From: Brevinematales bacterium
GTDB lineage: Bacteria; Spirochaetota; Brevinematia; Brevinematales; GWF1-51-8
Direction: 5' to 3'
DNA: 42,911 nucleotides
NCBI GenBank assembly: GCA_013177895.1
Contig: JABLXV010000025.1
Location: forward strand, 1 to 42,911
Shown here: positions 1 to 42,911 of the stretch, in pieces
How positions within the stretch are numbered: position 1 is the stretch's first letter
How the letters are laid out: each line of letters starts with the position of its first letter
The notes under the pieces: model-generated
Database searches by the model: none
What the model was told of the DNA's origin: nothing
The model's input: the letters and a program-made list of their open reading frames with translations, nothing else
Translations under genes and position numbers: made by a program

Positions 1-817
1 CTTTATGATGAATCTCGTTCAGTTCGTCACGGGTAAACTCCGGCGAATGGTAGCCCTTATCGGCGGAACGGTCGATCCAGTAGAACCAGTCCGGGTGTTC
101 CTTGATAAAGTCGGAGTCGCGGGCGGCGGTGCGCGGTACGAAGTCGAGCATGACGCGGAGTCCCATCATATGCGCCGCTTCCACAAACGCGCGGAATTCC
201 ACATCCACACCGTACTCGTCCACCAACGGGTCGTGGAACATCTCGTCGATCTTGAAATTATTCCGCATCCCGTAGGGGGAACCCAGTTCGCCCTTTTTAT
301 AGGCGGTTCCGGTCTGGCTTACCGGAAGGAGATAGACCGTATCGAAGCCGAGGGATTTGATATAGGGCAGAAGCGCGATAGACTTCAGGAACGTGCCGGT
401 CTCTTTCATACCCTGCCCGTTGAGGGTGATATGCTTCTTGGAGCCGCCGAGTACGCCGTCCTGATCGTGGTCGAACGCGGTGAAGTTACGGACATAGATT
501 CCGTAGATATTCGTCCCGCTGAGCCAGTCGCCCGGCATACGCTTGATACCGTTCTCGATAATTTTTTTATTTTCCAGCCGGAGTCCCGCATTCCGTGAAA
601 CCGATTTGCGGTAATCGATATCCGCCTTCCCCTGTTTATCGATTACCTTGAACTGCGCGGAAAGATAGGCGCACGGTTCGACCCGTACAAACATGCCCTT
701 CTTTTCCAATACCTTCACATCTTTCGAGGTAACCCAAAGTTCGGGTATCCAGTAATTCAGATCCTCCCGCTCTTTCGACGTAACCGCGTCATAAATAAGC
801 CGGAACGAACTCGACAT
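1..817 (-). CDS. GH13 alpha-amylase family glycosidase, N-terminal part (cut by window edge)
   Basis: Translating the minus strand from the ATG at 817 gives 272 residues that stay open to the window edge, so the C-terminus is missing. An AGGAG ribosome site lies 5-6 bases upstream. After an N-terminal region of about 100 residues come features of a GH13 (beta/alpha)8 barrel: IYGIYVRNFTAF (strand 1), YIKSLGFDTVYLLPV, GSPYGMRNNFKID, and a region I equivalent reading MLDFVPRTAARDS. Region I of typical alpha-amylases ends in Asn-His; here Arg-Thr stands in that place. The enzyme should act on alpha-glucans, either as hydrolase or as transglycosylase. The catalytic Asp/Glu residues lie beyond the edge, so specificity cannot be read. 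No signal peptide is visible, which suggests a cytoplasmic enzyme. Confidence 0.85.
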   Translation of the reverse strand, partial: MSSSFRLIYDAVTSKEREDLNYWIPELWVTSKDVKVLEKKGMFVRVEPCAYLSAQFKVIDKQGKADIDYRKSVSRNAGLRLENKKIIENGIKRMPGDWLSGTNIYGIYVRNFTAFDHDQDGVLGGSKKHITLNGQGMKETGTFLKSIALLPYIKSLGFDTVYLLPVSQTGTAYKKGELGSPYGMRNNFKIDEMFHDPLVDEYGVDVEFRAFVEAAHMMGLRVMLDFVPRTAARDSDFIKEHPDWFYWIDRSADKGYHSPEFTRDELNEIHHK

Positions 818-881
818 ATTTTTCTCCTATTGCCGCTTTGGAAATATTTTTATTTTAGCGTTTTGTCAAGCGATTCAAATA

Positions 882-1379
882 TCATTCGTTAGCCTTAGCC
901 TCGAACTTTTTCCCCTCTTTATCGGGATCCATGAAATAAAGCCCGATATTTACAATCAGGAGCGTCAGCCCGAAAATCCCGATGATATCATACAGGAAGT
1001 CCGGTATCATTTCCATCCAATCCGGCTGAAAATCGTTCAGGATAAACACGGCCGTCTTCCATCCGCCAAAGCCGAGAGCGCCGAGGAAACCGATAAAGCT
1101 CAATACCCATGCCCATCCCTTGAGCTTCAGCAGGTATCCGCCCGCGAGTACGGTATAGACCGCCGCTGCGAGTTTCAGGCCAAGCTCCATGCTGATGGGT
1201 TCTATGCCGAGCGTTAGAAACGTAAATAATAGGGAAAACAGGTAGAAGTACGCGGCGGTTATCATCAGCCACGCGAGTACGATCGCGCTGAAGGGTACCT
1301 GCCCCAGGAATGTCTTGCATTTCGAGCAGAATTTACGTCCCTTAGGGTTTTCAGCGTCGCATTTCGGACAAATAACCAT
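882..1379 (-). CDS. Zinc-ribbon membrane protein, unknown function
   Basis: This 165-residue protein starts with a short zinc ribbon made of two CxxC pairs (CPKC at residues 4-7 and CSKC at 18-21). About four hydrophobic segments between residues 30 and 150 look like membrane helices, and the tail is charged and lysine-rich. The start is supported by GGGAGG a few bases upstream of the ATG. Zinc-ribbon plus small membrane domain proteins are common in bacteria and generally uncharacterised; the ribbon may mediate protein contacts. The gene lies in the same orientation as its neighbours, but 58-65 bp gaps leave operon membership open. I do not recognise a specific family. Confidence 0.75.
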   Translation of the reverse strand: MVICPKCDAENPKGRKFCSKCKTFLGQVPFSAIVLAWLMITAAYFYLFSLLFTFLTLGIEPISMELGLKLAAAVYTVLAGGYLLKLKGWAWVLSFIGFLGALGFGGWKTAVFILNDFQPDWMEMIPDFLYDIIGIFGLTLLIVNIGLYFMDPDKEGKKFEAKANE

Positions 1380-1436
1380 CGGTGCCTCCCTGTCCTATTA
1401 TTTTATAGGAGAGCGCCTTTTTACACAAATTTTCGT

Positions 1437-2447
1437 TCAGTTCACGAGCGCGGATAGAGTTAGGGAGGTACTGAAACGGAGTTCCGGGTGAATGATCGCG
1501 GATACCGTCCACCTCAGCGCGAACCAGTCGATCCGTGTTTCGCCTGTTATCGACAAGTCTGCGAACTCCGCAAACCCGCTCGCCAGCCTTGTAGAAAGCG
1601 CTCCGATTTCAAGGGTAATCCCGAGCGTTCGCGACGGCTCCCAGAGGAAATACGCCCGCGCGAGCAGGGTTTCGTTCAGTAAGGCATATGCCAGACCGGC
1701 CGGGATACGCCCCGCGATATCGGAGGAAAATACATCCGACGGGAGACGCGGCGACTGCGACGGGAGCATCAGCGCAAGCGCGAGCCCGAACCCGTCCCCG
1801 GTGTACGCGCTCAGGGGAAAAAAGATGTCCCCCGACGCGTCGAACAGCATCGGAAATACCGCGCCGCCGGATGCGAATTCCGCCCGGACGGAGAATTCCG
1901 CGCGCAGGGAAATCCCGATATATTTATCCCATCCCATCTCCCACCCCGCGGCAACTTCGCCGAACGGCGCGCCGTTCATCCGGTACGCCCCCCCGACAGT
2001 AAAATCGGCGGTCATCCACGGCGACAAACGCGCGACCGTGAACAACGTAGCATTATAAAGGCCGTCCCACACGAGGAGCGCCGGGTCGCAGGATAAGGAT
2101 ACGGTACGGTAACCGGCGTGCATCCAATCCGCATGGGCGGACGCCCCAAGCGTCCACGTAAAACTATCGGGGAGATCAATCCAGCTTGCCCATTCGAAGC
2201 CGGAGAAACCGATGCTGACGAAGTGCTCCCAGTATAAATCCGCCAGCATATCCGACAGGAACCCGTAGGCCTCGAACCCGGTTCCCGCCGGGAAAACGAT
2301 GCGCCCCGGATAGGATACATATCCGCCCATGAGGGTAAACCCGTAGCGCGCGCGGAAGTAATCCGCATCGGGTAACGGGGATTTCGCCCATGTGAATGGA
2401 TAAAGGAGGAACAATAAAAGTACCGATAACGGTAGCTTAACTCGCAT
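1437..2447 (-). CDS. Secreted or outer-membrane protein, barrel-like, unknown function
   Basis: The 336-residue product begins with MRVKLPLSVLLLFLLYPFTWA, a good Sec signal peptide with cleavage expected near residue 21. The rest is rich in alternating hydrophobic and polar stretches with many aromatic residues (Trp, Tyr, Phe) and Gly, as in spirochaetal beta-barrel or periplasmic proteins. It ends SLTLSALVN, so it lacks the classical C-terminal Phe of outer-membrane barrels. An AGGA site lies 6 bases before the ATG. The adjacent hybrid kinase gene ends its upstream neighbourhood 36 bp away and is transcribed in the same direction. No known family is recognised. Confidence 0.7.
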   Translation of the reverse strand: MRVKLPLSVLLLFLLYPFTWAKSPLPDADYFRARYGFTLMGGYVSYPGRIVFPAGTGFEAYGFLSDMLADLYWEHFVSIGFSGFEWASWIDLPDSFTWTLGASAHADWMHAGYRTVSLSCDPALLVWDGLYNATLFTVARLSPWMTADFTVGGAYRMNGAPFGEVAAGWEMGWDKYIGISLRAEFSVRAEFASGGAVFPMLFDASGDIFFPLSAYTGDGFGLALALMLPSQSPRLPSDVFSSDIAGRIPAGLAYALLNETLLARAYFLWEPSRTLGITLEIGALSTRLASGFAEFADLSITGETRIDWFALRWTVSAIIHPELRFSTSLTLSALVN

Positions 2448-2482
2448 GATAATTCCTGTAATGAATAATCGCCGATAGGATT

Positions 2483-5400
2483 TTACATGATTCCGCGGAT
2501 TTTTTCAATCAATTGGTTCATGGAAAACGGTTTTTGGATATATTCTTCCTCGCTGAACTTGAAACCCTGTATATCCAGGAGGTTTCCGGTGTACCCGGAC
2601 ATAAAAAGCGCCTTCAGGCCGGGATTTGTCAATTTGAGGAGGTTGTGCAAATCCTGCCCGTTCATATCGGGCATCACCACATCGGTCAGGAGGAGATCGA
2701 TTTTCCGGCCGGAATTGTAGAACAATTCCTTTGCGCTGACGGGACCGGCCGCGCTGATCACATGATACCCGCATTTTTTCAGGATGGTCTCGGTGAGCGA
2801 ACGCACCGCGGTATCGTCCTCGACCAGCAGGATAGTTTTTTCACCGGCGTCTGCGGCGGAAAGACTTTCGACGGACTGTCCGTTTTTTTTACCCGTACTC
2901 TCATCCTTACCGGTTTTGGGAAAATGGATTTCAAACTCGGTTCCATCGCCTGTCCGGCTGCGTACTTTAATATACCCCTGATGCTGGCGGATAATCCCGT
3001 ACACGGTCGCGAGTCCCAAACCGGTGCCCATCTCGTTCTTGGTGGTAAAAAACGGCTCGAAGATATGCGGCAGGTCTTCGTTATCGATCCCTATCCCGTT
3101 GTCCGAAATCCTCATTACCGCATAATCCCCCGGATGCATAGTTTCACTTTCGATATTTCTAGCCGCGGTAACAATATCGTTGTATGTTTCGATTTTCAGG
3201 TATCCACCCTTGGGCATTGCATCCTGTGCATTGATGCATAGATTGAGGAGAATCTGCTCGATCTGCGATACGTCGGCCTCGATACTCCATAACTCAGGAT
3301 ACGGCTCGAACTTCATCTGAATATCCTCGCGGATGGTCCGGCGGAGGATATTGAAAAACTTGGATATAATATCGTTCATATTGACCGTCTTAAGGATCAG
3401 CATCTGCTTGCGTCCGAACGCCAGAAGCTGGCGGGTCAGATTTTTCGCCCGTATCGCAGCCTCGTATAATTCCTCCACCGATTCGTACACCGAAGTCCCC
3501 GGCTCGAGGTCGAATTTTAATATCATATCCGCGTACCCGATAATCGGGGTCAGCATATTATTAAAATCGTGCGCGATTCCCCCGGCAAGCCGCCCGATCG
3601 TCTCCATCTTCTGCGCCTGACGAAGCTGTTCCTCTATTTTAACACGTTCCGCTTCCATCTGGAGTCTTTCGATTTCCGACGATATTCTCGCGGCAAACAG
3701 TGAGGCGAATTTCTCGATTAATGAAACATCCGTCAGTGGTTTTTCGCTCATCACGGATAACATCCCAAGCCGCCGCCCCTTACTGCTGTAAAGCGGCATC
3801 CCCCCGTATCCTTCGATTCCAAAATTCTTCAGAAGCGGCGCGGATGGGAACAAATCCCTCACCCCGCTCTGAAATACACAGAATTTTTCCCCTGATAAAT
3901 TTTCGCAGGGAGTACCCGTTAATTCATATTCGATATTCCCGACAATCTTATCCTGATGACATAACGCGATAGTCTTAGCGCGGTCTTTTTGGGATTCATC
4001 CAGCATACAAATCATCACATAATCCAGCTCGAATGTTTTAGCGAATCCCAGCGCCATCGCTTGAAAAAACTCCTGCCCGGTTAACGCGGAAGACTGAATC
4101 AACTGTTCCAGCCCATTTTCTATTCGTGTGGAATCCGAAATATCCTGAACGGATAATACCACCCGGTCGACTTCCCCCTCGGAATTCATCACCGGTGCGC
4201 CGTTTATCGAGACGTATTTTTTTATACCCGAATCAAAATCCAGCAGATACGTCATATTCCTGATAGGTTTTTTTGTCTTTATTACAAGCTCGTTGGGCAT
4301 CTCTTCATCGGGAACCGCTCTCCCGTCCGTGTAAGAAATACGAAGCACCGGACATGTTTGCGGCATTTTCCGTTCACCGTTCGGTGTTATCCCGGACATT
4401 AATTTGACGGTTTGATTGATAAATTCGACCTTATGATTTTTATTGAGAACTATAAGACCAACAGGGCTGATCTCGACAATCTGATTAAAGAGGTCGCGTT
4501 CGTTCTCCAGGGTAACCTCAAAACTCTTTCGCGCGGTTATATCCCGATACACTGCCGCGAAGAAACCCCTCTCGGGGCTATAGACCGATATCTCGAAATA
4601 CCTATCCAGAATTGAATCGTAATGCTCGAATCTGACCGTTTTACCGGTTTCTCCGATGTCAGTGAATTTCCTTATCATCGATTTTTCTGTCTCGGGAAAC
4701 AACTCCCTGCACGTCTTTCCGATGATATTTTTATTCCGCAGGCCCATCATCTCCAAGTAGGCGGGATTAGCTTCAAGGAACTCGTAGTCTACCGGTTCCC
4801 CTTTTTTATTTTTTATAACCTTATGATAAGCGAAGCCGCTTAACATGGCGTCGAAAAGGGATTGGTACTTCTGCTCGCTTTCCGCCAACCGCCGTTCGAT
4901 ACCCTTCTGCATGCCAATTCCCCGGCAGAATACGATTACCGCCGATTGCCCGAGATAATCGATCGAACTTCCGAATACCTCGACATCGAAAACTTCACCG
5001 TCTACCGTGAGGAATTTCTCCTCGATAAAAGGCACCTCGCCGTGCTGCGAATTAATGTACTCGACCCGTTTTACCACCGGTTGACGATAATCGGGATGGA
5101 CGAATTCGAATATATCCCTTCCCTTCATTTCATCGAAATTTTTCGCGCGGAAGAGCAATAATCCGGCCTTATTGACATAAATGAATTTACGGTCGATATG
5201 AATGCAGACGCCGATAGGGATTTGATCGGCCATCTCCCTAAAATCTTCTTCCCGCGCTTTTGAGGTATCCAGACGGGACGGGTAAAACGATGCATTAAAG
5301 CAAAGAATGAGGATAAATCCGCCCGCCGCATTATCGTCCTTCAAAGGGATAGCTACCATCATCTGACGGGAGCGGAAACCCTCCGGGGTCCCGATAAAGA

Positions 5401-5677
5401 ATTCCCCGCTTCGGCCATGTTTATCGGCGAATATGGTATCGATAAATTCCGAGAAACTCTTCCGGGCATCCTGTTCCGCGGGAATATAACCGGTAATATC
5501 TTTCCCGGTAACTCCCGACTCTCCCGCCCCGATTAATTCATTAAACAGTGAGGATGTATGAATAATATATTTATCAGCCCCGATAACGACATATGACATA
5601 TTTTCCAGAAGATTATTTACATAAAAAGAGTTAGCAGAATTATTATTAATAACAATACCTTTGTTATTTCTTTTCAT
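2483..5677 (-). CDS. Hybrid sensor histidine kinase: PAS repeats, GAF, HisKA-HATPase, receiver
   Basis: The protein (1064 residues from the ATG at 5677) has at least four PAS-like segments in its first 525 residues, for example IPIGVCIHIDRKFIYVNKAG and ISPVGLIVLNKNHKVEFIN. A GAF-like region follows at about 530-690. The kinase core shows the H-box GGIAHDFNN (His near 703), the N-box NLCINAQDA (Asn near 816), DNGIG and GTGLGLA. A C-terminal receiver has the acidic pair EDD and the phospho-acceptor in LLTDVVMP (Asp near 999), with the conserved Lys in QKPFS. No clear membrane span is seen, so it is probably a cytoplasmic sensor. The reading frame extends upstream to a TTG at 5725, but the ATG at 5677 has a GGGG site and starts the conserved-looking part. 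No partner response regulator is adjacent. Confidence 0.9.
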   Translation of the reverse strand: MKRNNKGIVINNNSANSFYVNNLLENMSYVVIGADKYIIHTSSLFNELIGAGESGVTGKDITGYIPAEQDARKSFSEFIDTIFADKHGRSGEFFIGTPEGFRSRQMMVAIPLKDDNAAGGFILILCFNASFYPSRLDTSKAREEDFREMADQIPIGVCIHIDRKFIYVNKAGLLLFRAKNFDEMKGRDIFEFVHPDYRQPVVKRVEYINSQHGEVPFIEEKFLTVDGEVFDVEVFGSSIDYLGQSAVIVFCRGIGMQKGIERRLAESEQKYQSLFDAMLSGFAYHKVIKNKKGEPVDYEFLEANPAYLEMMGLRNKNIIGKTCRELFPETEKSMIRKFTDIGETGKTVRFEHYDSILDRYFEISVYSPERGFFAAVYRDITARKSFEVTLENERDLFNQIVEISPVGLIVLNKNHKVEFINQTVKLMSGITPNGERKMPQTCPVLRISYTDGRAVPDEEMPNELVIKTKKPIRNMTYLLDFDSGIKKYVSINGAPVMNSEGEVDRVVLSVQDISDSTRIENGLEQLIQSSALTGQEFFQAMALGFAKTFELDYVMICMLDESQKDRAKTIALCHQDKIVGNIEYELTGTPCENLSGEKFCVFQSGVRDLFPSAPLLKNFGIEGYGGMPLYSSKGRRLGMLSVMSEKPLTDVSLIEKFASLFAARISSEIERLQMEAERVKIEEQLRQAQKMETIGRLAGGIAHDFNNMLTPIIGYADMILKFDLEPGTSVYESVEELYEAAIRAKNLTRQLLAFGRKQMLILKTVNMNDIISKFFNILRRTIREDIQMKFEPYPELWSIEADVSQIEQILLNLCINAQDAMPKGGYLKIETYNDIVTAARNIESETMHPGDYAVMRISDNGIGIDNEDLPHIFEPFFTTKNEMGTGLGLATVYGIIRQHQGYIKVRSRTGDGTEFEIHFPKTGKDESTGKKNGQSVESLSAADAGEKTILLVEDDTAVRSLTETILKKCGYHVISAAGPVSAKELFYNSGRKIDLLLTDVVMPDMNGQDLHNLLKLTNPGLKALFMSGYTGNLLDIQGFKFSEEEYIQKPFSMNQLIEKIRGIM

Positions 5678-5760
5678 TAACACCCCAGTTAACAACATTA
5701 TAATAATAAGTGAGAAAATATTCAAGAGAATAATAAAAAAATATTATTGCTTGTTATAGC

Positions 5761-5789
5761 TTGCTTTTTTTCAGCTAAATGTATATATT
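5761..5789 (+). promoter_or_regulatory. Probable sigma-70 promoter of the DEAD-box helicase gene
   Basis: TTGCTT (5761-5766) and TATATT (5784-5789) are separated by exactly 17 bases. The -10 matches five of six consensus bases and the -35 three of six. The start codon follows 30 bp after the -10, with GAGG in front of it. The flanking DNA is very AT-rich and separates this gene from the divergently transcribed hybrid kinase. Confidence 0.55.
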
Positions 5790-5819
5790 TATACAAATAA
5801 AAATACGTATGAGGAAAAA

Positions 5820-7481
5820 ATGTCGAATTTGGAAAATTTTGCAAAGTTAGGTCTTTCTGAAAGCTCAATCGAGGCGTTGGTACACAAGGGGTTTGAAGAA
5901 CCCACTGCCATTCAGGAACAGGTAATCCCTATTCTGTTAAAAGGTGAGAAAGATGTAGTAGGCCAGGCTCAGACCGGTACGGGAAAAACCGCCGCGTTCG
6001 GACTGCCTATTCTTGAACGGATAGAACCCGGGAAAGGTTATGTTCAGGCGATAATACTGTGCCCCACCCGTGAACTCGCGATACAGGTCGCCGAGGAAAT
6101 CAATTCGCTCCGCGGTAAAAAGAATATCCACATCCTGCCGGTCTATGGCGGTTCGTCCATCGAACAGCAGCTCCGGCGCCTGAAGTCGGGTGTGGACATT
6201 GTCGTCGGGACGCCCGGCCGTGTTATCGACCATATCAACCGCAGAAGTCTCGACCTCTCCCATGTATCGTTTATGGTACTGGACGAAGCGGACGAAATGC
6301 TCAATATGGGATTTATCGAAGATACGGAAAAAATTATCTCGCATACCAGTAAAGACCGCAGGATACTGCTCTTCTCCGCTACTATGCCCGACGCCATTCT
6401 CGGCCTCGCGCGGCGGCATATGCGCGATTACGATTTTATCCGTATCCAGAAGCAGCAGCTTACGGTCGCTACGACGGATCAGATTTATTTCGAGGTATCC
6501 GAGGGGGATAAATTCGAAGCGCTCTGCCGTATCATGGATGTGGAAAAGGAGTTCTACGGCCTCGTTTTCTGCCGGACCAAGGTGGATGTCGACGATGTGA
6601 CCAGTAGGCTGATCGACCGCGGCTATGACGCGGACGCTATACACGGCGACCTTTCACAGTTCCAGCGCGAACGCATCATGGAGAAATTCAAAGCTCAGCG
6701 CCTGAATATACTGGTTGCCACCGATGTCGCGGCTCGCGGTATCGACGTCAATAATCTGACGCATGTTATCAACTATTCCCTCCCGCAGGATCCGGAGTCG
6801 TATGTCCACCGTATCGGCCGAACAGGCCGCGCCGGCAGGGAAGGTACGGCGGTAACATTTGTTACCCCCGACGAATACCGGAAACTCCTGTTTATCCAGC
6901 GCGTCGCCCGTGCGGATATCCGTAAGGAAGACCTGCCGGGTGTAGACGAAGTTATCATGCAGAAACGGCTTCGTATCAAGGACGATATCGCCGAACTGAT
7001 TGAAAGCCCGGAAATCGAGGCCTACCGTTCGTTCGCGCATGAACTGATTGATTGGGCGGATCCCGAGACGATTATCGCATCCGTGCTGCGTTACGCGTTC
7101 CAGGACGAGCTCGACCCGTCAAACTACAGCGAAATCCGTAAAGTATCTATCGATAAAAAGGGTAAAGCCCGTCTCTTCGTCGCGCTCGGGCGGAATAAGG
7201 GTATGACACCCAAGAAAGTTGTCGACTTTATCGAGACCGAGACGTCAGTCCGGGGCAACCGTATCCGGGACGTCCGCGTCATGGAAGAATTCTCGTTTAT
7301 TACGGTCTCCTTCGAGGATGCCGAGATCATTCTCAATGTTTTCCGGGAGAAAAATCACGGTCAACGCCCGATGGTCGAGAAGGCTAAAGAAGGCAAGCGG
7401 GACGGCGGTGGCGGCGGCCGGGATGGCGGTAAACGTGACAATTACCGTGACGGTAAACGTAAAAAAGACGGAAGATATTAG
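5820..7481 (+). CDS. deaD: DEAD-box ATP-dependent RNA helicase, DeaD/CsdA type
   Basis: All core motifs of an SF2 DEAD-box helicase are present in 553 residues: Q motif (PTAIQEQ), motif I AQTGTGKT (residues 49-56), PTRELA, TPGR, DEAD (155-158), SAT, and motif VI HRIGRTGRAG. A C-terminal DbpA-like RNA-binding domain follows at about 460-530 (RLFVALGRNKGMTPKKVVDFI), then a basic glycine- and arginine-rich tail (GGGGGRDGGKRDNYRDGKRKK) that probably binds RNA nonspecifically. This layout is that of DeaD/CsdA/CshA proteins, which unwind RNA during ribosome assembly and mRNA turnover, often at low temperature. The helicase is monocistronic, divergent from the hybrid kinase, and followed by the two-CW genes. 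Confidence 0.93.
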   Translation: MSNLENFAKLGLSESSIEALVHKGFEEPTAIQEQVIPILLKGEKDVVGQAQTGTGKTAAFGLPILERIEPGKGYVQAIILCPTRELAIQVAEEINSLRGKKNIHILPVYGGSSIEQQLRRLKSGVDIVVGTPGRVIDHINRRSLDLSHVSFMVLDEADEMLNMGFIEDTEKIISHTSKDRRILLFSATMPDAILGLARRHMRDYDFIRIQKQQLTVATTDQIYFEVSEGDKFEALCRIMDVEKEFYGLVFCRTKVDVDDVTSRLIDRGYDADAIHGDLSQFQRERIMEKFKAQRLNILVATDVAARGIDVNNLTHVINYSLPQDPESYVHRIGRTGRAGREGTAVTFVTPDEYRKLLFIQRVARADIRKEDLPGVDEVIMQKRLRIKDDIAELIESPEIEAYRSFAHELIDWADPETIIASVLRYAFQDELDPSNYSEIRKVSIDKKGKARLFVALGRNKGMTPKKVVDFIETETSVRGNRIRDVRVMEEFSFITVSFEDAEIILNVFREKNHGQRPMVEKAKEGKRDGGGGGRDGGKRDNYRDGKRKKDGRY

Positions 7482-7511
7482 AAGTCTAAATATCTGAAAA
7501 CCGAAAACCAT

Positions 7512-7540
7512 TTTGCATATTCATTGCTATTATTTATAAT
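7512..7540 (+). promoter_or_regulatory. Possible promoter of the first two-CW gene
   Basis: TATAAT (7535-7540) is a perfect -10. Seventeen bases upstream is TTTGCA (7512-7517), a four-of-six -35. The element GCGGGGTGAATAT follows at 7551-7563 and is repeated in front of the second two-CW gene at 8061-8073. Confidence 0.45.
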
Positions 7541-7578
7541 TTGCCGTATTGCGGGGTGAATATCTGTAAGGACAAGTT

Positions 7579-7884
7579 ATGAAGAAGATGAATTGTTGGG
7601 AGCAACAGAAATGCGGCAGAGAACCGGGCGGGGCGAAGGCGGATGAAATAGGTGTTTGTCCCGCGGCCGTAGAGACAAGGATTCACGGCATGAACAGCGG
7701 AAATAACGGCGGGCGCGCCTGCTGGGCGGTTACCGGGACTTTCTGCGGCGGCGCGGTTCAGGGAACATTCGCCCAGAAGATATTCAACTGTATGGAATGT
7801 GAATTCTACAAGACGGTAGTCGCCGAAGAAGCCGCGGAATTCATGCCATCGAAACAGATAATATCTATTCTTAGGAATATGTAA
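7579..7884 (+). CDS. Two-CW domain cysteine-rich small protein (copy 1)
   Basis: The 101-residue product has the pattern MNCWEQQKCGRE, GVCPAA, RACWAV, GTFCGG, FNCMECEFYK. This is two Cys-Trp motifs and several further cysteines in a compact arrangement typical of the two-CW domain, thought to bind a metal or to respond to redox state. No signal peptide or membrane helix is seen. An AAGGAC site precedes the ATG. The gene lies about 200 bp ahead of a close paralogue (8090-8395), and the two share the upstream element GCGGGGTGAATAT, so they look like a tandem duplication including control sequence. Proteins of this family often accompany chemotaxis or signalling genes; two hybrid kinases are nearby, but the link is inference. 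Confidence 0.8.
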   Translation: MKKMNCWEQQKCGREPGGAKADEIGVCPAAVETRIHGMNSGNNGGRACWAVTGTFCGGAVQGTFAQKIFNCMECEFYKTVVAEEAAEFMPSKQIISILRNM

Positions 7885-8089
7885 ACTAAAGTATTTCTCC
7901 TGAAGTAAGTAAAATCATCTTAATATTTCTGTCTGGCTACTTATTCCGGTTTATTATTATATTTGCATGGTATAATTTCATTATTTAAAAAAAATAATAC
8001 TGAACATTTCTTGAAATATTTCTAATATAATGCTACAGTATCTATAGGATATAGAATTTGGCGGGGTGAATATTTTCTGGGGTATATCT

Positions 8090-8395
8090 ATGGCAAAGAT
8101 GAATTGTTGGGAATTTAAGAAGTGCGGACGCGAACCCGGCGGCGCAAAGACCGCGGAACTCGGGGTCTGCCCCGCGGCGGAGGAATCCAGGGTTAATATG
8201 CTGAACGGCGGCATTAACGGGGGACGTTCCTGTTGGGCGGTTACCGGCACGCTCTGCGGCGGAAAAATCCAGGGAACCTTCGCGCAGAAGATTTTCAACT
8301 GCATGGACTGTGAGTTCTATAAAACAGTCCTTTCCGACGAAGGTAACGCGTTAAAAACCTCCAAAGAGATTATCGCGATCCTGCGGGGCGTATAG
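8090..8395 (+). CDS. Two-CW domain cysteine-rich small protein (copy 2)
   Basis: From the ATG at 8090 the product is 101 residues, the same length as copy 1, and aligns with it without gaps over almost the whole length. All Cys and both CW pairs are kept (MNCWEFKKCGREPGG, GVCPAA, RSCWAV, GTLCGG, FNCMDCEFYKTV). A GTG at 8066 would add eight residues, but alignment with copy 1 favours 8090. Differences are concentrated in the C-terminal tail. The gene appears to have its own leader, about 205 bp after copy 1, rather than being strictly co-transcribed. Confidence 0.8.
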   Translation: MAKMNCWEFKKCGREPGGAKTAELGVCPAAEESRVNMLNGGINGGRSCWAVTGTLCGGKIQGTFAQKIFNCMDCEFYKTVLSDEGNALKTSKEIIAILRGV

Positions 8396-8583
8396 CCGAT
8401 CTTCATATTTCGTGACACGAACCTGATATTTTAACACTTATCCTATGACGCACGGGAATCGTTTTGTAGCTTGACATTCGATGATTCATATAGAGATTTT
8501 TTTCATTTCATTACGCTCATTCGTTTGACGAAATCCCGCTAAAAGCCTATAATATTCAGGACTTTTTGCAAACGAGGTACAAA

Positions 8584-9840
8584 ATGAAAAAATCGACCTA
8601 CGCCAATCTCTATTCCCGTTCTTCCAACACCATGAAGTCGTCGGAAATCCGCGAACTGCTCAAGCTCCTGAACAGTCCCGATATGATCAGTTTCGCGGGC
8701 GGGCTCCCGAACCCCGACGCGTTCCCGATAGAAAAAATGAAACCGATAGTCGAGCATGTCATGCGAACGCACGCGCGCGACGCGCTTCAGTACGGGACTA
8801 CCGAGGGGCATAATAAGCTCCGCGATGTTATCGCGCGGGGTATGGGTCAGCAATACGGCGCGCCCCAGTCTCTCTCGAATATTATGATTACCAACGGTTC
8901 CCAGCAGGGACTCGACCTGATATCGAAAATATTCCTGAACCCCGGCGATAAAATTCTGACCGCTAATCCCACCTACCTCGGCGCGATCATGGCATTTCAA
9001 GCGCATGAGGCGCAGATCAGCGCGATAGCGTTGGACGAAAACGGTATCATTCCCGAATTGCTCGAGGATAAACTCGAATATATGGAGCAGAGAAAGGAAC
9101 AGGTGAAATTTCTCTATCTGGTGCCGACTTTTCAGAACCCCACCGGCGTGACCATACCCCTCAAGCGCCGCGAGAAGATATACGATATCATCTGCCGTCA
9201 CGACCTTCTCCTGATCGAGGACGATCCCTACGGCCTGCTCCGTTTCGAGGGAAAGCGCGAACCGCTGATAAAAAGTATGGATGACGAGAACAGGGTGATC
9301 TACCTCGGTACGTTCTCGAAAATTCTCGCGCCGGGATTCCGCACCGGGTGGATCGCCGCGCATGAGGAGATTATCCGAAAGGCGACAATCGCAAAACAGG
9401 CGCAGGACCTTTGTACGAATAACTTCGGCCAGTATTGTATATTCGAAGCGATCTACCACGATATTCTATTTCCGCATATCAAGGAAATTATCACCATCTA
9501 TAAAGAGAAACGCGACCTGATGATCGACGCGCTAAAGGAATTTTTTCCCAAGGAAGTGCACTGGAATAAGCCGCAGGGCGGATTGTTTCTCTGGCTCGTT
9601 CTGCCGGAGTTTATGAGCGCGTTGACCATGCTTCCCCGGGCGATCGAGAATAATGTTGCTTATGTTACCGGCGAACCGTTTTTCCCTAACGGGGGCGGGC
9701 ATAATACGATGCGGCTGAATTACAGCTTCGCGTCGAACGACCAGATAAAAGTTGGAATTGAACGGTTATCCCATGTGATAAAAAATGTTATCGCCGAAAA
9801 CACGGGAAGGATCGCCGAGGATTTTGTGTCTATTCCGTAA
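8584..9840 (+). CDS. PLP-dependent aminotransferase, class I/II (2-aminoadipate/LysN-like)
   Basis: The 418-residue product is a fold-type I aminotransferase. SFAGGLPNPDAFP at the N-terminus, LQYGTTEGHNKLR, the PLP-contact segment NGSQQGLDLI, PTFQNPTG (Asn binding the PLP O3'), IEDDPYG, and the Schiff-base lysine in GTFSKILAPGFRTGW (K246) are all visible, as is the substrate-carboxylate Arg near the end (MRLNYS). This subfamily includes 2-aminoadipate and aromatic or branched-chain aminotransferases; substrate specificity cannot be fixed from sequence alone. The ATG at 8584 is chosen because GAGGT lies just upstream; a TTG at 8566 is less likely. It stands alone between the two-CW genes and a convergent hybrid kinase. 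Confidence 0.88.
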   Translation: MKKSTYANLYSRSSNTMKSSEIRELLKLLNSPDMISFAGGLPNPDAFPIEKMKPIVEHVMRTHARDALQYGTTEGHNKLRDVIARGMGQQYGAPQSLSNIMITNGSQQGLDLISKIFLNPGDKILTANPTYLGAIMAFQAHEAQISAIALDENGIIPELLEDKLEYMEQRKEQVKFLYLVPTFQNPTGVTIPLKRREKIYDIICRHDLLLIEDDPYGLLRFEGKREPLIKSMDDENRVIYLGTFSKILAPGFRTGWIAAHEEIIRKATIAKQAQDLCTNNFGQYCIFEAIYHDILFPHIKEIITIYKEKRDLMIDALKEFFPKEVHWNKPQGGLFLWLVLPEFMSALTMLPRAIENNVAYVTGEPFFPNGGGHNTMRLNYSFASNDQIKVGIERLSHVIKNVIAENTGRIAEDFVSIP

Positions 9841-9916
9841 TAGATGCGGCTTCATTACCGTAATTCCTAGCCCGTCAGGGAATCTATACGGGGTTTCCCG
9901 TTAATTCGGCACCAAA

Positions 9917-12900
9917 CTATTTTAGCTCCGAAACTTCTTTCAGCACCTGCGCCAGTTCGTTCATCTCGATGGGTTTTTTTAGGAAATAGTTTACCTTTCC
10001 ACGGATATTTTCATCGTTAACCCGGTCGTCTCCGCCGCCGGATAATATGGCGATGGGAATCGTATCCCCGTACTCCCTCCTCACCCTCTCGGCAAGCTGC
10101 CACCCGTTCATCACAGGCATCCCGATATCCGTAATAACAAGATTGTATCGATTTTTCTTCATTAATTCCAATGCTTCCTCGCCGTTACCGGCGATATCCG
10201 TGCTGTGCCCGAGCATTTTAAGCCGTCTCTGCCCGAGCAGGCGGATCGATATCTCGTCATCCACCCAGAGCACGTTGAGCGTAAATTCCGGTTTCTGAGG
10301 TTGTTCCGTCTTTTTATCCGGCTTGGTTTGCGCGTCGGATATCGGGAGGCGGAACTGAATCACCGTACCCTCGCCGGGCGCAGTCCGTTCGACAAAGATT
10401 TGTCCGCCGTGCGCCTGTATAACGGAAAGGACGCCCGGCAAACCTAAACCCCTTCCCTGCTCAAACCCCTTGGTCGTAAAGTACGGCTGGAAAAGTTTCT
10501 TGACCGTATCGTCGTCCATCCCTGTCCCGTTATCCATAACCCTGACTATCACATCTTTTTTATCATGTTCCGTCGATACATTCAACGTTCCCCCATGCGG
10601 CATCGCCTCGATAGCGTTCTTAATCAGATTATAGAGCACCGACCGCAGTTCGTTCTCGTCGCCGCTGACCTTCGGGATATCATTCAGGTTTTTATTTACC
10701 ACATAAAAGATGCCCTTTTGCTCGGCGGTATCCTTCCATAACGGGCGGGTCTGCGCGATCACATCGATAACCACCTGATTCAACAGAATGCCGTTATAGT
10801 TCCGTTGTCCGCTCTCCGGCTTGTTAAAACTTTGAAGTTTCCTAATTCTCGCGGCGGCGTCTCTGACGCTTTTTTTCATCGATGTGAGATTCTCCCGGTT
10901 TTCGTCGGAAATTTCAGAATTAAGCAGCATGAGTTCAATATTCCCCATGATGGATTCGAGACTGTTATTGAAGTCGTGCGCTACGCCCGCGGCGAACTCG
11001 CCGATAGCGTTCAAACGCTGATTACGGATGATCGTATTATATGCGTTTACCTGATCGGTAATATCGTTGTTTACGCCGATTATTTTCGATGGTTTCCCGT
11101 CGATAAATTCATAGACATGCGCGTAGGCGCGTATATAACGCGTCTCGCCTAAAGGCGTAATAATTCTAAATTGTGACTCAAAATCCTGCCCGTTTTTCAG
11201 TACATTCTCGACTTGGCTAAGGATTCTTTCTCTATCTTCGGGATGAGTGAAATTCATGACACTCTCGTGAGTAACTATATAATCGCTTTTATCCACACCA
11301 TAAATATGATACATATAATTATTCCATTTGACATCGCCTGTCTGCAAATCCTGTTCCCATATTCCAAGTTTGACCGAATTGACCGCTAATAATAGCCGTT
11401 CCTCACTGGCTCTGAGCGCCTCCTCGGCTTTCTTACGGTTGGTAATATCGAACCCGATGGCGGTTCCTCCGGTAATCTCACCCCTCTCGTTTAACAAGGG
11501 TTCCGCGGAAATATCATAGGTATGATCCCCGTCCGAATGAGGCAGGGTGATCTCGGTTCTTGCGGCCACCCCGTTTTCGATGATTCGCCGCTTGAATTGC
11601 ACCATTTTCTGAACTCCCGGGTTCTGAGCCACCTCGTCATCCCTTTTGCCTAATAGCGATTCGGGGTTAAAATCGGGATGCGGGTTTTGTATCCATGTAT
11701 AACGCAGGTCGCGGTCGAAATACGAGAAAATGATAGGAGACCCTTTCATCACTATCCTGAAACGGTTTTCACTCTCCTTCAGGGCGTCCTCCGACTTCTT
11801 CCGTTCGGTGATATCCATATGTGTTCCGATAACCCGTAACGGTTTTCCCTGTTCATCCCATGAAATAACCTTTCCCCGGGCAAGTATCCATTTATAAGAA
11901 CCGTCCTTGCACAGCATTCTGAACTCGTTCAGATAAATGGGGGTCAAACCCTTAAAATGCCGTTCAAGGTCTATGAGAGCGTTTTTCAGGTCATCCGGGT
12001 GAACGCGCTTCTCCCATTCGTTAAAATCCCCGGAAATCTCCGCATCTCCATAACCCAGCATCGCTTTCCATTGATGGAAGTACATTGCTTTATCCGTCAG
12101 GACATCCCAGTCCCAGAGCCCCATATCATTTCCATCGACCGCGAATTGCCATCGAAGTTCGCTCTCGCGCAGGGATTCTTCGCTTCGTTTCCGCTCGGTA
12201 ATATCCTGTAACGCGACAATCGAAATCCCGTCCGAGAGAAACCCCGCGTTTAATCCGATATCCCTAATATCGCCATTTTTACAAGTGATACTGTATTCTC
12301 TATAGACCGATTCGCGTTTCGCCAGCGCCTTACTCCATTCCGTAACGACCTTTTCACGAGGCTCCGCGGCGGGAAATGCCAGCTTAAACCAGTCGTCTAT
12401 TGTATTAAGATCGGTATCCGAATATCCGGTAATCATGGTAAAATAGGAATTGATTCGAATAAACGAACCGCTGTCGCTTATGATGCAAATCCCCTCGGCG
12501 AGACTGTCGAAAAGCCCCCTCAGCATTTCGTTCTGCTGTCTTATCAGGGATTCTTTCTTTCTATATTCTGTAATTTCGCGCGCGATTTCAATAACACCGA
12601 TCACCTCGCCTTCCGCGTCCAGTACAGGTTCACCGCTTTCGTCCCAAATCCTTCCGTCGGGAGTGGTCACAACCTTCTGTTCCGTCTTTTTCGATTCTAT
12701 CGCCGCCGCGGACGGACAGTTTTCGCAGACATCAATCCCGTTTCCCCAAAACAAATAACATGGCTTGCCGATCATCTCATCCGGCGTCTTTTTGACCGAT
12801 TCCGCCGCAGCGCGGTTCGCCCAGATTATTTCAAGAACGGTGTTGGCGTATGCGATATTCGTGGAAATTCCGTTGAGGATAGTCTGATTCAGCTTTTCAC

Positions 12901-13309
12901 TCATCCAAAGTTGTTCTAACGCTTTTTGGAGATTTTTCTCATTTTCAATTTCTTTCCCGATTTTCTTCACTATTCCGGGGAGGATTTCAAAGAAAAGATT
13001 GTCCTTGATAACATAATCCCGCGCCCCCAGTTTCATCATCTCGACTGCGATACGTTCGTCACCCTGTCCGGTAACCACAATAAACGGCGGTATAGCAAGT
13101 CCTTTCCTCTTCAATTCGGCGATGAACCCTGACCCGCGCATATCGGGAAGGCTATAATCCAGAATCATCAGATAGGGCTTGTGTGCCTCCAGAAAAGCGA
13201 CAGCCTCCGCGCCGGAATGAAGATTCCGCGTTTCGAAGCCGTTTTCCTGAAGTTTTCTGGATAGTAATTCAGAAATACCCGGGTCGTCTTCAATGATTAG
13301 TATCTGCAT
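9917..13309 (-). CDS. Hybrid sensor histidine kinase: receiver, PAS repeats, HisKA-HATPase, receiver
   Basis: The 1130-residue protein opens with a receiver domain (EDD at 7-9, phospho-acceptor D51 in MILDYSLPD, K in VIKDN). About five PAS/PAC units follow between residues 130 and 750, recognised by repeated ends such as DITERKRSEESLRESE and DITERKKSEDALKESE. The kinase core has the H-box GVAHDFNNSLE (H778), N-box LIKNAIEAM (N898), DNGTG (D926) and GRGLGLPG. A second receiver closes the protein (WVDDE, D1061 in VITDIGMP, K in LKKPIE). It has no membrane span. GAGG before the ATG at 13309 supports the start, although the frame extends to GTG and TTG codons six bases earlier. A receiver at both ends suggests a phosphorelay hub that takes input from another kinase. 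Confidence 0.9.
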   Translation of the reverse strand: MQILIIEDDPGISELLSRKLQENGFETRNLHSGAEAVAFLEAHKPYLMILDYSLPDMRGSGFIAELKRKGLAIPPFIVVTGQGDERIAVEMMKLGARDYVIKDNLFFEILPGIVKKIGKEIENEKNLQKALEQLWMSEKLNQTILNGISTNIAYANTVLEIIWANRAAAESVKKTPDEMIGKPCYLFWGNGIDVCENCPSAAAIESKKTEQKVVTTPDGRIWDESGEPVLDAEGEVIGVIEIAREITEYRKKESLIRQQNEMLRGLFDSLAEGICIISDSGSFIRINSYFTMITGYSDTDLNTIDDWFKLAFPAAEPREKVVTEWSKALAKRESVYREYSITCKNGDIRDIGLNAGFLSDGISIVALQDITERKRSEESLRESELRWQFAVDGNDMGLWDWDVLTDKAMYFHQWKAMLGYGDAEISGDFNEWEKRVHPDDLKNALIDLERHFKGLTPIYLNEFRMLCKDGSYKWILARGKVISWDEQGKPLRVIGTHMDITERKKSEDALKESENRFRIVMKGSPIIFSYFDRDLRYTWIQNPHPDFNPESLLGKRDDEVAQNPGVQKMVQFKRRIIENGVAARTEITLPHSDGDHTYDISAEPLLNERGEITGGTAIGFDITNRKKAEEALRASEERLLLAVNSVKLGIWEQDLQTGDVKWNNYMYHIYGVDKSDYIVTHESVMNFTHPEDRERILSQVENVLKNGQDFESQFRIITPLGETRYIRAYAHVYEFIDGKPSKIIGVNNDITDQVNAYNTIIRNQRLNAIGEFAAGVAHDFNNSLESIMGNIELMLLNSEISDENRENLTSMKKSVRDAAARIRKLQSFNKPESGQRNYNGILLNQVVIDVIAQTRPLWKDTAEQKGIFYVVNKNLNDIPKVSGDENELRSVLYNLIKNAIEAMPHGGTLNVSTEHDKKDVIVRVMDNGTGMDDDTVKKLFQPYFTTKGFEQGRGLGLPGVLSVIQAHGGQIFVERTAPGEGTVIQFRLPISDAQTKPDKKTEQPQKPEFTLNVLWVDDEISIRLLGQRRLKMLGHSTDIAGNGEEALELMKKNRYNLVITDIGMPVMNGWQLAERVRREYGDTIPIAILSGGGDDRVNDENIRGKVNYFLKKPIEMNELAQVLKEVSELK

Positions 13310-13350
13310 CACCAACCTCGTTTCCCGTATTCTCTATTTCTATACATTTA

Positions 13351-13617
13351 TCACCTGAATAAATAATCCCCTCTGTTCAGCGGGATTCCTTCATAATAAC
13401 CGATCCAATCGAGAGATTCTTCTTTTATGCCGGGAATTATCTCCGTCACCCTTTTACCGATAATATCCCCGTACTTCAATCCGGTCATTTTCCTGAATGG
13501 CGGATTCACGTCAATGAACTCATCATCGACGGGCTTTCCAGTATCGTCCGGAATGATTCTATGATAGGCGTATCCGATGGGAGATTTTTCAATAGCTGAT
13601 TTATAGAAATTTTCCAT
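13351..13617 (-). CDS. Lone PAS domain fragment
   Basis: Only one PAS core is encoded: SPIGYAYHRIIPDDTGKPVDDEFIDVNPPFRKMTGLKYGDIIGKRVTEIIPG. It resembles the third PAS of the hybrid kinase at 2483-5677 (AYHKVIKNKKGEPVDYEFLEANPAYLEMMG). The frame ends soon after, at DYLFR, so the last strands of the PAS fold appear to be missing. The ATG at 13617 has a GGGG site; an ATG at 13668 would add 17 residues but has no clear ribosome site. The gene ends 41 bp before the receiver-first kinase on the same strand. It could be a small regulatory PAS protein made with that kinase or the remnant of a larger sensor. Confidence 0.55.
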   Translation of the reverse strand: MENFYKSAIEKSPIGYAYHRIIPDDTGKPVDDEFIDVNPPFRKMTGLKYGDIIGKRVTEIIPGIKEESLDWIGYYEGIPLNRGDYLFR

Positions 13618-13812
13618 TCCGCACCCCGAATCATGATTTGCTTCACCTACATTAAAATGATAAGCCATATAAGATTCTATTAAACCCTACAGAATTTGTA
13701 AAGATAAACGGCGATGTATATAGAAAATGATATTTCTATGATAAAATAATCAGCATATATTGATATATTCTTATGATGTAAAAATTTCCGAGACATGGGC
13801 AGTAAAACGTGA

Positions 13813-13856
13813 CCCCGTAACCATCGGCCTGTCAACAATCGGTTCCTGTTACGGGG
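13813..13856 (-). terminator. Possible hairpin downstream of the caspase-like gene
   Basis: Nine-base perfect arms, CCCCGTAAC (13813-13821) and GTTACGGGG (13848-13856), enclose a 26-base loop, 15 bp after the stop codon of the gene at 13871-15403. The long loop and only a short T run after it make this a weak terminator call. Confidence 0.35.
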
Positions 13857-13870
13857 AAATATACCGGGGA

Positions 13871-15403
13871 TTACTTATACAGGAATATCTGAGGAACCTC
13901 GTCGGTATTCTTCTCCTCCCCGTTGAGAGCCTTCGGGAGAAGCTGGATATACGAGTTCTTCAGATAATTGACTTCCATCTTGAATACAATCGGGGTCTTC
14001 CCGTCCTGTTTTTCCATTGTGATATACTCATGTCCCGACGCTACTTCGGAGTTCCATTTGCCCCAGTCGGTTTTTTTACCCTTGCTGTCGGTAATCGTAA
14101 ACGTGTTGTCAGGTTTGAACTCGATCGAGTACAGCACCCCGTTTTTCGATTTGCTTCCCTTGTTGATATCCTCGACAGTCCACATATCCCATGTCCATTT
14201 CCCGAGGATGGGATTCGCCTTGACATCCGATTTCTTCGCGCTGTTCTTACCGGAATCGGTATAAAGGTCGATCATATCTTTCTGATTATAGGTAAAAAGG
14301 TACTTGCCGGGTTTCAACGTATAAGAGACGTAATCGGAACGTTCCTGCTTAAAGAAAACCAGCAACGATTTTTTCGCTTTCAGCGTCACGGTTTTCCCGG
14401 GAGCGATGTATTCCGTGTCCACATTATTCCACGACCATTTACTGTCATGCGTGGTATTGTTATCCACATAGAATTTGAGAGAAACCGAAGTATTGTTACG
14501 AATCAGGATATCGCCGGTTTCCGGCTTATTGACATCGGGTACAGGGACAATCTCGGTGATGTTCTTATCTATCGCGGATGCCATCGAGTATACATACGGG
14601 TGCTGTCCGGTAATCCCCTTCTTCTTCAGGTCTTTTTTCATCGCGTCGGGAAGATTTCCCATATTCACCATATAGGAATATTTTTCCTGCGTCAGTTTCG
14701 AAGCCGCGTCGATCACCTCTTCCCATGTAAACTTGGGATCGCTGAATAGAACTTCGTTAAAAAACGAAAGAGTAAACGAACCCCCGCTCCCGAATCCCCA
14801 TGCATACTCGCCGGGACTTGCCGAGGTGATATAAATCATTCCCTCATAATTTAAAAATAAGTTTTTATATATCTCGACGAAAGTATTCTCCTTTTTAGCC
14901 ATCTCCTCGGGGGTCTCGAACAACCCGCGCACATCCATTCCGCCGATAGAACTGCTGCACGCATCGGAAACCGCGATTTTCAGTTTCGCATCCTTGGGTT
15001 TAAGAAGTTTCTCAATATCGTCGCGGTAGAAGAATTTTTTATCCGCCGTCAGTAGGAAAGTCTTATTTTTATCCATCCCGCCGTGCCCGCTGAAATAAAA
15101 CAGGAGCACATCGTCCTTCTCGGTCTCCACGTTCTTGAGGAGTTTTTCCATATTGGCGTAAGTGGCGTTCTTTCCCTTGAGGATCGTAATCTCGACATCG
15201 ATGACCTTACCCTTTTCCAGATTATTCAGGAACGACTGGACATGCCCGAGATCCAGCCGGACGTCTTCCGCAATACTGTTCAGTCCCGAGTCAATGTAAT
15301 TATCCTGAATGATCAGGAGCGCCTTTAACACAGCCGAATAAGATAATACCGGGATAATGATTAACGTTACGAACGCTAATAAGAATTTATGATGACGTTT
15401 CAT
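13871..15403 (-). CDS. Secreted caspase-like (peptidase C14) protein with C-terminal accessory domains
   Basis: A signal peptide (residues 1-23) leads into a caspase-fold domain. The catalytic dyad is readable: His107 in YFSGHGG after a hydrophobic strand (DDVLLFYF) and Cys149 in VSDACSSS, the spacing expected for a p20-like metacaspase or paracaspase unit. Further caspase elements include IYITSASPGEYAW and GGSFTLSFFNEVL. Residues from about 300 form a second domain (ILIRNNTSVSLKFYVDNN), and residues from about 395 resemble a lipocalin-like beta domain (GKWTWDMWT, IEFKPDNTFTITDSKGKKT). AGGAGG before the ATG fixes the start. The protein should act in the periplasm or at the surface, with cleavage after basic residues if it behaves like bacterial metacaspases. 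A role in death, defence or envelope processing is not decided by the sequence. Confidence 0.82.
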   Translation of the reverse strand: MKRHHKFLLAFVTLIIIPVLSYSAVLKALLIIQDNYIDSGLNSIAEDVRLDLGHVQSFLNNLEKGKVIDVEITILKGKNATYANMEKLLKNVETEKDDVLLFYFSGHGGMDKNKTFLLTADKKFFYRDDIEKLLKPKDAKLKIAVSDACSSSIGGMDVRGLFETPEEMAKKENTFVEIYKNLFLNYEGMIYITSASPGEYAWGFGSGGSFTLSFFNEVLFSDPKFTWEEVIDAASKLTQEKYSYMVNMGNLPDAMKKDLKKKGITGQHPYVYSMASAIDKNITEIVPVPDVNKPETGDILIRNNTSVSLKFYVDNNTTHDSKWSWNNVDTEYIAPGKTVTLKAKKSLLVFFKQERSDYVSYTLKPGKYLFTYNQKDMIDLYTDSGKNSAKKSDVKANPILGKWTWDMWTVEDINKGSKSKNGVLYSIEFKPDNTFTITDSKGKKTDWGKWNSEVASGHEYITMEKQDGKTPIVFKMEVNYLKNSYIQLLPKALNGEEKNTDEVPQIFLYK

Positions 15404-15574
15404 ACCCGCCTCCTGCTTTTCGCCACATTATTAGCATACCATATTTTCCGGGAATTGCAAGGTTTTCTGAATAATATCCGTTCAAATTGCTTCTTTTATC
15501 AAACCCCGATAAATTTGTAAATCCTTCTCTTTTCATATATAATAATATTACTTATCAGCGTAAGGGAGAGTCAG

Positions 15575-16978
15575 ATGGGGCGGAATCCGGGGATATTTAC
15601 CAGAATGCTACGCTTCTTTTCCGGCGGGCTTTACGAATTTACCCCGGAGCAGAAAAAGGAATTTTTCCTCCAGACGGAGTATTCCCTGTTTTCACGCGGA
15701 CGGTTCGGGCTGATACTGGTTTTCACTTTTAACATCCCCGTCATCATCTATTTCTTATACAACATGCTGAGCTGGGAACAGTTCTATATGCACATCGCGC
15801 TTTCGGTTTTCTCAGCCGCAGCGTTCCTTCTCTCCTTTATCAGTATGCCGCATTCCCATCAGAAAATAAACCTGTATAACCGGATATGGATTTATGGGGT
15901 GATTTTTATTTCCCTGCTCTGGGGGGCGGTGAAAACATCCGTAGACCAGATCGCGGGTTCTCCGGTGCAGGTCTACCTGCTGATCGTGTATGTCATGGCC
16001 TCGATCGGTATTTTTCACGCGTGGATGAGTTTCATCCTGTTCGGGGTTTCTTTCGCGGTAGAGATAATCGGGGTATCGATGCTTCAGCCGGATATGTCGA
16101 AGGCAATCCCGATTTATATATCGAGCGCGATGTTTACCGCTATCGCGTGGATGTTTTCACTGATAATATTCCGCGCGCAGGTGAATAATTTCAAGAACCG
16201 GAAGATTATCGAACAGCAGAACGGGGATTTAATTGAGAAGGAAAACAAACTCGAGAAGGAACTCGACCTCGCGAAGAAACTACAGGAAAGTCTCCTGCCG
16301 AAAAACCTTGGCGCTATTTCAGGGGTCACGTTTTATATCAAGTACCTTCCGCTCGCAAAAGTCGGCGGGGATATTTACGATATTTACAAGCTCCGCGAAG
16401 GGGTTATCCGCGTGCTTCTCGCCGACGCTACCGGACACGGGGTGGAAGCCGGATTTGTGACTATGATCATAAAAAGCGAGTACGAAAAATTAAAGACCCT
16501 CATCGACAATACCGCCGAGATTCTCGAGGCGCTGAATATGAATATTATCGACGGGTATCAGCGGATCAACCTGTTATTCCCTGCGATTATTATGGATATC
16601 GATACTCTCCGTATGGAAATGCGGTATGCCTCCGCCGGCTATAATAATCATACCCTTCTGCGCGGGAAATCCGAAACCCTCGCTCTCAGCGCGACCGGAA
16701 AGATAGTCGGACTTACATCCGATATGCAGTACACCCAGAAAATCCTTCCGCTCCGGAAGGACGACCGGATCCTGCTGTTTACCGACGGATTGTACGAGGA
16801 GTTTAATTCTGAGGGAAAGGAGTACGGCTACGAACGTCTGATGTCCGAAATCGCCGGTATTAATTCCGAAAAATCCCTCGAATATGTGGTGGAATACCTC
16901 CTGAAATCGGTCGGCGACTTCATCGGGACTCATACCGCGAACGATGATATTACTATAGTAGGAATCTCATTGAAATAA
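15575..16978 (+). CDS. Membrane-bound SpoIIE/RsbU-type serine phosphatase
   Basis: Residues 40-205 hold about six hydrophobic membrane segments. A coiled-coil linker follows (about 210-250: ENKLEKELDLAKKLQESLLPK, typical of the RsbU linker), then a PP2C/SpoIIE catalytic domain with KVGGDIYDIY, LADATGHGVEAGF, ASAGYNNHTLL, FTDGLYEEFN and ANDDITIVGI. The metal-binding Asp residues in GGDIYD, LADATGHG and NDDITI are intact. Such enzymes dephosphorylate anti-sigma factor antagonists in partner-switching pathways, but no anti-sigma factor or STAS antagonist is adjacent. The N-terminal membrane region probably senses envelope or external signals. AGGGAG precedes the ATG. Its stop codon lies inside the left copy of a 30-bp direct repeat. 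Confidence 0.88.
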   Translation: MGRNPGIFTRMLRFFSGGLYEFTPEQKKEFFLQTEYSLFSRGRFGLILVFTFNIPVIIYFLYNMLSWEQFYMHIALSVFSAAAFLLSFISMPHSHQKINLYNRIWIYGVIFISLLWGAVKTSVDQIAGSPVQVYLLIVYVMASIGIFHAWMSFILFGVSFAVEIIGVSMLQPDMSKAIPIYISSAMFTAIAWMFSLIIFRAQVNNFKNRKIIEQQNGDLIEKENKLEKELDLAKKLQESLLPKNLGAISGVTFYIKYLPLAKVGGDIYDIYKLREGVIRVLLADATGHGVEAGFVTMIIKSEYEKLKTLIDNTAEILEALNMNIIDGYQRINLLFPAIIMDIDTLRMEMRYASAGYNNHTLLRGKSETLALSATGKIVGLTSDMQYTQKILPLRKDDRILLFTDGLYEEFNSEGKEYGYERLMSEIAGINSEKSLEYVVEYLLKSVGDFIGTHTANDDITIVGISLK

Positions 16979-17003
16979 TCACACGCCCAGATCGGTGGGC
17001 GCG
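16974..17003. repeat. 30-bp direct repeat, left copy, flanking the PIN cassette
   Basis: A perfect 30-base match to 17709-17738. It contains the stop codon of the SpoIIE gene and corresponds to the last codons of the HypC/HydE-like gene (which ends PTDLGV). Inside it lies a 6-6-6 hairpin, CGCCCA (16984-16989), loop, TGGGCG (16996-17001). The two copies are 735 bp apart, and the cassette lies between them. Confidence 0.95.
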
Positions 17004-17059
17004 TATAGCTAAAGAGTCAATCCGATCTGCGAATAATCACGCGCAAGGCTAGGCGTGTT

Positions 17060-17088
17060 TTGACAATTTACCGATTCATCGGTATAAT
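17060..17088 (+). promoter_or_regulatory. Consensus sigma-70 promoter with operator in its spacer (toxin-antitoxin)
   Basis: TTGACA (17060-17065), 17 bases, then TATAAT (17083-17088): both hexamers are perfect. The spacer contains a palindrome, ACCGAT-TC-ATCGGT (17070-17083), touching the -10. This is where a toxin-antitoxin complex would be expected to repress its own promoter. Confidence 0.85.
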
Positions 17089-17106
17089 TATTCGATGGAG
17101 GCTGAG

Positions 17107-17316
17107 ATGATTATTTTACATGGTATCTATGATAACGGGAAAATCGAATTGACCGATAAGGAAAAACCTCAGGGGAGGCAGGAAGTTCAGGTAATCCTGA
17201 ATACGGGCTCTTCCAATGAATCTCATTCTAGTGAAAATCTTCGCTCTTTTTTCAATCAGTTTCAATTCGACCTGAGCCATTTTAAATTTAACCGGGAAGA
17301 AGCGAATGAGCGATAG
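17107..17316 (+). CDS. Antitoxin of PIN toxin-antitoxin pair (DUF104-like N-terminus)
   Basis: A 69-residue protein starting MIILHGIYDNGKIELTDKE, the pattern of small antitoxins that begin with a beta strand and an IYENG-type turn. The second half is polar and ends in an acidic-to-basic stretch (FQFDLSHFKFNREEANER) suitable for wrapping a PIN toxin. GGAGG at 5 bases favours the ATG at 17107 over the upstream ATG at 17095. The gene overlaps the toxin start by 11 bases, the usual arrangement for translational coupling. It should neutralise the toxin and bind the operator at 17070-17083. Base composition is lower in GC than the neighbours, which fits transfer. Confidence 0.75.
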   Translation: MIILHGIYDNGKIELTDKEKPQGRQEVQVILNTGSSNESHSSENLRSFFNQFQFDLSHFKFNREEANER

Positions 17317-17710
17317 CTTATTCTTTTTGGATTCTTCCGTGATTATTTATTCAATCGATAAAAATCCGTCTAAAAAAGAAAGTACCCTGAAACTACTCGA
17401 ACGGAATCCGGTTATCTCCACCCAAGTGCTGAATGAAATTTCAAACGTCATGCGCCGAAAGTTCAATTTCGATTACCCCTCGATATTTCAAATAACCTCG
17501 AAAATTGTCGAAAACTCACAGCTTTCACTGATCGATTTTAAAACAATTTCATTTGCCTTTAATCTAGCCGGAACCTATTCTTTCTCCTATTATGACAGCC
17601 TGATAATCGCTTCGGCATTGGAGAATAATTGTACCATACTTTATTCCGAGGATATGCAACATCAGCAGGTAATCGAGGAAAGATTACAAATAATTAACCC
17701 TTATCTATAA
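17306..17710 (+). CDS. PIN-domain ribonuclease toxin (VapC-like)
   Basis: The 134-residue product is a PIN-domain protein: FFLDSSVIIYSID with the first metal-binding Asp (D9), the helix VISTQVLNEISNVM with a conserved Glu, and SYYDSLIIASALENNCTILYSEDMQH with the later Asp residues. VapC-type PIN toxins cut RNA (tRNA or rRNA) when freed from antitoxin. Its ATG lies inside the end of the antitoxin gene. Its stop codon TAA is partly formed by the first two bases of the right direct repeat (17709), so the cassette boundary coincides with the gene end. Confidence 0.85.
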   Translation: MSDSLFFLDSSVIIYSIDKNPSKKESTLKLLERNPVISTQVLNEISNVMRRKFNFDYPSIFQITSKIVENSQLSLIDFKTISFAFNLAGTYSFSYYDSLIIASALENNCTILYSEDMQHQQVIEERLQIINPYL

Positions 17711-17738
17711 TAATCACACGCCCAGATCGGTGGGCGCG
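17709..17738. repeat. 30-bp direct repeat, right copy, flanking the PIN cassette
   Basis: A perfect repeat of 16974-17003. This copy is the genuine 3' end of the HypC/HydE-like gene (stop codon at 17714-17716, minus strand). Removing 735 bp between the copies would restore SpoIIE and HypC/HydE as directly convergent genes sharing one junction. Confidence 0.95.
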
Positions 17739-19012
17739 CGTCCCAGTCCCCGCAGCAGGTTGAGCGTCGTCTCTATTTGGACGGGGATGCTTTCATGCAG
17801 GTGCGCGCGGTTCGGATAAATCTCGTAGCACTCCCGGAAACGTTCCGGCGTCACATTCAGCATCACCGAGTTCGCTCCCGCCATCAACCCCTTCTCGCGC
17901 GCCTGCGGGTCGGCGGTCTCGAACGATGTGGTCACGAGTATCTTCGCGTTATCGGGATCTGCCGCTCGCGCGACAGCGAGCGTATTCAGGATTTCCTCCA
18001 CCGGCGCGACAGTCCGATCCGCGAGCGGTGTGCCGGGGTGCGGGATAAACGGCCCGAAGCTGTACATCTCCGAATGCAGTTCGCGCGCGAGCAGGATATC
18101 GTTCAGCATATCGCGCTTCGTCTGCCCGGGCACTCCGATCAGTCCGCCAGTAATAATCAGGTAACCCATTTCATAGGCGGCCTTGAGGTGCGCGATGCGG
18201 GTATCGAGGGAGAATCCCGGATGGAGGGTCTGGTAAAGTTCGGGGTTGGACGTCTCGAAACGGAGCAGGACTCCCCGCGCGCCCGCGTCGTAAAGTTCCT
18301 GAAGCCCGTCGATACCGACTTCCCCCACGCTGACGAAAATCAGGCACGGGTGGCGGCGTTTGATCCCGCGGATCAGTTCAGCCAGACGCGGCGCCGGAAA
18401 CTCCGGGTCTTCGCCCGACTGTAATACCAGCGCCTGGAACCCGTGCGTCTCCACAGCCTCGTCGACAGCCGCGTATATTTCCTCATCGGTCATCCGGTAA
18501 CGCGCGAGTTTATTGTTATGGGTGGAAATCCCGCAGTAGAAACAGTTCCGCGCGCAATAGGAGGAGAATTCGATAATCCCGTGCACGCAGCAGGAGTTCC
18601 CGAGGTGCTTCCGCCGCAGGAAGTTCGCTGTCTTATACAGCATCTCGCGTTCGTGCTCGTTCTCTAGGGTCAGAAGGTGATAAAGTTCGTTGTCCGACAA
18701 CGCGCGGGATTCGGCGGCCTTATCGAGTATCCGCAGGGTCTTAGTATTTACCCCGCGGTCTTCCATATCCAGCCGCGAGAGCCGTAAATCCATCTCCTGA
18801 AGCTCGAAAAACGTTTCCTTCCAGACCGACAGGATGGAACGGGCTTCCTGTTCGGGAAGCGCCTGTATCACAAATCCGCCCTGCGCGTAAATAAAATCGC
18901 CGATACGCAGGCCGGGCAGTTCGTTAATCGCGCGTTTTTTCTCGCCGAAGTAATCGACCGTCACGTAACGGTCGTCCATCGCCTCGACCCTTCCGGGTAT
19001 GGCATAGCACAT
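17714..19012 (-). CDS. HypC-like chaperone domain fused to HydE-like radical SAM enzyme
   Basis: The start is set at 19012 because MCYAIPGRV is the classic HypC N-terminus, in which Cys2 carries the Fe(CN)2CO unit, and GGAGGTG lies just upstream. Residues 1-65 match the HypC/HupF fold (VTVDYFGEKKRAINELPGLRIGDFIYAQGGFVIQAL). After a helical linker, residues 130-432 are a radical SAM enzyme of the BioB/HydE/PylB group: the cluster motif C153-x3-C157-x2-C160 (CARNCFYC), LQSGEDPEF, LRFETSNPELYQTLHP and GGLIGVPGQT. HydE works in [FeFe] hydrogenase H-cluster assembly, whereas HypC serves [NiFe] enzymes. This fusion sits at the end of a [NiFe] operon, so a role in [NiFe] cofactor maturation is inferred. 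Function is not proven. Confidence 0.85.
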   Translation of the reverse strand: MCYAIPGRVEAMDDRYVTVDYFGEKKRAINELPGLRIGDFIYAQGGFVIQALPEQEARSILSVWKETFFELQEMDLRLSRLDMEDRGVNTKTLRILDKAAESRALSDNELYHLLTLENEHEREMLYKTANFLRRKHLGNSCCVHGIIEFSSYCARNCFYCGISTHNNKLARYRMTDEEIYAAVDEAVETHGFQALVLQSGEDPEFPAPRLAELIRGIKRRHPCLIFVSVGEVGIDGLQELYDAGARGVLLRFETSNPELYQTLHPGFSLDTRIAHLKAAYEMGYLIITGGLIGVPGQTKRDMLNDILLARELHSEMYSFGPFIPHPGTPLADRTVAPVEEILNTLAVARAADPDNAKILVTTSFETADPQAREKGLMAGANSVMLNVTPERFRECYEIYPNRAHLHESIPVQIETTLNLLRGLGRAPTDLGV

Positions 19013-19041
19013 CTTCACCTCCGCATACAAATGTACTATTT

Positions 19042-19071
19042 ATTATAACCGATTCGGGTAAAAATATCCAA
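19042..19071 (-). promoter_or_regulatory. Possible internal promoter of the HypC/HydE-like gene
   Basis: Reading the minus strand, TTGGAT (19071-19066) and a perfect TATAAT (19047-19042) are separated by 18 bases and end 30 bp before the start codon. This would let the maturation gene be made apart from the hydrogenase operon. Confidence 0.5.
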
Positions 19072-19096
19072 TCCCGTCCTGTAATTAAGTAGGATT

Positions 19097-19573
19097 TTAC
19101 TCCGAAACAAATCCGGTAATCAGCGCGATTATTTCATCGGCGGCCGCGATTACTTCCGGGGAAATCACCTCGCCGAAGCCGAGGAACTTCGCCTGTATCC
19201 CGAGGAAGCGTACTTCGCTGCCGGTATCCTGCCGGAGTATGGATGTGATTACGGGTAACGGGAAGGAGTGGGTGCTGAGCGGAGTTTGCGGAATAGCGCT
19301 GTCCGGGATGAAACGCGCCTCGCCGGGCACGCCGCCAAAATCCGCCGCGTCGATAATAATTGTCCGCGCAGGACGGCGCTCGACCGCGTCGGTAATAATA
19401 TCCTCGGGACGGTCTCCCGCGTCAAGGAGAATGAACCCTTTGGGGAGACCCGTCAGTTTCGACGCGATATACGGCCCGACTCCATCGTCGCCCCTCAGCG
19501 AATTTCCGATGGTAATAATCAGGAGCGGATAGCCCCGCGCTTTAAAGTATCCTGTAATACCGCTATCTAACAA
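19097..19573 (-). CDS. Hydrogenase maturation protease (HycI/HoxW family)
   Basis: The 158-residue protein has the family signature IGNSLRGDDGVGPYIASKL (the Asp that binds nickel), a second metal Asp in IIDAADFGG, and STHSFPLPVI with the conserved His. These endopeptidases remove the C-terminal extension of the large subunit after nickel insertion. The substrate HydA is encoded immediately upstream and carries a removable tail after its final DPCxxCxxH. The frame begins with a TTG at 19573 that overlaps the end of hydA by 11 bases; there is no in-frame ATG earlier than the conserved core, so TTG is accepted with caution. The N-terminus is about 13 residues longer than usual. Confidence 0.88.
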   Translation of the reverse strand: MLDSGITGYFKARGYPLLIITIGNSLRGDDGVGPYIASKLTGLPKGFILLDAGDRPEDIITDAVERRPARTIIIDAADFGGVPGEARFIPDSAIPQTPLSTHSFPLPVITSILRQDTGSEVRFLGIQAKFLGFGEVISPEVIAAADEIIALITGFVSE

Positions 19574-20885
19574 ACTTAACGTCCAGGAAATGCGCCGAAC
19601 AGGAGATACACGGGTCGTAAGCGCGCACGAGCATTTCCAGGGCGAGGGTTATTTCCTCTTCCGTCTTATCGAGAATTTCCGGCACCAGCTTCTTCATATC
19701 GTGCTCGATATTGTTACAGTTCTGGCCGGTAGGAATAATGCAGTTCGCATTAACGATGATGCCCTTGTCATCCACCTCATACTGATGGAACAGCAGTCCG
19801 CGGGGAACTTCTACCGCGCCGACGCCGATGCCGGCCTTCACCTTGATACGCTTCTGCTCGTTCAGCCCGACGACAATAGCTTCCGTATGGTCGACGCCCT
19901 TCTCCTTAAAGCTTTTGACGATATCGATGGCCTCGTACAGGGAATGCACGCACTCGATAAGCTGTGCTGCCGTATTGAGGTAGGGGTTAGTGATCTTCGG
20001 TTTCATGCCGACCGCCGCCGCGATCTCCTTGGCTTCCTTGCGAAGTTTGTCATAGTTCAGGTTGAAACGCGCGAGCGCGCCGACCGCGTAAGATTCGCGG
20101 CTGAGCTTGGTATGCTTCGCGGAGGAATGCGGTACGATAAATTCGTTCGTTATTTTCTTATAGTCCTTTTTGTTCATCCGCACGCCGTCGGTAGACCCGA
20201 CGTCCCCCATCAGGAGCGGATATTCGGCGTCGTCGGAAACGAGCGCAACATATTCGGTATCGCGCTGAAGTTCGGGGAACTTCAGGCTCGCGGCAAGTTC
20301 GGCGGTCGCGTTCAAATCGGGAACCATCCCCGTCAGATAGGCCAGCATCGCGTCGAGAGCCTTCTCGTCGGGGAGCTTCGTCCATCCGCCCACGATACTG
20401 GATATCGGGTGAATATGCCTTCCCGCGAGAATGTCGCAGACGTCGTTACATGTCTTCTTCATGCGCAGGGCGCGGCGGACGACTTTATTATGCGAATCGA
20501 TGAGCGGTACGAAACTCTTGACGCCGAGCAGATCGGGGGCGACTAAGAGATAGATATGCAGGAGATGACTGTCGAGGTTCTCCATATGGAGGAGGAGTTT
20601 GCGGAGACGGATCGTCTGATCGCTGGGCTTGAACCCGATCGCGTCCTCGGCTGCCTGTATCGACGCGAGACTATGCCCGCACGCGCAGATACCGCAGATA
20701 CGCGATGTGACATGCTGCGCCTCGAATATCGAACGGCCGCGGAGCATACCCTCGAAGAAGCGCGGGCTTTCCACTATCTCGAGCTTGCAGTCCTCGAGTA
20801 CCCCGTCGTTCACATTCACCACGATATTGCCGTGACCCTCTACGCGGGTCAAGTATTCCACATTGACCTTTATATTTCTTCCCAT
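19563..20885 (-). CDS. hydA: [NiFe] hydrogenase large subunit, group 3b-like (alpha)
   Basis: The 440-residue subunit holds the Ni-Fe active site. The L1 motif RICGICACGHS supplies C64 and C67, and the L2 motif DPCISCSAH supplies C426 and C429. Eight residues after H432 (FLDVKFVR) form the extension to be cut by the adjacent protease. Absence of a signal peptide and the partner set (FAD, 2Fe-2S and 4Fe-4S subunits) point to a cytoplasmic bidirectional NAD(P)-linked enzyme of group 3b, the sulfhydrogenase type. The ATG at 20885 overlaps the hydD stop as TAATG, with GGGAG 8 bases upstream, so the subunits are translationally coupled. Confidence 0.92.
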   Translation of the reverse strand: MGRNIKVNVEYLTRVEGHGNIVVNVNDGVLEDCKLEIVESPRFFEGMLRGRSIFEAQHVTSRICGICACGHSLASIQAAEDAIGFKPSDQTIRLRKLLLHMENLDSHLLHIYLLVAPDLLGVKSFVPLIDSHNKVVRRALRMKKTCNDVCDILAGRHIHPISSIVGGWTKLPDEKALDAMLAYLTGMVPDLNATAELAASLKFPELQRDTEYVALVSDDAEYPLLMGDVGSTDGVRMNKKDYKKITNEFIVPHSSAKHTKLSRESYAVGALARFNLNYDKLRKEAKEIAAAVGMKPKITNPYLNTAAQLIECVHSLYEAIDIVKSFKEKGVDHTEAIVVGLNEQKRIKVKAGIGVGAVEVPRGLLFHQYEVDDKGIIVNANCIIPTGQNCNNIEHDMKKLVPEILDKTEEEITLALEMLVRAYDPCISCSAHFLDVKFVR

Positions 20886-21625
20886 TATTTGATCTCCCGG
20901 CATTTATTATACATGTTCATCTTGTTCATAATCAGGTCGACCGTGATATCATACTTCTCCAGCACCGCCTTGAACCCGTTCTCGTTGGGATTGCTGACCA
21001 TACCGCGGCACCCGTAACAGATGTTTCCGTTATTAACGCACCACGAGTTGCATCCCGCGCGGGTAATCGGCCCGGCGCATGAGAGTCCCCGCTCATACAT
21101 GCAGATATTCTCATTGAGTTTGCATTCGATACATACCGAACTGTCGGGCACATGATACGGAAGCCCCGCGAGCGCGGCTTTCAGGACACGGATAAATTCC
21201 GGCGGATAGATCGGACAGCCGTTCACAAAGTAATCGACGTTCACTACCTGCGGAACCGAGCGGGTGGGGATAGTATCGAAGAACTCCGCCTTTTCCTGGT
21301 AAACATACTGCCGGACATCTTTCAGTTCGAAATTATTCTTCATCCCGTTAACGCCGCCGATTGTAGCGCATGAGCCGTATGCGATCAGCACTTTGGAACG
21401 CGCGCGAATCTCCTTGATCCGCTCTACCGCGTGATTGGTGGTAATACTCCCTTCTATTATCGCGATATCGAAACTCTGGTTCCATTTTTCAGACATGACC
21501 TCGCGGAATTCCACCACATCGATTACTTCGAGAATATCTAAAAGGGCTTCGCCCAGGTTGGCAACCTGTAACTGACATCCCTCACAGCAGGCAAAATCAA
21601 AAAATGCGACTTTAGGTTTTGTCAT
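20885..21625 (-). CDS. hydD: [NiFe] hydrogenase small subunit, group 3b-like (delta)
   Basis: The 246-residue protein starts MTKPKVAFFDFACCEGCQLQ, in which the CxxC at 14-17 binds the proximal [4Fe-4S] cluster. YGSCATIGGVNG and NGCPIYPPEFI are the later proximal-cluster ligands. CIECKLNENICMYERGLSCAGPITRAGCNSWC and CYGCRG hold the other clusters. This is the 20-kDa-type small subunit of group 3 enzymes, lacking a Tat signal. The start at 21625 has AGGGGG upstream and overlaps the hydG stop as TAATG. It passes electrons from HydA to HydG and HydB. Confidence 0.9.
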   Translation of the reverse strand: MTKPKVAFFDFACCEGCQLQVANLGEALLDILEVIDVVEFREVMSEKWNQSFDIAIIEGSITTNHAVERIKEIRARSKVLIAYGSCATIGGVNGMKNNFELKDVRQYVYQEKAEFFDTIPTRSVPQVVNVDYFVNGCPIYPPEFIRVLKAALAGLPYHVPDSSVCIECKLNENICMYERGLSCAGPITRAGCNSWCVNNGNICYGCRGMVSNPNENGFKAVLEKYDITVDLIMNKMNMYNKCREIK

Positions 21626-22467
21626 TAGATTGCCCCCTTCAAGTCTTTTATCCGGTCGTAAAAGAACACCGGACCGTCCTGACAACAGTAAATATTATGT
21701 ATCTGGCAATGCCCGCATTTGCCGAGGCCGCATTTCATGTGACGCTCGAGCGAGACCAATATCCGGTGATCCGGGATATTCTTGCCGGTCAATTCCCTAA
21801 TCACAAACTTATACATCACGGGCGGGCCGACTACTACGGCGAACGTATTCTCCGGGTCGAGATCGACTCCGGGGATCAGCGACGTAATCAGACCGACGTT
21901 GCCCTTCCAGTCGGGCGCGCCGCGGTCGACCGTGCAGCTGAAGTTAATATCGATACGTTTCTGCCAGTTCTCGATCTCGTCGCCGAACAGCATATTGAGC
22001 GGGGTCTTACATCCCAAAAGGATGTTGACCTTTCCGAAATCGCGGCGGTTGTCGATGACATAATTGATCAGCGAACGCAGCGGGGCGATACCCAACCCGC
22101 CCGCGACCAGCATCAGGTCGTTGCCCTCGAACAACTGCACCGGGAAACCTACCCCGAATGGGCCGCGTATCCCTACATCGTCGCCGGCTTCGAGCTTATG
22201 CATAGCGTTGGTAAAACGCCCGTCGCCGACCGCGCGCACGCAGAGTTCGAACGACCCCCGCTTGGTCGGCGAGGAACAGATCGAGATAGGCGCCTCGCCC
22301 ACCCCGAATATCGATACTTCGGCGAACTGCCCCGGTTCGTAATCGAGGCTCTCGCCGTTCTGGAGCGCGATATCGAACAGTTTCTCGCTGTCGGTCAGCC
22401 GCCTGACACTCAGAATTTTGGCTTCCTTTATTTTATAAGCCGAACGGTTTATACTCATCTTTTCCAT
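21625..22467 (-). CDS. hydG: Hydrogenase FAD/NAD(P)-binding subunit (gamma)
   Basis: The 280-residue protein is a ferredoxin-reductase-like flavoprotein. Residues 50-100 form the FAD domain (YEPGQFAEVSIFGVGEAPISICSSP, GRFTNAMHKLEAGDDVGIRGPFG). The NAD(P) domain includes LMLVAGGLGIAPLRSLI. Near the C-terminus, CGLGKCGHCQIHNIYCCQDGPVF supplies four cysteines for a [2Fe-2S] cluster. It carries the site where NAD(P)(H) exchanges electrons with the hydrogenase. The ATG at 22467 shares a base with the hydB stop (TGATG), and GGAG lies 8 bases upstream. This HydG is the sulfhydrogenase gamma subunit, not the radical SAM HydG of [FeFe] enzymes. Confidence 0.9.
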   Translation of the reverse strand: MEKMSINRSAYKIKEAKILSVRRLTDSEKLFDIALQNGESLDYEPGQFAEVSIFGVGEAPISICSSPTKRGSFELCVRAVGDGRFTNAMHKLEAGDDVGIRGPFGVGFPVQLFEGNDLMLVAGGLGIAPLRSLINYVIDNRRDFGKVNILLGCKTPLNMLFGDEIENWQKRIDINFSCTVDRGAPDWKGNVGLITSLIPGVDLDPENTFAVVVGPPVMYKFVIRELTGKNIPDHRILVSLERHMKCGLGKCGHCQIHNIYCCQDGPVFFYDRIKDLKGAI

Positions 22468-23501
22468 CACTTGTACTCCTTCGCAAGAGATTTGATGGTA
22501 TCTTTCAGGTTGATTTTAGCCATACATACGCGGGTGCATCTGCCGCATCCGGTGCAGAAAAATTTACCGTAACGCTCCACCGGGTAACGGAATTTTCTAT
22601 TGAAACGGTGACGCTTGCGGTCTTTCCGCTGTGAACGGAAGCTTTCGCCGCCCGCCACCTTCGCGAACGGTTCGTTCTGGCAGGAGTCCCAGACGCGGAT
22701 ACGCTTTCCCGTTTTCGCGCCGAGATCCGGGTCGTCGTAGACATCGAAGCAGTAACATGTCGGGCATACGTTGGTGCAGTTCCCGCATGAGATACAGCGT
22801 TCGCCCAGATCGTCCCATACCGGACTGTCGAATCCCTTCTTAAAAAGCTCGGGTATCATGTTTTTATCGACATCGACTTCGTTCTTAAAAATTTCCTTCT
22901 TCTTATTCCGGAGGTCTTCGAGCGCGTTCATATGCTCGATCGTCGCTTCCTCGTAAACCCCGGTCTTGTCCAATAATTCTTCGCCGAGCTGGGTATTCAC
23001 ATGAATGAAGAAATAATCGCCGAGGTCGGTGAAAAACATATCGTAGCCGCCTTTGGGAATATGGTTCCCCATCAGCGCGCAGCTCGCATGTTCGTCACAG
23101 TACTCGTTGCACTCGATCCCGATAATCGCGATCTTGTTCTTGCGGATGAGGTAGTTCAGGTCTTTCGGGCGATCGGAGAAAACAATATTCAGACACTGTA
23201 CACCTGCAAGATCACAGGTATGCACACCGAACAAGACGATTTTTTCCACTTCAGCCACCGCCCGCATTTTCTGGCCTTCACGGGTATCGTACTCGAGAAG
23301 GGTTTCATGCTGGGGCATAAAATACTTTTTCGGCGGAAGAATGGTGGGAATGTACCGGAGCGAAATCTCCTTCGCGGACTTCACCTCTTCAAACGCGAAA
23401 TGTGTCGGATCTTTGGCAACAGGTGCCATTACCTTTTCCATCGCGGCAAGTTTCGAGATAAAATCGTTGAGATGAGATTTGCGAAGTATGGCGTTTTGCA
23501 T
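22467..23501 (-). CDS. hydB: Hydrogenase 4Fe-4S dicluster subunit (beta)
   Basis: The 344-residue protein ends in two ferredoxin-type motifs: CISCGNCTNVCPTCYC around residue 240 and CTGCGRCTRVC around residue 320. The first half matches the sulfhydrogenase beta subunit, including EKIVLFGVHTCDLAG and IIGIECNEYCDEHASC. It is the first gene of the hydBGDA operon, the order known from archaeal sulfhydrogenases. It should link the small subunit to the flavin subunit or to ferredoxin, and in some species reduces elemental sulfur. The leader of 230 bp contains a Rex-like site and two palindromic elements. Confidence 0.9.
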   Translation of the reverse strand: MQNAILRKSHLNDFISKLAAMEKVMAPVAKDPTHFAFEEVKSAKEISLRYIPTILPPKKYFMPQHETLLEYDTREGQKMRAVAEVEKIVLFGVHTCDLAGVQCLNIVFSDRPKDLNYLIRKNKIAIIGIECNEYCDEHASCALMGNHIPKGGYDMFFTDLGDYFFIHVNTQLGEELLDKTGVYEEATIEHMNALEDLRNKKKEIFKNEVDVDKNMIPELFKKGFDSPVWDDLGERCISCGNCTNVCPTCYCFDVYDDPDLGAKTGKRIRVWDSCQNEPFAKVAGGESFRSQRKDRKRHRFNRKFRYPVERYGKFFCTGCGRCTRVCMAKINLKDTIKSLAKEYK

Positions 23502-23564
23502 ATCGCACCCCTATAATTATTTGCATGTTTAGGATAACATAAAGCTCAAAAAACGCAAGAAAAA

Positions 23565-23582
23565 AAGTGAATTTTTTCACAA
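23565..23582 (-). promoter_or_regulatory. Rex-like operator upstream of hydBGDA
   Basis: On the plus strand AAGTGAATTTTTTCACAA matches the Rex consensus TTGTGAANNNNTTCACAA in all but the first two bases. It lies 64 bp before the hydB start codon. Rex represses redox genes until NADH/NAD+ rises. No rex gene lies in the window. Confidence 0.55.
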
Positions 23583-23631
23583 ATAAAATAGTAATAAGGT
23601 AGGATAAAACTTTATAAAGAACTAATGTATG

Positions 23632-23651
23632 TATCGTTAAAACGAACGATA
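23632..23651. promoter_or_regulatory. 20-bp palindromic motif shared with the flaB leader (hyd copy)
   Basis: TATCGTTAAAACGAACGATA has 7-base perfect arms around six bases. A copy differing at two positions lies at 42130-42149. Each is about 131-134 bp upstream of the start codon of the minus-strand gene (hydB here). Confidence 0.5.
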
Positions 23652-23678
23652 TACGCCGTCTGTTCTCCGGGTGATCCG

Positions 23679-23721
23679 ATGTGTATAGACTATACACATA
23701 TAATACACGTACTATACACAT
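23679..23721. promoter_or_regulatory. 21-bp perfect palindrome plus a repeated half-site
   Basis: Ten-base arms ATGTGTATAG and CTATACACAT flank a central A (23679-23699). The half-site ACTATACACAT (23689-23699) is repeated 22 bp on, at 23711-23721, about two helical turns away. It sits between the terminator at 23731-23761 and hydB, so it probably belongs to hyd operon control. Confidence 0.55.
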
Positions 23722-23730
23722 CCAGCGCAT

Positions 23731-23761
23731 AAAAAAAGCGGCTATCCGCAGATAACCGCTT
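23731..23761 (-). terminator. Rho-independent terminator of the lipoprotein gene
   Basis: On the minus strand AAGCGGTTATC pairs with GATAGCCGCTT around a short loop and is followed by TTTTTTT. It lies 22 bp after the stop codon at 23783. Confidence 0.85.
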
Positions 23762-23782
23762 CATCTATCTCTTTATCCTTGC

Positions 23783-25126
23783 TTACCAGGTAAATAAATT
23801 CGTCAGTGTAAAACTGTACTTCGTGCATTCGAACGCAGGTTTGGGCTGGTCGGACAGGTAAATATCCAGCAATGCCTTTTCCGGCTGGAATATCACGCTG
23901 TGCAGGGTGAATACATCGTCGACATACATCAGTATAGTGCGCGCCTCGGCTACCGTGATACCGCCGGGTAACGCGGCAGTCGCCTGTTGCTTTATCAATA
24001 CATAACGGTTACCGGAATCATCGGTATACCCCGGAGCGGTCGTTCTCCGCACGAGGTAATGGTTCACGTTGATAATCACATTCGTCTGGCTAAGCCGCTG
24101 GTCAAAATACGTATTCCACGGTAATGCGGGGTTATCCGACGCGTAACGCGGGGTAACACGTCCGTTCGTCACGCCGCCCAGCCCGTTCAGGCCGTCATAC
24201 TCGAATACCACCGCGCGTAAGTCCTGCGAGGTGTAATTACTGAAGCATACCATGATATTATTCCCGTAATATGCGGGCGACGACGCCAGTAAGGCTTCGA
24301 CATCGGCAGGCCCGTGGGTGCTATTCATCGTCTCCATAATCTGGCGGAGGACGATCAGGCGGGAGATATACCCGCCGGTATCCGACGATGGATACCCGTC
24401 GGTATTGTGGAGAACTCCGCAGATACCGTACTCGTTCATCCCGGTCATCGTACCGATAACCCCGCATACTCCGACCCCTACCCAGCTGTTCGCGCCGTTG
24501 GTCGGCTTATATACCGTAACCAGGTGGAAATTTTTACATTCGGAACTGCTGTCGACCAGATAATCGAAGTTACGCGCCATAATCAGTTCGCCGTCCGCTG
24601 TGGCGCTTCCCCATGCGGCGAAGCTCGAGCAGGTCCAGTCTCCGATCGTGTTAATCACCATCAGGTCGCGAAGCTCCAACTGATGCGTCGGCCCGTTGGG
24701 GGGATAAATCGTCAGGTTCTCCGCCGCTACGCTGGCGTAGATACCGTCCAGCATGCCCTGCATCTCGTTGGAATAAGCCGCGTCCCAATGGAAGCGGGAC
24801 TGGAAATCGTATACCTCATTATAGGTCTGCACCGGATACTTCAGAAGGAGCACCCAGTAGACATAAAGTTGGAGAGTATTGATAATTTCGTTACCGAGCA
24901 GATAGCCGTAATCGTAGCCCATCTCGTAGTTGTCCCCGGTGAGTTTGAGTATTTTCATCGCGCCGTTGACCGTCAACTGTCCGCCGTTGGCAGAAGTATA
25001 AACCCCGTTCCCTTTCATCGGGAGTTTCTGGAACGCCGGATTCAATCCCGCGAATATGGCGCATCCGGTCGAGAAGCCCGCTGTCACCAACAATGCCAAT
25101 AAAAACAGTTTAATCCCGCTTTTCAT
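23783..25126 (-). CDS. Lipoprotein of the C45/acyl-transferase Ntn-hydrolase family
   Basis: The 447-residue protein starts with a lipoprotein signal (MKSGIKLFLLALLVTAGFSTGC; lipid-modified Cys at 22). The body resembles the acyl-CoA:6-APA acyltransferase/C45 peptidase family. YEMGYDYGYLLGNEI is the usual N-terminal segment, and DWTCSSFAAWGSATADGELIMARNFDY contains the Cys that would become the N-terminal nucleophile after self-cleavage. MTGMNEYGICGVLH and the C-terminal region LHSVIFQPEKALLDIYLSD also fit. It probably cleaves or transfers an amide-linked acyl group in the periplasm; the substrate is unknown. AGGAGG before the ATG at 25126 sets the start. It ends in its own terminator. Confidence 0.8.
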   Translation of the reverse strand: MKSGIKLFLLALLVTAGFSTGCAIFAGLNPAFQKLPMKGNGVYTSANGGQLTVNGAMKILKLTGDNYEMGYDYGYLLGNEIINTLQLYVYWVLLLKYPVQTYNEVYDFQSRFHWDAAYSNEMQGMLDGIYASVAAENLTIYPPNGPTHQLELRDLMVINTIGDWTCSSFAAWGSATADGELIMARNFDYLVDSSSECKNFHLVTVYKPTNGANSWVGVGVCGVIGTMTGMNEYGICGVLHNTDGYPSSDTGGYISRLIVLRQIMETMNSTHGPADVEALLASSPAYYGNNIMVCFSNYTSQDLRAVVFEYDGLNGLGGVTNGRVTPRYASDNPALPWNTYFDQRLSQTNVIINVNHYLVRRTTAPGYTDDSGNRYVLIKQQATAALPGGITVAEARTILMYVDDVFTLHSVIFQPEKALLDIYLSDQPKPAFECTKYSFTLTNLFTW

Positions 25127-25263
25127 ATTGCCTCCTGAAATCATCACTATGTATATAATAATACAAAAATAGAAATTTTCAACCCCTGAAGGGAATTTAT
25201 TTACAGTTATACTAATTTACCGTAAAAAACACTCAATATGTACTATGAAATGGTAAAGTGGGT

Positions 25264-26196
25264 TTATAAAATAGTAGCTTCAATTCGATTAATGAGTTTT
25301 TCTCTTAAATCTTCAGCGTTTTTCCACACTATATGATTATAATGATTAGTATCAAAATGACAATTATTTATCTCATCTTCTCTAACAGTAAATATTACTT
25401 CCTTTCCTAATCCCTTTGCATATCCGGCTTCAAAGTAGACGCCTTGTCTTTGACCAGTAACATCTGCAATAATGAATAAGCATTTTTTTATCGAAGCTAT
25501 AATAAAATCATCAATTTTATCATTATAGTGTTCTTGGTCAACCCTTATCGGTTTATAACCAGTTGTTTCTAATGATCCACAAATTCCGATGTTATACGCA
25601 TCACTAAGAGATTTATAATTTCCATTATCTTCTGAACAAAACCACATTGCAACAAATACGTCTCTGGATTTATTTATACGATATTTCAATTCATTAATTT
25701 TTTCCCATCCCTTGATTGTAAGCCTGCACTGAGATAGATTTTCACTATGTAAAAAGTCAATATAACCAGAATCTTGAAGGTTTAAAAGCAGGAATGTAAA
25801 TTCAGAAAATGATGTAAGAAAAAAGATCGAATAATCATTTTGTGTATAGAATTTAATTCTTTGCTCAGCAGAATTAACATTCTGATAAATATATAAAAGT
25901 ATATCTTCCTGTTTCTCAATTGGGTCAGGTTTCATTGGAACATTATTTATAAATTCGTTGACTTGCCTCTGTTCTTGAAGAAATATTCCAGCACTATTTT
26001 GAAGACTCGCATTTCGGAGTATGCCAGAAAGATACCATGATTTTTCTTTACTTGTTTCTCTGAGATATCTAGCAATATTTATATAAGTTCTAAAAACACC
26101 ACATACAGGACACGTGATTTTAATTATTTCTGGTTCCCCGAGTTGAATTGTCTCTATCGTACACTCCTTCTCACACACAGGGCAGGTTTGTGACAT
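25264..26196 (-). CDS. Zinc ribbon / winged helix / deoxyribosyltransferase-like protein, possible defence effector
   Basis: This 310-residue gene is distinctly AT-rich compared with its neighbours. Residues 1-35 form a zinc ribbon (CPVC at 5-8, CPVC at 29-32). Residues 125-172 look like a winged helix (LQDSGYIDFLHSE, RLTIKGWEKINEL). Residues 179-300 resemble the nucleoside 2-deoxyribosyltransferase/TIR-like fold: VFVAMWF, YKPIRVDQEHYNDKIDDFIIASIKKC, LFIIADVTGQRQGVYFEAGYAKGLGKEVIF. E256 in FEAGYA is in the position of the family nucleophile. Such domains in defence proteins attack nucleotides such as NAD or nucleosides. It lies downstream of nfnB, on the same strand, with AAGGGG before its ATG. 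Composition suggests recent transfer. Function is inferred. Confidence 0.7.
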   Translation of the reverse strand: MSQTCPVCEKECTIETIQLGEPEIIKITCPVCGVFRTYINIARYLRETSKEKSWYLSGILRNASLQNSAGIFLQEQRQVNEFINNVPMKPDPIEKQEDILLYIYQNVNSAEQRIKFYTQNDYSIFFLTSFSEFTFLLLNLQDSGYIDFLHSENLSQCRLTIKGWEKINELKYRINKSRDVFVAMWFCSEDNGNYKSLSDAYNIGICGSLETTGYKPIRVDQEHYNDKIDDFIIASIKKCLFIIADVTGQRQGVYFEAGYAKGLGKEVIFTVREDEINNCHFDTNHYNHIVWKNAEDLREKLINRIEATIL

Positions 26197-26215
26197 AATG
26201 TTACCCCTTTTATAT

Positions 26216-26235
26216 CGGGGAGCCGAAGCTCCCCG
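26216..26235 (-). terminator. Strong TTCG hairpin after nfnB
   Basis: Eight-base perfect arms, CGGGGAGC and GCTCCCCG, close a TTCG tetraloop on the minus strand, 6 bp after the nfnB stop. There is no proper T run after it (ATATAAAA), so its strength as a terminator is uncertain. It may also stabilise the mRNA 3' end. Confidence 0.5.
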
Positions 26236-26241
26236 TATAAT

Positions 26242-27621
26242 CTATTTCTTCTTATTCCTGATATATTCGTCGATCGCCTTCGCGGCGGTACGCGCCGCGC
26301 CCATCGCGAGGATCACTGTCGCCGATCCGGACACCGCGTCCCCCCCGGCATAGACTCCCTCGCGGGTCGTCTTCCCGGTCGTCTCGTCGATAATCAGCGC
26401 CTTCCACTTGTTGATCTCGATACCCGGCGTCGTCTGGGATATCAACGGATTGGGGCTTGTCCCGATAGCGATCACCACCGTGTCGACCCCGATCTCGTAC
26501 TCGGAGCCCTTGACCGGCACGGGACGCCGTCTGCCGGAATCGTCCGGCTCGCCCAGTTCCATCCGAATGCACCGGATCGCGCGCACCCATCCCTTATCGT
26601 CGCCGAGGATTTCGGTGGGGTTGGTCAGCATATGGAACTCGATCCCCTCCTCCTGAGCGTGATGTACTTCCTCGACGCGGGCGGGGAGCTCCTTCTCCGA
26701 ACGGCGGTACACGATATAGGTCATCGCGCCGAGACGTTTCGCGGTACGCGCCGCGTCCATCGCGACATTCCCGCCGCCGACCACCGCGACCCGTTTCCCG
26801 ACACGTATCGGGGTGTCGAAACTGTCGTCGTACGCCCCCATCAGGTTGCTGCGCGTCAGAAACTCGTTCGCGGAATAAACCCCGTTCAAATCCTCGCCGG
26901 GGATATTCATAAACATCGGCAGCCCCGCGCCGCTCCCGATAAACACCGCCTCGAACCCTTCCTCGTTCATCAGCTGATCGATCGTAACCGTTCGCCCGAT
27001 GATCACATTGGTCTCGAATTTCACTCCGAGCGTCTTGAGGTTCTCGATCTCGTACTCCACTACCGTGTTCGGGAGACGAAATTCCGGGATACCGTAAACC
27101 AGCACCCCGCCGGTCTTATGCAGCGCCTCGAAAACAGTGATATCGTACCCGAGTTTCGCGAGGTCGCCCGCGCAGGTCAATCCCGCGGGGCCGCTCCCGA
27201 TTACCGCGACCTTATGCTGATTGGGCTTCGCCGGATCGGCGAGCTTGTACTTATTATCCCGTGTCCAGTCGCCGACAAACCGTTCGAGTTTCCCGATAGC
27301 GACCGCCTCGCCCTTCTTGCCGAGCACGCAAAGTTCCTCGCACTGGGTCTCCTGCGGGCAGACGCGTCCGCATACGGCGGGCAGCGCGCTGTCCTCGGCG
27401 ATCTTCCTCGACGCGAGATCGTACTCCTTGTTCCGCAGGTGCAGGATAAACTCCGGTATCTTGATAGCCACCGGGCATCCGTCCACACACGGGCGGGTCT
27501 TGCACTGGAGGCAGCGGCTCGCCTCCTCGATCATCTGCTCCTCGGTATATCCGAGGCATACTTCGTTGAAATTTTTATTTCTTTCATCGGGCGCCTGTTC
27601 CCCGATAGGCGTTCGTTTCAT
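26242..27621 (-). CDS. nfnB: NfnB: electron-bifurcating transhydrogenase large subunit (GltD-like)
   Basis: The 459-residue flavoprotein belongs to the glutamate synthase small-chain family. Two [4Fe-4S] motifs lie at the N-terminus (CLQCKTRPCVDGCP and CGRVCPQETQCEELC). An FAD site follows (VAVIGSGPAGLTCAGDLAKLG), then an NADPH site (VAVVGGGNVAMDAARTAKRLG) and the closing FAD motif GVYAGGDAVSGSATVILAMGAAR. On its own it could be read as a GltA-like subunit, but the adjacent upstream gene is NfnA, and the pair forms the NADH-dependent ferredoxin:NADP+ oxidoreductase. No large glutamate synthase subunit is present. The ATG at 27621 follows the nfnA stop with one base between them, so the genes are coupled. 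Confidence 0.88.
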   Translation of the reverse strand: MKRTPIGEQAPDERNKNFNEVCLGYTEEQMIEEASRCLQCKTRPCVDGCPVAIKIPEFILHLRNKEYDLASRKIAEDSALPAVCGRVCPQETQCEELCVLGKKGEAVAIGKLERFVGDWTRDNKYKLADPAKPNQHKVAVIGSGPAGLTCAGDLAKLGYDITVFEALHKTGGVLVYGIPEFRLPNTVVEYEIENLKTLGVKFETNVIIGRTVTIDQLMNEEGFEAVFIGSGAGLPMFMNIPGEDLNGVYSANEFLTRSNLMGAYDDSFDTPIRVGKRVAVVGGGNVAMDAARTAKRLGAMTYIVYRRSEKELPARVEEVHHAQEEGIEFHMLTNPTEILGDDKGWVRAIRCIRMELGEPDDSGRRRPVPVKGSEYEIGVDTVVIAIGTSPNPLISQTTPGIEINKWKALIIDETTGKTTREGVYAGGDAVSGSATVILAMGAARTAAKAIDEYIRNKKK

Positions 27622-27622
27622 G

Positions 27623-28522
27623 TTAACCAATTTTCGCCCCCTGTACGCCGCATCCGCCCGCGGGCCGGTGAGTCGCGCCTTCCGTAATTCGGAGCGCCTT
27701 CTTTCCCTCCTCGGTCTTGAACAGCGTCATTCTCCGCATCGCACCGTCGAAATCCACCAGATGCCCGTCAAACTCGGGGCCGTCCACACAGGTGAACTTC
27801 ACCTCCCCTCCGACATTGACACGGCATGCGCCGCACATCCCGGTGCCGTCCACCATAATCGTATTAAGACTCACGACAGTAGGGATATTCAGTTCCTTCG
27901 TGAGCTTCGCGGCAAACTTCATCATAATCATCGGGCCGATAATGACCGCGTGATCGTAGGACTTGCCCTGCTTCTCTACCAGGTCGCGCAGGAGATCGGT
28001 CACCAACCCGTGGAATCCGTAGGAACCGTCGTCGGTGCACACGTAAAGATTTTTCGCGGCCGCGCGCATTTCGTCCTCGAGTATGACGAGGTCTTTATTC
28101 CGCGCGCCGATAATCACGTCCGCGTCAACCCCGTTCTCCTTCAGCCACTTGACCTGGGGATACACCGGAGCGACGCCCACCCCGCCCCCGATAAAGATAA
28201 ATTTCTTCTTCTTCACCTCGTCGAGCGGCTCCTTCACAAAATCAGACGGATGCCCGAGGGGGCCTGTGAACGCGAAAAAGCTGTCGCCCTCACGGTAACC
28301 GGCCATCCGGCGCGTCGTATCCCCCACAGTCTGGAACACGATGGTAACCGAGCCGCGCTTTTTATCATAATCGCATATGGTTAACGGTATCCGCTCGCCC
28401 TTCTCGTCCGTAATCACGATCACGAACTGCCCGGGCAGGGACGCTTTCGCGACCCTCGGGGCTTCGACATCCATCAGGACGACCTGCGTTCCGAGCGTCT
28501 TTTTCTTTAATATTTTATACAT
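27623..28522 (-). CDS. nfnA: NfnA: electron-bifurcating transhydrogenase small subunit
   Basis: The 299-residue protein has an FAD-binding front half (SLPGQFVIVITDEKGERIPLTICDYD), an NAD-binding motif (FIFIGGGVGVAPVYPQVKWL) and a C-terminal [2Fe-2S] loop, GTGMCGACRVNVGGEVKFTCVDGPEFDGHLVDFD. This is the dihydroorotate-dehydrogenase electron-transfer/NfnA family. With NfnB it couples NADH and reduced ferredoxin oxidation to NADP+ reduction. The ATG at 28522 has GGAG 7 bases upstream. The leader 28523-28742 holds no gene that I can support. Confidence 0.88.
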   Translation of the reverse strand: MYKILKKKTLGTQVVLMDVEAPRVAKASLPGQFVIVITDEKGERIPLTICDYDKKRGSVTIVFQTVGDTTRRMAGYREGDSFFAFTGPLGHPSDFVKEPLDEVKKKKFIFIGGGVGVAPVYPQVKWLKENGVDADVIIGARNKDLVILEDEMRAAAKNLYVCTDDGSYGFHGLVTDLLRDLVEKQGKSYDHAVIIGPMIMMKFAAKLTKELNIPTVVSLNTIMVDGTGMCGACRVNVGGEVKFTCVDGPEFDGHLVDFDGAMRRMTLFKTEEGKKALRITEGATHRPAGGCGVQGAKIG

Positions 28523-28742
28523 ACCACTACTCCGTATAAGAATCGTTATCTGGCGTACCCGCTTAAAGATGCGGGACTATTTTTATCCCCGTATTTTATT
28601 GTTTACCCCGGGGAATTTCAAGTATTTTTTATTATATGCGCTGAAATTAGTCCGCATCCCGATTTATCGGATCAATAAAATAATGCTAAATGTAAATCAT
28701 GCTTCCCGTTTATGGAACCGCCCCTATCATGCCTGAGAAAAA

Positions 28743-28772
28743 TAAAAACAAAGCGGGGAGGGATTCCCCGCT
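28743..28772 (-). terminator. Rho-independent terminator of gdhA
   Basis: On the minus strand AGCGGGGAATCCCTCCCCGCT forms a GC-rich hairpin followed by TTGTTTTTATT, about 20 bp after the gdhA stop. It separates gdhA from the nfnAB operon. Confidence 0.85.
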
Positions 28773-28790
28773 CTGTTATCAATAAACCGG

Positions 28791-30146
<1,356 letters not shown>

Positions 30147-30183
30147 TTATTTAACGCTAGATTCCTCCTGAGGGATATGATAA

Positions 30184-30212
30184 ATAATCTATGAAGAGGC
30201 AAAAACAAGCAA
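30184..30212 (-). promoter_or_regulatory. Weak candidate promoter of gdhA
   Basis: On the minus strand TTGCTT (30212-30207) and GATTAT (30189-30184) are 17 bases apart, about 56 bp before the start codon. The same TTGCTT -35 occurs at the helicase promoter. Confidence 0.35.
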
Positions 30213-30439
30213 AGTTTGTCTTTTTGAGATGGGCGGTAAAACGATAGGGTGACCGGATAAATCTCCATTTGTGGGAACTCTTATTTTTATTTGAGTAAAC
30301 CAATAAAAAAATAGTCGTTATCCGTACATTCAGCTAAAAAAGCATACGTTAATTCATGCCAGCTGAAAATTCTAGTACAGAATCGGGAAAAACGCAAATT
30401 ATTACAGGTGTCCCGCCCAGTGCGGTTTAACCATAGCCG

Positions 30440-30466
30440 AAAAAGCCGGGGTAAACTATTTACCCC
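30440..30466 (-). terminator. Probable terminator of the PPDK-like gene
   Basis: On the minus strand GGGGTAAA-TAG-TTTACCCC forms a perfect 8-base stem 9 bp after the stop at 30475, followed by GGCTTTTTCGG. Confidence 0.6.
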
Positions 30467-30474
30467 CTTGCTAT

Positions 30475-33102
30475 TTAAACTTTCCTGTTCTGCGTGTAGC
30501 AGATGACCTGTTGTTTCTGCGTATTGGCATACAGCATGATATCCTTGATACCCTGAATATCATGGCTATCGATCACCCGGATGACGTTATCAAAATGCGC
30601 CGCCTCAGGCAGGAGAGTCGTGAGCTTGCTCGGAGTTCCTTCCAGTACCTCTTTATTCAGGATGGTATCCTCTTTATGCGGGTATGCCCCCATATACAGG
30701 ATATTGTAGTCCACCAGATCGTTGAAGAAATGCGTGCCGAGGGAAATATCCGGTATCAGGGTCTCGTTCATCTCGACGATTTCCACCAGAAACTCGATAT
30801 TACTGATCTCGGAGAACACGACCGGGACGCCCAATGCCGGGGTAGTCGTCCCCCATCGCCCGGGGCCTATCAGCATCACCTTCTTCTTTTTCTCAGAGGT
30901 TTCTTTCAGGTTCGCGATCTTCCCGATCGTATGCGCCAGCGTATATTTATCGCTGATCGATAGTTCCGAGTACTTCGCGGGCACGACGTAGATAATCCGG
31001 TCGACCGATTCGTTCCTGCTCTGTCCGATCACCGGCCCGCCCGTCTTCAGTATGATATTCTTCGGGTGGATATTGAACGCGATCTCCTTAATCGTACCGC
31101 CGTCTTTCCCCTGGAACGGGCGGCACTGGACGATGTTTATCTTCATCGTGTTCTCTTCGGACACGTTCGCGGTAAATTCCACGTCGACGGGGTAATTATA
31201 GGCGCTCTGGATAATACGGAGCATTTCCCGCATATCGGAGGTGAAGTTCGTTTTCTGCAGGAGTTCGTCGAACGTGATAATCCATGAGAACGCGTCCGAT
31301 TTCCCGTTATACTCCGCCTGCCGTTCCAGCTCATGGTCGCGGGAGGCGATGGTGTGGATCGGCAATTCGGGGCTCTTCTTTATCACCTCGCGGAAATCCA
31401 TCGACGCCAGACGGTTCGATTCCAGATCGAGCACGTCCACCTTCTTTTGCGAATACTTGCGTACTTCCTCGAGGCCGGACTCCGGTCTGCGGTCGGGTGC
31501 GTTCAACGCGACGATACGGGTATAATCGTCATCCGAACGCTCCACCGCGCGGGTGCCCATTCCGAACACCAGCCGCAGCACGCCCGAATTCGGGTCGATC
31601 GTGTTATTCCAGACGAACGGGTTGAACGAGTAGGCCACGCCGGACACGAAGGGATAGAATATATTGGTATGCATATCGCCCGACACGCGCTGTACGAGGA
31701 GCGACATCTGCTCGTCTTTTTCCAGCAGGCCGAACTTGGAACGGTACAGCAGAGCCTGCTCGCTCATCGTGCTAGCGAATATGTTTTTTATGGCGGTCAT
31801 CAGATCCTCGAGGCACTTTTCCCTCGGGCCGCGGTTCGGCAGGAATACGCTCTCGTACTTCCCGGAGAACGCGTTACCGAAGTTATCCTCGAGGAGACTG
31901 CTCGAACGGACGATAATCGGGGACTGCCCGAAATAGTCCAGCATATCCGAAAGCATTCTGACGATATAGTCGGGGAATTTCCCGCGATGGATCAGGCGGC
32001 GGGCATGCTCGGCGTGCTGGAGAAAATGGTCAAGGTCTTTCTGCTGTTCGCGCGCCCACCAGCACCCGTTCTGCACGAGGAACGTATAGAATATATCCGA
32101 TCCGATATAGAACGAATCGTGGATTTCAAGGACGTCCTTCCATTTGGAACTTTTTTTCTTGAGGATAGCGCGCGCGAGAAGCATACCGATCGATTTTCCG
32201 CCGATGAGGCCGGTGCCGATGATGCGTTTTCCGAGCGCGACGACGTCCTCGAGGGTCATATAATGCTTGATCAGCTCGAGAAGTTTCTCGTCGCGGGTGA
32301 CCGCCATACGGACGATACGCCCGAAGACCGCCGCCTCGCGTTCGAGACTGCGGACGCCCTGCTCCATATTGTCCAGCACGATCTGCCCCTCGCGGAACGT
32401 CCGGTTCCAGATGTCGTACTGACGGCTCGCGGATTCGGAACCGACTAACGGAGTCGGCGCGAGTATCTCCGCGTTCTGCGCGCTATTCGTCACCGGGATG
32501 AACTTTTCATCCTGCCACAGGTGGAGCATATGCATCGTCATCGAATATCGCTGCTGAACCTTGATCGGGTGAATATATATCTTTTCCTTATGGTGATAGA
32601 TATCGATGAATATCTGGGTCGTATCAACGATGGGGGAAGTCGCATAGGATGAGTGCTTGAATTTCTCGATCGCGAAATAGGCGATGGCCTCGATATCGAG
32701 CAGGAAGGGGCATGTCAGCATGAAGAAGTTCGCGAGCATCTGGTCGCTGAACCAGTCCACCGCGAGATCGGACAGGCAGTCGAACACGTAACACCCGCCG
32801 CGCCCCTGCTCCCGGATAACGCTATGCAATTCGAGAATAAACGCTTCGAACCCCTCCTCGGGGTTGAGGATGCAGATTCTCACGCCGGGTTGTTCCTTTA
32901 CCAGCGGAGGGTGTTTCGCGAAATGGAAATAAGTCAGGGATTGCCCGCGCTGGAGGGCGGTTTCGCAGAACGGGTCGACGAACAGACTGTAATCCTCTAT
33001 AGAATTGATATGCCAGACGACATTGTCGCCCGGTATCAGTTCCTTTATAATAAAATCAAGCCCCTTCAATCCGGTGCTGTATTGGCTCATATAAGAAGAC
33101 AT
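30475..33102 (-). CDS. KaiC-like domain plus PEP/pyruvate-binding (PPDK N-terminal) domain protein
   Basis: From the ATG at 33102 (GGAGGA upstream) the product is 875 residues. Residues 1-200 resemble a KaiC/RecA-type fold (YSTGLKGLDFIIKELIPGDNVVWH, GGCYVFDCLSDLAVDWFSDQMLANFF), although the Walker A is not clearly kept. Residues 300-680 are the ATP-grasp PEP/pyruvate-binding domain of PEP synthase and PPDK (GLIGGKSIGMLLARAIL, IVRSSSLLEDNFGNAFSGKYESVF, VQCRPFQ). The end carries LIGPGRWGTTTPALGVPVVFSEISN and GTHFFNDLVDYNILYM. The phosphohistidine swivelling domain and the PEP barrel of true PEP synthases are missing. Its reaction is therefore unknown. The frame is open to 33285, but that extension lacks a ribosome site. 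Confidence 0.75.
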   Translation of the reverse strand: MSSYMSQYSTGLKGLDFIIKELIPGDNVVWHINSIEDYSLFVDPFCETALQRGQSLTYFHFAKHPPLVKEQPGVRICILNPEEGFEAFILELHSVIREQGRGGCYVFDCLSDLAVDWFSDQMLANFFMLTCPFLLDIEAIAYFAIEKFKHSSYATSPIVDTTQIFIDIYHHKEKIYIHPIKVQQRYSMTMHMLHLWQDEKFIPVTNSAQNAEILAPTPLVGSESASRQYDIWNRTFREGQIVLDNMEQGVRSLEREAAVFGRIVRMAVTRDEKLLELIKHYMTLEDVVALGKRIIGTGLIGGKSIGMLLARAILKKKSSKWKDVLEIHDSFYIGSDIFYTFLVQNGCWWAREQQKDLDHFLQHAEHARRLIHRGKFPDYIVRMLSDMLDYFGQSPIIVRSSSLLEDNFGNAFSGKYESVFLPNRGPREKCLEDLMTAIKNIFASTMSEQALLYRSKFGLLEKDEQMSLLVQRVSGDMHTNIFYPFVSGVAYSFNPFVWNNTIDPNSGVLRLVFGMGTRAVERSDDDYTRIVALNAPDRRPESGLEEVRKYSQKKVDVLDLESNRLASMDFREVIKKSPELPIHTIASRDHELERQAEYNGKSDAFSWIITFDELLQKTNFTSDMREMLRIIQSAYNYPVDVEFTANVSEENTMKINIVQCRPFQGKDGGTIKEIAFNIHPKNIILKTGGPVIGQSRNESVDRIIYVVPAKYSELSISDKYTLAHTIGKIANLKETSEKKKKVMLIGPGRWGTTTPALGVPVVFSEISNIEFLVEIVEMNETLIPDISLGTHFFNDLVDYNILYMGAYPHKEDTILNKEVLEGTPSKLTTLLPEAAHFDNVIRVIDSHDIQGIKDIMLYANTQKQQVICYTQNRKV

Positions 33103-33347
33103 AGACGCTTCCTCCATCTTTGGAAATCGTGTATCAGTAAATTTTTTATCCCGCAAAATATAAACAGTTTGCTTATCTTTGCGCGAGCGGGTCAGAATAA
33201 TAGATTTTTCGAGAAACATTTTTCGGACAGCGTATTCGGCTCTTCCGTGGACGATATGAGGAATTTCAGAATATTCGGGATACACCTGCTCTGCGTCCTT
33301 CCATTCCCCTGTTTACCGATACCCCCGGGTCTCTCTATTCAATCTAT

Positions 33348-34685
33348 CTATTTTAAATCCGTTTCGTTATCGATGAACAAATCCTTGTCGATCTGTGCCT
33401 GCTCGGGCTTCTGGGCTTCTTCTATCACCACCGGAGGAATCTCTTTTACTTCCTCCACTTTCTCTTCCACGGTTTTTACAATTTCAGGATCGAGCACGGG
33501 ATTATACTGGGATTTTTCCTTCTTGGAGGTGATCTTTTCCTTGATCGCCCTGAGCCGTTCCAATATACTGTTGTCCTCAAGCACGTTTTCTATTGTACGG
33601 GAATCGTCGAATTCGAGGTTGACCGGGATAGGATAACGGACGATCTCCTTCTTCGAATTGATAAAAATATTCACCACCGGCTTCAGGGACTGGGGGAATC
33701 GGTAATCGATTACCTCGCCGACCTCGCCGGTATTGAGGACGACAAATCCGCCCTTCGTGAATATCTCCGATTCGGTCAGGTACTTCGGCATATCCTCGAC
33801 AAACGCCCTAGCCAGCCGGGGCGCGAACGATGTGCCGCTCTCCTTCTTGATAGTGGATAACGCGTACCAATACGGACGGGCGGGTTTGTACACACGCTCG
33901 GAGGTAATCGCGTCGAAATTATCCGCCAAACTCACGATCTGCGCGATCTCGCCGATCTGCTCGCCCCGCAGCCCGAACGGATACCCCTTCCCGATATACT
34001 TCTCATGGTGCAGGAGCACGACCTTCTGGATCAGGGTGCCGTAGCTCGACTGGGAACGGATCAGCTCGTATCCGTAGATCGGGTGTTTTTTCATAATCTC
34101 GAATTCATCACGGGTCAGATTGAACGGCTTATTCAGGATTTCCTTGGATATCATCTGTTTCCCGATATCGTGAAGAAGCGCGCCGATTCCGACGATCTTC
34201 AAACCCTTCTCGTTATAATTCATTTTTTTCGCGAACAGGATTGACAGGAGGCAGACGTTGATGGAATGGGTGTAGGTATAATCGTCATATTCCTTGAGCT
34301 CGAGCAGATTGAGCACAGTCCCCTCCGATGAGGAGATATTGTTGATGAAGCCGTCGACAACCTCGTTGACGCCCTTCTCGGGGATAATCGATTTCGAGGT
34401 GACCGCCTGCTCGATTTCACGCGATATATCGACCGATTTTTTTATCTGTTCGTCAGAAACCATCGGGTTCTTCGGGTCGCGTTTCTGAGAAATTTTTGAA
34501 CGGGTATAGAATACCTTCGATATCCCGCGGCTTTTCAGATCCTGAATAGCATCGTTGGTAAACGGACTACCGCCTTCCCCTACCTTCTCCCCGGCATAGG
34601 TATAAGCATCCCCTTTAAGAATAATACCGGGATAAAGGAATTTTACATAGAGTTCGACTTTAAATTCGTTTTTTTCATCAGGCAC
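33348..34685 (-). CDS. HD-GYP domain protein, likely c-di-GMP phosphodiesterase
   Basis: The 445-residue protein has an N-terminal region of about 130 residues, then an HD-GYP domain: HSINVCLLSILFAKKM, LLHDIGKQ (HD pair), KHPIYGYELI, LLHHEKYIGKGYPFGLRGEQI (HHE and GYP) and IVSLADNFDAITSERVYKPA. The metal-binding residues are intact, so cyclic di-GMP hydrolysis is likely. The tail from about 385 is low-complexity and charged (EEKVEEVKEIPPVVIEEAQKPEQAQ). The start is a GTG at 34685 with AGGA 8 bases upstream; no nearby in-frame ATG exists. It is 10 bp behind the TPR gene, so the two probably share a transcript. Confidence 0.85.
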   Translation of the reverse strand: MPDEKNEFKVELYVKFLYPGIILKGDAYTYAGEKVGEGGSPFTNDAIQDLKSRGISKVFYTRSKISQKRDPKNPMVSDEQIKKSVDISREIEQAVTSKSIIPEKGVNEVVDGFINNISSSEGTVLNLLELKEYDDYTYTHSINVCLLSILFAKKMNYNEKGLKIVGIGALLHDIGKQMISKEILNKPFNLTRDEFEIMKKHPIYGYELIRSQSSYGTLIQKVVLLHHEKYIGKGYPFGLRGEQIGEIAQIVSLADNFDAITSERVYKPARPYWYALSTIKKESGTSFAPRLARAFVEDMPKYLTESEIFTKGGFVVLNTGEVGEVIDYRFPQSLKPVVNIFINSKKEIVRYPIPVNLEFDDSRTIENVLEDNSILERLRAIKEKITSKKEKSQYNPVLDPEIVKTVEEKVEEVKEIPPVVIEEAQKPEQAQIDKDLFIDNETDLK

Positions 34686-34695
34686 TGCTTTTTTC

Positions 34696-36036
34696 CTATA
34701 CTAGTAGTTTGAGGAAATCCGCCCCTTGAAACAGTTTGATTTTACGGAACATATAGTGGCTTTCGCACTCGGGAGACATGCCGAACAAAGAATAAACATT
34801 TATCCCGAGATTCGCGATCACTTCGCTTTTTAAGTCTTTCGAAATCCCTTCGAGGTCCATCGGGTTTAAAGGATAAGGAACTTTATGCATCACATGACTG
34901 ATATCCGCGTGCTTGATAATCCAATAGGACTCCTGCTTGATAATCTGGCTCGCGGAACGCAGTCTGAGGAAACGGCCGGCGTACTCCTGAAATTGGGAAA
35001 CATTCTTCGCGTAGATATTTTCCAGCTTGGGGTTGTCAAGCAGAACTTTGTACTTCCGCATAATATCGGGAAGATCCTGGAAATTCCGGTCGATCGCGGC
35101 GGCATCCCGCCAAAGGTATAACGCGCGGAAGTATTCGCCGTCCTTGAATAACAGCCCCGCTGTCTCGTACAGTAAAACCACCTTAATACTGGGCGCAACA
35201 ACATTAATGTACCGATTTAAAATATCCGTCAGACGCTTGAGGTTGTTCTCGCGTATCAGTACGGTCACCACTTTTAACAGAACGTCGTCAAAAAGCATCT
35301 TGTTATCTAATAACGGCATGAGGACATCCGCCGCCGTATCGTAACGTTTCATATTCGTCAGGGCGTCGGCAAGACAAAACACCATATCTTTATACGAAGC
35401 GTCGTCCTGGGGGAATTTCCGGAAAATCGGCTCGAGCTGATTGACGCATTCCGTATATTCGTTCAACTGATAATGCGTTTCGCCCAGCAGGAACTTACCC
35501 TTCAGGTTATCCGGTTTGATTCTCACCAATGTCTCGAGGTAGGTCTTCGCCTTCTGGAAATTCTTCATATCGTAGAGAATCCCGGCAGCCTCGTAGAGAG
35601 CTTTACTGTGGGTGGGCACCTTATCCAATACCAGAAGGAAATACCCGAGCGCCTCTTTCTGCATCCGTTTCCGTTTATAGAGCTGTCCGACCTTCAAATA
35701 AATCTGCGGTTTTAAGTCGTTATTTCCCGATGAGGACGCGGCAACCGACGCTTTCTCATAATACTCGGTCGCCTGATCGTACTGATGCATTCCTTCGTAG
35801 GCCTGCGCGATATAGTATTTTACCACATAATCTTTCGGGTTGGTCTGTTGATGCTGCTGAGCAAGCGCCAACGCTTTTTTATAATTCCCGGCTTTTATCA
35901 GTTTCTCCACCGAGAGCATAGCGTTGTCTTTTTTCAGAAATTTAAAGACCAGAATGATGATGATTGCGACTACTCCGATACCTAAGGCTATCCAGAATAA
36001 AAAAGCAATATCGCCCAATTTAAATCCGTCACCCAT
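34696..36036 (-). CDS. Membrane-anchored TPR protein
   Basis: One N-terminal membrane helix (about residues 10-35: IAFLFWIALGIGVVAIIIILVF) precedes 6-8 tetratricopeptide-like helical pairs between residues 45 and 330, for example YYIAQAYEGMHQYDQATEYYEKA, YLKVGQLYKRKRMQKEALGYFL and KGKFLLGETHYQLNEYTECV. The last 90 residues form a separate, conserved-looking domain with SYWIIKHADISHVMHKVPYPL and several Cys/Trp/Tyr positions. I do not recognise it. The ATG at 36036 follows AGAGGAG at about 11 bases; a GTG at 36048 is possible but sits on the ribosome site. It is probably a scaffold for a membrane complex. HD-GYP follows within 10 bp, suggesting a joint role. Confidence 0.75.
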   Translation of the reverse strand: MGDGFKLGDIAFLFWIALGIGVVAIIIILVFKFLKKDNAMLSVEKLIKAGNYKKALALAQQHQQTNPKDYVVKYYIAQAYEGMHQYDQATEYYEKASVAASSSGNNDLKPQIYLKVGQLYKRKRMQKEALGYFLLVLDKVPTHSKALYEAAGILYDMKNFQKAKTYLETLVRIKPDNLKGKFLLGETHYQLNEYTECVNQLEPIFRKFPQDDASYKDMVFCLADALTNMKRYDTAADVLMPLLDNKMLFDDVLLKVVTVLIRENNLKRLTDILNRYINVVAPSIKVVLLYETAGLLFKDGEYFRALYLWRDAAAIDRNFQDLPDIMRKYKVLLDNPKLENIYAKNVSQFQEYAGRFLRLRSASQIIKQESYWIIKHADISHVMHKVPYPLNPMDLEGISKDLKSEVIANLGINVYSLFGMSPECESHYMFRKIKLFQGADFLKLLV

Positions 36037-36150
36037 AGCGAAAAACACTCCTCTTTACAAGTAGATTATTATAGTGTAAAAATCTTAATATGAAAAGAAA
36101 ATACGGCATATTATCTATGAAATCATTCCGGCAAGGGTAATGCATATCAA

Positions 36151-36181
36151 TAAAAAAGGGCTTCTCATAATGAGAAGCCCC
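36151..36181 (-). terminator. Rho-independent terminator of the sigma factor gene
   Basis: On the minus strand GGGCTTCTCATTATGAGAAGCCC forms a long perfect stem followed by TTTTTTATT, 18 bp after the stop at 36199. Confidence 0.9.
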
Positions 36182-36198
36182 GGAGTGTGTATAGAAAG

Positions 36199-37092
36199 CT
36201 AGTTCAAATACGCATACAAGTGGCTGCTTTCCTCATAGCCCTTCATTTGATCGATAGCTATTTTCTCTAGCTGCCGTATTCTTTCTTTAGTCAGCTTCAT
36301 TTTCTCCCCGATTTTGCTGAGCGACTGGGGCTCTTTCCCGTTCAAACCGAAACGGTACTCGATAATCTCCCGTTCGCGTTCCCCGAGCTTGTTCAGGAGA
36401 TTTTGAATACTCTCCTTGAGGCTCGAAAGGATGACCGCGTTATCGGGATTCTGCGCCTTTTCCTCGCCGTCGGATAAGAACATCGTCTCGTTCACTCCCG
36501 ACGAATCCTCGGGAATCATTTCCTCCAGCGACGAGTTGCTGGAAAGGTCTATGAGTTTTTTAATCTCGTCCTTATTCATAGAAAGTTTATCGGCTATTTC
36601 CTCATGGTCGGGACGTTTCCCGTTCTCCTTGGAGTAGTTCTCAATGAACTTGCCGATCTTCATCAGTTCGTTCGCGCGATTCATCGGGAGACGCACCATC
36701 CGGGATTTCTCGGATATCGCTTTCATAATCGCCTGTTTAATCCACCATACCGCGTAGGAAATAAAATGCACCTCGCGGCGGTAATCGAACTTATCCACGG
36801 CGGTAATCAGCCCGATATTTCCCTCGCTGATCAGGTCGGCGAGCGGTATATTTTTACCCTGATACTTTTTCGCAATCGAGATCACAAAACGCAGGTTGGA
36901 AATAATCAGTTTTTCCTTCGCGTTCCTTTCGCCCTCGTAAGCCCTTTTCGCAAGCTCCACTTCCGCTTCGCGAGACAATAAAGGTATCTGATCGATCTCT
37001 TTAAGGTAAACCGAAATGGAGTTTCTTCTGAGAATGTTTTCAAATTTTTTCAAGTCGGGTGTTTTTCTTATTTCTTCTCTAACAGCGTTCAT
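36199..37092 (-). CDS. Sigma-70 family RNA polymerase sigma factor (group 2, RpoD/RpoS-like)
   Basis: The 297-residue protein has region 1.2 (ISVYLKEIDQIPLLSREAEVELAKRA), region 2 (LIISNLRFVISIAKKYQ, LADLISEGNIGLITAVDKFDYRR, FISYAVWWIKQAI), region 3 (NRANELMKIGKFIEN) and region 4 (LGEREREIIEYRFGLNGKEPQSLSKIGEKMKLTKERIRQLEKIAI). It lacks the long N-terminal region 1.1 and nonconserved insert of a primary RpoD, so it is probably an alternative group 2 factor. The start at 37092 has GGGAGA about 8 bases upstream. No anti-sigma gene is adjacent. It is divergent from acpS, with an operator-like palindrome between them. Confidence 0.88.
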   Translation of the reverse strand: MNAVREEIRKTPDLKKFENILRRNSISVYLKEIDQIPLLSREAEVELAKRAYEGERNAKEKLIISNLRFVISIAKKYQGKNIPLADLISEGNIGLITAVDKFDYRREVHFISYAVWWIKQAIMKAISEKSRMVRLPMNRANELMKIGKFIENYSKENGKRPDHEEIADKLSMNKDEIKKLIDLSSNSSLEEMIPEDSSGVNETMFLSDGEEKAQNPDNAVILSSLKESIQNLLNKLGEREREIIEYRFGLNGKEPQSLSKIGEKMKLTKERIRQLEKIAIDQMKGYEESSHLYAYLN

Positions 37093-37209
37093 AACTATTC
37101 TCCCGTTGGTTTGCATTATATCCGCAATAGACGTACCATCGCGGATATTTTATTATTTATTACTACATAACAAATTACAACTTTCACTCCTGATCTTCTC
37201 CCGATAAAT

Positions 37210-37230
37210 ATTGTGTCATTATGATACAAT
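37210..37230. promoter_or_regulatory. Operator-like palindrome between sigma factor and acpS
   Basis: Ten-base arms ATTGTGTCAT and ATGATACAAT around a central T match as an inverted repeat with a single mismatch. It is 118 bp upstream of the sigma start and 99 bp upstream of acpS, in AT-rich DNA. Confidence 0.4.
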
Positions 37231-37328
37231 AATTCTTGATAAACCGGGCTTCCGGGTCATTTTATCTTTACCCCCTCCGATTGCCGAAATTCCCGGAATT
37301 TGGTATATTTATCCACGAGGAGCCCTGC

Positions 37329-37700
37329 ATGATAATTGGAGTGGGTATTGATATCATCGAGATAGAACGGATACAAAATGTTTTCGCGAAGCGCGGGGAG
37401 AAGTTTATCAAACGCGTCTACACCGAAGACGAATTGAGATATTGCCATACCTTCAGCGAACAGTTCACCCATCTCGCGGCGCGTTTCTCCGCGAAGGAGG
37501 CGTACTATAAAGCCGTCGGCGCGGGGGTGCTGGCGTTCCATGAGATAGAGGTATATAACCTGCCGACCGGGAAGCCGGAAATCCGACTCCACGGGAAGAC
37601 GAAGGAGCAATGGGAGAGTCTGGGCTCTCCGAAGATACACGTGTCGTTATCGCACAACCGCCTGATGGCGTCGGCGGTCGTCGTGCTGGAGAGGGATTAG
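37329..37700 (+). CDS. acpS: Holo-[acyl-carrier-protein] synthase
   Basis: The 123-residue enzyme begins MIIGVGIDIIEIERI, with the metal-binding Asp8, and has RFSAKEAYYKAVGAGV, with the second acidic ligand, and the C-terminal SLSHNRLMASAVVVLERD. It transfers phosphopantetheine from CoA to acyl carrier protein. The ATG at 37329 follows GAGGAG and matches the family start exactly; the longer upstream frame has no family resemblance. Its last 37 codons and stop lie in a 116-bp sequence that is repeated perfectly at 39758-39873, beyond the restriction-modification cassette. The protein itself is intact. Confidence 0.92.
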   Translation: MIIGVGIDIIEIERIQNVFAKRGEKFIKRVYTEDELRYCHTFSEQFTHLAARFSAKEAYYKAVGAGVLAFHEIEVYNLPTGKPEIRLHGKTKEQWESLGSPKIHVSLSHNRLMASAVVVLERD

Positions 37701-37704
37701 AATA
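37589..37704. repeat. 116-bp direct repeat, left copy (acpS 3' end)
   Basis: Perfect identity with 39758-39873. This copy is the functional 3' end of acpS plus AATA. It contains a 6-6-6 hairpin, GGAGAG (37613-37618), loop, CTCTCC (37625-37630), the same geometry as in the PIN cassette repeat. Confidence 0.96.
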
Positions 37705-37777
37705 GGTAACAAGAAGAAGTTGATGACCGTCGTTTTTAGAACATAAACATTAGCATAAAGAAATATATCCAAGCAAA

Positions 37778-38734
37778 TCAGTCTGAAAAAAGATTATTTT
37801 CCAGATTGTTTCTAAGTTTTTGTAATCTTTCTTGAGCTATATCCACATACTCTTTCTTGTTATCAATTCCAATAAACATTCGATTTAATAATAATGCCGC
37901 CGCAAGACTTGTTCCCGAACCGCAAAACGGGTCTAACACTATTTGATCCTCAATTGTTGTTAATTCAATTAACGCCTGCATTAATTTTAATGGTTTCTGT
38001 GTCGGGTGCAAACCCACATCATCCCTTGAAGAACCAATTGAAATGAAGTTATCCGGGGAAACAGTATATTTTAGAAATGCGGTTTCATTAAATGCTCCAA
38101 CATGATGCTCTAGAAAATTATCCGCAATTGTCCCGCCCAGTTTATATGGCTTCATAAACCATAAAATCGGTTCAAATATTGGCCTTAGATTCCCAATTCT
38201 CCATCCATTCCATTTATCTGCACTATAATTATCATTCCTTTTTTCATAAACAACACTCAGTCTTTGAGCCCTATGAGGAGCTTTTTCTTTAATCCAGCAA
38301 ATCATATCTTTATATATAAATCCAGAATCTTCAAGAGCGGAAATACATCTATGAGCAAGCCTTCTTCCAGCAAAAACAATCGCTGATCCCCCGGGTTTTA
38401 AAACTCTTAACCAATCATCCGCCCAACTTTTACACCATCTATAATACTGAATAGGAATGTCTTTATCTGCCTCAGACCATCCATTTAACGGTTTTCCTCT
38501 TTTTTTAAAAACCGCTCCTGCTCTCTCTTGGGCAGGACTTGAACCGAGATATGCCGAGTTTGTATTATCATGTAATACATCCCATTCATCAGCCCCGATT
38601 CCGTAAGGAATATCGCTTATAATCAAATGTATACTGTTCTTATCTATTTTTTCTAATTCTTTTAAGCTATCGCCAAGTATTATCTGATTTAATAGTTCTG
38701 ATAGATAATTTATTTTAAAATCCGTCAGCATCAT
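37778..38734 (-). CDS. hindIIIM: Adenine-specific DNA methyltransferase, M.HindIII-like
   Basis: The 318-residue enzyme is a beta-type methyltransferase: the catalytic motif SDIPYG (residues 40-45) comes first, and the AdoMet motif DPFCGSGTSLAAA comes near residue 270, after HPTQKPLKLM. WDVLHDNTNSAYLGSSPAQERAGAVFKKRGKPLNGWSEADK and WRIGNLRPIFEPILWFMKPY closely resemble M.HindIII as I remember it, so it should methylate adenine in AAGCTT. The ATG overlaps the stop of the endonuclease gene as ATGA, so the nuclease and methylase are translationally coupled, endonuclease first. The gene is AT-rich compared with its surroundings. Confidence 0.88.
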   Translation of the reverse strand: MMLTDFKINYLSELLNQIILGDSLKELEKIDKNSIHLIISDIPYGIGADEWDVLHDNTNSAYLGSSPAQERAGAVFKKRGKPLNGWSEADKDIPIQYYRWCKSWADDWLRVLKPGGSAIVFAGRRLAHRCISALEDSGFIYKDMICWIKEKAPHRAQRLSVVYEKRNDNYSADKWNGWRIGNLRPIFEPILWFMKPYKLGGTIADNFLEHHVGAFNETAFLKYTVSPDNFISIGSSRDDVGLHPTQKPLKLMQALIELTTIEDQIVLDPFCGSGTSLAAALLLNRMFIGIDNKKEYVDIAQERLQKLRNNLENNLFSD

Positions 38735-39615
38735 TTACCCCTTAAATAATCAATATATTTTTTTATAGTATCTATTTTTTCATTTACTTTTAGAGCAGAA
38801 ATTAACTCAATAATCGCAGCTTCATGGGAATAATGCTTTATTTCCCTAATTCTATCATTCCAGAAACTTATTTCTTTCTCACCACGGTTTATAATTGTCT
38901 TCTTGGAATTTTCAAGTTCCCGGTTCAATGAATCAATCATGGTTTTAGTATACTTGCAGATTAACTGGTTTTGTCTTGATAAAAAACAGCGGTCTTTTTC
39001 ATTATGCATTATTTCATTACTTATTACCAGACTAATACTCCAGATAAAAGATAAATCCAAATCATTACTTTCACAAATTTCTTCTTTTAATAAAAAAACG
39101 AGATGTTCCCAACTGAGAAGACATATTCTCCCATCAAGAGCTTGTCCATATACTTGGCTTCTTAATCGGGGATATTGGAAGTAGGGAGCAACTAAAACAG
39201 AAAAATCATGCTGCCCGCGCCAATCAATCATTGATTTAACTTTAAAGTCTTTCTGATTTTTTGCGGTTCTACTTAAACGAAATGCTTTTGCATCTCCAAC
39301 AAGCGAGTAATTATAAGTTTTACTTCTACCAATAACATCAGCACAGTTTGATCTTTGTTGATTCACTTCAGCATTTAATCCTATCTCATGAAAGGCCTTA
39401 GCAAGCGCAATGTCGGCCACTTTAGCGAATAATTTTTCTTCACTTGAATCATGTAAAATACTTTCTGGAATGATACCTATTTCTGATAGAATTGGAATAA
39501 AACTTTTCTTGTCCAGCGAGAAGATTAATCTTTGAATCTTTTCAGAAGAATCATTAAAGGTATCAGTATTTTCAGATTCCTGTTTAATAATTTTTAAAAG
39601 TTCCTGATAGTTCAT
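38731..39615 (-). CDS. hindIIIR: HindIII-like type II restriction endonuclease
   Basis: The 294-residue protein aligns with HindIII, as I remember it, over its length. The most similar stretch is DAKAFRLSRTAKNQKDFKV, followed by APYFQYPRLRSQ and LLSWEHLVFLL. The active-site pair D108 and K110 keep HindIII numbering, and D93 is also present. Residue 86, a catalytic-site Glu in HindIII, is Gln here (NQQRSN). Cleavage of AAGCTT is the inferred activity. AGGGGA lies 6 bases before the ATG, and a promoter with an inverted repeat lies just upstream. The nuclease is the first gene of the operon, so timing of methylation versus cutting must be handled by translation or repression. Confidence 0.9.
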   Translation of the reverse strand: MNYQELLKIIKQESENTDTFNDSSEKIQRLIFSLDKKSFIPILSEIGIIPESILHDSSEEKLFAKVADIALAKAFHEIGLNAEVNQQRSNCADVIGRSKTYNYSLVGDAKAFRLSRTAKNQKDFKVKSMIDWRGQHDFSVLVAPYFQYPRLRSQVYGQALDGRICLLSWEHLVFLLKEEICESNDLDLSFIWSISLVISNEIMHNEKDRCFLSRQNQLICKYTKTMIDSLNRELENSKKTIINRGEKEISFWNDRIREIKHYSHEAAIIELISALKVNEKIDTIKKYIDYLRGK

Positions 39616-39639
39616 AAAAATCCCCTAGGAAGCACGCAT

Positions 39640-39677
39640 ATTTTACACTACGAAATATTTTTTAACAAATATTTCGT
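39640..39677 (-). promoter_or_regulatory. Promoter and inverted repeat of the restriction-modification operon
   Basis: On the minus strand TTGTTA (39668-39663) and TAAAAT (39645-39640) are 17 bases apart. A perfect 11-base inverted repeat, ACGAAATATTT (39650-39660) and AAATATTTCGT (39667-39677), covers the -35 and part of the spacer, where a repressor would block transcription. No separate controller gene is present. Confidence 0.6.
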
Positions 39678-39757
39678 TACTTCGGCCTCGATAAGAATCA
39701 ATACTCTAAAGAATTTCAACATTTCATTGATTATGTTAGTGCCGCAGATACAAAATC

Positions 39758-39873
39758 CCACGGGAAGACGAAGGAGCAATGGGAGAGTCTGGGCTCTCCG
39801 AAGATACACGTGTCGTTATCGCACAACCGCCTGATGGCGTCGGCGGTCGTCGTGCTGGAGAGGGATTAGAATA
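39758..39873. repeat. 116-bp direct repeat, right copy (orphan acpS tail)
   Basis: Perfect copy of 37589-37704. It contains the last codons and stop of acpS without a gene in front, and its TTAGAATA end supplies the stop codon of the minus-strand envelope gene (39866-39868). This is the original junction of two convergent genes overlapping by two bases. Confidence 0.96.
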
Positions 39874-40408
39874 TAAACCCCATCCGTAGGTTGAGCGAGG
39901 GTATCAGGAACGTCTGCGACGCGGGATCGTTTTCAAACGGGAGATAGAGAGAGCTTCCCAGCGACGGTTCGAGGTAGATGCCGCTTTCATTATCGACCGA
40001 TATCGTATATCCGACCGATAGCCTCGCGATATTTTGAAAGTACTTTATTACGCCTAACCCGATCATCGGCTTATAGGCGAGACTCACCCACAATCCGGAA
40101 AAACTCCATCGAGTCAGGTAGAATTTCATCCCCACCGACGGGTGAAGATCATCGATCAGGCCGTGGAAATCGCTGAAATAGGCCAGCCCGGCCTCGATTG
40201 AGAAATAATCCGTAAGCGCGGCCTCGAAGTAAATATCCGCCGCGGGGGCTAAGGCGATGATATTCAGAATATCCACGCCGAGTGAAATCGACGGCTTCGG
40301 TTTCATCTCCGGCTCCTCCGCGAAGCAGTATGCCGCGGGAAATAACCCCATAGAAAGGATACCGGTTATCAGGAACGTTAAAAAAATGACGGAGTAACCT
40401 GATTTCAT
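39866..40408 (-). CDS. Envelope protein, barrel-like (paralogue 1)
   Basis: The 180-residue product has a signal peptide (MKSGYSVIFLTFLITGILSMGLFPAAYCFA) and a beta-rich body ending in LNLRMGFIF, with the aromatic terminal residue expected of outer-membrane barrels. Its order of segments matches the next gene (40471-40971): ADIYFEAALTDYFSIEAGLAYFS, LHPSVGMKFYLTRWSFSGLWVSLAYKPMIG, GIYLEPSLG. The two are paralogues in tandem. Function is unknown. The stop codon lies in the repeated junction. Confidence 0.7.
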   Translation of the reverse strand: MKSGYSVIFLTFLITGILSMGLFPAAYCFAEEPEMKPKPSISLGVDILNIIALAPAADIYFEAALTDYFSIEAGLAYFSDFHGLIDDLHPSVGMKFYLTRWSFSGLWVSLAYKPMIGLGVIKYFQNIARLSVGYTISVDNESGIYLEPSLGSSLYLPFENDPASQTFLIPSLNLRMGFIF

Positions 40409-40470
40409 ACGTCCTTCTTGATTGATATTATTTACCTGAACCGGATTACTTCCGTTTCAAAAGAAAGATT

Positions 40471-40971
40471 TCAGAAAATATACCCCACACGGAACATGAA
40501 TAACGGGAACACCTGCTGGCCGCTCGTCTTCTCGATCTGCCAGTTCAGACCGAAACTCGGCTCGAGAAACACCCCGTCGTAATTATTCAGTATCAGTTTA
40601 AATCCCATCGAAATCTGAACCGTGTTGCTGAACGCGGAATTCGCGCCGAACATCAGCATCGGGGCATATTTCAGTCCCATCCAGAATCCCGACAACGCGC
40701 GGTCGGTAATATAGATATTAAATCCTACCGACGGCTGAAAAAAGCTTGCGGCGGCGGGGGCGCTGTAATAGATCATCCCCGCATCGATAGTCAGGATATC
40801 CGCTAACGGAGCCTCGAACTCGAAATCGACGGTCGCTGTCCCGGTGATAGCATTCACCATCGCGCGCAGAATCTCGACGCTCAGCGACGCTTTTCGCCCG
40901 GCGTAGTATCCCTCCGCGAACAGGAGCGATGATATTCCCAGAAAGACCACGACAATCAGAGCTTTTTTCAT
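40471..40971 (-). CDS. Envelope protein, barrel-like (paralogue 2)
   Basis: The 166-residue product has a signal peptide (MKKALIVVVFLGISSLLFA) and ends FRVGYIF. It shares segments with its neighbour: VDFEFEAPLADILTIDAGMIYYS, FFQPSVGFNIYITDRALSGFWMGLKYAPMLMFG, GVFLEPSFGLN. Both are small enough for 8-stranded barrels. It is 62 bp upstream of paralogue 1 on the same strand and probably co-transcribed. Confidence 0.7.
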   Translation of the reverse strand: MKKALIVVVFLGISSLLFAEGYYAGRKASLSVEILRAMVNAITGTATVDFEFEAPLADILTIDAGMIYYSAPAAASFFQPSVGFNIYITDRALSGFWMGLKYAPMLMFGANSAFSNTVQISMGFKLILNNYDGVFLEPSFGLNWQIEKTSGQQVFPLFMFRVGYIF

Positions 40972-41065
40972 AAAATCCTCACTTTTTTTACGAAAATATG
41001 AATTAGACGCCCCTATTATATTTTCACCCGGGAAAAATGTAAAGCTGTATTATGGAACAGACTGC

Positions 41066-41098
41066 AAAAAAAAGCGCCCCCTCAAAGGGGGCGCTTTT
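41066..41098 (-). terminator. Strong terminator after flagellin, possibly bidirectional
   Basis: On the minus strand AAGCGCCCCC pairs with GGGGGCGCTT and is followed by eight Ts. The plus strand also ends in TTTT after the stem, so it could stop both directions. It lies about 25 bp after the flagellin stop. Confidence 0.92.
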
Positions 41099-41123
41099 AT
41101 TGTTTGATACTGATTTCGATGCG

Positions 41124-41996
41124 TTACCGCAATAACTGGAGCATGAGCTGAGGTTTCTGGTTCGCCTGAGCGAGCATCGCGGTCGCAGCCTGTGTCAGGA
41201 TCTGGTTGCGGACGAAACTCGACATTTCGAATGCCATATCCGTGTCGCGGATTCTGGATTCTGCTGCCTGCAGATTTTCGTAACCGACCATGAGTCCCTT
41301 CGCGGCATGCTGTAAACGGTTCTGGTATGCTCCGAGGTCCGCGCGCTGTTTGCTGGCTTTGGTCAAAGCCTGGTCGATCAAACCGATCGCCATGTTGGCT
41401 TTGTCCGGTGTGCTCAAACTGATGAATGAAGCGGTTTCGGGGTTACCGACGGGAGCCTTCAGACCGAGACCCTGAGAGTTCATCGTACCGATGTAAACTC
41501 TTTCTCTCTGGTCCATATTCGCGCCCATGTGCAGCCACATACTTGCCATCACGGTATTGGAACCGGAGGGTTGCGCGAAACGCCCGGTGAGCAGGTTCAT
41601 TCCATTAAACTGCGCGTGTGAAGCGATACGGTCAAGTTCGTCAACCATTTCCGAAACTTCAACCTGAATCATCATACGGTCGGTGGTATCATAGATACCG
41701 TTCGCGGCCTGTACTGCGAGTTCGCGAAGACGCTGAAGGATCTGCTGAGATTCTTCAAGGTAGCCTTCCGCTGTCTGGATGAACGAGATACCGTCCATGA
41801 CGTTTTGATTGGCGCGGAAAAGACCGCGGATTTGCGTCCGCATCTTTTCGGATACCGCAAGACCGGAAGCGTCGTCGCCGGCTTTGTTGATCTTCATACC
41901 GGACGAGAGCTTTTCGATGGACTTATCAGCGTCCCAGTTGTTGACAGTCAACTGGCGTTGAGCGAAGATCGCGCTGATGTTGTGGTTGATAATCAT
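41124..41996 (-). CDS. flaB: Flagellin, spirochaete FlaB-like core filament protein
   Basis: The 290-residue protein has the conserved N-terminal helices of flagellin ([82 protein letters not shown]) and a C-terminal D0/D1 half ([60 protein letters not shown]). The central part is short, as in spirochaete core filament proteins that work in the periplasm. AGGAGG lies 5 bases before the ATG at 41996; an upstream in-frame start would add 10 residues not seen in the family. It is transcribed alone with a strong terminator. Confidence 0.92.
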
Positions 41997-42129
41997 ATCA
42001 TCCTCCTTGATGGTGTGTGGCGACATCCTTGTCGCCTCTCCTTAATTTTTCGGATGATTGCGGTTTTCGATTAGGGTTTTTCGAATTATTTTTTAACCTA
42101 TGCGGATTTCTCAAGATATTCAAATATTT

Positions 42130-42149
42130 TATCGTAAAATCGAACGATA
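42130..42149. promoter_or_regulatory. 20-bp palindromic motif shared with hydB leader (flaB copy)
   Basis: TATCGTAAAATCGAACGATA differs from 23632-23651 at two positions only. It is about 134 bp before the flagellin start, and 4 bp before the -35 of the divergent lipoprotein promoter. Confidence 0.5.
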
Positions 42150-42152
42150 CGC

Positions 42153-42181
42153 TTGACACGGATTATCGATTGAATTAGAAT
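42153..42181 (+). promoter_or_regulatory. Sigma-70 promoter of the lipoprotein gene
   Basis: TTGACA (42153-42158) is perfect. TAGAAT (42176-42181) matches five of six. The spacing is 17 bases. The start codon at 42212 follows 30 bp on, with AAAGGGG as ribosome site (42198-42204). Confidence 0.8.
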
Positions 42182-42204
42182 GTGTATCATGTTTTAGAAA
42201 GGGG

Positions 42205-42759
42205 TTGCAACATGAAAAATCTTGTAACACACACACACACACAGCATTTAGCGTTTTATCGCGTCTCGCCGTCATACTAATCATGTCCGTCCTGTCGAAT
42301 TGCGCCATAGTCGAAGAAATCATTACATCGCCTGAAATCGACCTTTTGGATAATTCCTACTGCGAAGTCCCGCAGCTTTCCATCCGGGAACTCGATAACC
42401 TGACGAATATCTACACCAACAGCGTATATTGGCGGGTATCGAAGGGCTGTTCCGTCATGGAAATGAGCGCGTTCGCCGGGATGGAAGGTTTCGACGGCGC
42501 GATCCTCGCGGCGAAACCGGTCGTCATCTACGGGTGGGACGGCGCGCCGAAATATTTCGAATGGCGCGTGTTCAAGGACGGCGCTATCGTCGGGGCGATT
42601 GTCGCGAACGCCAGCAAATTAGTCTGCCGCCCGGTGGTCTACGTCCTGCGAATGGTAAATAGTTACGGGATACTGACGAACTACCCGGCGGGCACGATAA
42701 TTATCGACGACGACTACCCGTATTACGTAAGGTGCGCCCCTGTGTTTGGACAGATTTAG
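42205..42759 (+). CDS. Lipoprotein with (AC)8 tract, probably phase-variable and cut by IS3
   Basis: The long frame (TTG at 42205) encodes HTHTHTAFSVLSRLAVILIMSVLSNCAIVEEI, a lipoprotein signal with the relaxed spirochaetal lipobox LSNC, then about 150 residues of polar sequence (YWRVSKGCSVMEMSAFAG, YGWDGAPKYFEWRVFKDG). The best ribosome site, however, serves an ATG at 42212 in another frame. From that ATG, translation passes through the (AC)8 tract and stops after about 23 codons. Loss of one AC unit would join the ATG to the lipoprotein frame. The 3' end runs into an insertion element that supplies the last codons (PVFGQI) and the stop. No family is recognised. Confidence 0.65.
   Translation: MQHEKSCNTHTHTAFSVLSRLAVILIMSVLSNCAIVEEIITSPEIDLLDNSYCEVPQLSIRELDNLTNIYTNSVYWRVSKGCSVMEMSAFAGMEGFDGAILAAKPVVIYGWDGAPKYFEWRVFKDGAIVGAIVANASKLVCRPVVYVLRMVNSYGILTNYPAGTIIIDDDYPYYVRCAPVFGQI
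42227..42242 (+). repeat. (AC)8 dinucleotide tract in the lipoprotein coding start
   Basis: Eight AC units lie 15 bases after the ATG at 42212. Changes of one unit shift the frame. The signal peptide frame is reached with seven units (or ten). Confidence 0.85.
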
Positions 42760-42911
42760 GGGCAAGTTAAGTTGAATCTTGCTGTGCTCTTTTCTTACAT
42801 CAGTCATTCTAAGCCGCCTTTCCGGTTTTGTCAACAGGCGAAAAGTATATCGAAGCCGGCGGCTTATAACCCAGGCTCTGGTGCGGTCTTTCATGGTCGT
42901 AGTATCTAAAG
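42733..42911 (-). mobile_element. IS3-family insertion sequence, 3' end (cut by window edge)
   Basis: The end is placed near 42733, where TGCGCCCCTGTGTTTGGACA begins with TG and resembles IS3-type terminal repeats. The transposase C-terminus lies inside at 42809-42911. The other end is outside the window, so the boundary is an estimate. Confidence 0.6.
42809..42911 (-). CDS. IS3-family transposase (OrfB), C-terminal end, partial
   Basis: The last 34 codons read FRYYDHERPHQSLGYKPP and ASIYFSPVDKTGKAA, ending in TAG. The ERPHQSLGYKPP segment is the hallmark of the rve integrase core C-terminus in IS3-family OrfB. The catalytic DDE residues and the start lie beyond the window edge. Confidence 0.85.
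   Translation of the reverse strand, partial: FRYYDHERPHQSLGYKPPASIYFSPVDKTGKAA

Follow-up and report, generated by a model that had tools for sequence, protein, structure and literature searches.

The window, by which we mean the whole analysed stretch of 42,911 nucleotides, carries the operon of a group 3b [NiFe] hydrogenase. Its genes lie on one strand in the order hydB-hydG(gamma)-hydD-hydA-protease-fusion and overlap or are closely spaced, and the last of them encodes a HypC domain and a HydE-like radical SAM domain in a single chain. The sequence-only reading of this DNA had placed that gene after a maturation protease and hydBGDA, and Pfam and NCBIfam assignments confirm these neighbours and their common direction. 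The features considered here are as follows.

22467-23501 (-): hydB, 4Fe-4S electron-transfer subunit (PF17179; NCBIfam sulfhyd_HydB)
21625-22470 (-): hydG (gamma), FAD/NAD(P)-binding subunit, distinct from the radical SAM HydG (Pfam, NCBIfam)
20885-21685 (-): hydD, [NiFe] small subunit (PF01058; NCBIfam ShyD/HydD)
19563-20903 (-): hydA, group 3b [NiFe] large subunit (PF00374; best NCBIfam family sulfhydrogenase HydA)
19097-19573 (-): HycI-type hydrogenase maturation protease (PF01750; TIGR00072 at 103.9 bits, above the cut-off)
19018-19022 (-): ribosome-binding site GGAGG, 5 nt 5' of the ATG of the fusion (read from the sequence)
17714-19012 (-): HypC-HydE fusion, single chain of 432 aa (ORF, Pfam, NCBIfam, PDB relatives, AlphaFold)
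18773-19012 (-): HypC domain of the fusion, residues 1-80, with Cys2 kept and the iron-site His replaced by Gln44 (PF01455, 42.9 bits)
18581-18592 (-): fusion-specific C141-C142-x-H144, on the strand that precedes the radical SAM loop (80 of 80 fusions)
18533-18556 (-): radical SAM CX3CX2C motif, C153, C157 and C160 (PF04055; invariant in 80 of 80)
17714-18607 (-): HydE-like radical SAM TIM barrel with BATS domain, residues about 136-432 (Foldseek)

The large subunit has intact RICGICACGH and DPCISCSAH-FLDVKFVR motifs, keeps the Ni and Fe ligand cysteines and ends in a short C-terminal tail. The radical SAM HydG of this genome (HydG from here on) lies on another contig (C9), as does a canonical HydE (C23), and HypA and HypB follow an Ech operon on contig C45. 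Convergent with the fusion, at 17095-17710, are a PIN-domain toxin-like gene and a small partner gene; the fusion-bearing genomes G066 and G089 have the PIN gene in the equivalent position. Genes resembling NfnA and NfnB, together with a glutamate dehydrogenase gene, were identified by eye at 26242-30140, near the 3b hydrogenase. The same set recurs near the fusion in Omnitrophota (L096:13628-17422), indicating a shared NADPH-linked neighbourhood.

The fusion protein

The open reading frame of the fusion runs without interruption from the ATG at 19012 to the TGA at 17714-17716, and the MCYAIPG start and CARNCFYC motif described earlier are both present. The protein passes the Pfam cut-offs for HupF_HypC (PF01455; 42.9 bits, cut-off 28.5) and BATS (25.8 bits, cut-off 22.2) and matches Radical_SAM (PF04055) at 61 bits. 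Its best NCBIfam family is HydE (TIGR03956), with 248.7 bits, narrowly below the curated cut-off of 254.6; the match to HypC/HupF (TIGR00074; 37.7 bits) also stays below that family's stricter level of 48. The PDB relatives are Thermotoga maritima HydE (residues 101-433, E 2.8e-63) and Thermococcus kodakarensis HypC (residues 7-73, E 2.1e-7), numbered here in a 438-aa frame with a TTG start. These Pfam, NCBIfam and PDB matches support the earlier description of the 432-aa chain as a HypC fused to a HydE-like radical SAM enzyme. An AlphaFold model of the fusion, built from 78 copies, has a pLDDT of 93.1 and a pTM of 0.92, and the ten best Foldseek matches to it are all T. maritima HydE (TM (target) 0.93, rmsd 1.5), including structures of complexes with complex B.

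Across 80 fusions, Cys2, A43-Q44-G45-G46, C141, C142, H144 and C153/C157/C160 are invariant, the conservation of Cys2 being partly built in by one of the two search patterns (MCY[AS]IPG). In alignment with the HypC structures 2z1c and 3vyr, the Gln of AQGGF, present in 80/80 fusions as Gln44, falls on the His of VHTGF. This iron-site histidine (His51 in Escherichia coli, where it is required; PMC12134894) is kept in all eight stand-alone HypC proteins of HypD-bearing Spirochaetota that were compared. Canonical HydE proteins mostly have V-[Y/F]-x-R at the position of the C-C-x-H of the fusion, with no Cys and with Arg in place of His. The fusion has thus lost the iron-site histidine of HypC and has gained potential new ligands in the barrel, directly ahead of the radical SAM loop. 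Since the residue required in E. coli is a glutamine here, the HypC domain is no plain copy of HypC. Both halves of the fusion have a dN/dS of 0.05-0.15, as expected under purifying selection.

Occurrence and neighbourhood of the fusion

Among 296 Spirochaetota genomes, six encode the fusion in one frame. They belong to the genus of the window, to another family of the same order and to two further families, and each has a second, canonical HydE-like match with 37-39% identity. When 84,980 species genomes were scanned with patterns that lie within the HypC domain and would miss unfused relatives of the radical SAM part, 160 fusion loci were confirmed. Of these loci, 80 were retrieved, mainly from metagenome-assembled genomes (MAGs). 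Most are from Omnitrophota, followed by Margulisbacteria/Saganbacteria/WOR-1, Elusimicrobia, Brevinematales, Riflebacteria and Auribacterota, with single records titled WOR-3, Victivallis and Deltaproteobacteria. Each of these 80 loci encodes a single chain in one frame, two being cut by contig ends. A sequencing or assembly error joining two genes, which the sequence-only reading had named as a possible origin, is thus ruled out by the six Spirochaetota genomes, the 80 loci and the purifying selection. An unrooted tree of the radical SAM part puts the 24 fusions that it includes on one side of a single branch and the 17 HydE proteins on the other (100/100), consistent with a single origin of the fusion clade.

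The survey that the earlier reading had called for finds the 3b large subunit in 40 of the 80 loci, while Ech subunits occur in about 15. The [NiFe] ligand motifs are intact in 53 of 54 loci, the remaining one looking cut at its N-terminus, and in all 35 further large-subunit matches. In L116, a 610-aa ORF joins the 3b large subunit in frame with the maturation protease, which may be a natural fusion or an assembly error. HypA is matched in 28/80 loci, and an 81-aa HypA-like protein occurs in 11 more. Such mini-HypA proteins of about 80 aa, encoded between the protease and the fusion (L096:9663-9908, L084:9756-9998 and similar loci), match just the first 70 positions of HypA and have no zinc ribbon.

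The typical gene order is hydB-hydG(gamma)-hydD-hydA-protease-HypA-fusion-(Rex)-HydG. HydG lies within 850 nt of the fusion and on the same strand in 29 of the 80 loci (24 downstream, 5 upstream). In L085, L087, L088, L091, L093 and L094 it overlaps the end of the fusion by 4 or 8 nt. This linkage is not universal, as the separate contigs in the genome of the window show. HydG is the element that the sequence-only reading lacked: it adjoins the fusion in many genomes and is present in 48 of the 50 fusion genomes of our collection. A Rex-like redox repressor (Put_DNA-bind_N and CoA_binding) is encoded near the fusion in 24 loci (e.g., L096:11389-12021), often between the fusion and HydG. One HydG subtype of about 490-500 aa (L078:7307-8800; also L107, L108, L113, L128, L135, L139, L144, L146 and L149) has the second cysteine of its C-terminal cluster shifted (CTAGYRC versus CTACYR). 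A regular-expression search had suggested that these proteins lack the C-x2-C-x22-C cluster; the alignment shows that the three cysteines are kept and one is shifted.

Maturation genes in fusion-bearing genomes

HypD was found in none of the 50 fusion genomes, and neither was a full-length HypF scoring above the cut-off, the HypF matches that did score being short pieces such as lone acylphosphatases. The same genomes encode a [NiFe] large subunit in 49 cases and HydG above the cut-off in 48. In the Spirochaetota, HypD occurs in 65 of 296 genomes and the fusion in six, with no overlap; these six also have no full-length HypF and no HypC besides the fusion. A 3b large subunit is present in four of them (G000, G066, G089 and G027) and an Ech-type large subunit in five (G000, G089, G037, G027 and G002). 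We considered whether the 363-385-aa large subunits of G037 and G002 are relatives of complex I and rejected this, as they are Ech-type with both ligand motifs. A lone HypF_C_2 protein without the other HypF domains is encoded in G000 (C28, 13584-14687; L059:1474-3051) and in G066, G089 and G037.

We also considered whether HypD was missed because MAGs are incomplete. This is ruled out by the recovery of [NiFe] large subunits and HydG in 49 and 48 of the 50 genomes that yielded no HypD. HypD was recovered by this search from 65 of the 296 Spirochaetota genomes, control genomes (E. coli and others) were positive for HypD and HypF as expected, and two of the genomes without HypD are titled chromosome or 'curated complete'. 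These two (G331, locus L128, and G323, locus L118) have the fusion, a [NiFe] hydrogenase and HydG, and no HypD, HypF or [FeFe] hydrogenase was found in either. A 6.3-Mb Riflebacteria genome (G327; L124 and L162) likewise has the fusion but no HypD; among its several [NiFe] enzymes is a full-length match whose motifs, RICGVCPIDH and DPCLACAIH, are unlike those of the 3b and Ech types.

An [FeFe] hydrogenase is present in 19 of the 50 fusion genomes and absent from 31. HydG occurs in 30 of these 31, the exception (G333) being a 0.9-Mb MAG in which the contig ends soon after the fusion. A separate HydE-like gene, as seen in the HydG scan, accompanies the [FeFe] hydrogenase in 15 of 19 genomes, versus 2-3 of the 31 without that enzyme.

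A candidate route to the [NiFe] iron unit

In [FeFe] hydrogenase maturation, HydG cleaves tyrosine into CO and CN- and assembles [Fe(Cys)(CO)2(CN)]. It transfers this complex directly to HydE, which adenosylates it and, ahead of dimerisation, reduces it to Fe(I) (PMC11736057). In [NiFe] maturation, the HypCD scaffold needs Cys2 and His51 of HypC and Cys41 of HypD, and HypC alone is thought to bring the Fe unit on Cys2 to the large subunit (PMC12134894, PMC11565642). A 2025 review considers none of the six Hyp proteins dispensable and the anaerobic source of CO unresolved (PMC12134894). HydEFG have been described as serving [FeFe] hydrogenases only, and in Clostridium thermocellum Ech is encoded beside hypABFCDE (PMC4355364).

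The gene content of the fusion genomes makes it probable, in our view, that their [NiFe] enzymes are matured independently of HypD and HypF by the fusion, with HydG as the source of ligands; we hold the order of the steps below with less confidence than the route as a whole. Most likely, the fusion replaces the iron branch of the Hyp pathway and is not a helper of it. HydG would begin by splitting tyrosine and building an Fe-CO-CN synthon, an activity established for the HydG family and suggested for fusion genomes by the presence of the gene and its adjacency to the fusion. By analogy with the passage from HydG to HydE in [FeFe] maturation, the synthon may then enter the HydE-like barrel. There, a radical SAM reaction would free or reduce the iron complex, and the mononuclear unit would move to Cys2 of the attached HypC domain instead of dimerising towards an H-cluster. 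The C-C-x-H found only in the fusion perhaps substitutes for Cys41 of HypD and His51 of HypC. The HypC domain would next dock on the apo large subunit and hand over the Fe unit, after which HypA and HypB would insert Ni and the HycI protease would close the site. The roles of HypC, HypA, HypB and HycI in delivery, Ni insertion and site closure are established, and genes for HypA, HypB and a HycI-type protease are present in the genome of the window. Covalent joining of the two domains would save a labile complex a diffusion step and would steer the mononuclear unit to [NiFe] enzymes, and not a dimer to HydF.

The product of HydG carries two CO and one CN, versus one CO and two CN in the [NiFe] site, so that an exchange or a second supply of CN is needed. 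HydG might turn over a second time, ligands might be exchanged within the barrel, cyanide might come from elsewhere, or the site itself might be non-standard. This misfit would suit a route in which HydG and the fusion provide only CO (or a redox or assembly step) and cyanide comes from carbamoyl phosphate via an unrecognised, diverged HypE/HypF-like pair, as would the lone 525-aa HypF_C_2 carbamoyltransferase-like protein of Brevinematales genomes. However, G027 and G002 lack the HypF_C protein, a match of that strength occurs in just one of the 50 genomes (G296), and HypD, which accepts the cyanide from HypE in the known pathway, occurs in none of them. We reject the lone protein as a general cyanide source, its distribution being too narrow, and regard the carbamoyl-phosphate route overall as unlikely. 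To our knowledge, Fe(CO)(CN)2 is taken to be universal in [NiFe] hydrogenases. We consider a non-standard iron site because of the 2:1 ratio of CO to CN in the HydG product: the enzymes of fusion lineages might hold Fe(CO)2(CN) or a mixed set in its place, which we think doubtful. If they did, the fusion would load an organometallic cofactor of another kind.

The remaining explanations assign the fusion to a known pathway or to none. Its HydE-like domain and HydG partner would suit a HydE that serves the [FeFe] hydrogenase with a HypC-like arm for taking up or passing on H-cluster precursors, but the fusion lies in [NiFe] operons, the [FeFe] hydrogenase is missing from 31 of 50 genomes, and most genomes that have it own a separate HydE-like gene. 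With that enzyme in just 19/50 genomes, a role in [FeFe] maturation is largely refuted and seems to us barely credible. An association mainly with [FeFe] HydF/HydG sets, named earlier as a counter-argument to a [NiFe] role, thus holds for HydG (48/50) but mostly not for the hydrogenase itself. The sequence-only reading had linked the radical SAM step to the HypC-carried iron unit of [NiFe] enzymes, and this link stands, given the 3b and Ech operons and the frequent absence of [FeFe] hydrogenase. Its further suggestion, that the step modifies an Fe(CN)2CO unit supplied by the usual HypCDEF pathway, fits the HypC domain and the [NiFe] operon but does not survive the gene counts: because HypD and full-length HypF are absent and the fusion is the sole HypC in six genomes, such a step finds no normal Fe(CN)2CO on HypCD to act upon, and an extra step on that pathway is extremely improbable. 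It might also be supposed that these [NiFe] enzymes lack CO and CN ligands or are inactive, the fusion being a relic or having another function, and in favour of this, neither expression nor activity data turned up for these uncultured lineages. Yet all Ni and Fe ligand cysteines and the protease are kept, as are HypA and HypB in the genome of the window, and both fusion halves are under purifying selection, which makes this reading very unlikely.

Maturation by the fusion and HydG would resemble the HypCDEF iron branch in its [NiFe] target, its HypC-type carrier with Cys2, the HypA/HypB nickel branch and the protease. Unlike in that branch, HypD and full-length HypF are missing (50 genomes), HydG is present, His51 is replaced by Gln, and HypC is covalently joined to a radical SAM enzyme. 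With HydE/HydG maturation of [FeFe] hydrogenases it shares the HydE-like barrel, the CX3CX2C motif and a HydG partner that is expected to make the Fe-CO-CN synthon. In contrast to HydE, the fusion is associated with [NiFe] operons and mostly with genomes that have no [FeFe] hydrogenase, forms a separate clade (100/100), has C-C-x-H for V-[YF]-x-R and carries an N-terminal HypC domain. HypX, which forms CO for O2-tolerant [NiFe] hydrogenases, is likewise an additional protein that provides the [NiFe] iron with a diatomic ligand, but it works with HypCDEF and from formyl-tetrahydrofolate (PMC12134894), whereas the fusion lineages have no HypD or HypF and the proposed source is tyrosine. HmdB, a radical SAM relative that serves the synthesis of the [Fe] hydrogenase cofactor, has no HypC domain and makes another cofactor; the fusion matches its family with 66.6 bits against a cut-off of 320.9. 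The parts of the fusion thus belong to known families, and as a maturation route it would be new. We found no description of the fusion or of this route in the open-access literature (PMC, preprints excluded).

If this reading is correct, the iron unit of [NiFe] hydrogenases would be made by two different routes, the second with a concrete and testable source of CO for the site, and the [FeFe] and [NiFe] maturation systems could exchange parts. It would also account for HydG in genomes without [FeFe] hydrogenase, and HydG would be unsafe as a genomic marker of that enzyme. The Saganbacteria, which have been reported with 3b [NiFe] and without [FeFe] hydrogenase in a study whose main text is silent on HypC, HypD and HydG (PMC6349859), would fit this exactly.

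Follow-up and report, generated by a model that had tools for sequence, protein, structure and literature searches.

In the window, that is, the whole 42.9-kb stretch of DNA analysed here, ATG 42212 of contig JABLXV010000025.1 follows a promoter close to the consensus and a ribosome site at suitable spacing, and an (AC)8 tract behind this start codon throws a lipoprotein body out of its frame. The first-pass annotation had read the locus as a phase-variable lipoprotein gene. The question is whether the AC tract acts as a switch, or whether the gene is decaying, is translated whatever the tract length, or has been misread in the assembly.

Organization of the 5' end of gene A

The features of the gene, designated gene A here, are listed in Table 1. 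The promoter, the ribosome site, and the out-of-frame ATG were confirmed as annotated. The expectation that seven units would restore the frame also held, since one AC unit fewer, or two more, would join ATG 42212 to the body frame. In the window copy, the codons ahead of the tract are ATG AAA AAT CTT GTA. The AC run is a short tandem repeat in the 5' part of the coding sequence, with a unit length that is no multiple of 3, as is characteristic of translational phase variation by simple sequence repeats. It is the sole dinucleotide tract of at least 5 units within the window (0 expected from shuffles). A TTGACA box was found at the aligned position in four related starts, and purine-rich counterparts of AGGGG were present in 4 of the 4 relatives. 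The lipobox LSNC of the window copy is atypical in its Asn at position -1; the aligned paralogues have FAGC and VMGC.

Table 1. Coordinates of the features of gene A in the window and of the gene B copies at related loci
Feature	Position	Strand	Remark
Sigma-70-type promoter TTGACA-N17-TAGAAT	42153..42181	+	11/12 consensus positions matched
Ribosome-binding site AGGGG	42200..42204	+	7 nt 5' of ATG 42212
Start codon and OFF-frame leader ORF	42212..42280	+	22 codons, then stop
(AC)8, putative switch tract	42227..42242	+	from sequence and genome-wide uniqueness
Remainder of signal peptide (body frame), lipobox LSNC	42243..42303	+	Cys codon 42301-42303
N-terminal domain of gene A product, ~140 aa	42304..42727	+	rest of gene on contig C86
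ACG target-site duplication, 3 bp	42725..42727	+	both IS flanks compared with uninterrupted orthologue
IS3-type element end	42728..42911	-	integrase C-terminus 42812-42910; runs off contig
Gene B copy	L038 459-1439	-	
Gene B copy	L031 4163-5158	-	
Gene B copy	L035 1947-2927		
Gene B copy	L036 1752-2744		
Gene B copy	L037 5170-6234		

Interruption of gene A by an IS3-type element

The first-pass annotation missed that ORF 42205-42759 covers just the first quarter of gene A (~650 aa), which is interrupted by an insertion sequence and belongs to a two-gene unit. The 3' end of this ORF (42728-42759) belongs to the IS element. When the genome was searched with the GWF1_51_8 protein, the first 130 residues matched the window and the remainder matched contig C86, where gene A stays open to its normal end; at its terminus, this contig carries the other end of an IS. 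The flanks in the window and on C86 share ACG and, once joined, match the uninterrupted orthologue. The 33-aa integrase fragment matched rve_3 with 25.6 bits (1e-5), just below the cut-off of 26.5. With an integrase core, terminal inverted repeats, a target duplication of 3 bp (ACG; 3-4 bp is usual for such elements), and multiple copies, the element is of the IS3 type; its termini are TAAGGTGCGCCCC and GGGGCGCATTATA. The sequence from 42728 on recurs at more than 10 other contig ends of the assembly, and the element is probably a main cause of the assembly breaks in this genome. In this assembly, the insertion prevents the dominant genotype from producing full-length protein at this locus, whatever the number of AC units.

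Unit numbers and frames of the related alleles

The closest orthologue was found in Spirochaetes bacterium GWF1_49_6, with 96% identity across 149 aa. It is syntenic, with a flagellin gene and two outer-membrane-like genes upstream as in the window. Elsewhere in this neighbourhood, the window carries a HindIII-type restriction endonuclease gene (PF09518, 1.9e-59) with its N6/N4 methyltransferase gene (37778-39615, minus strand); the pair is absent from the syntenic interval of GWF1_49_6 (L032), in which an intact acpS-like gene is found instead. In GWF1_51_8, contig ends carry two 5' ends of gene A and two of its 3' bodies; a third copy is more distant. In this third copy (G003:C3, L016 near 1356-1459), a run of N directly follows ATGAAA, at the expected site of the tract.

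A repeat was present after 4-5 codons in all five readable 5' ends of the genus (5/5), followed by AGCA(T/C)TTAGCG. The unit numbers, which are assembly consensus values with a one-unit error possible at any single locus, were 8 in the window copy (contig C25), 8 in the paralogue on contig C27, 9 in the syntenic (AC)9 orthologue of GWF1_49_6, 8 CA units on GWF1_51_8 contig C17, and 6 CA units on GWF1_51_8 contig C13. Thus, tract length was not constant across orthologues and paralogues. The first four alleles are out of frame (OFF), and the C13 start is in frame (ON). This comparison is between species and paralogues, the relatives being metagenome assemblies, and the differences in tract length between species could be slow drift.

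Distribution of long AC tracts

In the 3.6-Mb assembly, AC tracts of at least 13 nt were found only twice, both at the starts of family-A genes, and 0.004 AC 13-mers were expected from the dinucleotide frequencies of the window. The second tract occupies the equivalent position in the C27 paralogue; the promoter, the ribosome site, the tract, and AGCA(T/C)TTAGCG are all kept between paralogues with just 37% protein identity. AC runs of at least 13 nt were likewise confined to family-A starts in GWF1_49_6 and GWF1_51_8, and no long AG tract was found in the genus. Across the class as a whole, runs of at least 11 nt of AC turned up only here and there, and the gene A homologues of other spirochaete families had no comparable tract at their starts. 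G001, a genome of the same genus, had neither gene A nor the tract. As far as sampled, the putative switch tract appears specific to the genus. A phage or viral origin was rejected, the tract and its flank having no match in viral contigs.

Repeats of other kinds were also seen. The poly-G runs of at least 10 in GWF1_49_6 were limited to L066 (G002:C110 ~6855-6867) and L072 (G002:C153 ~5468-5479), adjoining N gaps; they lie just 3' of TTGAC(A/T) boxes, and an ORF preceded by an ATA/TAAAAT box follows them, which makes them candidates for promoter-spacer phase variation. In the window genome, L076 (G000:C57:10554-10582) reads TTGATA-(spacer with G8)-TATAAT and may be a promoter whose spacer contains poly-G. 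At L053 (G009:C13 ~27270), in a different family of the order, ~13 C residues and a (CA)6 run come directly after a start codon; this is a second candidate for repeat switching, though of another type.

Selection on the body and alternative explanations

Over 444 nt, 36 synonymous and 8 non-synonymous differences separate the window copy from the GWF1_49_6 copy, with a dN of 0.024, a dS of 0.483, and a dN/dS of 0.05 for the N-terminal body. Since both orthologues are out of frame in the assemblies, the body frame must be translated often enough for selection to act on it. Judged from these substitutions, purifying selection acts strongly on the body despite the OFF alleles. Such a pattern speaks against the view that the tract is a neutral microsatellite in a decaying pseudogene, which the out-of-frame, IS-hit window copy and the GWF1_49_6 copy, shorter than the others at its end, might suggest. 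Moreover, the bodies downstream of the tract remain open over 589 and 645+ aa, the latter being the intact C27 paralogue, and the tract is retained in strongly diverged (37% identical) paralogues while these genomes carry no other long AC tracts. We consider decay unlikely on these grounds.

If the body were always translated, either from another start or by ribosomal frameshifting on the repeat, tract length would be irrelevant. TTG 42205 and ATG 42283, both named in the first-pass annotation as possible tract-independent starts, indeed share the body frame in the window copy. However, TTG 42205 abuts AGGGG directly and is not conserved, being TTA in GWF1_49_6, where stops separate the site from the tract; with just 6 residues left ahead of the Cys, ATG 42283 gives no signal peptide. 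No in-frame start lies 5' of the tract in the C27 copy, and the two in-frame starts of GWF1_51_8 C17, 49 and 70 nt upstream of the tract, are poorly placed, in or near the promoter. No alternative start having both a ribosome site and a leader was found in the OFF alleles, and on sequence grounds neither TTG 42205 nor ATG 42283 is a plausible translation start. AC repeats are not known to be a slippery sequence, and constant translation as a whole seems very unlikely. It is least credible that errors of assembly or sequencing account for the tract lengths and that all the real genes are in frame. Such repeats are error-prone and several contigs end close to family-A genes, but mistakes would be required at 4 of 5 separately assembled loci, and short-read sequencing is usually correct on dinucleotide runs of 16-18 nt. 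Even so, a slippage-prone conserved tract would stay at each gene start.

Products of gene A and gene B

The gene A protein belongs to a spirochaete family of putative lipoproteins, of which 12 homologues were aligned. The alignment comprises a lipoprotein-type leader, an N-terminal domain with PKYYEFRV...GxI, and then Cys (CGP), His (HYR/HWR), and D-N. The Cys, Asp, and Asn are invariant in the 12 homologues and the His is present in 11 of them; in the gene of the window, these catalytic-type residues lie outside the window, on C86. Seven family members gave weak matches to Peptidase_C39_2 (PF13529) at the Cys/His/D-N segments, all below the Pfam cut-off (best score 17.1 bits; cut-off 24). 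The family shares with Peptidase_C39_2 and papain-like peptidases the Cys of CGP followed by HxR/HYRV and then D-N, and differs in that the genus copies carry a large insert between Cys and His. The gene A product is thus a putative papain/C39-like peptidase lipoprotein as far as the residue pattern indicates, and its N-terminal domain presumably resembles the propeptide of such peptidases. Neither a sequence comparison with the PDB nor an NCBIfam search gave a useful match, and AlphaFold2, supplied with only 3 sequences, returned a pLDDT of 29. In GWF1_49_6, the stop of gene A (G002:C16, L032 near 14676) lies ~60-100 codons before those of its relatives, near a contig end.

Gene B, a second lipoprotein gene, follows gene A by 13-20 nt in 5 of 5 copies (16 nt on C86). 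Its product is ~330 aa long with a conserved C-terminus, DISSLGLSE, and a Pfam search gave no family besides a hint of lipoprotein attachment.

Possible mosaicism between gene A copies

Over the first ~150 codons, the window copy and the GWF1_49_6 copy shared 83-96% DNA identity. Beyond alignment column ~330, GWF1_49_6 was mostly like GWF1_51_8 C31 (60-88%, columns 330 to 540), while the C86 remainder was nearer to GWF1_51_8 C39 (52-73%) than to GWF1_49_6 (down to 38-67%). The two GWF1_51_8 copies shared 90-100% identity close to their 5' ends, but beyond column 330 the values were mostly 36-66%. These identities would fit an exchange between gene A copies.

Discussion

The comparison, with its variation of the tract, selection on the body, and lack of an alternative start, supports the initial reading of a phase-variable lipoprotein. 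We estimate a probability of roughly 0.85 that the AC tract serves as a simple-sequence contingency switch of the family-A lipoprotein genes. Replication slippage within populations would add or remove AC units. One of the three length classes would place the ATG, with its ribosome site, in frame with the signal peptide and lipobox, and would yield a lipoprotein of ~650 aa that bears a papain/C39-like Cys-His-Asp/Asn centre. In the other two classes, translation would end within ~10-25 codons, and gene B would probably be silenced by polarity. The copies within one genome have their own tracts and may be in different states. The product is predicted to be lipidated and surface-exposed and may act as a peptidase.

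In the opa genes of Neisseria, a CTCTT pentamer lies in the leader of each paralogous surface gene, the genes switch independently, and the bodies, which encode outer-membrane beta-barrels, are mosaic. A paralogous family with its own leader repeats is common to both systems; here the repeat is a dinucleotide, the product is a lipoprotein, and the number of copies seen per genome was two or three. In oipA of Helicobacter pylori, a CT-dinucleotide repeat lies in the signal-peptide region and the unit number sets the ON/OFF state by frameshift (PMC10564699). The family-A genes share with oipA, as well as with sabA and babB, a dinucleotide repeat in the leader of an exported protein and frameshift switching as proposed here. 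They differ in having AC instead of CT, a lipoprotein with a putative papain-like domain instead of a Hop porin/adhesin, and a groundwater organism as the carrier; there is no homology. The proposed switch is of a known kind; the organism is unexpected. Among the papers searched, none described a phase-variable cysteine-protease lipoprotein, and none dealt with the genus.

More tentatively, and with somewhat less than even confidence, we propose from the sequences that an uncultured, free-living spirochaete genus, with no known animal host, keeps a few A-B lipoprotein operons, each of which switches independently of the others. Recombination among copies, and among species, would involve the 5' ends that these operons have in common and the 3' ends in which they diverge, and a putative secreted peptidase would thereby vary both in its combination of ON/OFF states and as a mosaic. 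Repeat-driven phase variation has been described mostly from host-adapted pathogens and commensals, and a putative papain-like lipoprotein operon would be an unusual cargo for a repeat switch. The conservation of such a switch among species and paralogues of spirochaetes that are known from metagenomes only would suggest that, in a free-living setting, phages, grazers, or competitors exert the pressure.
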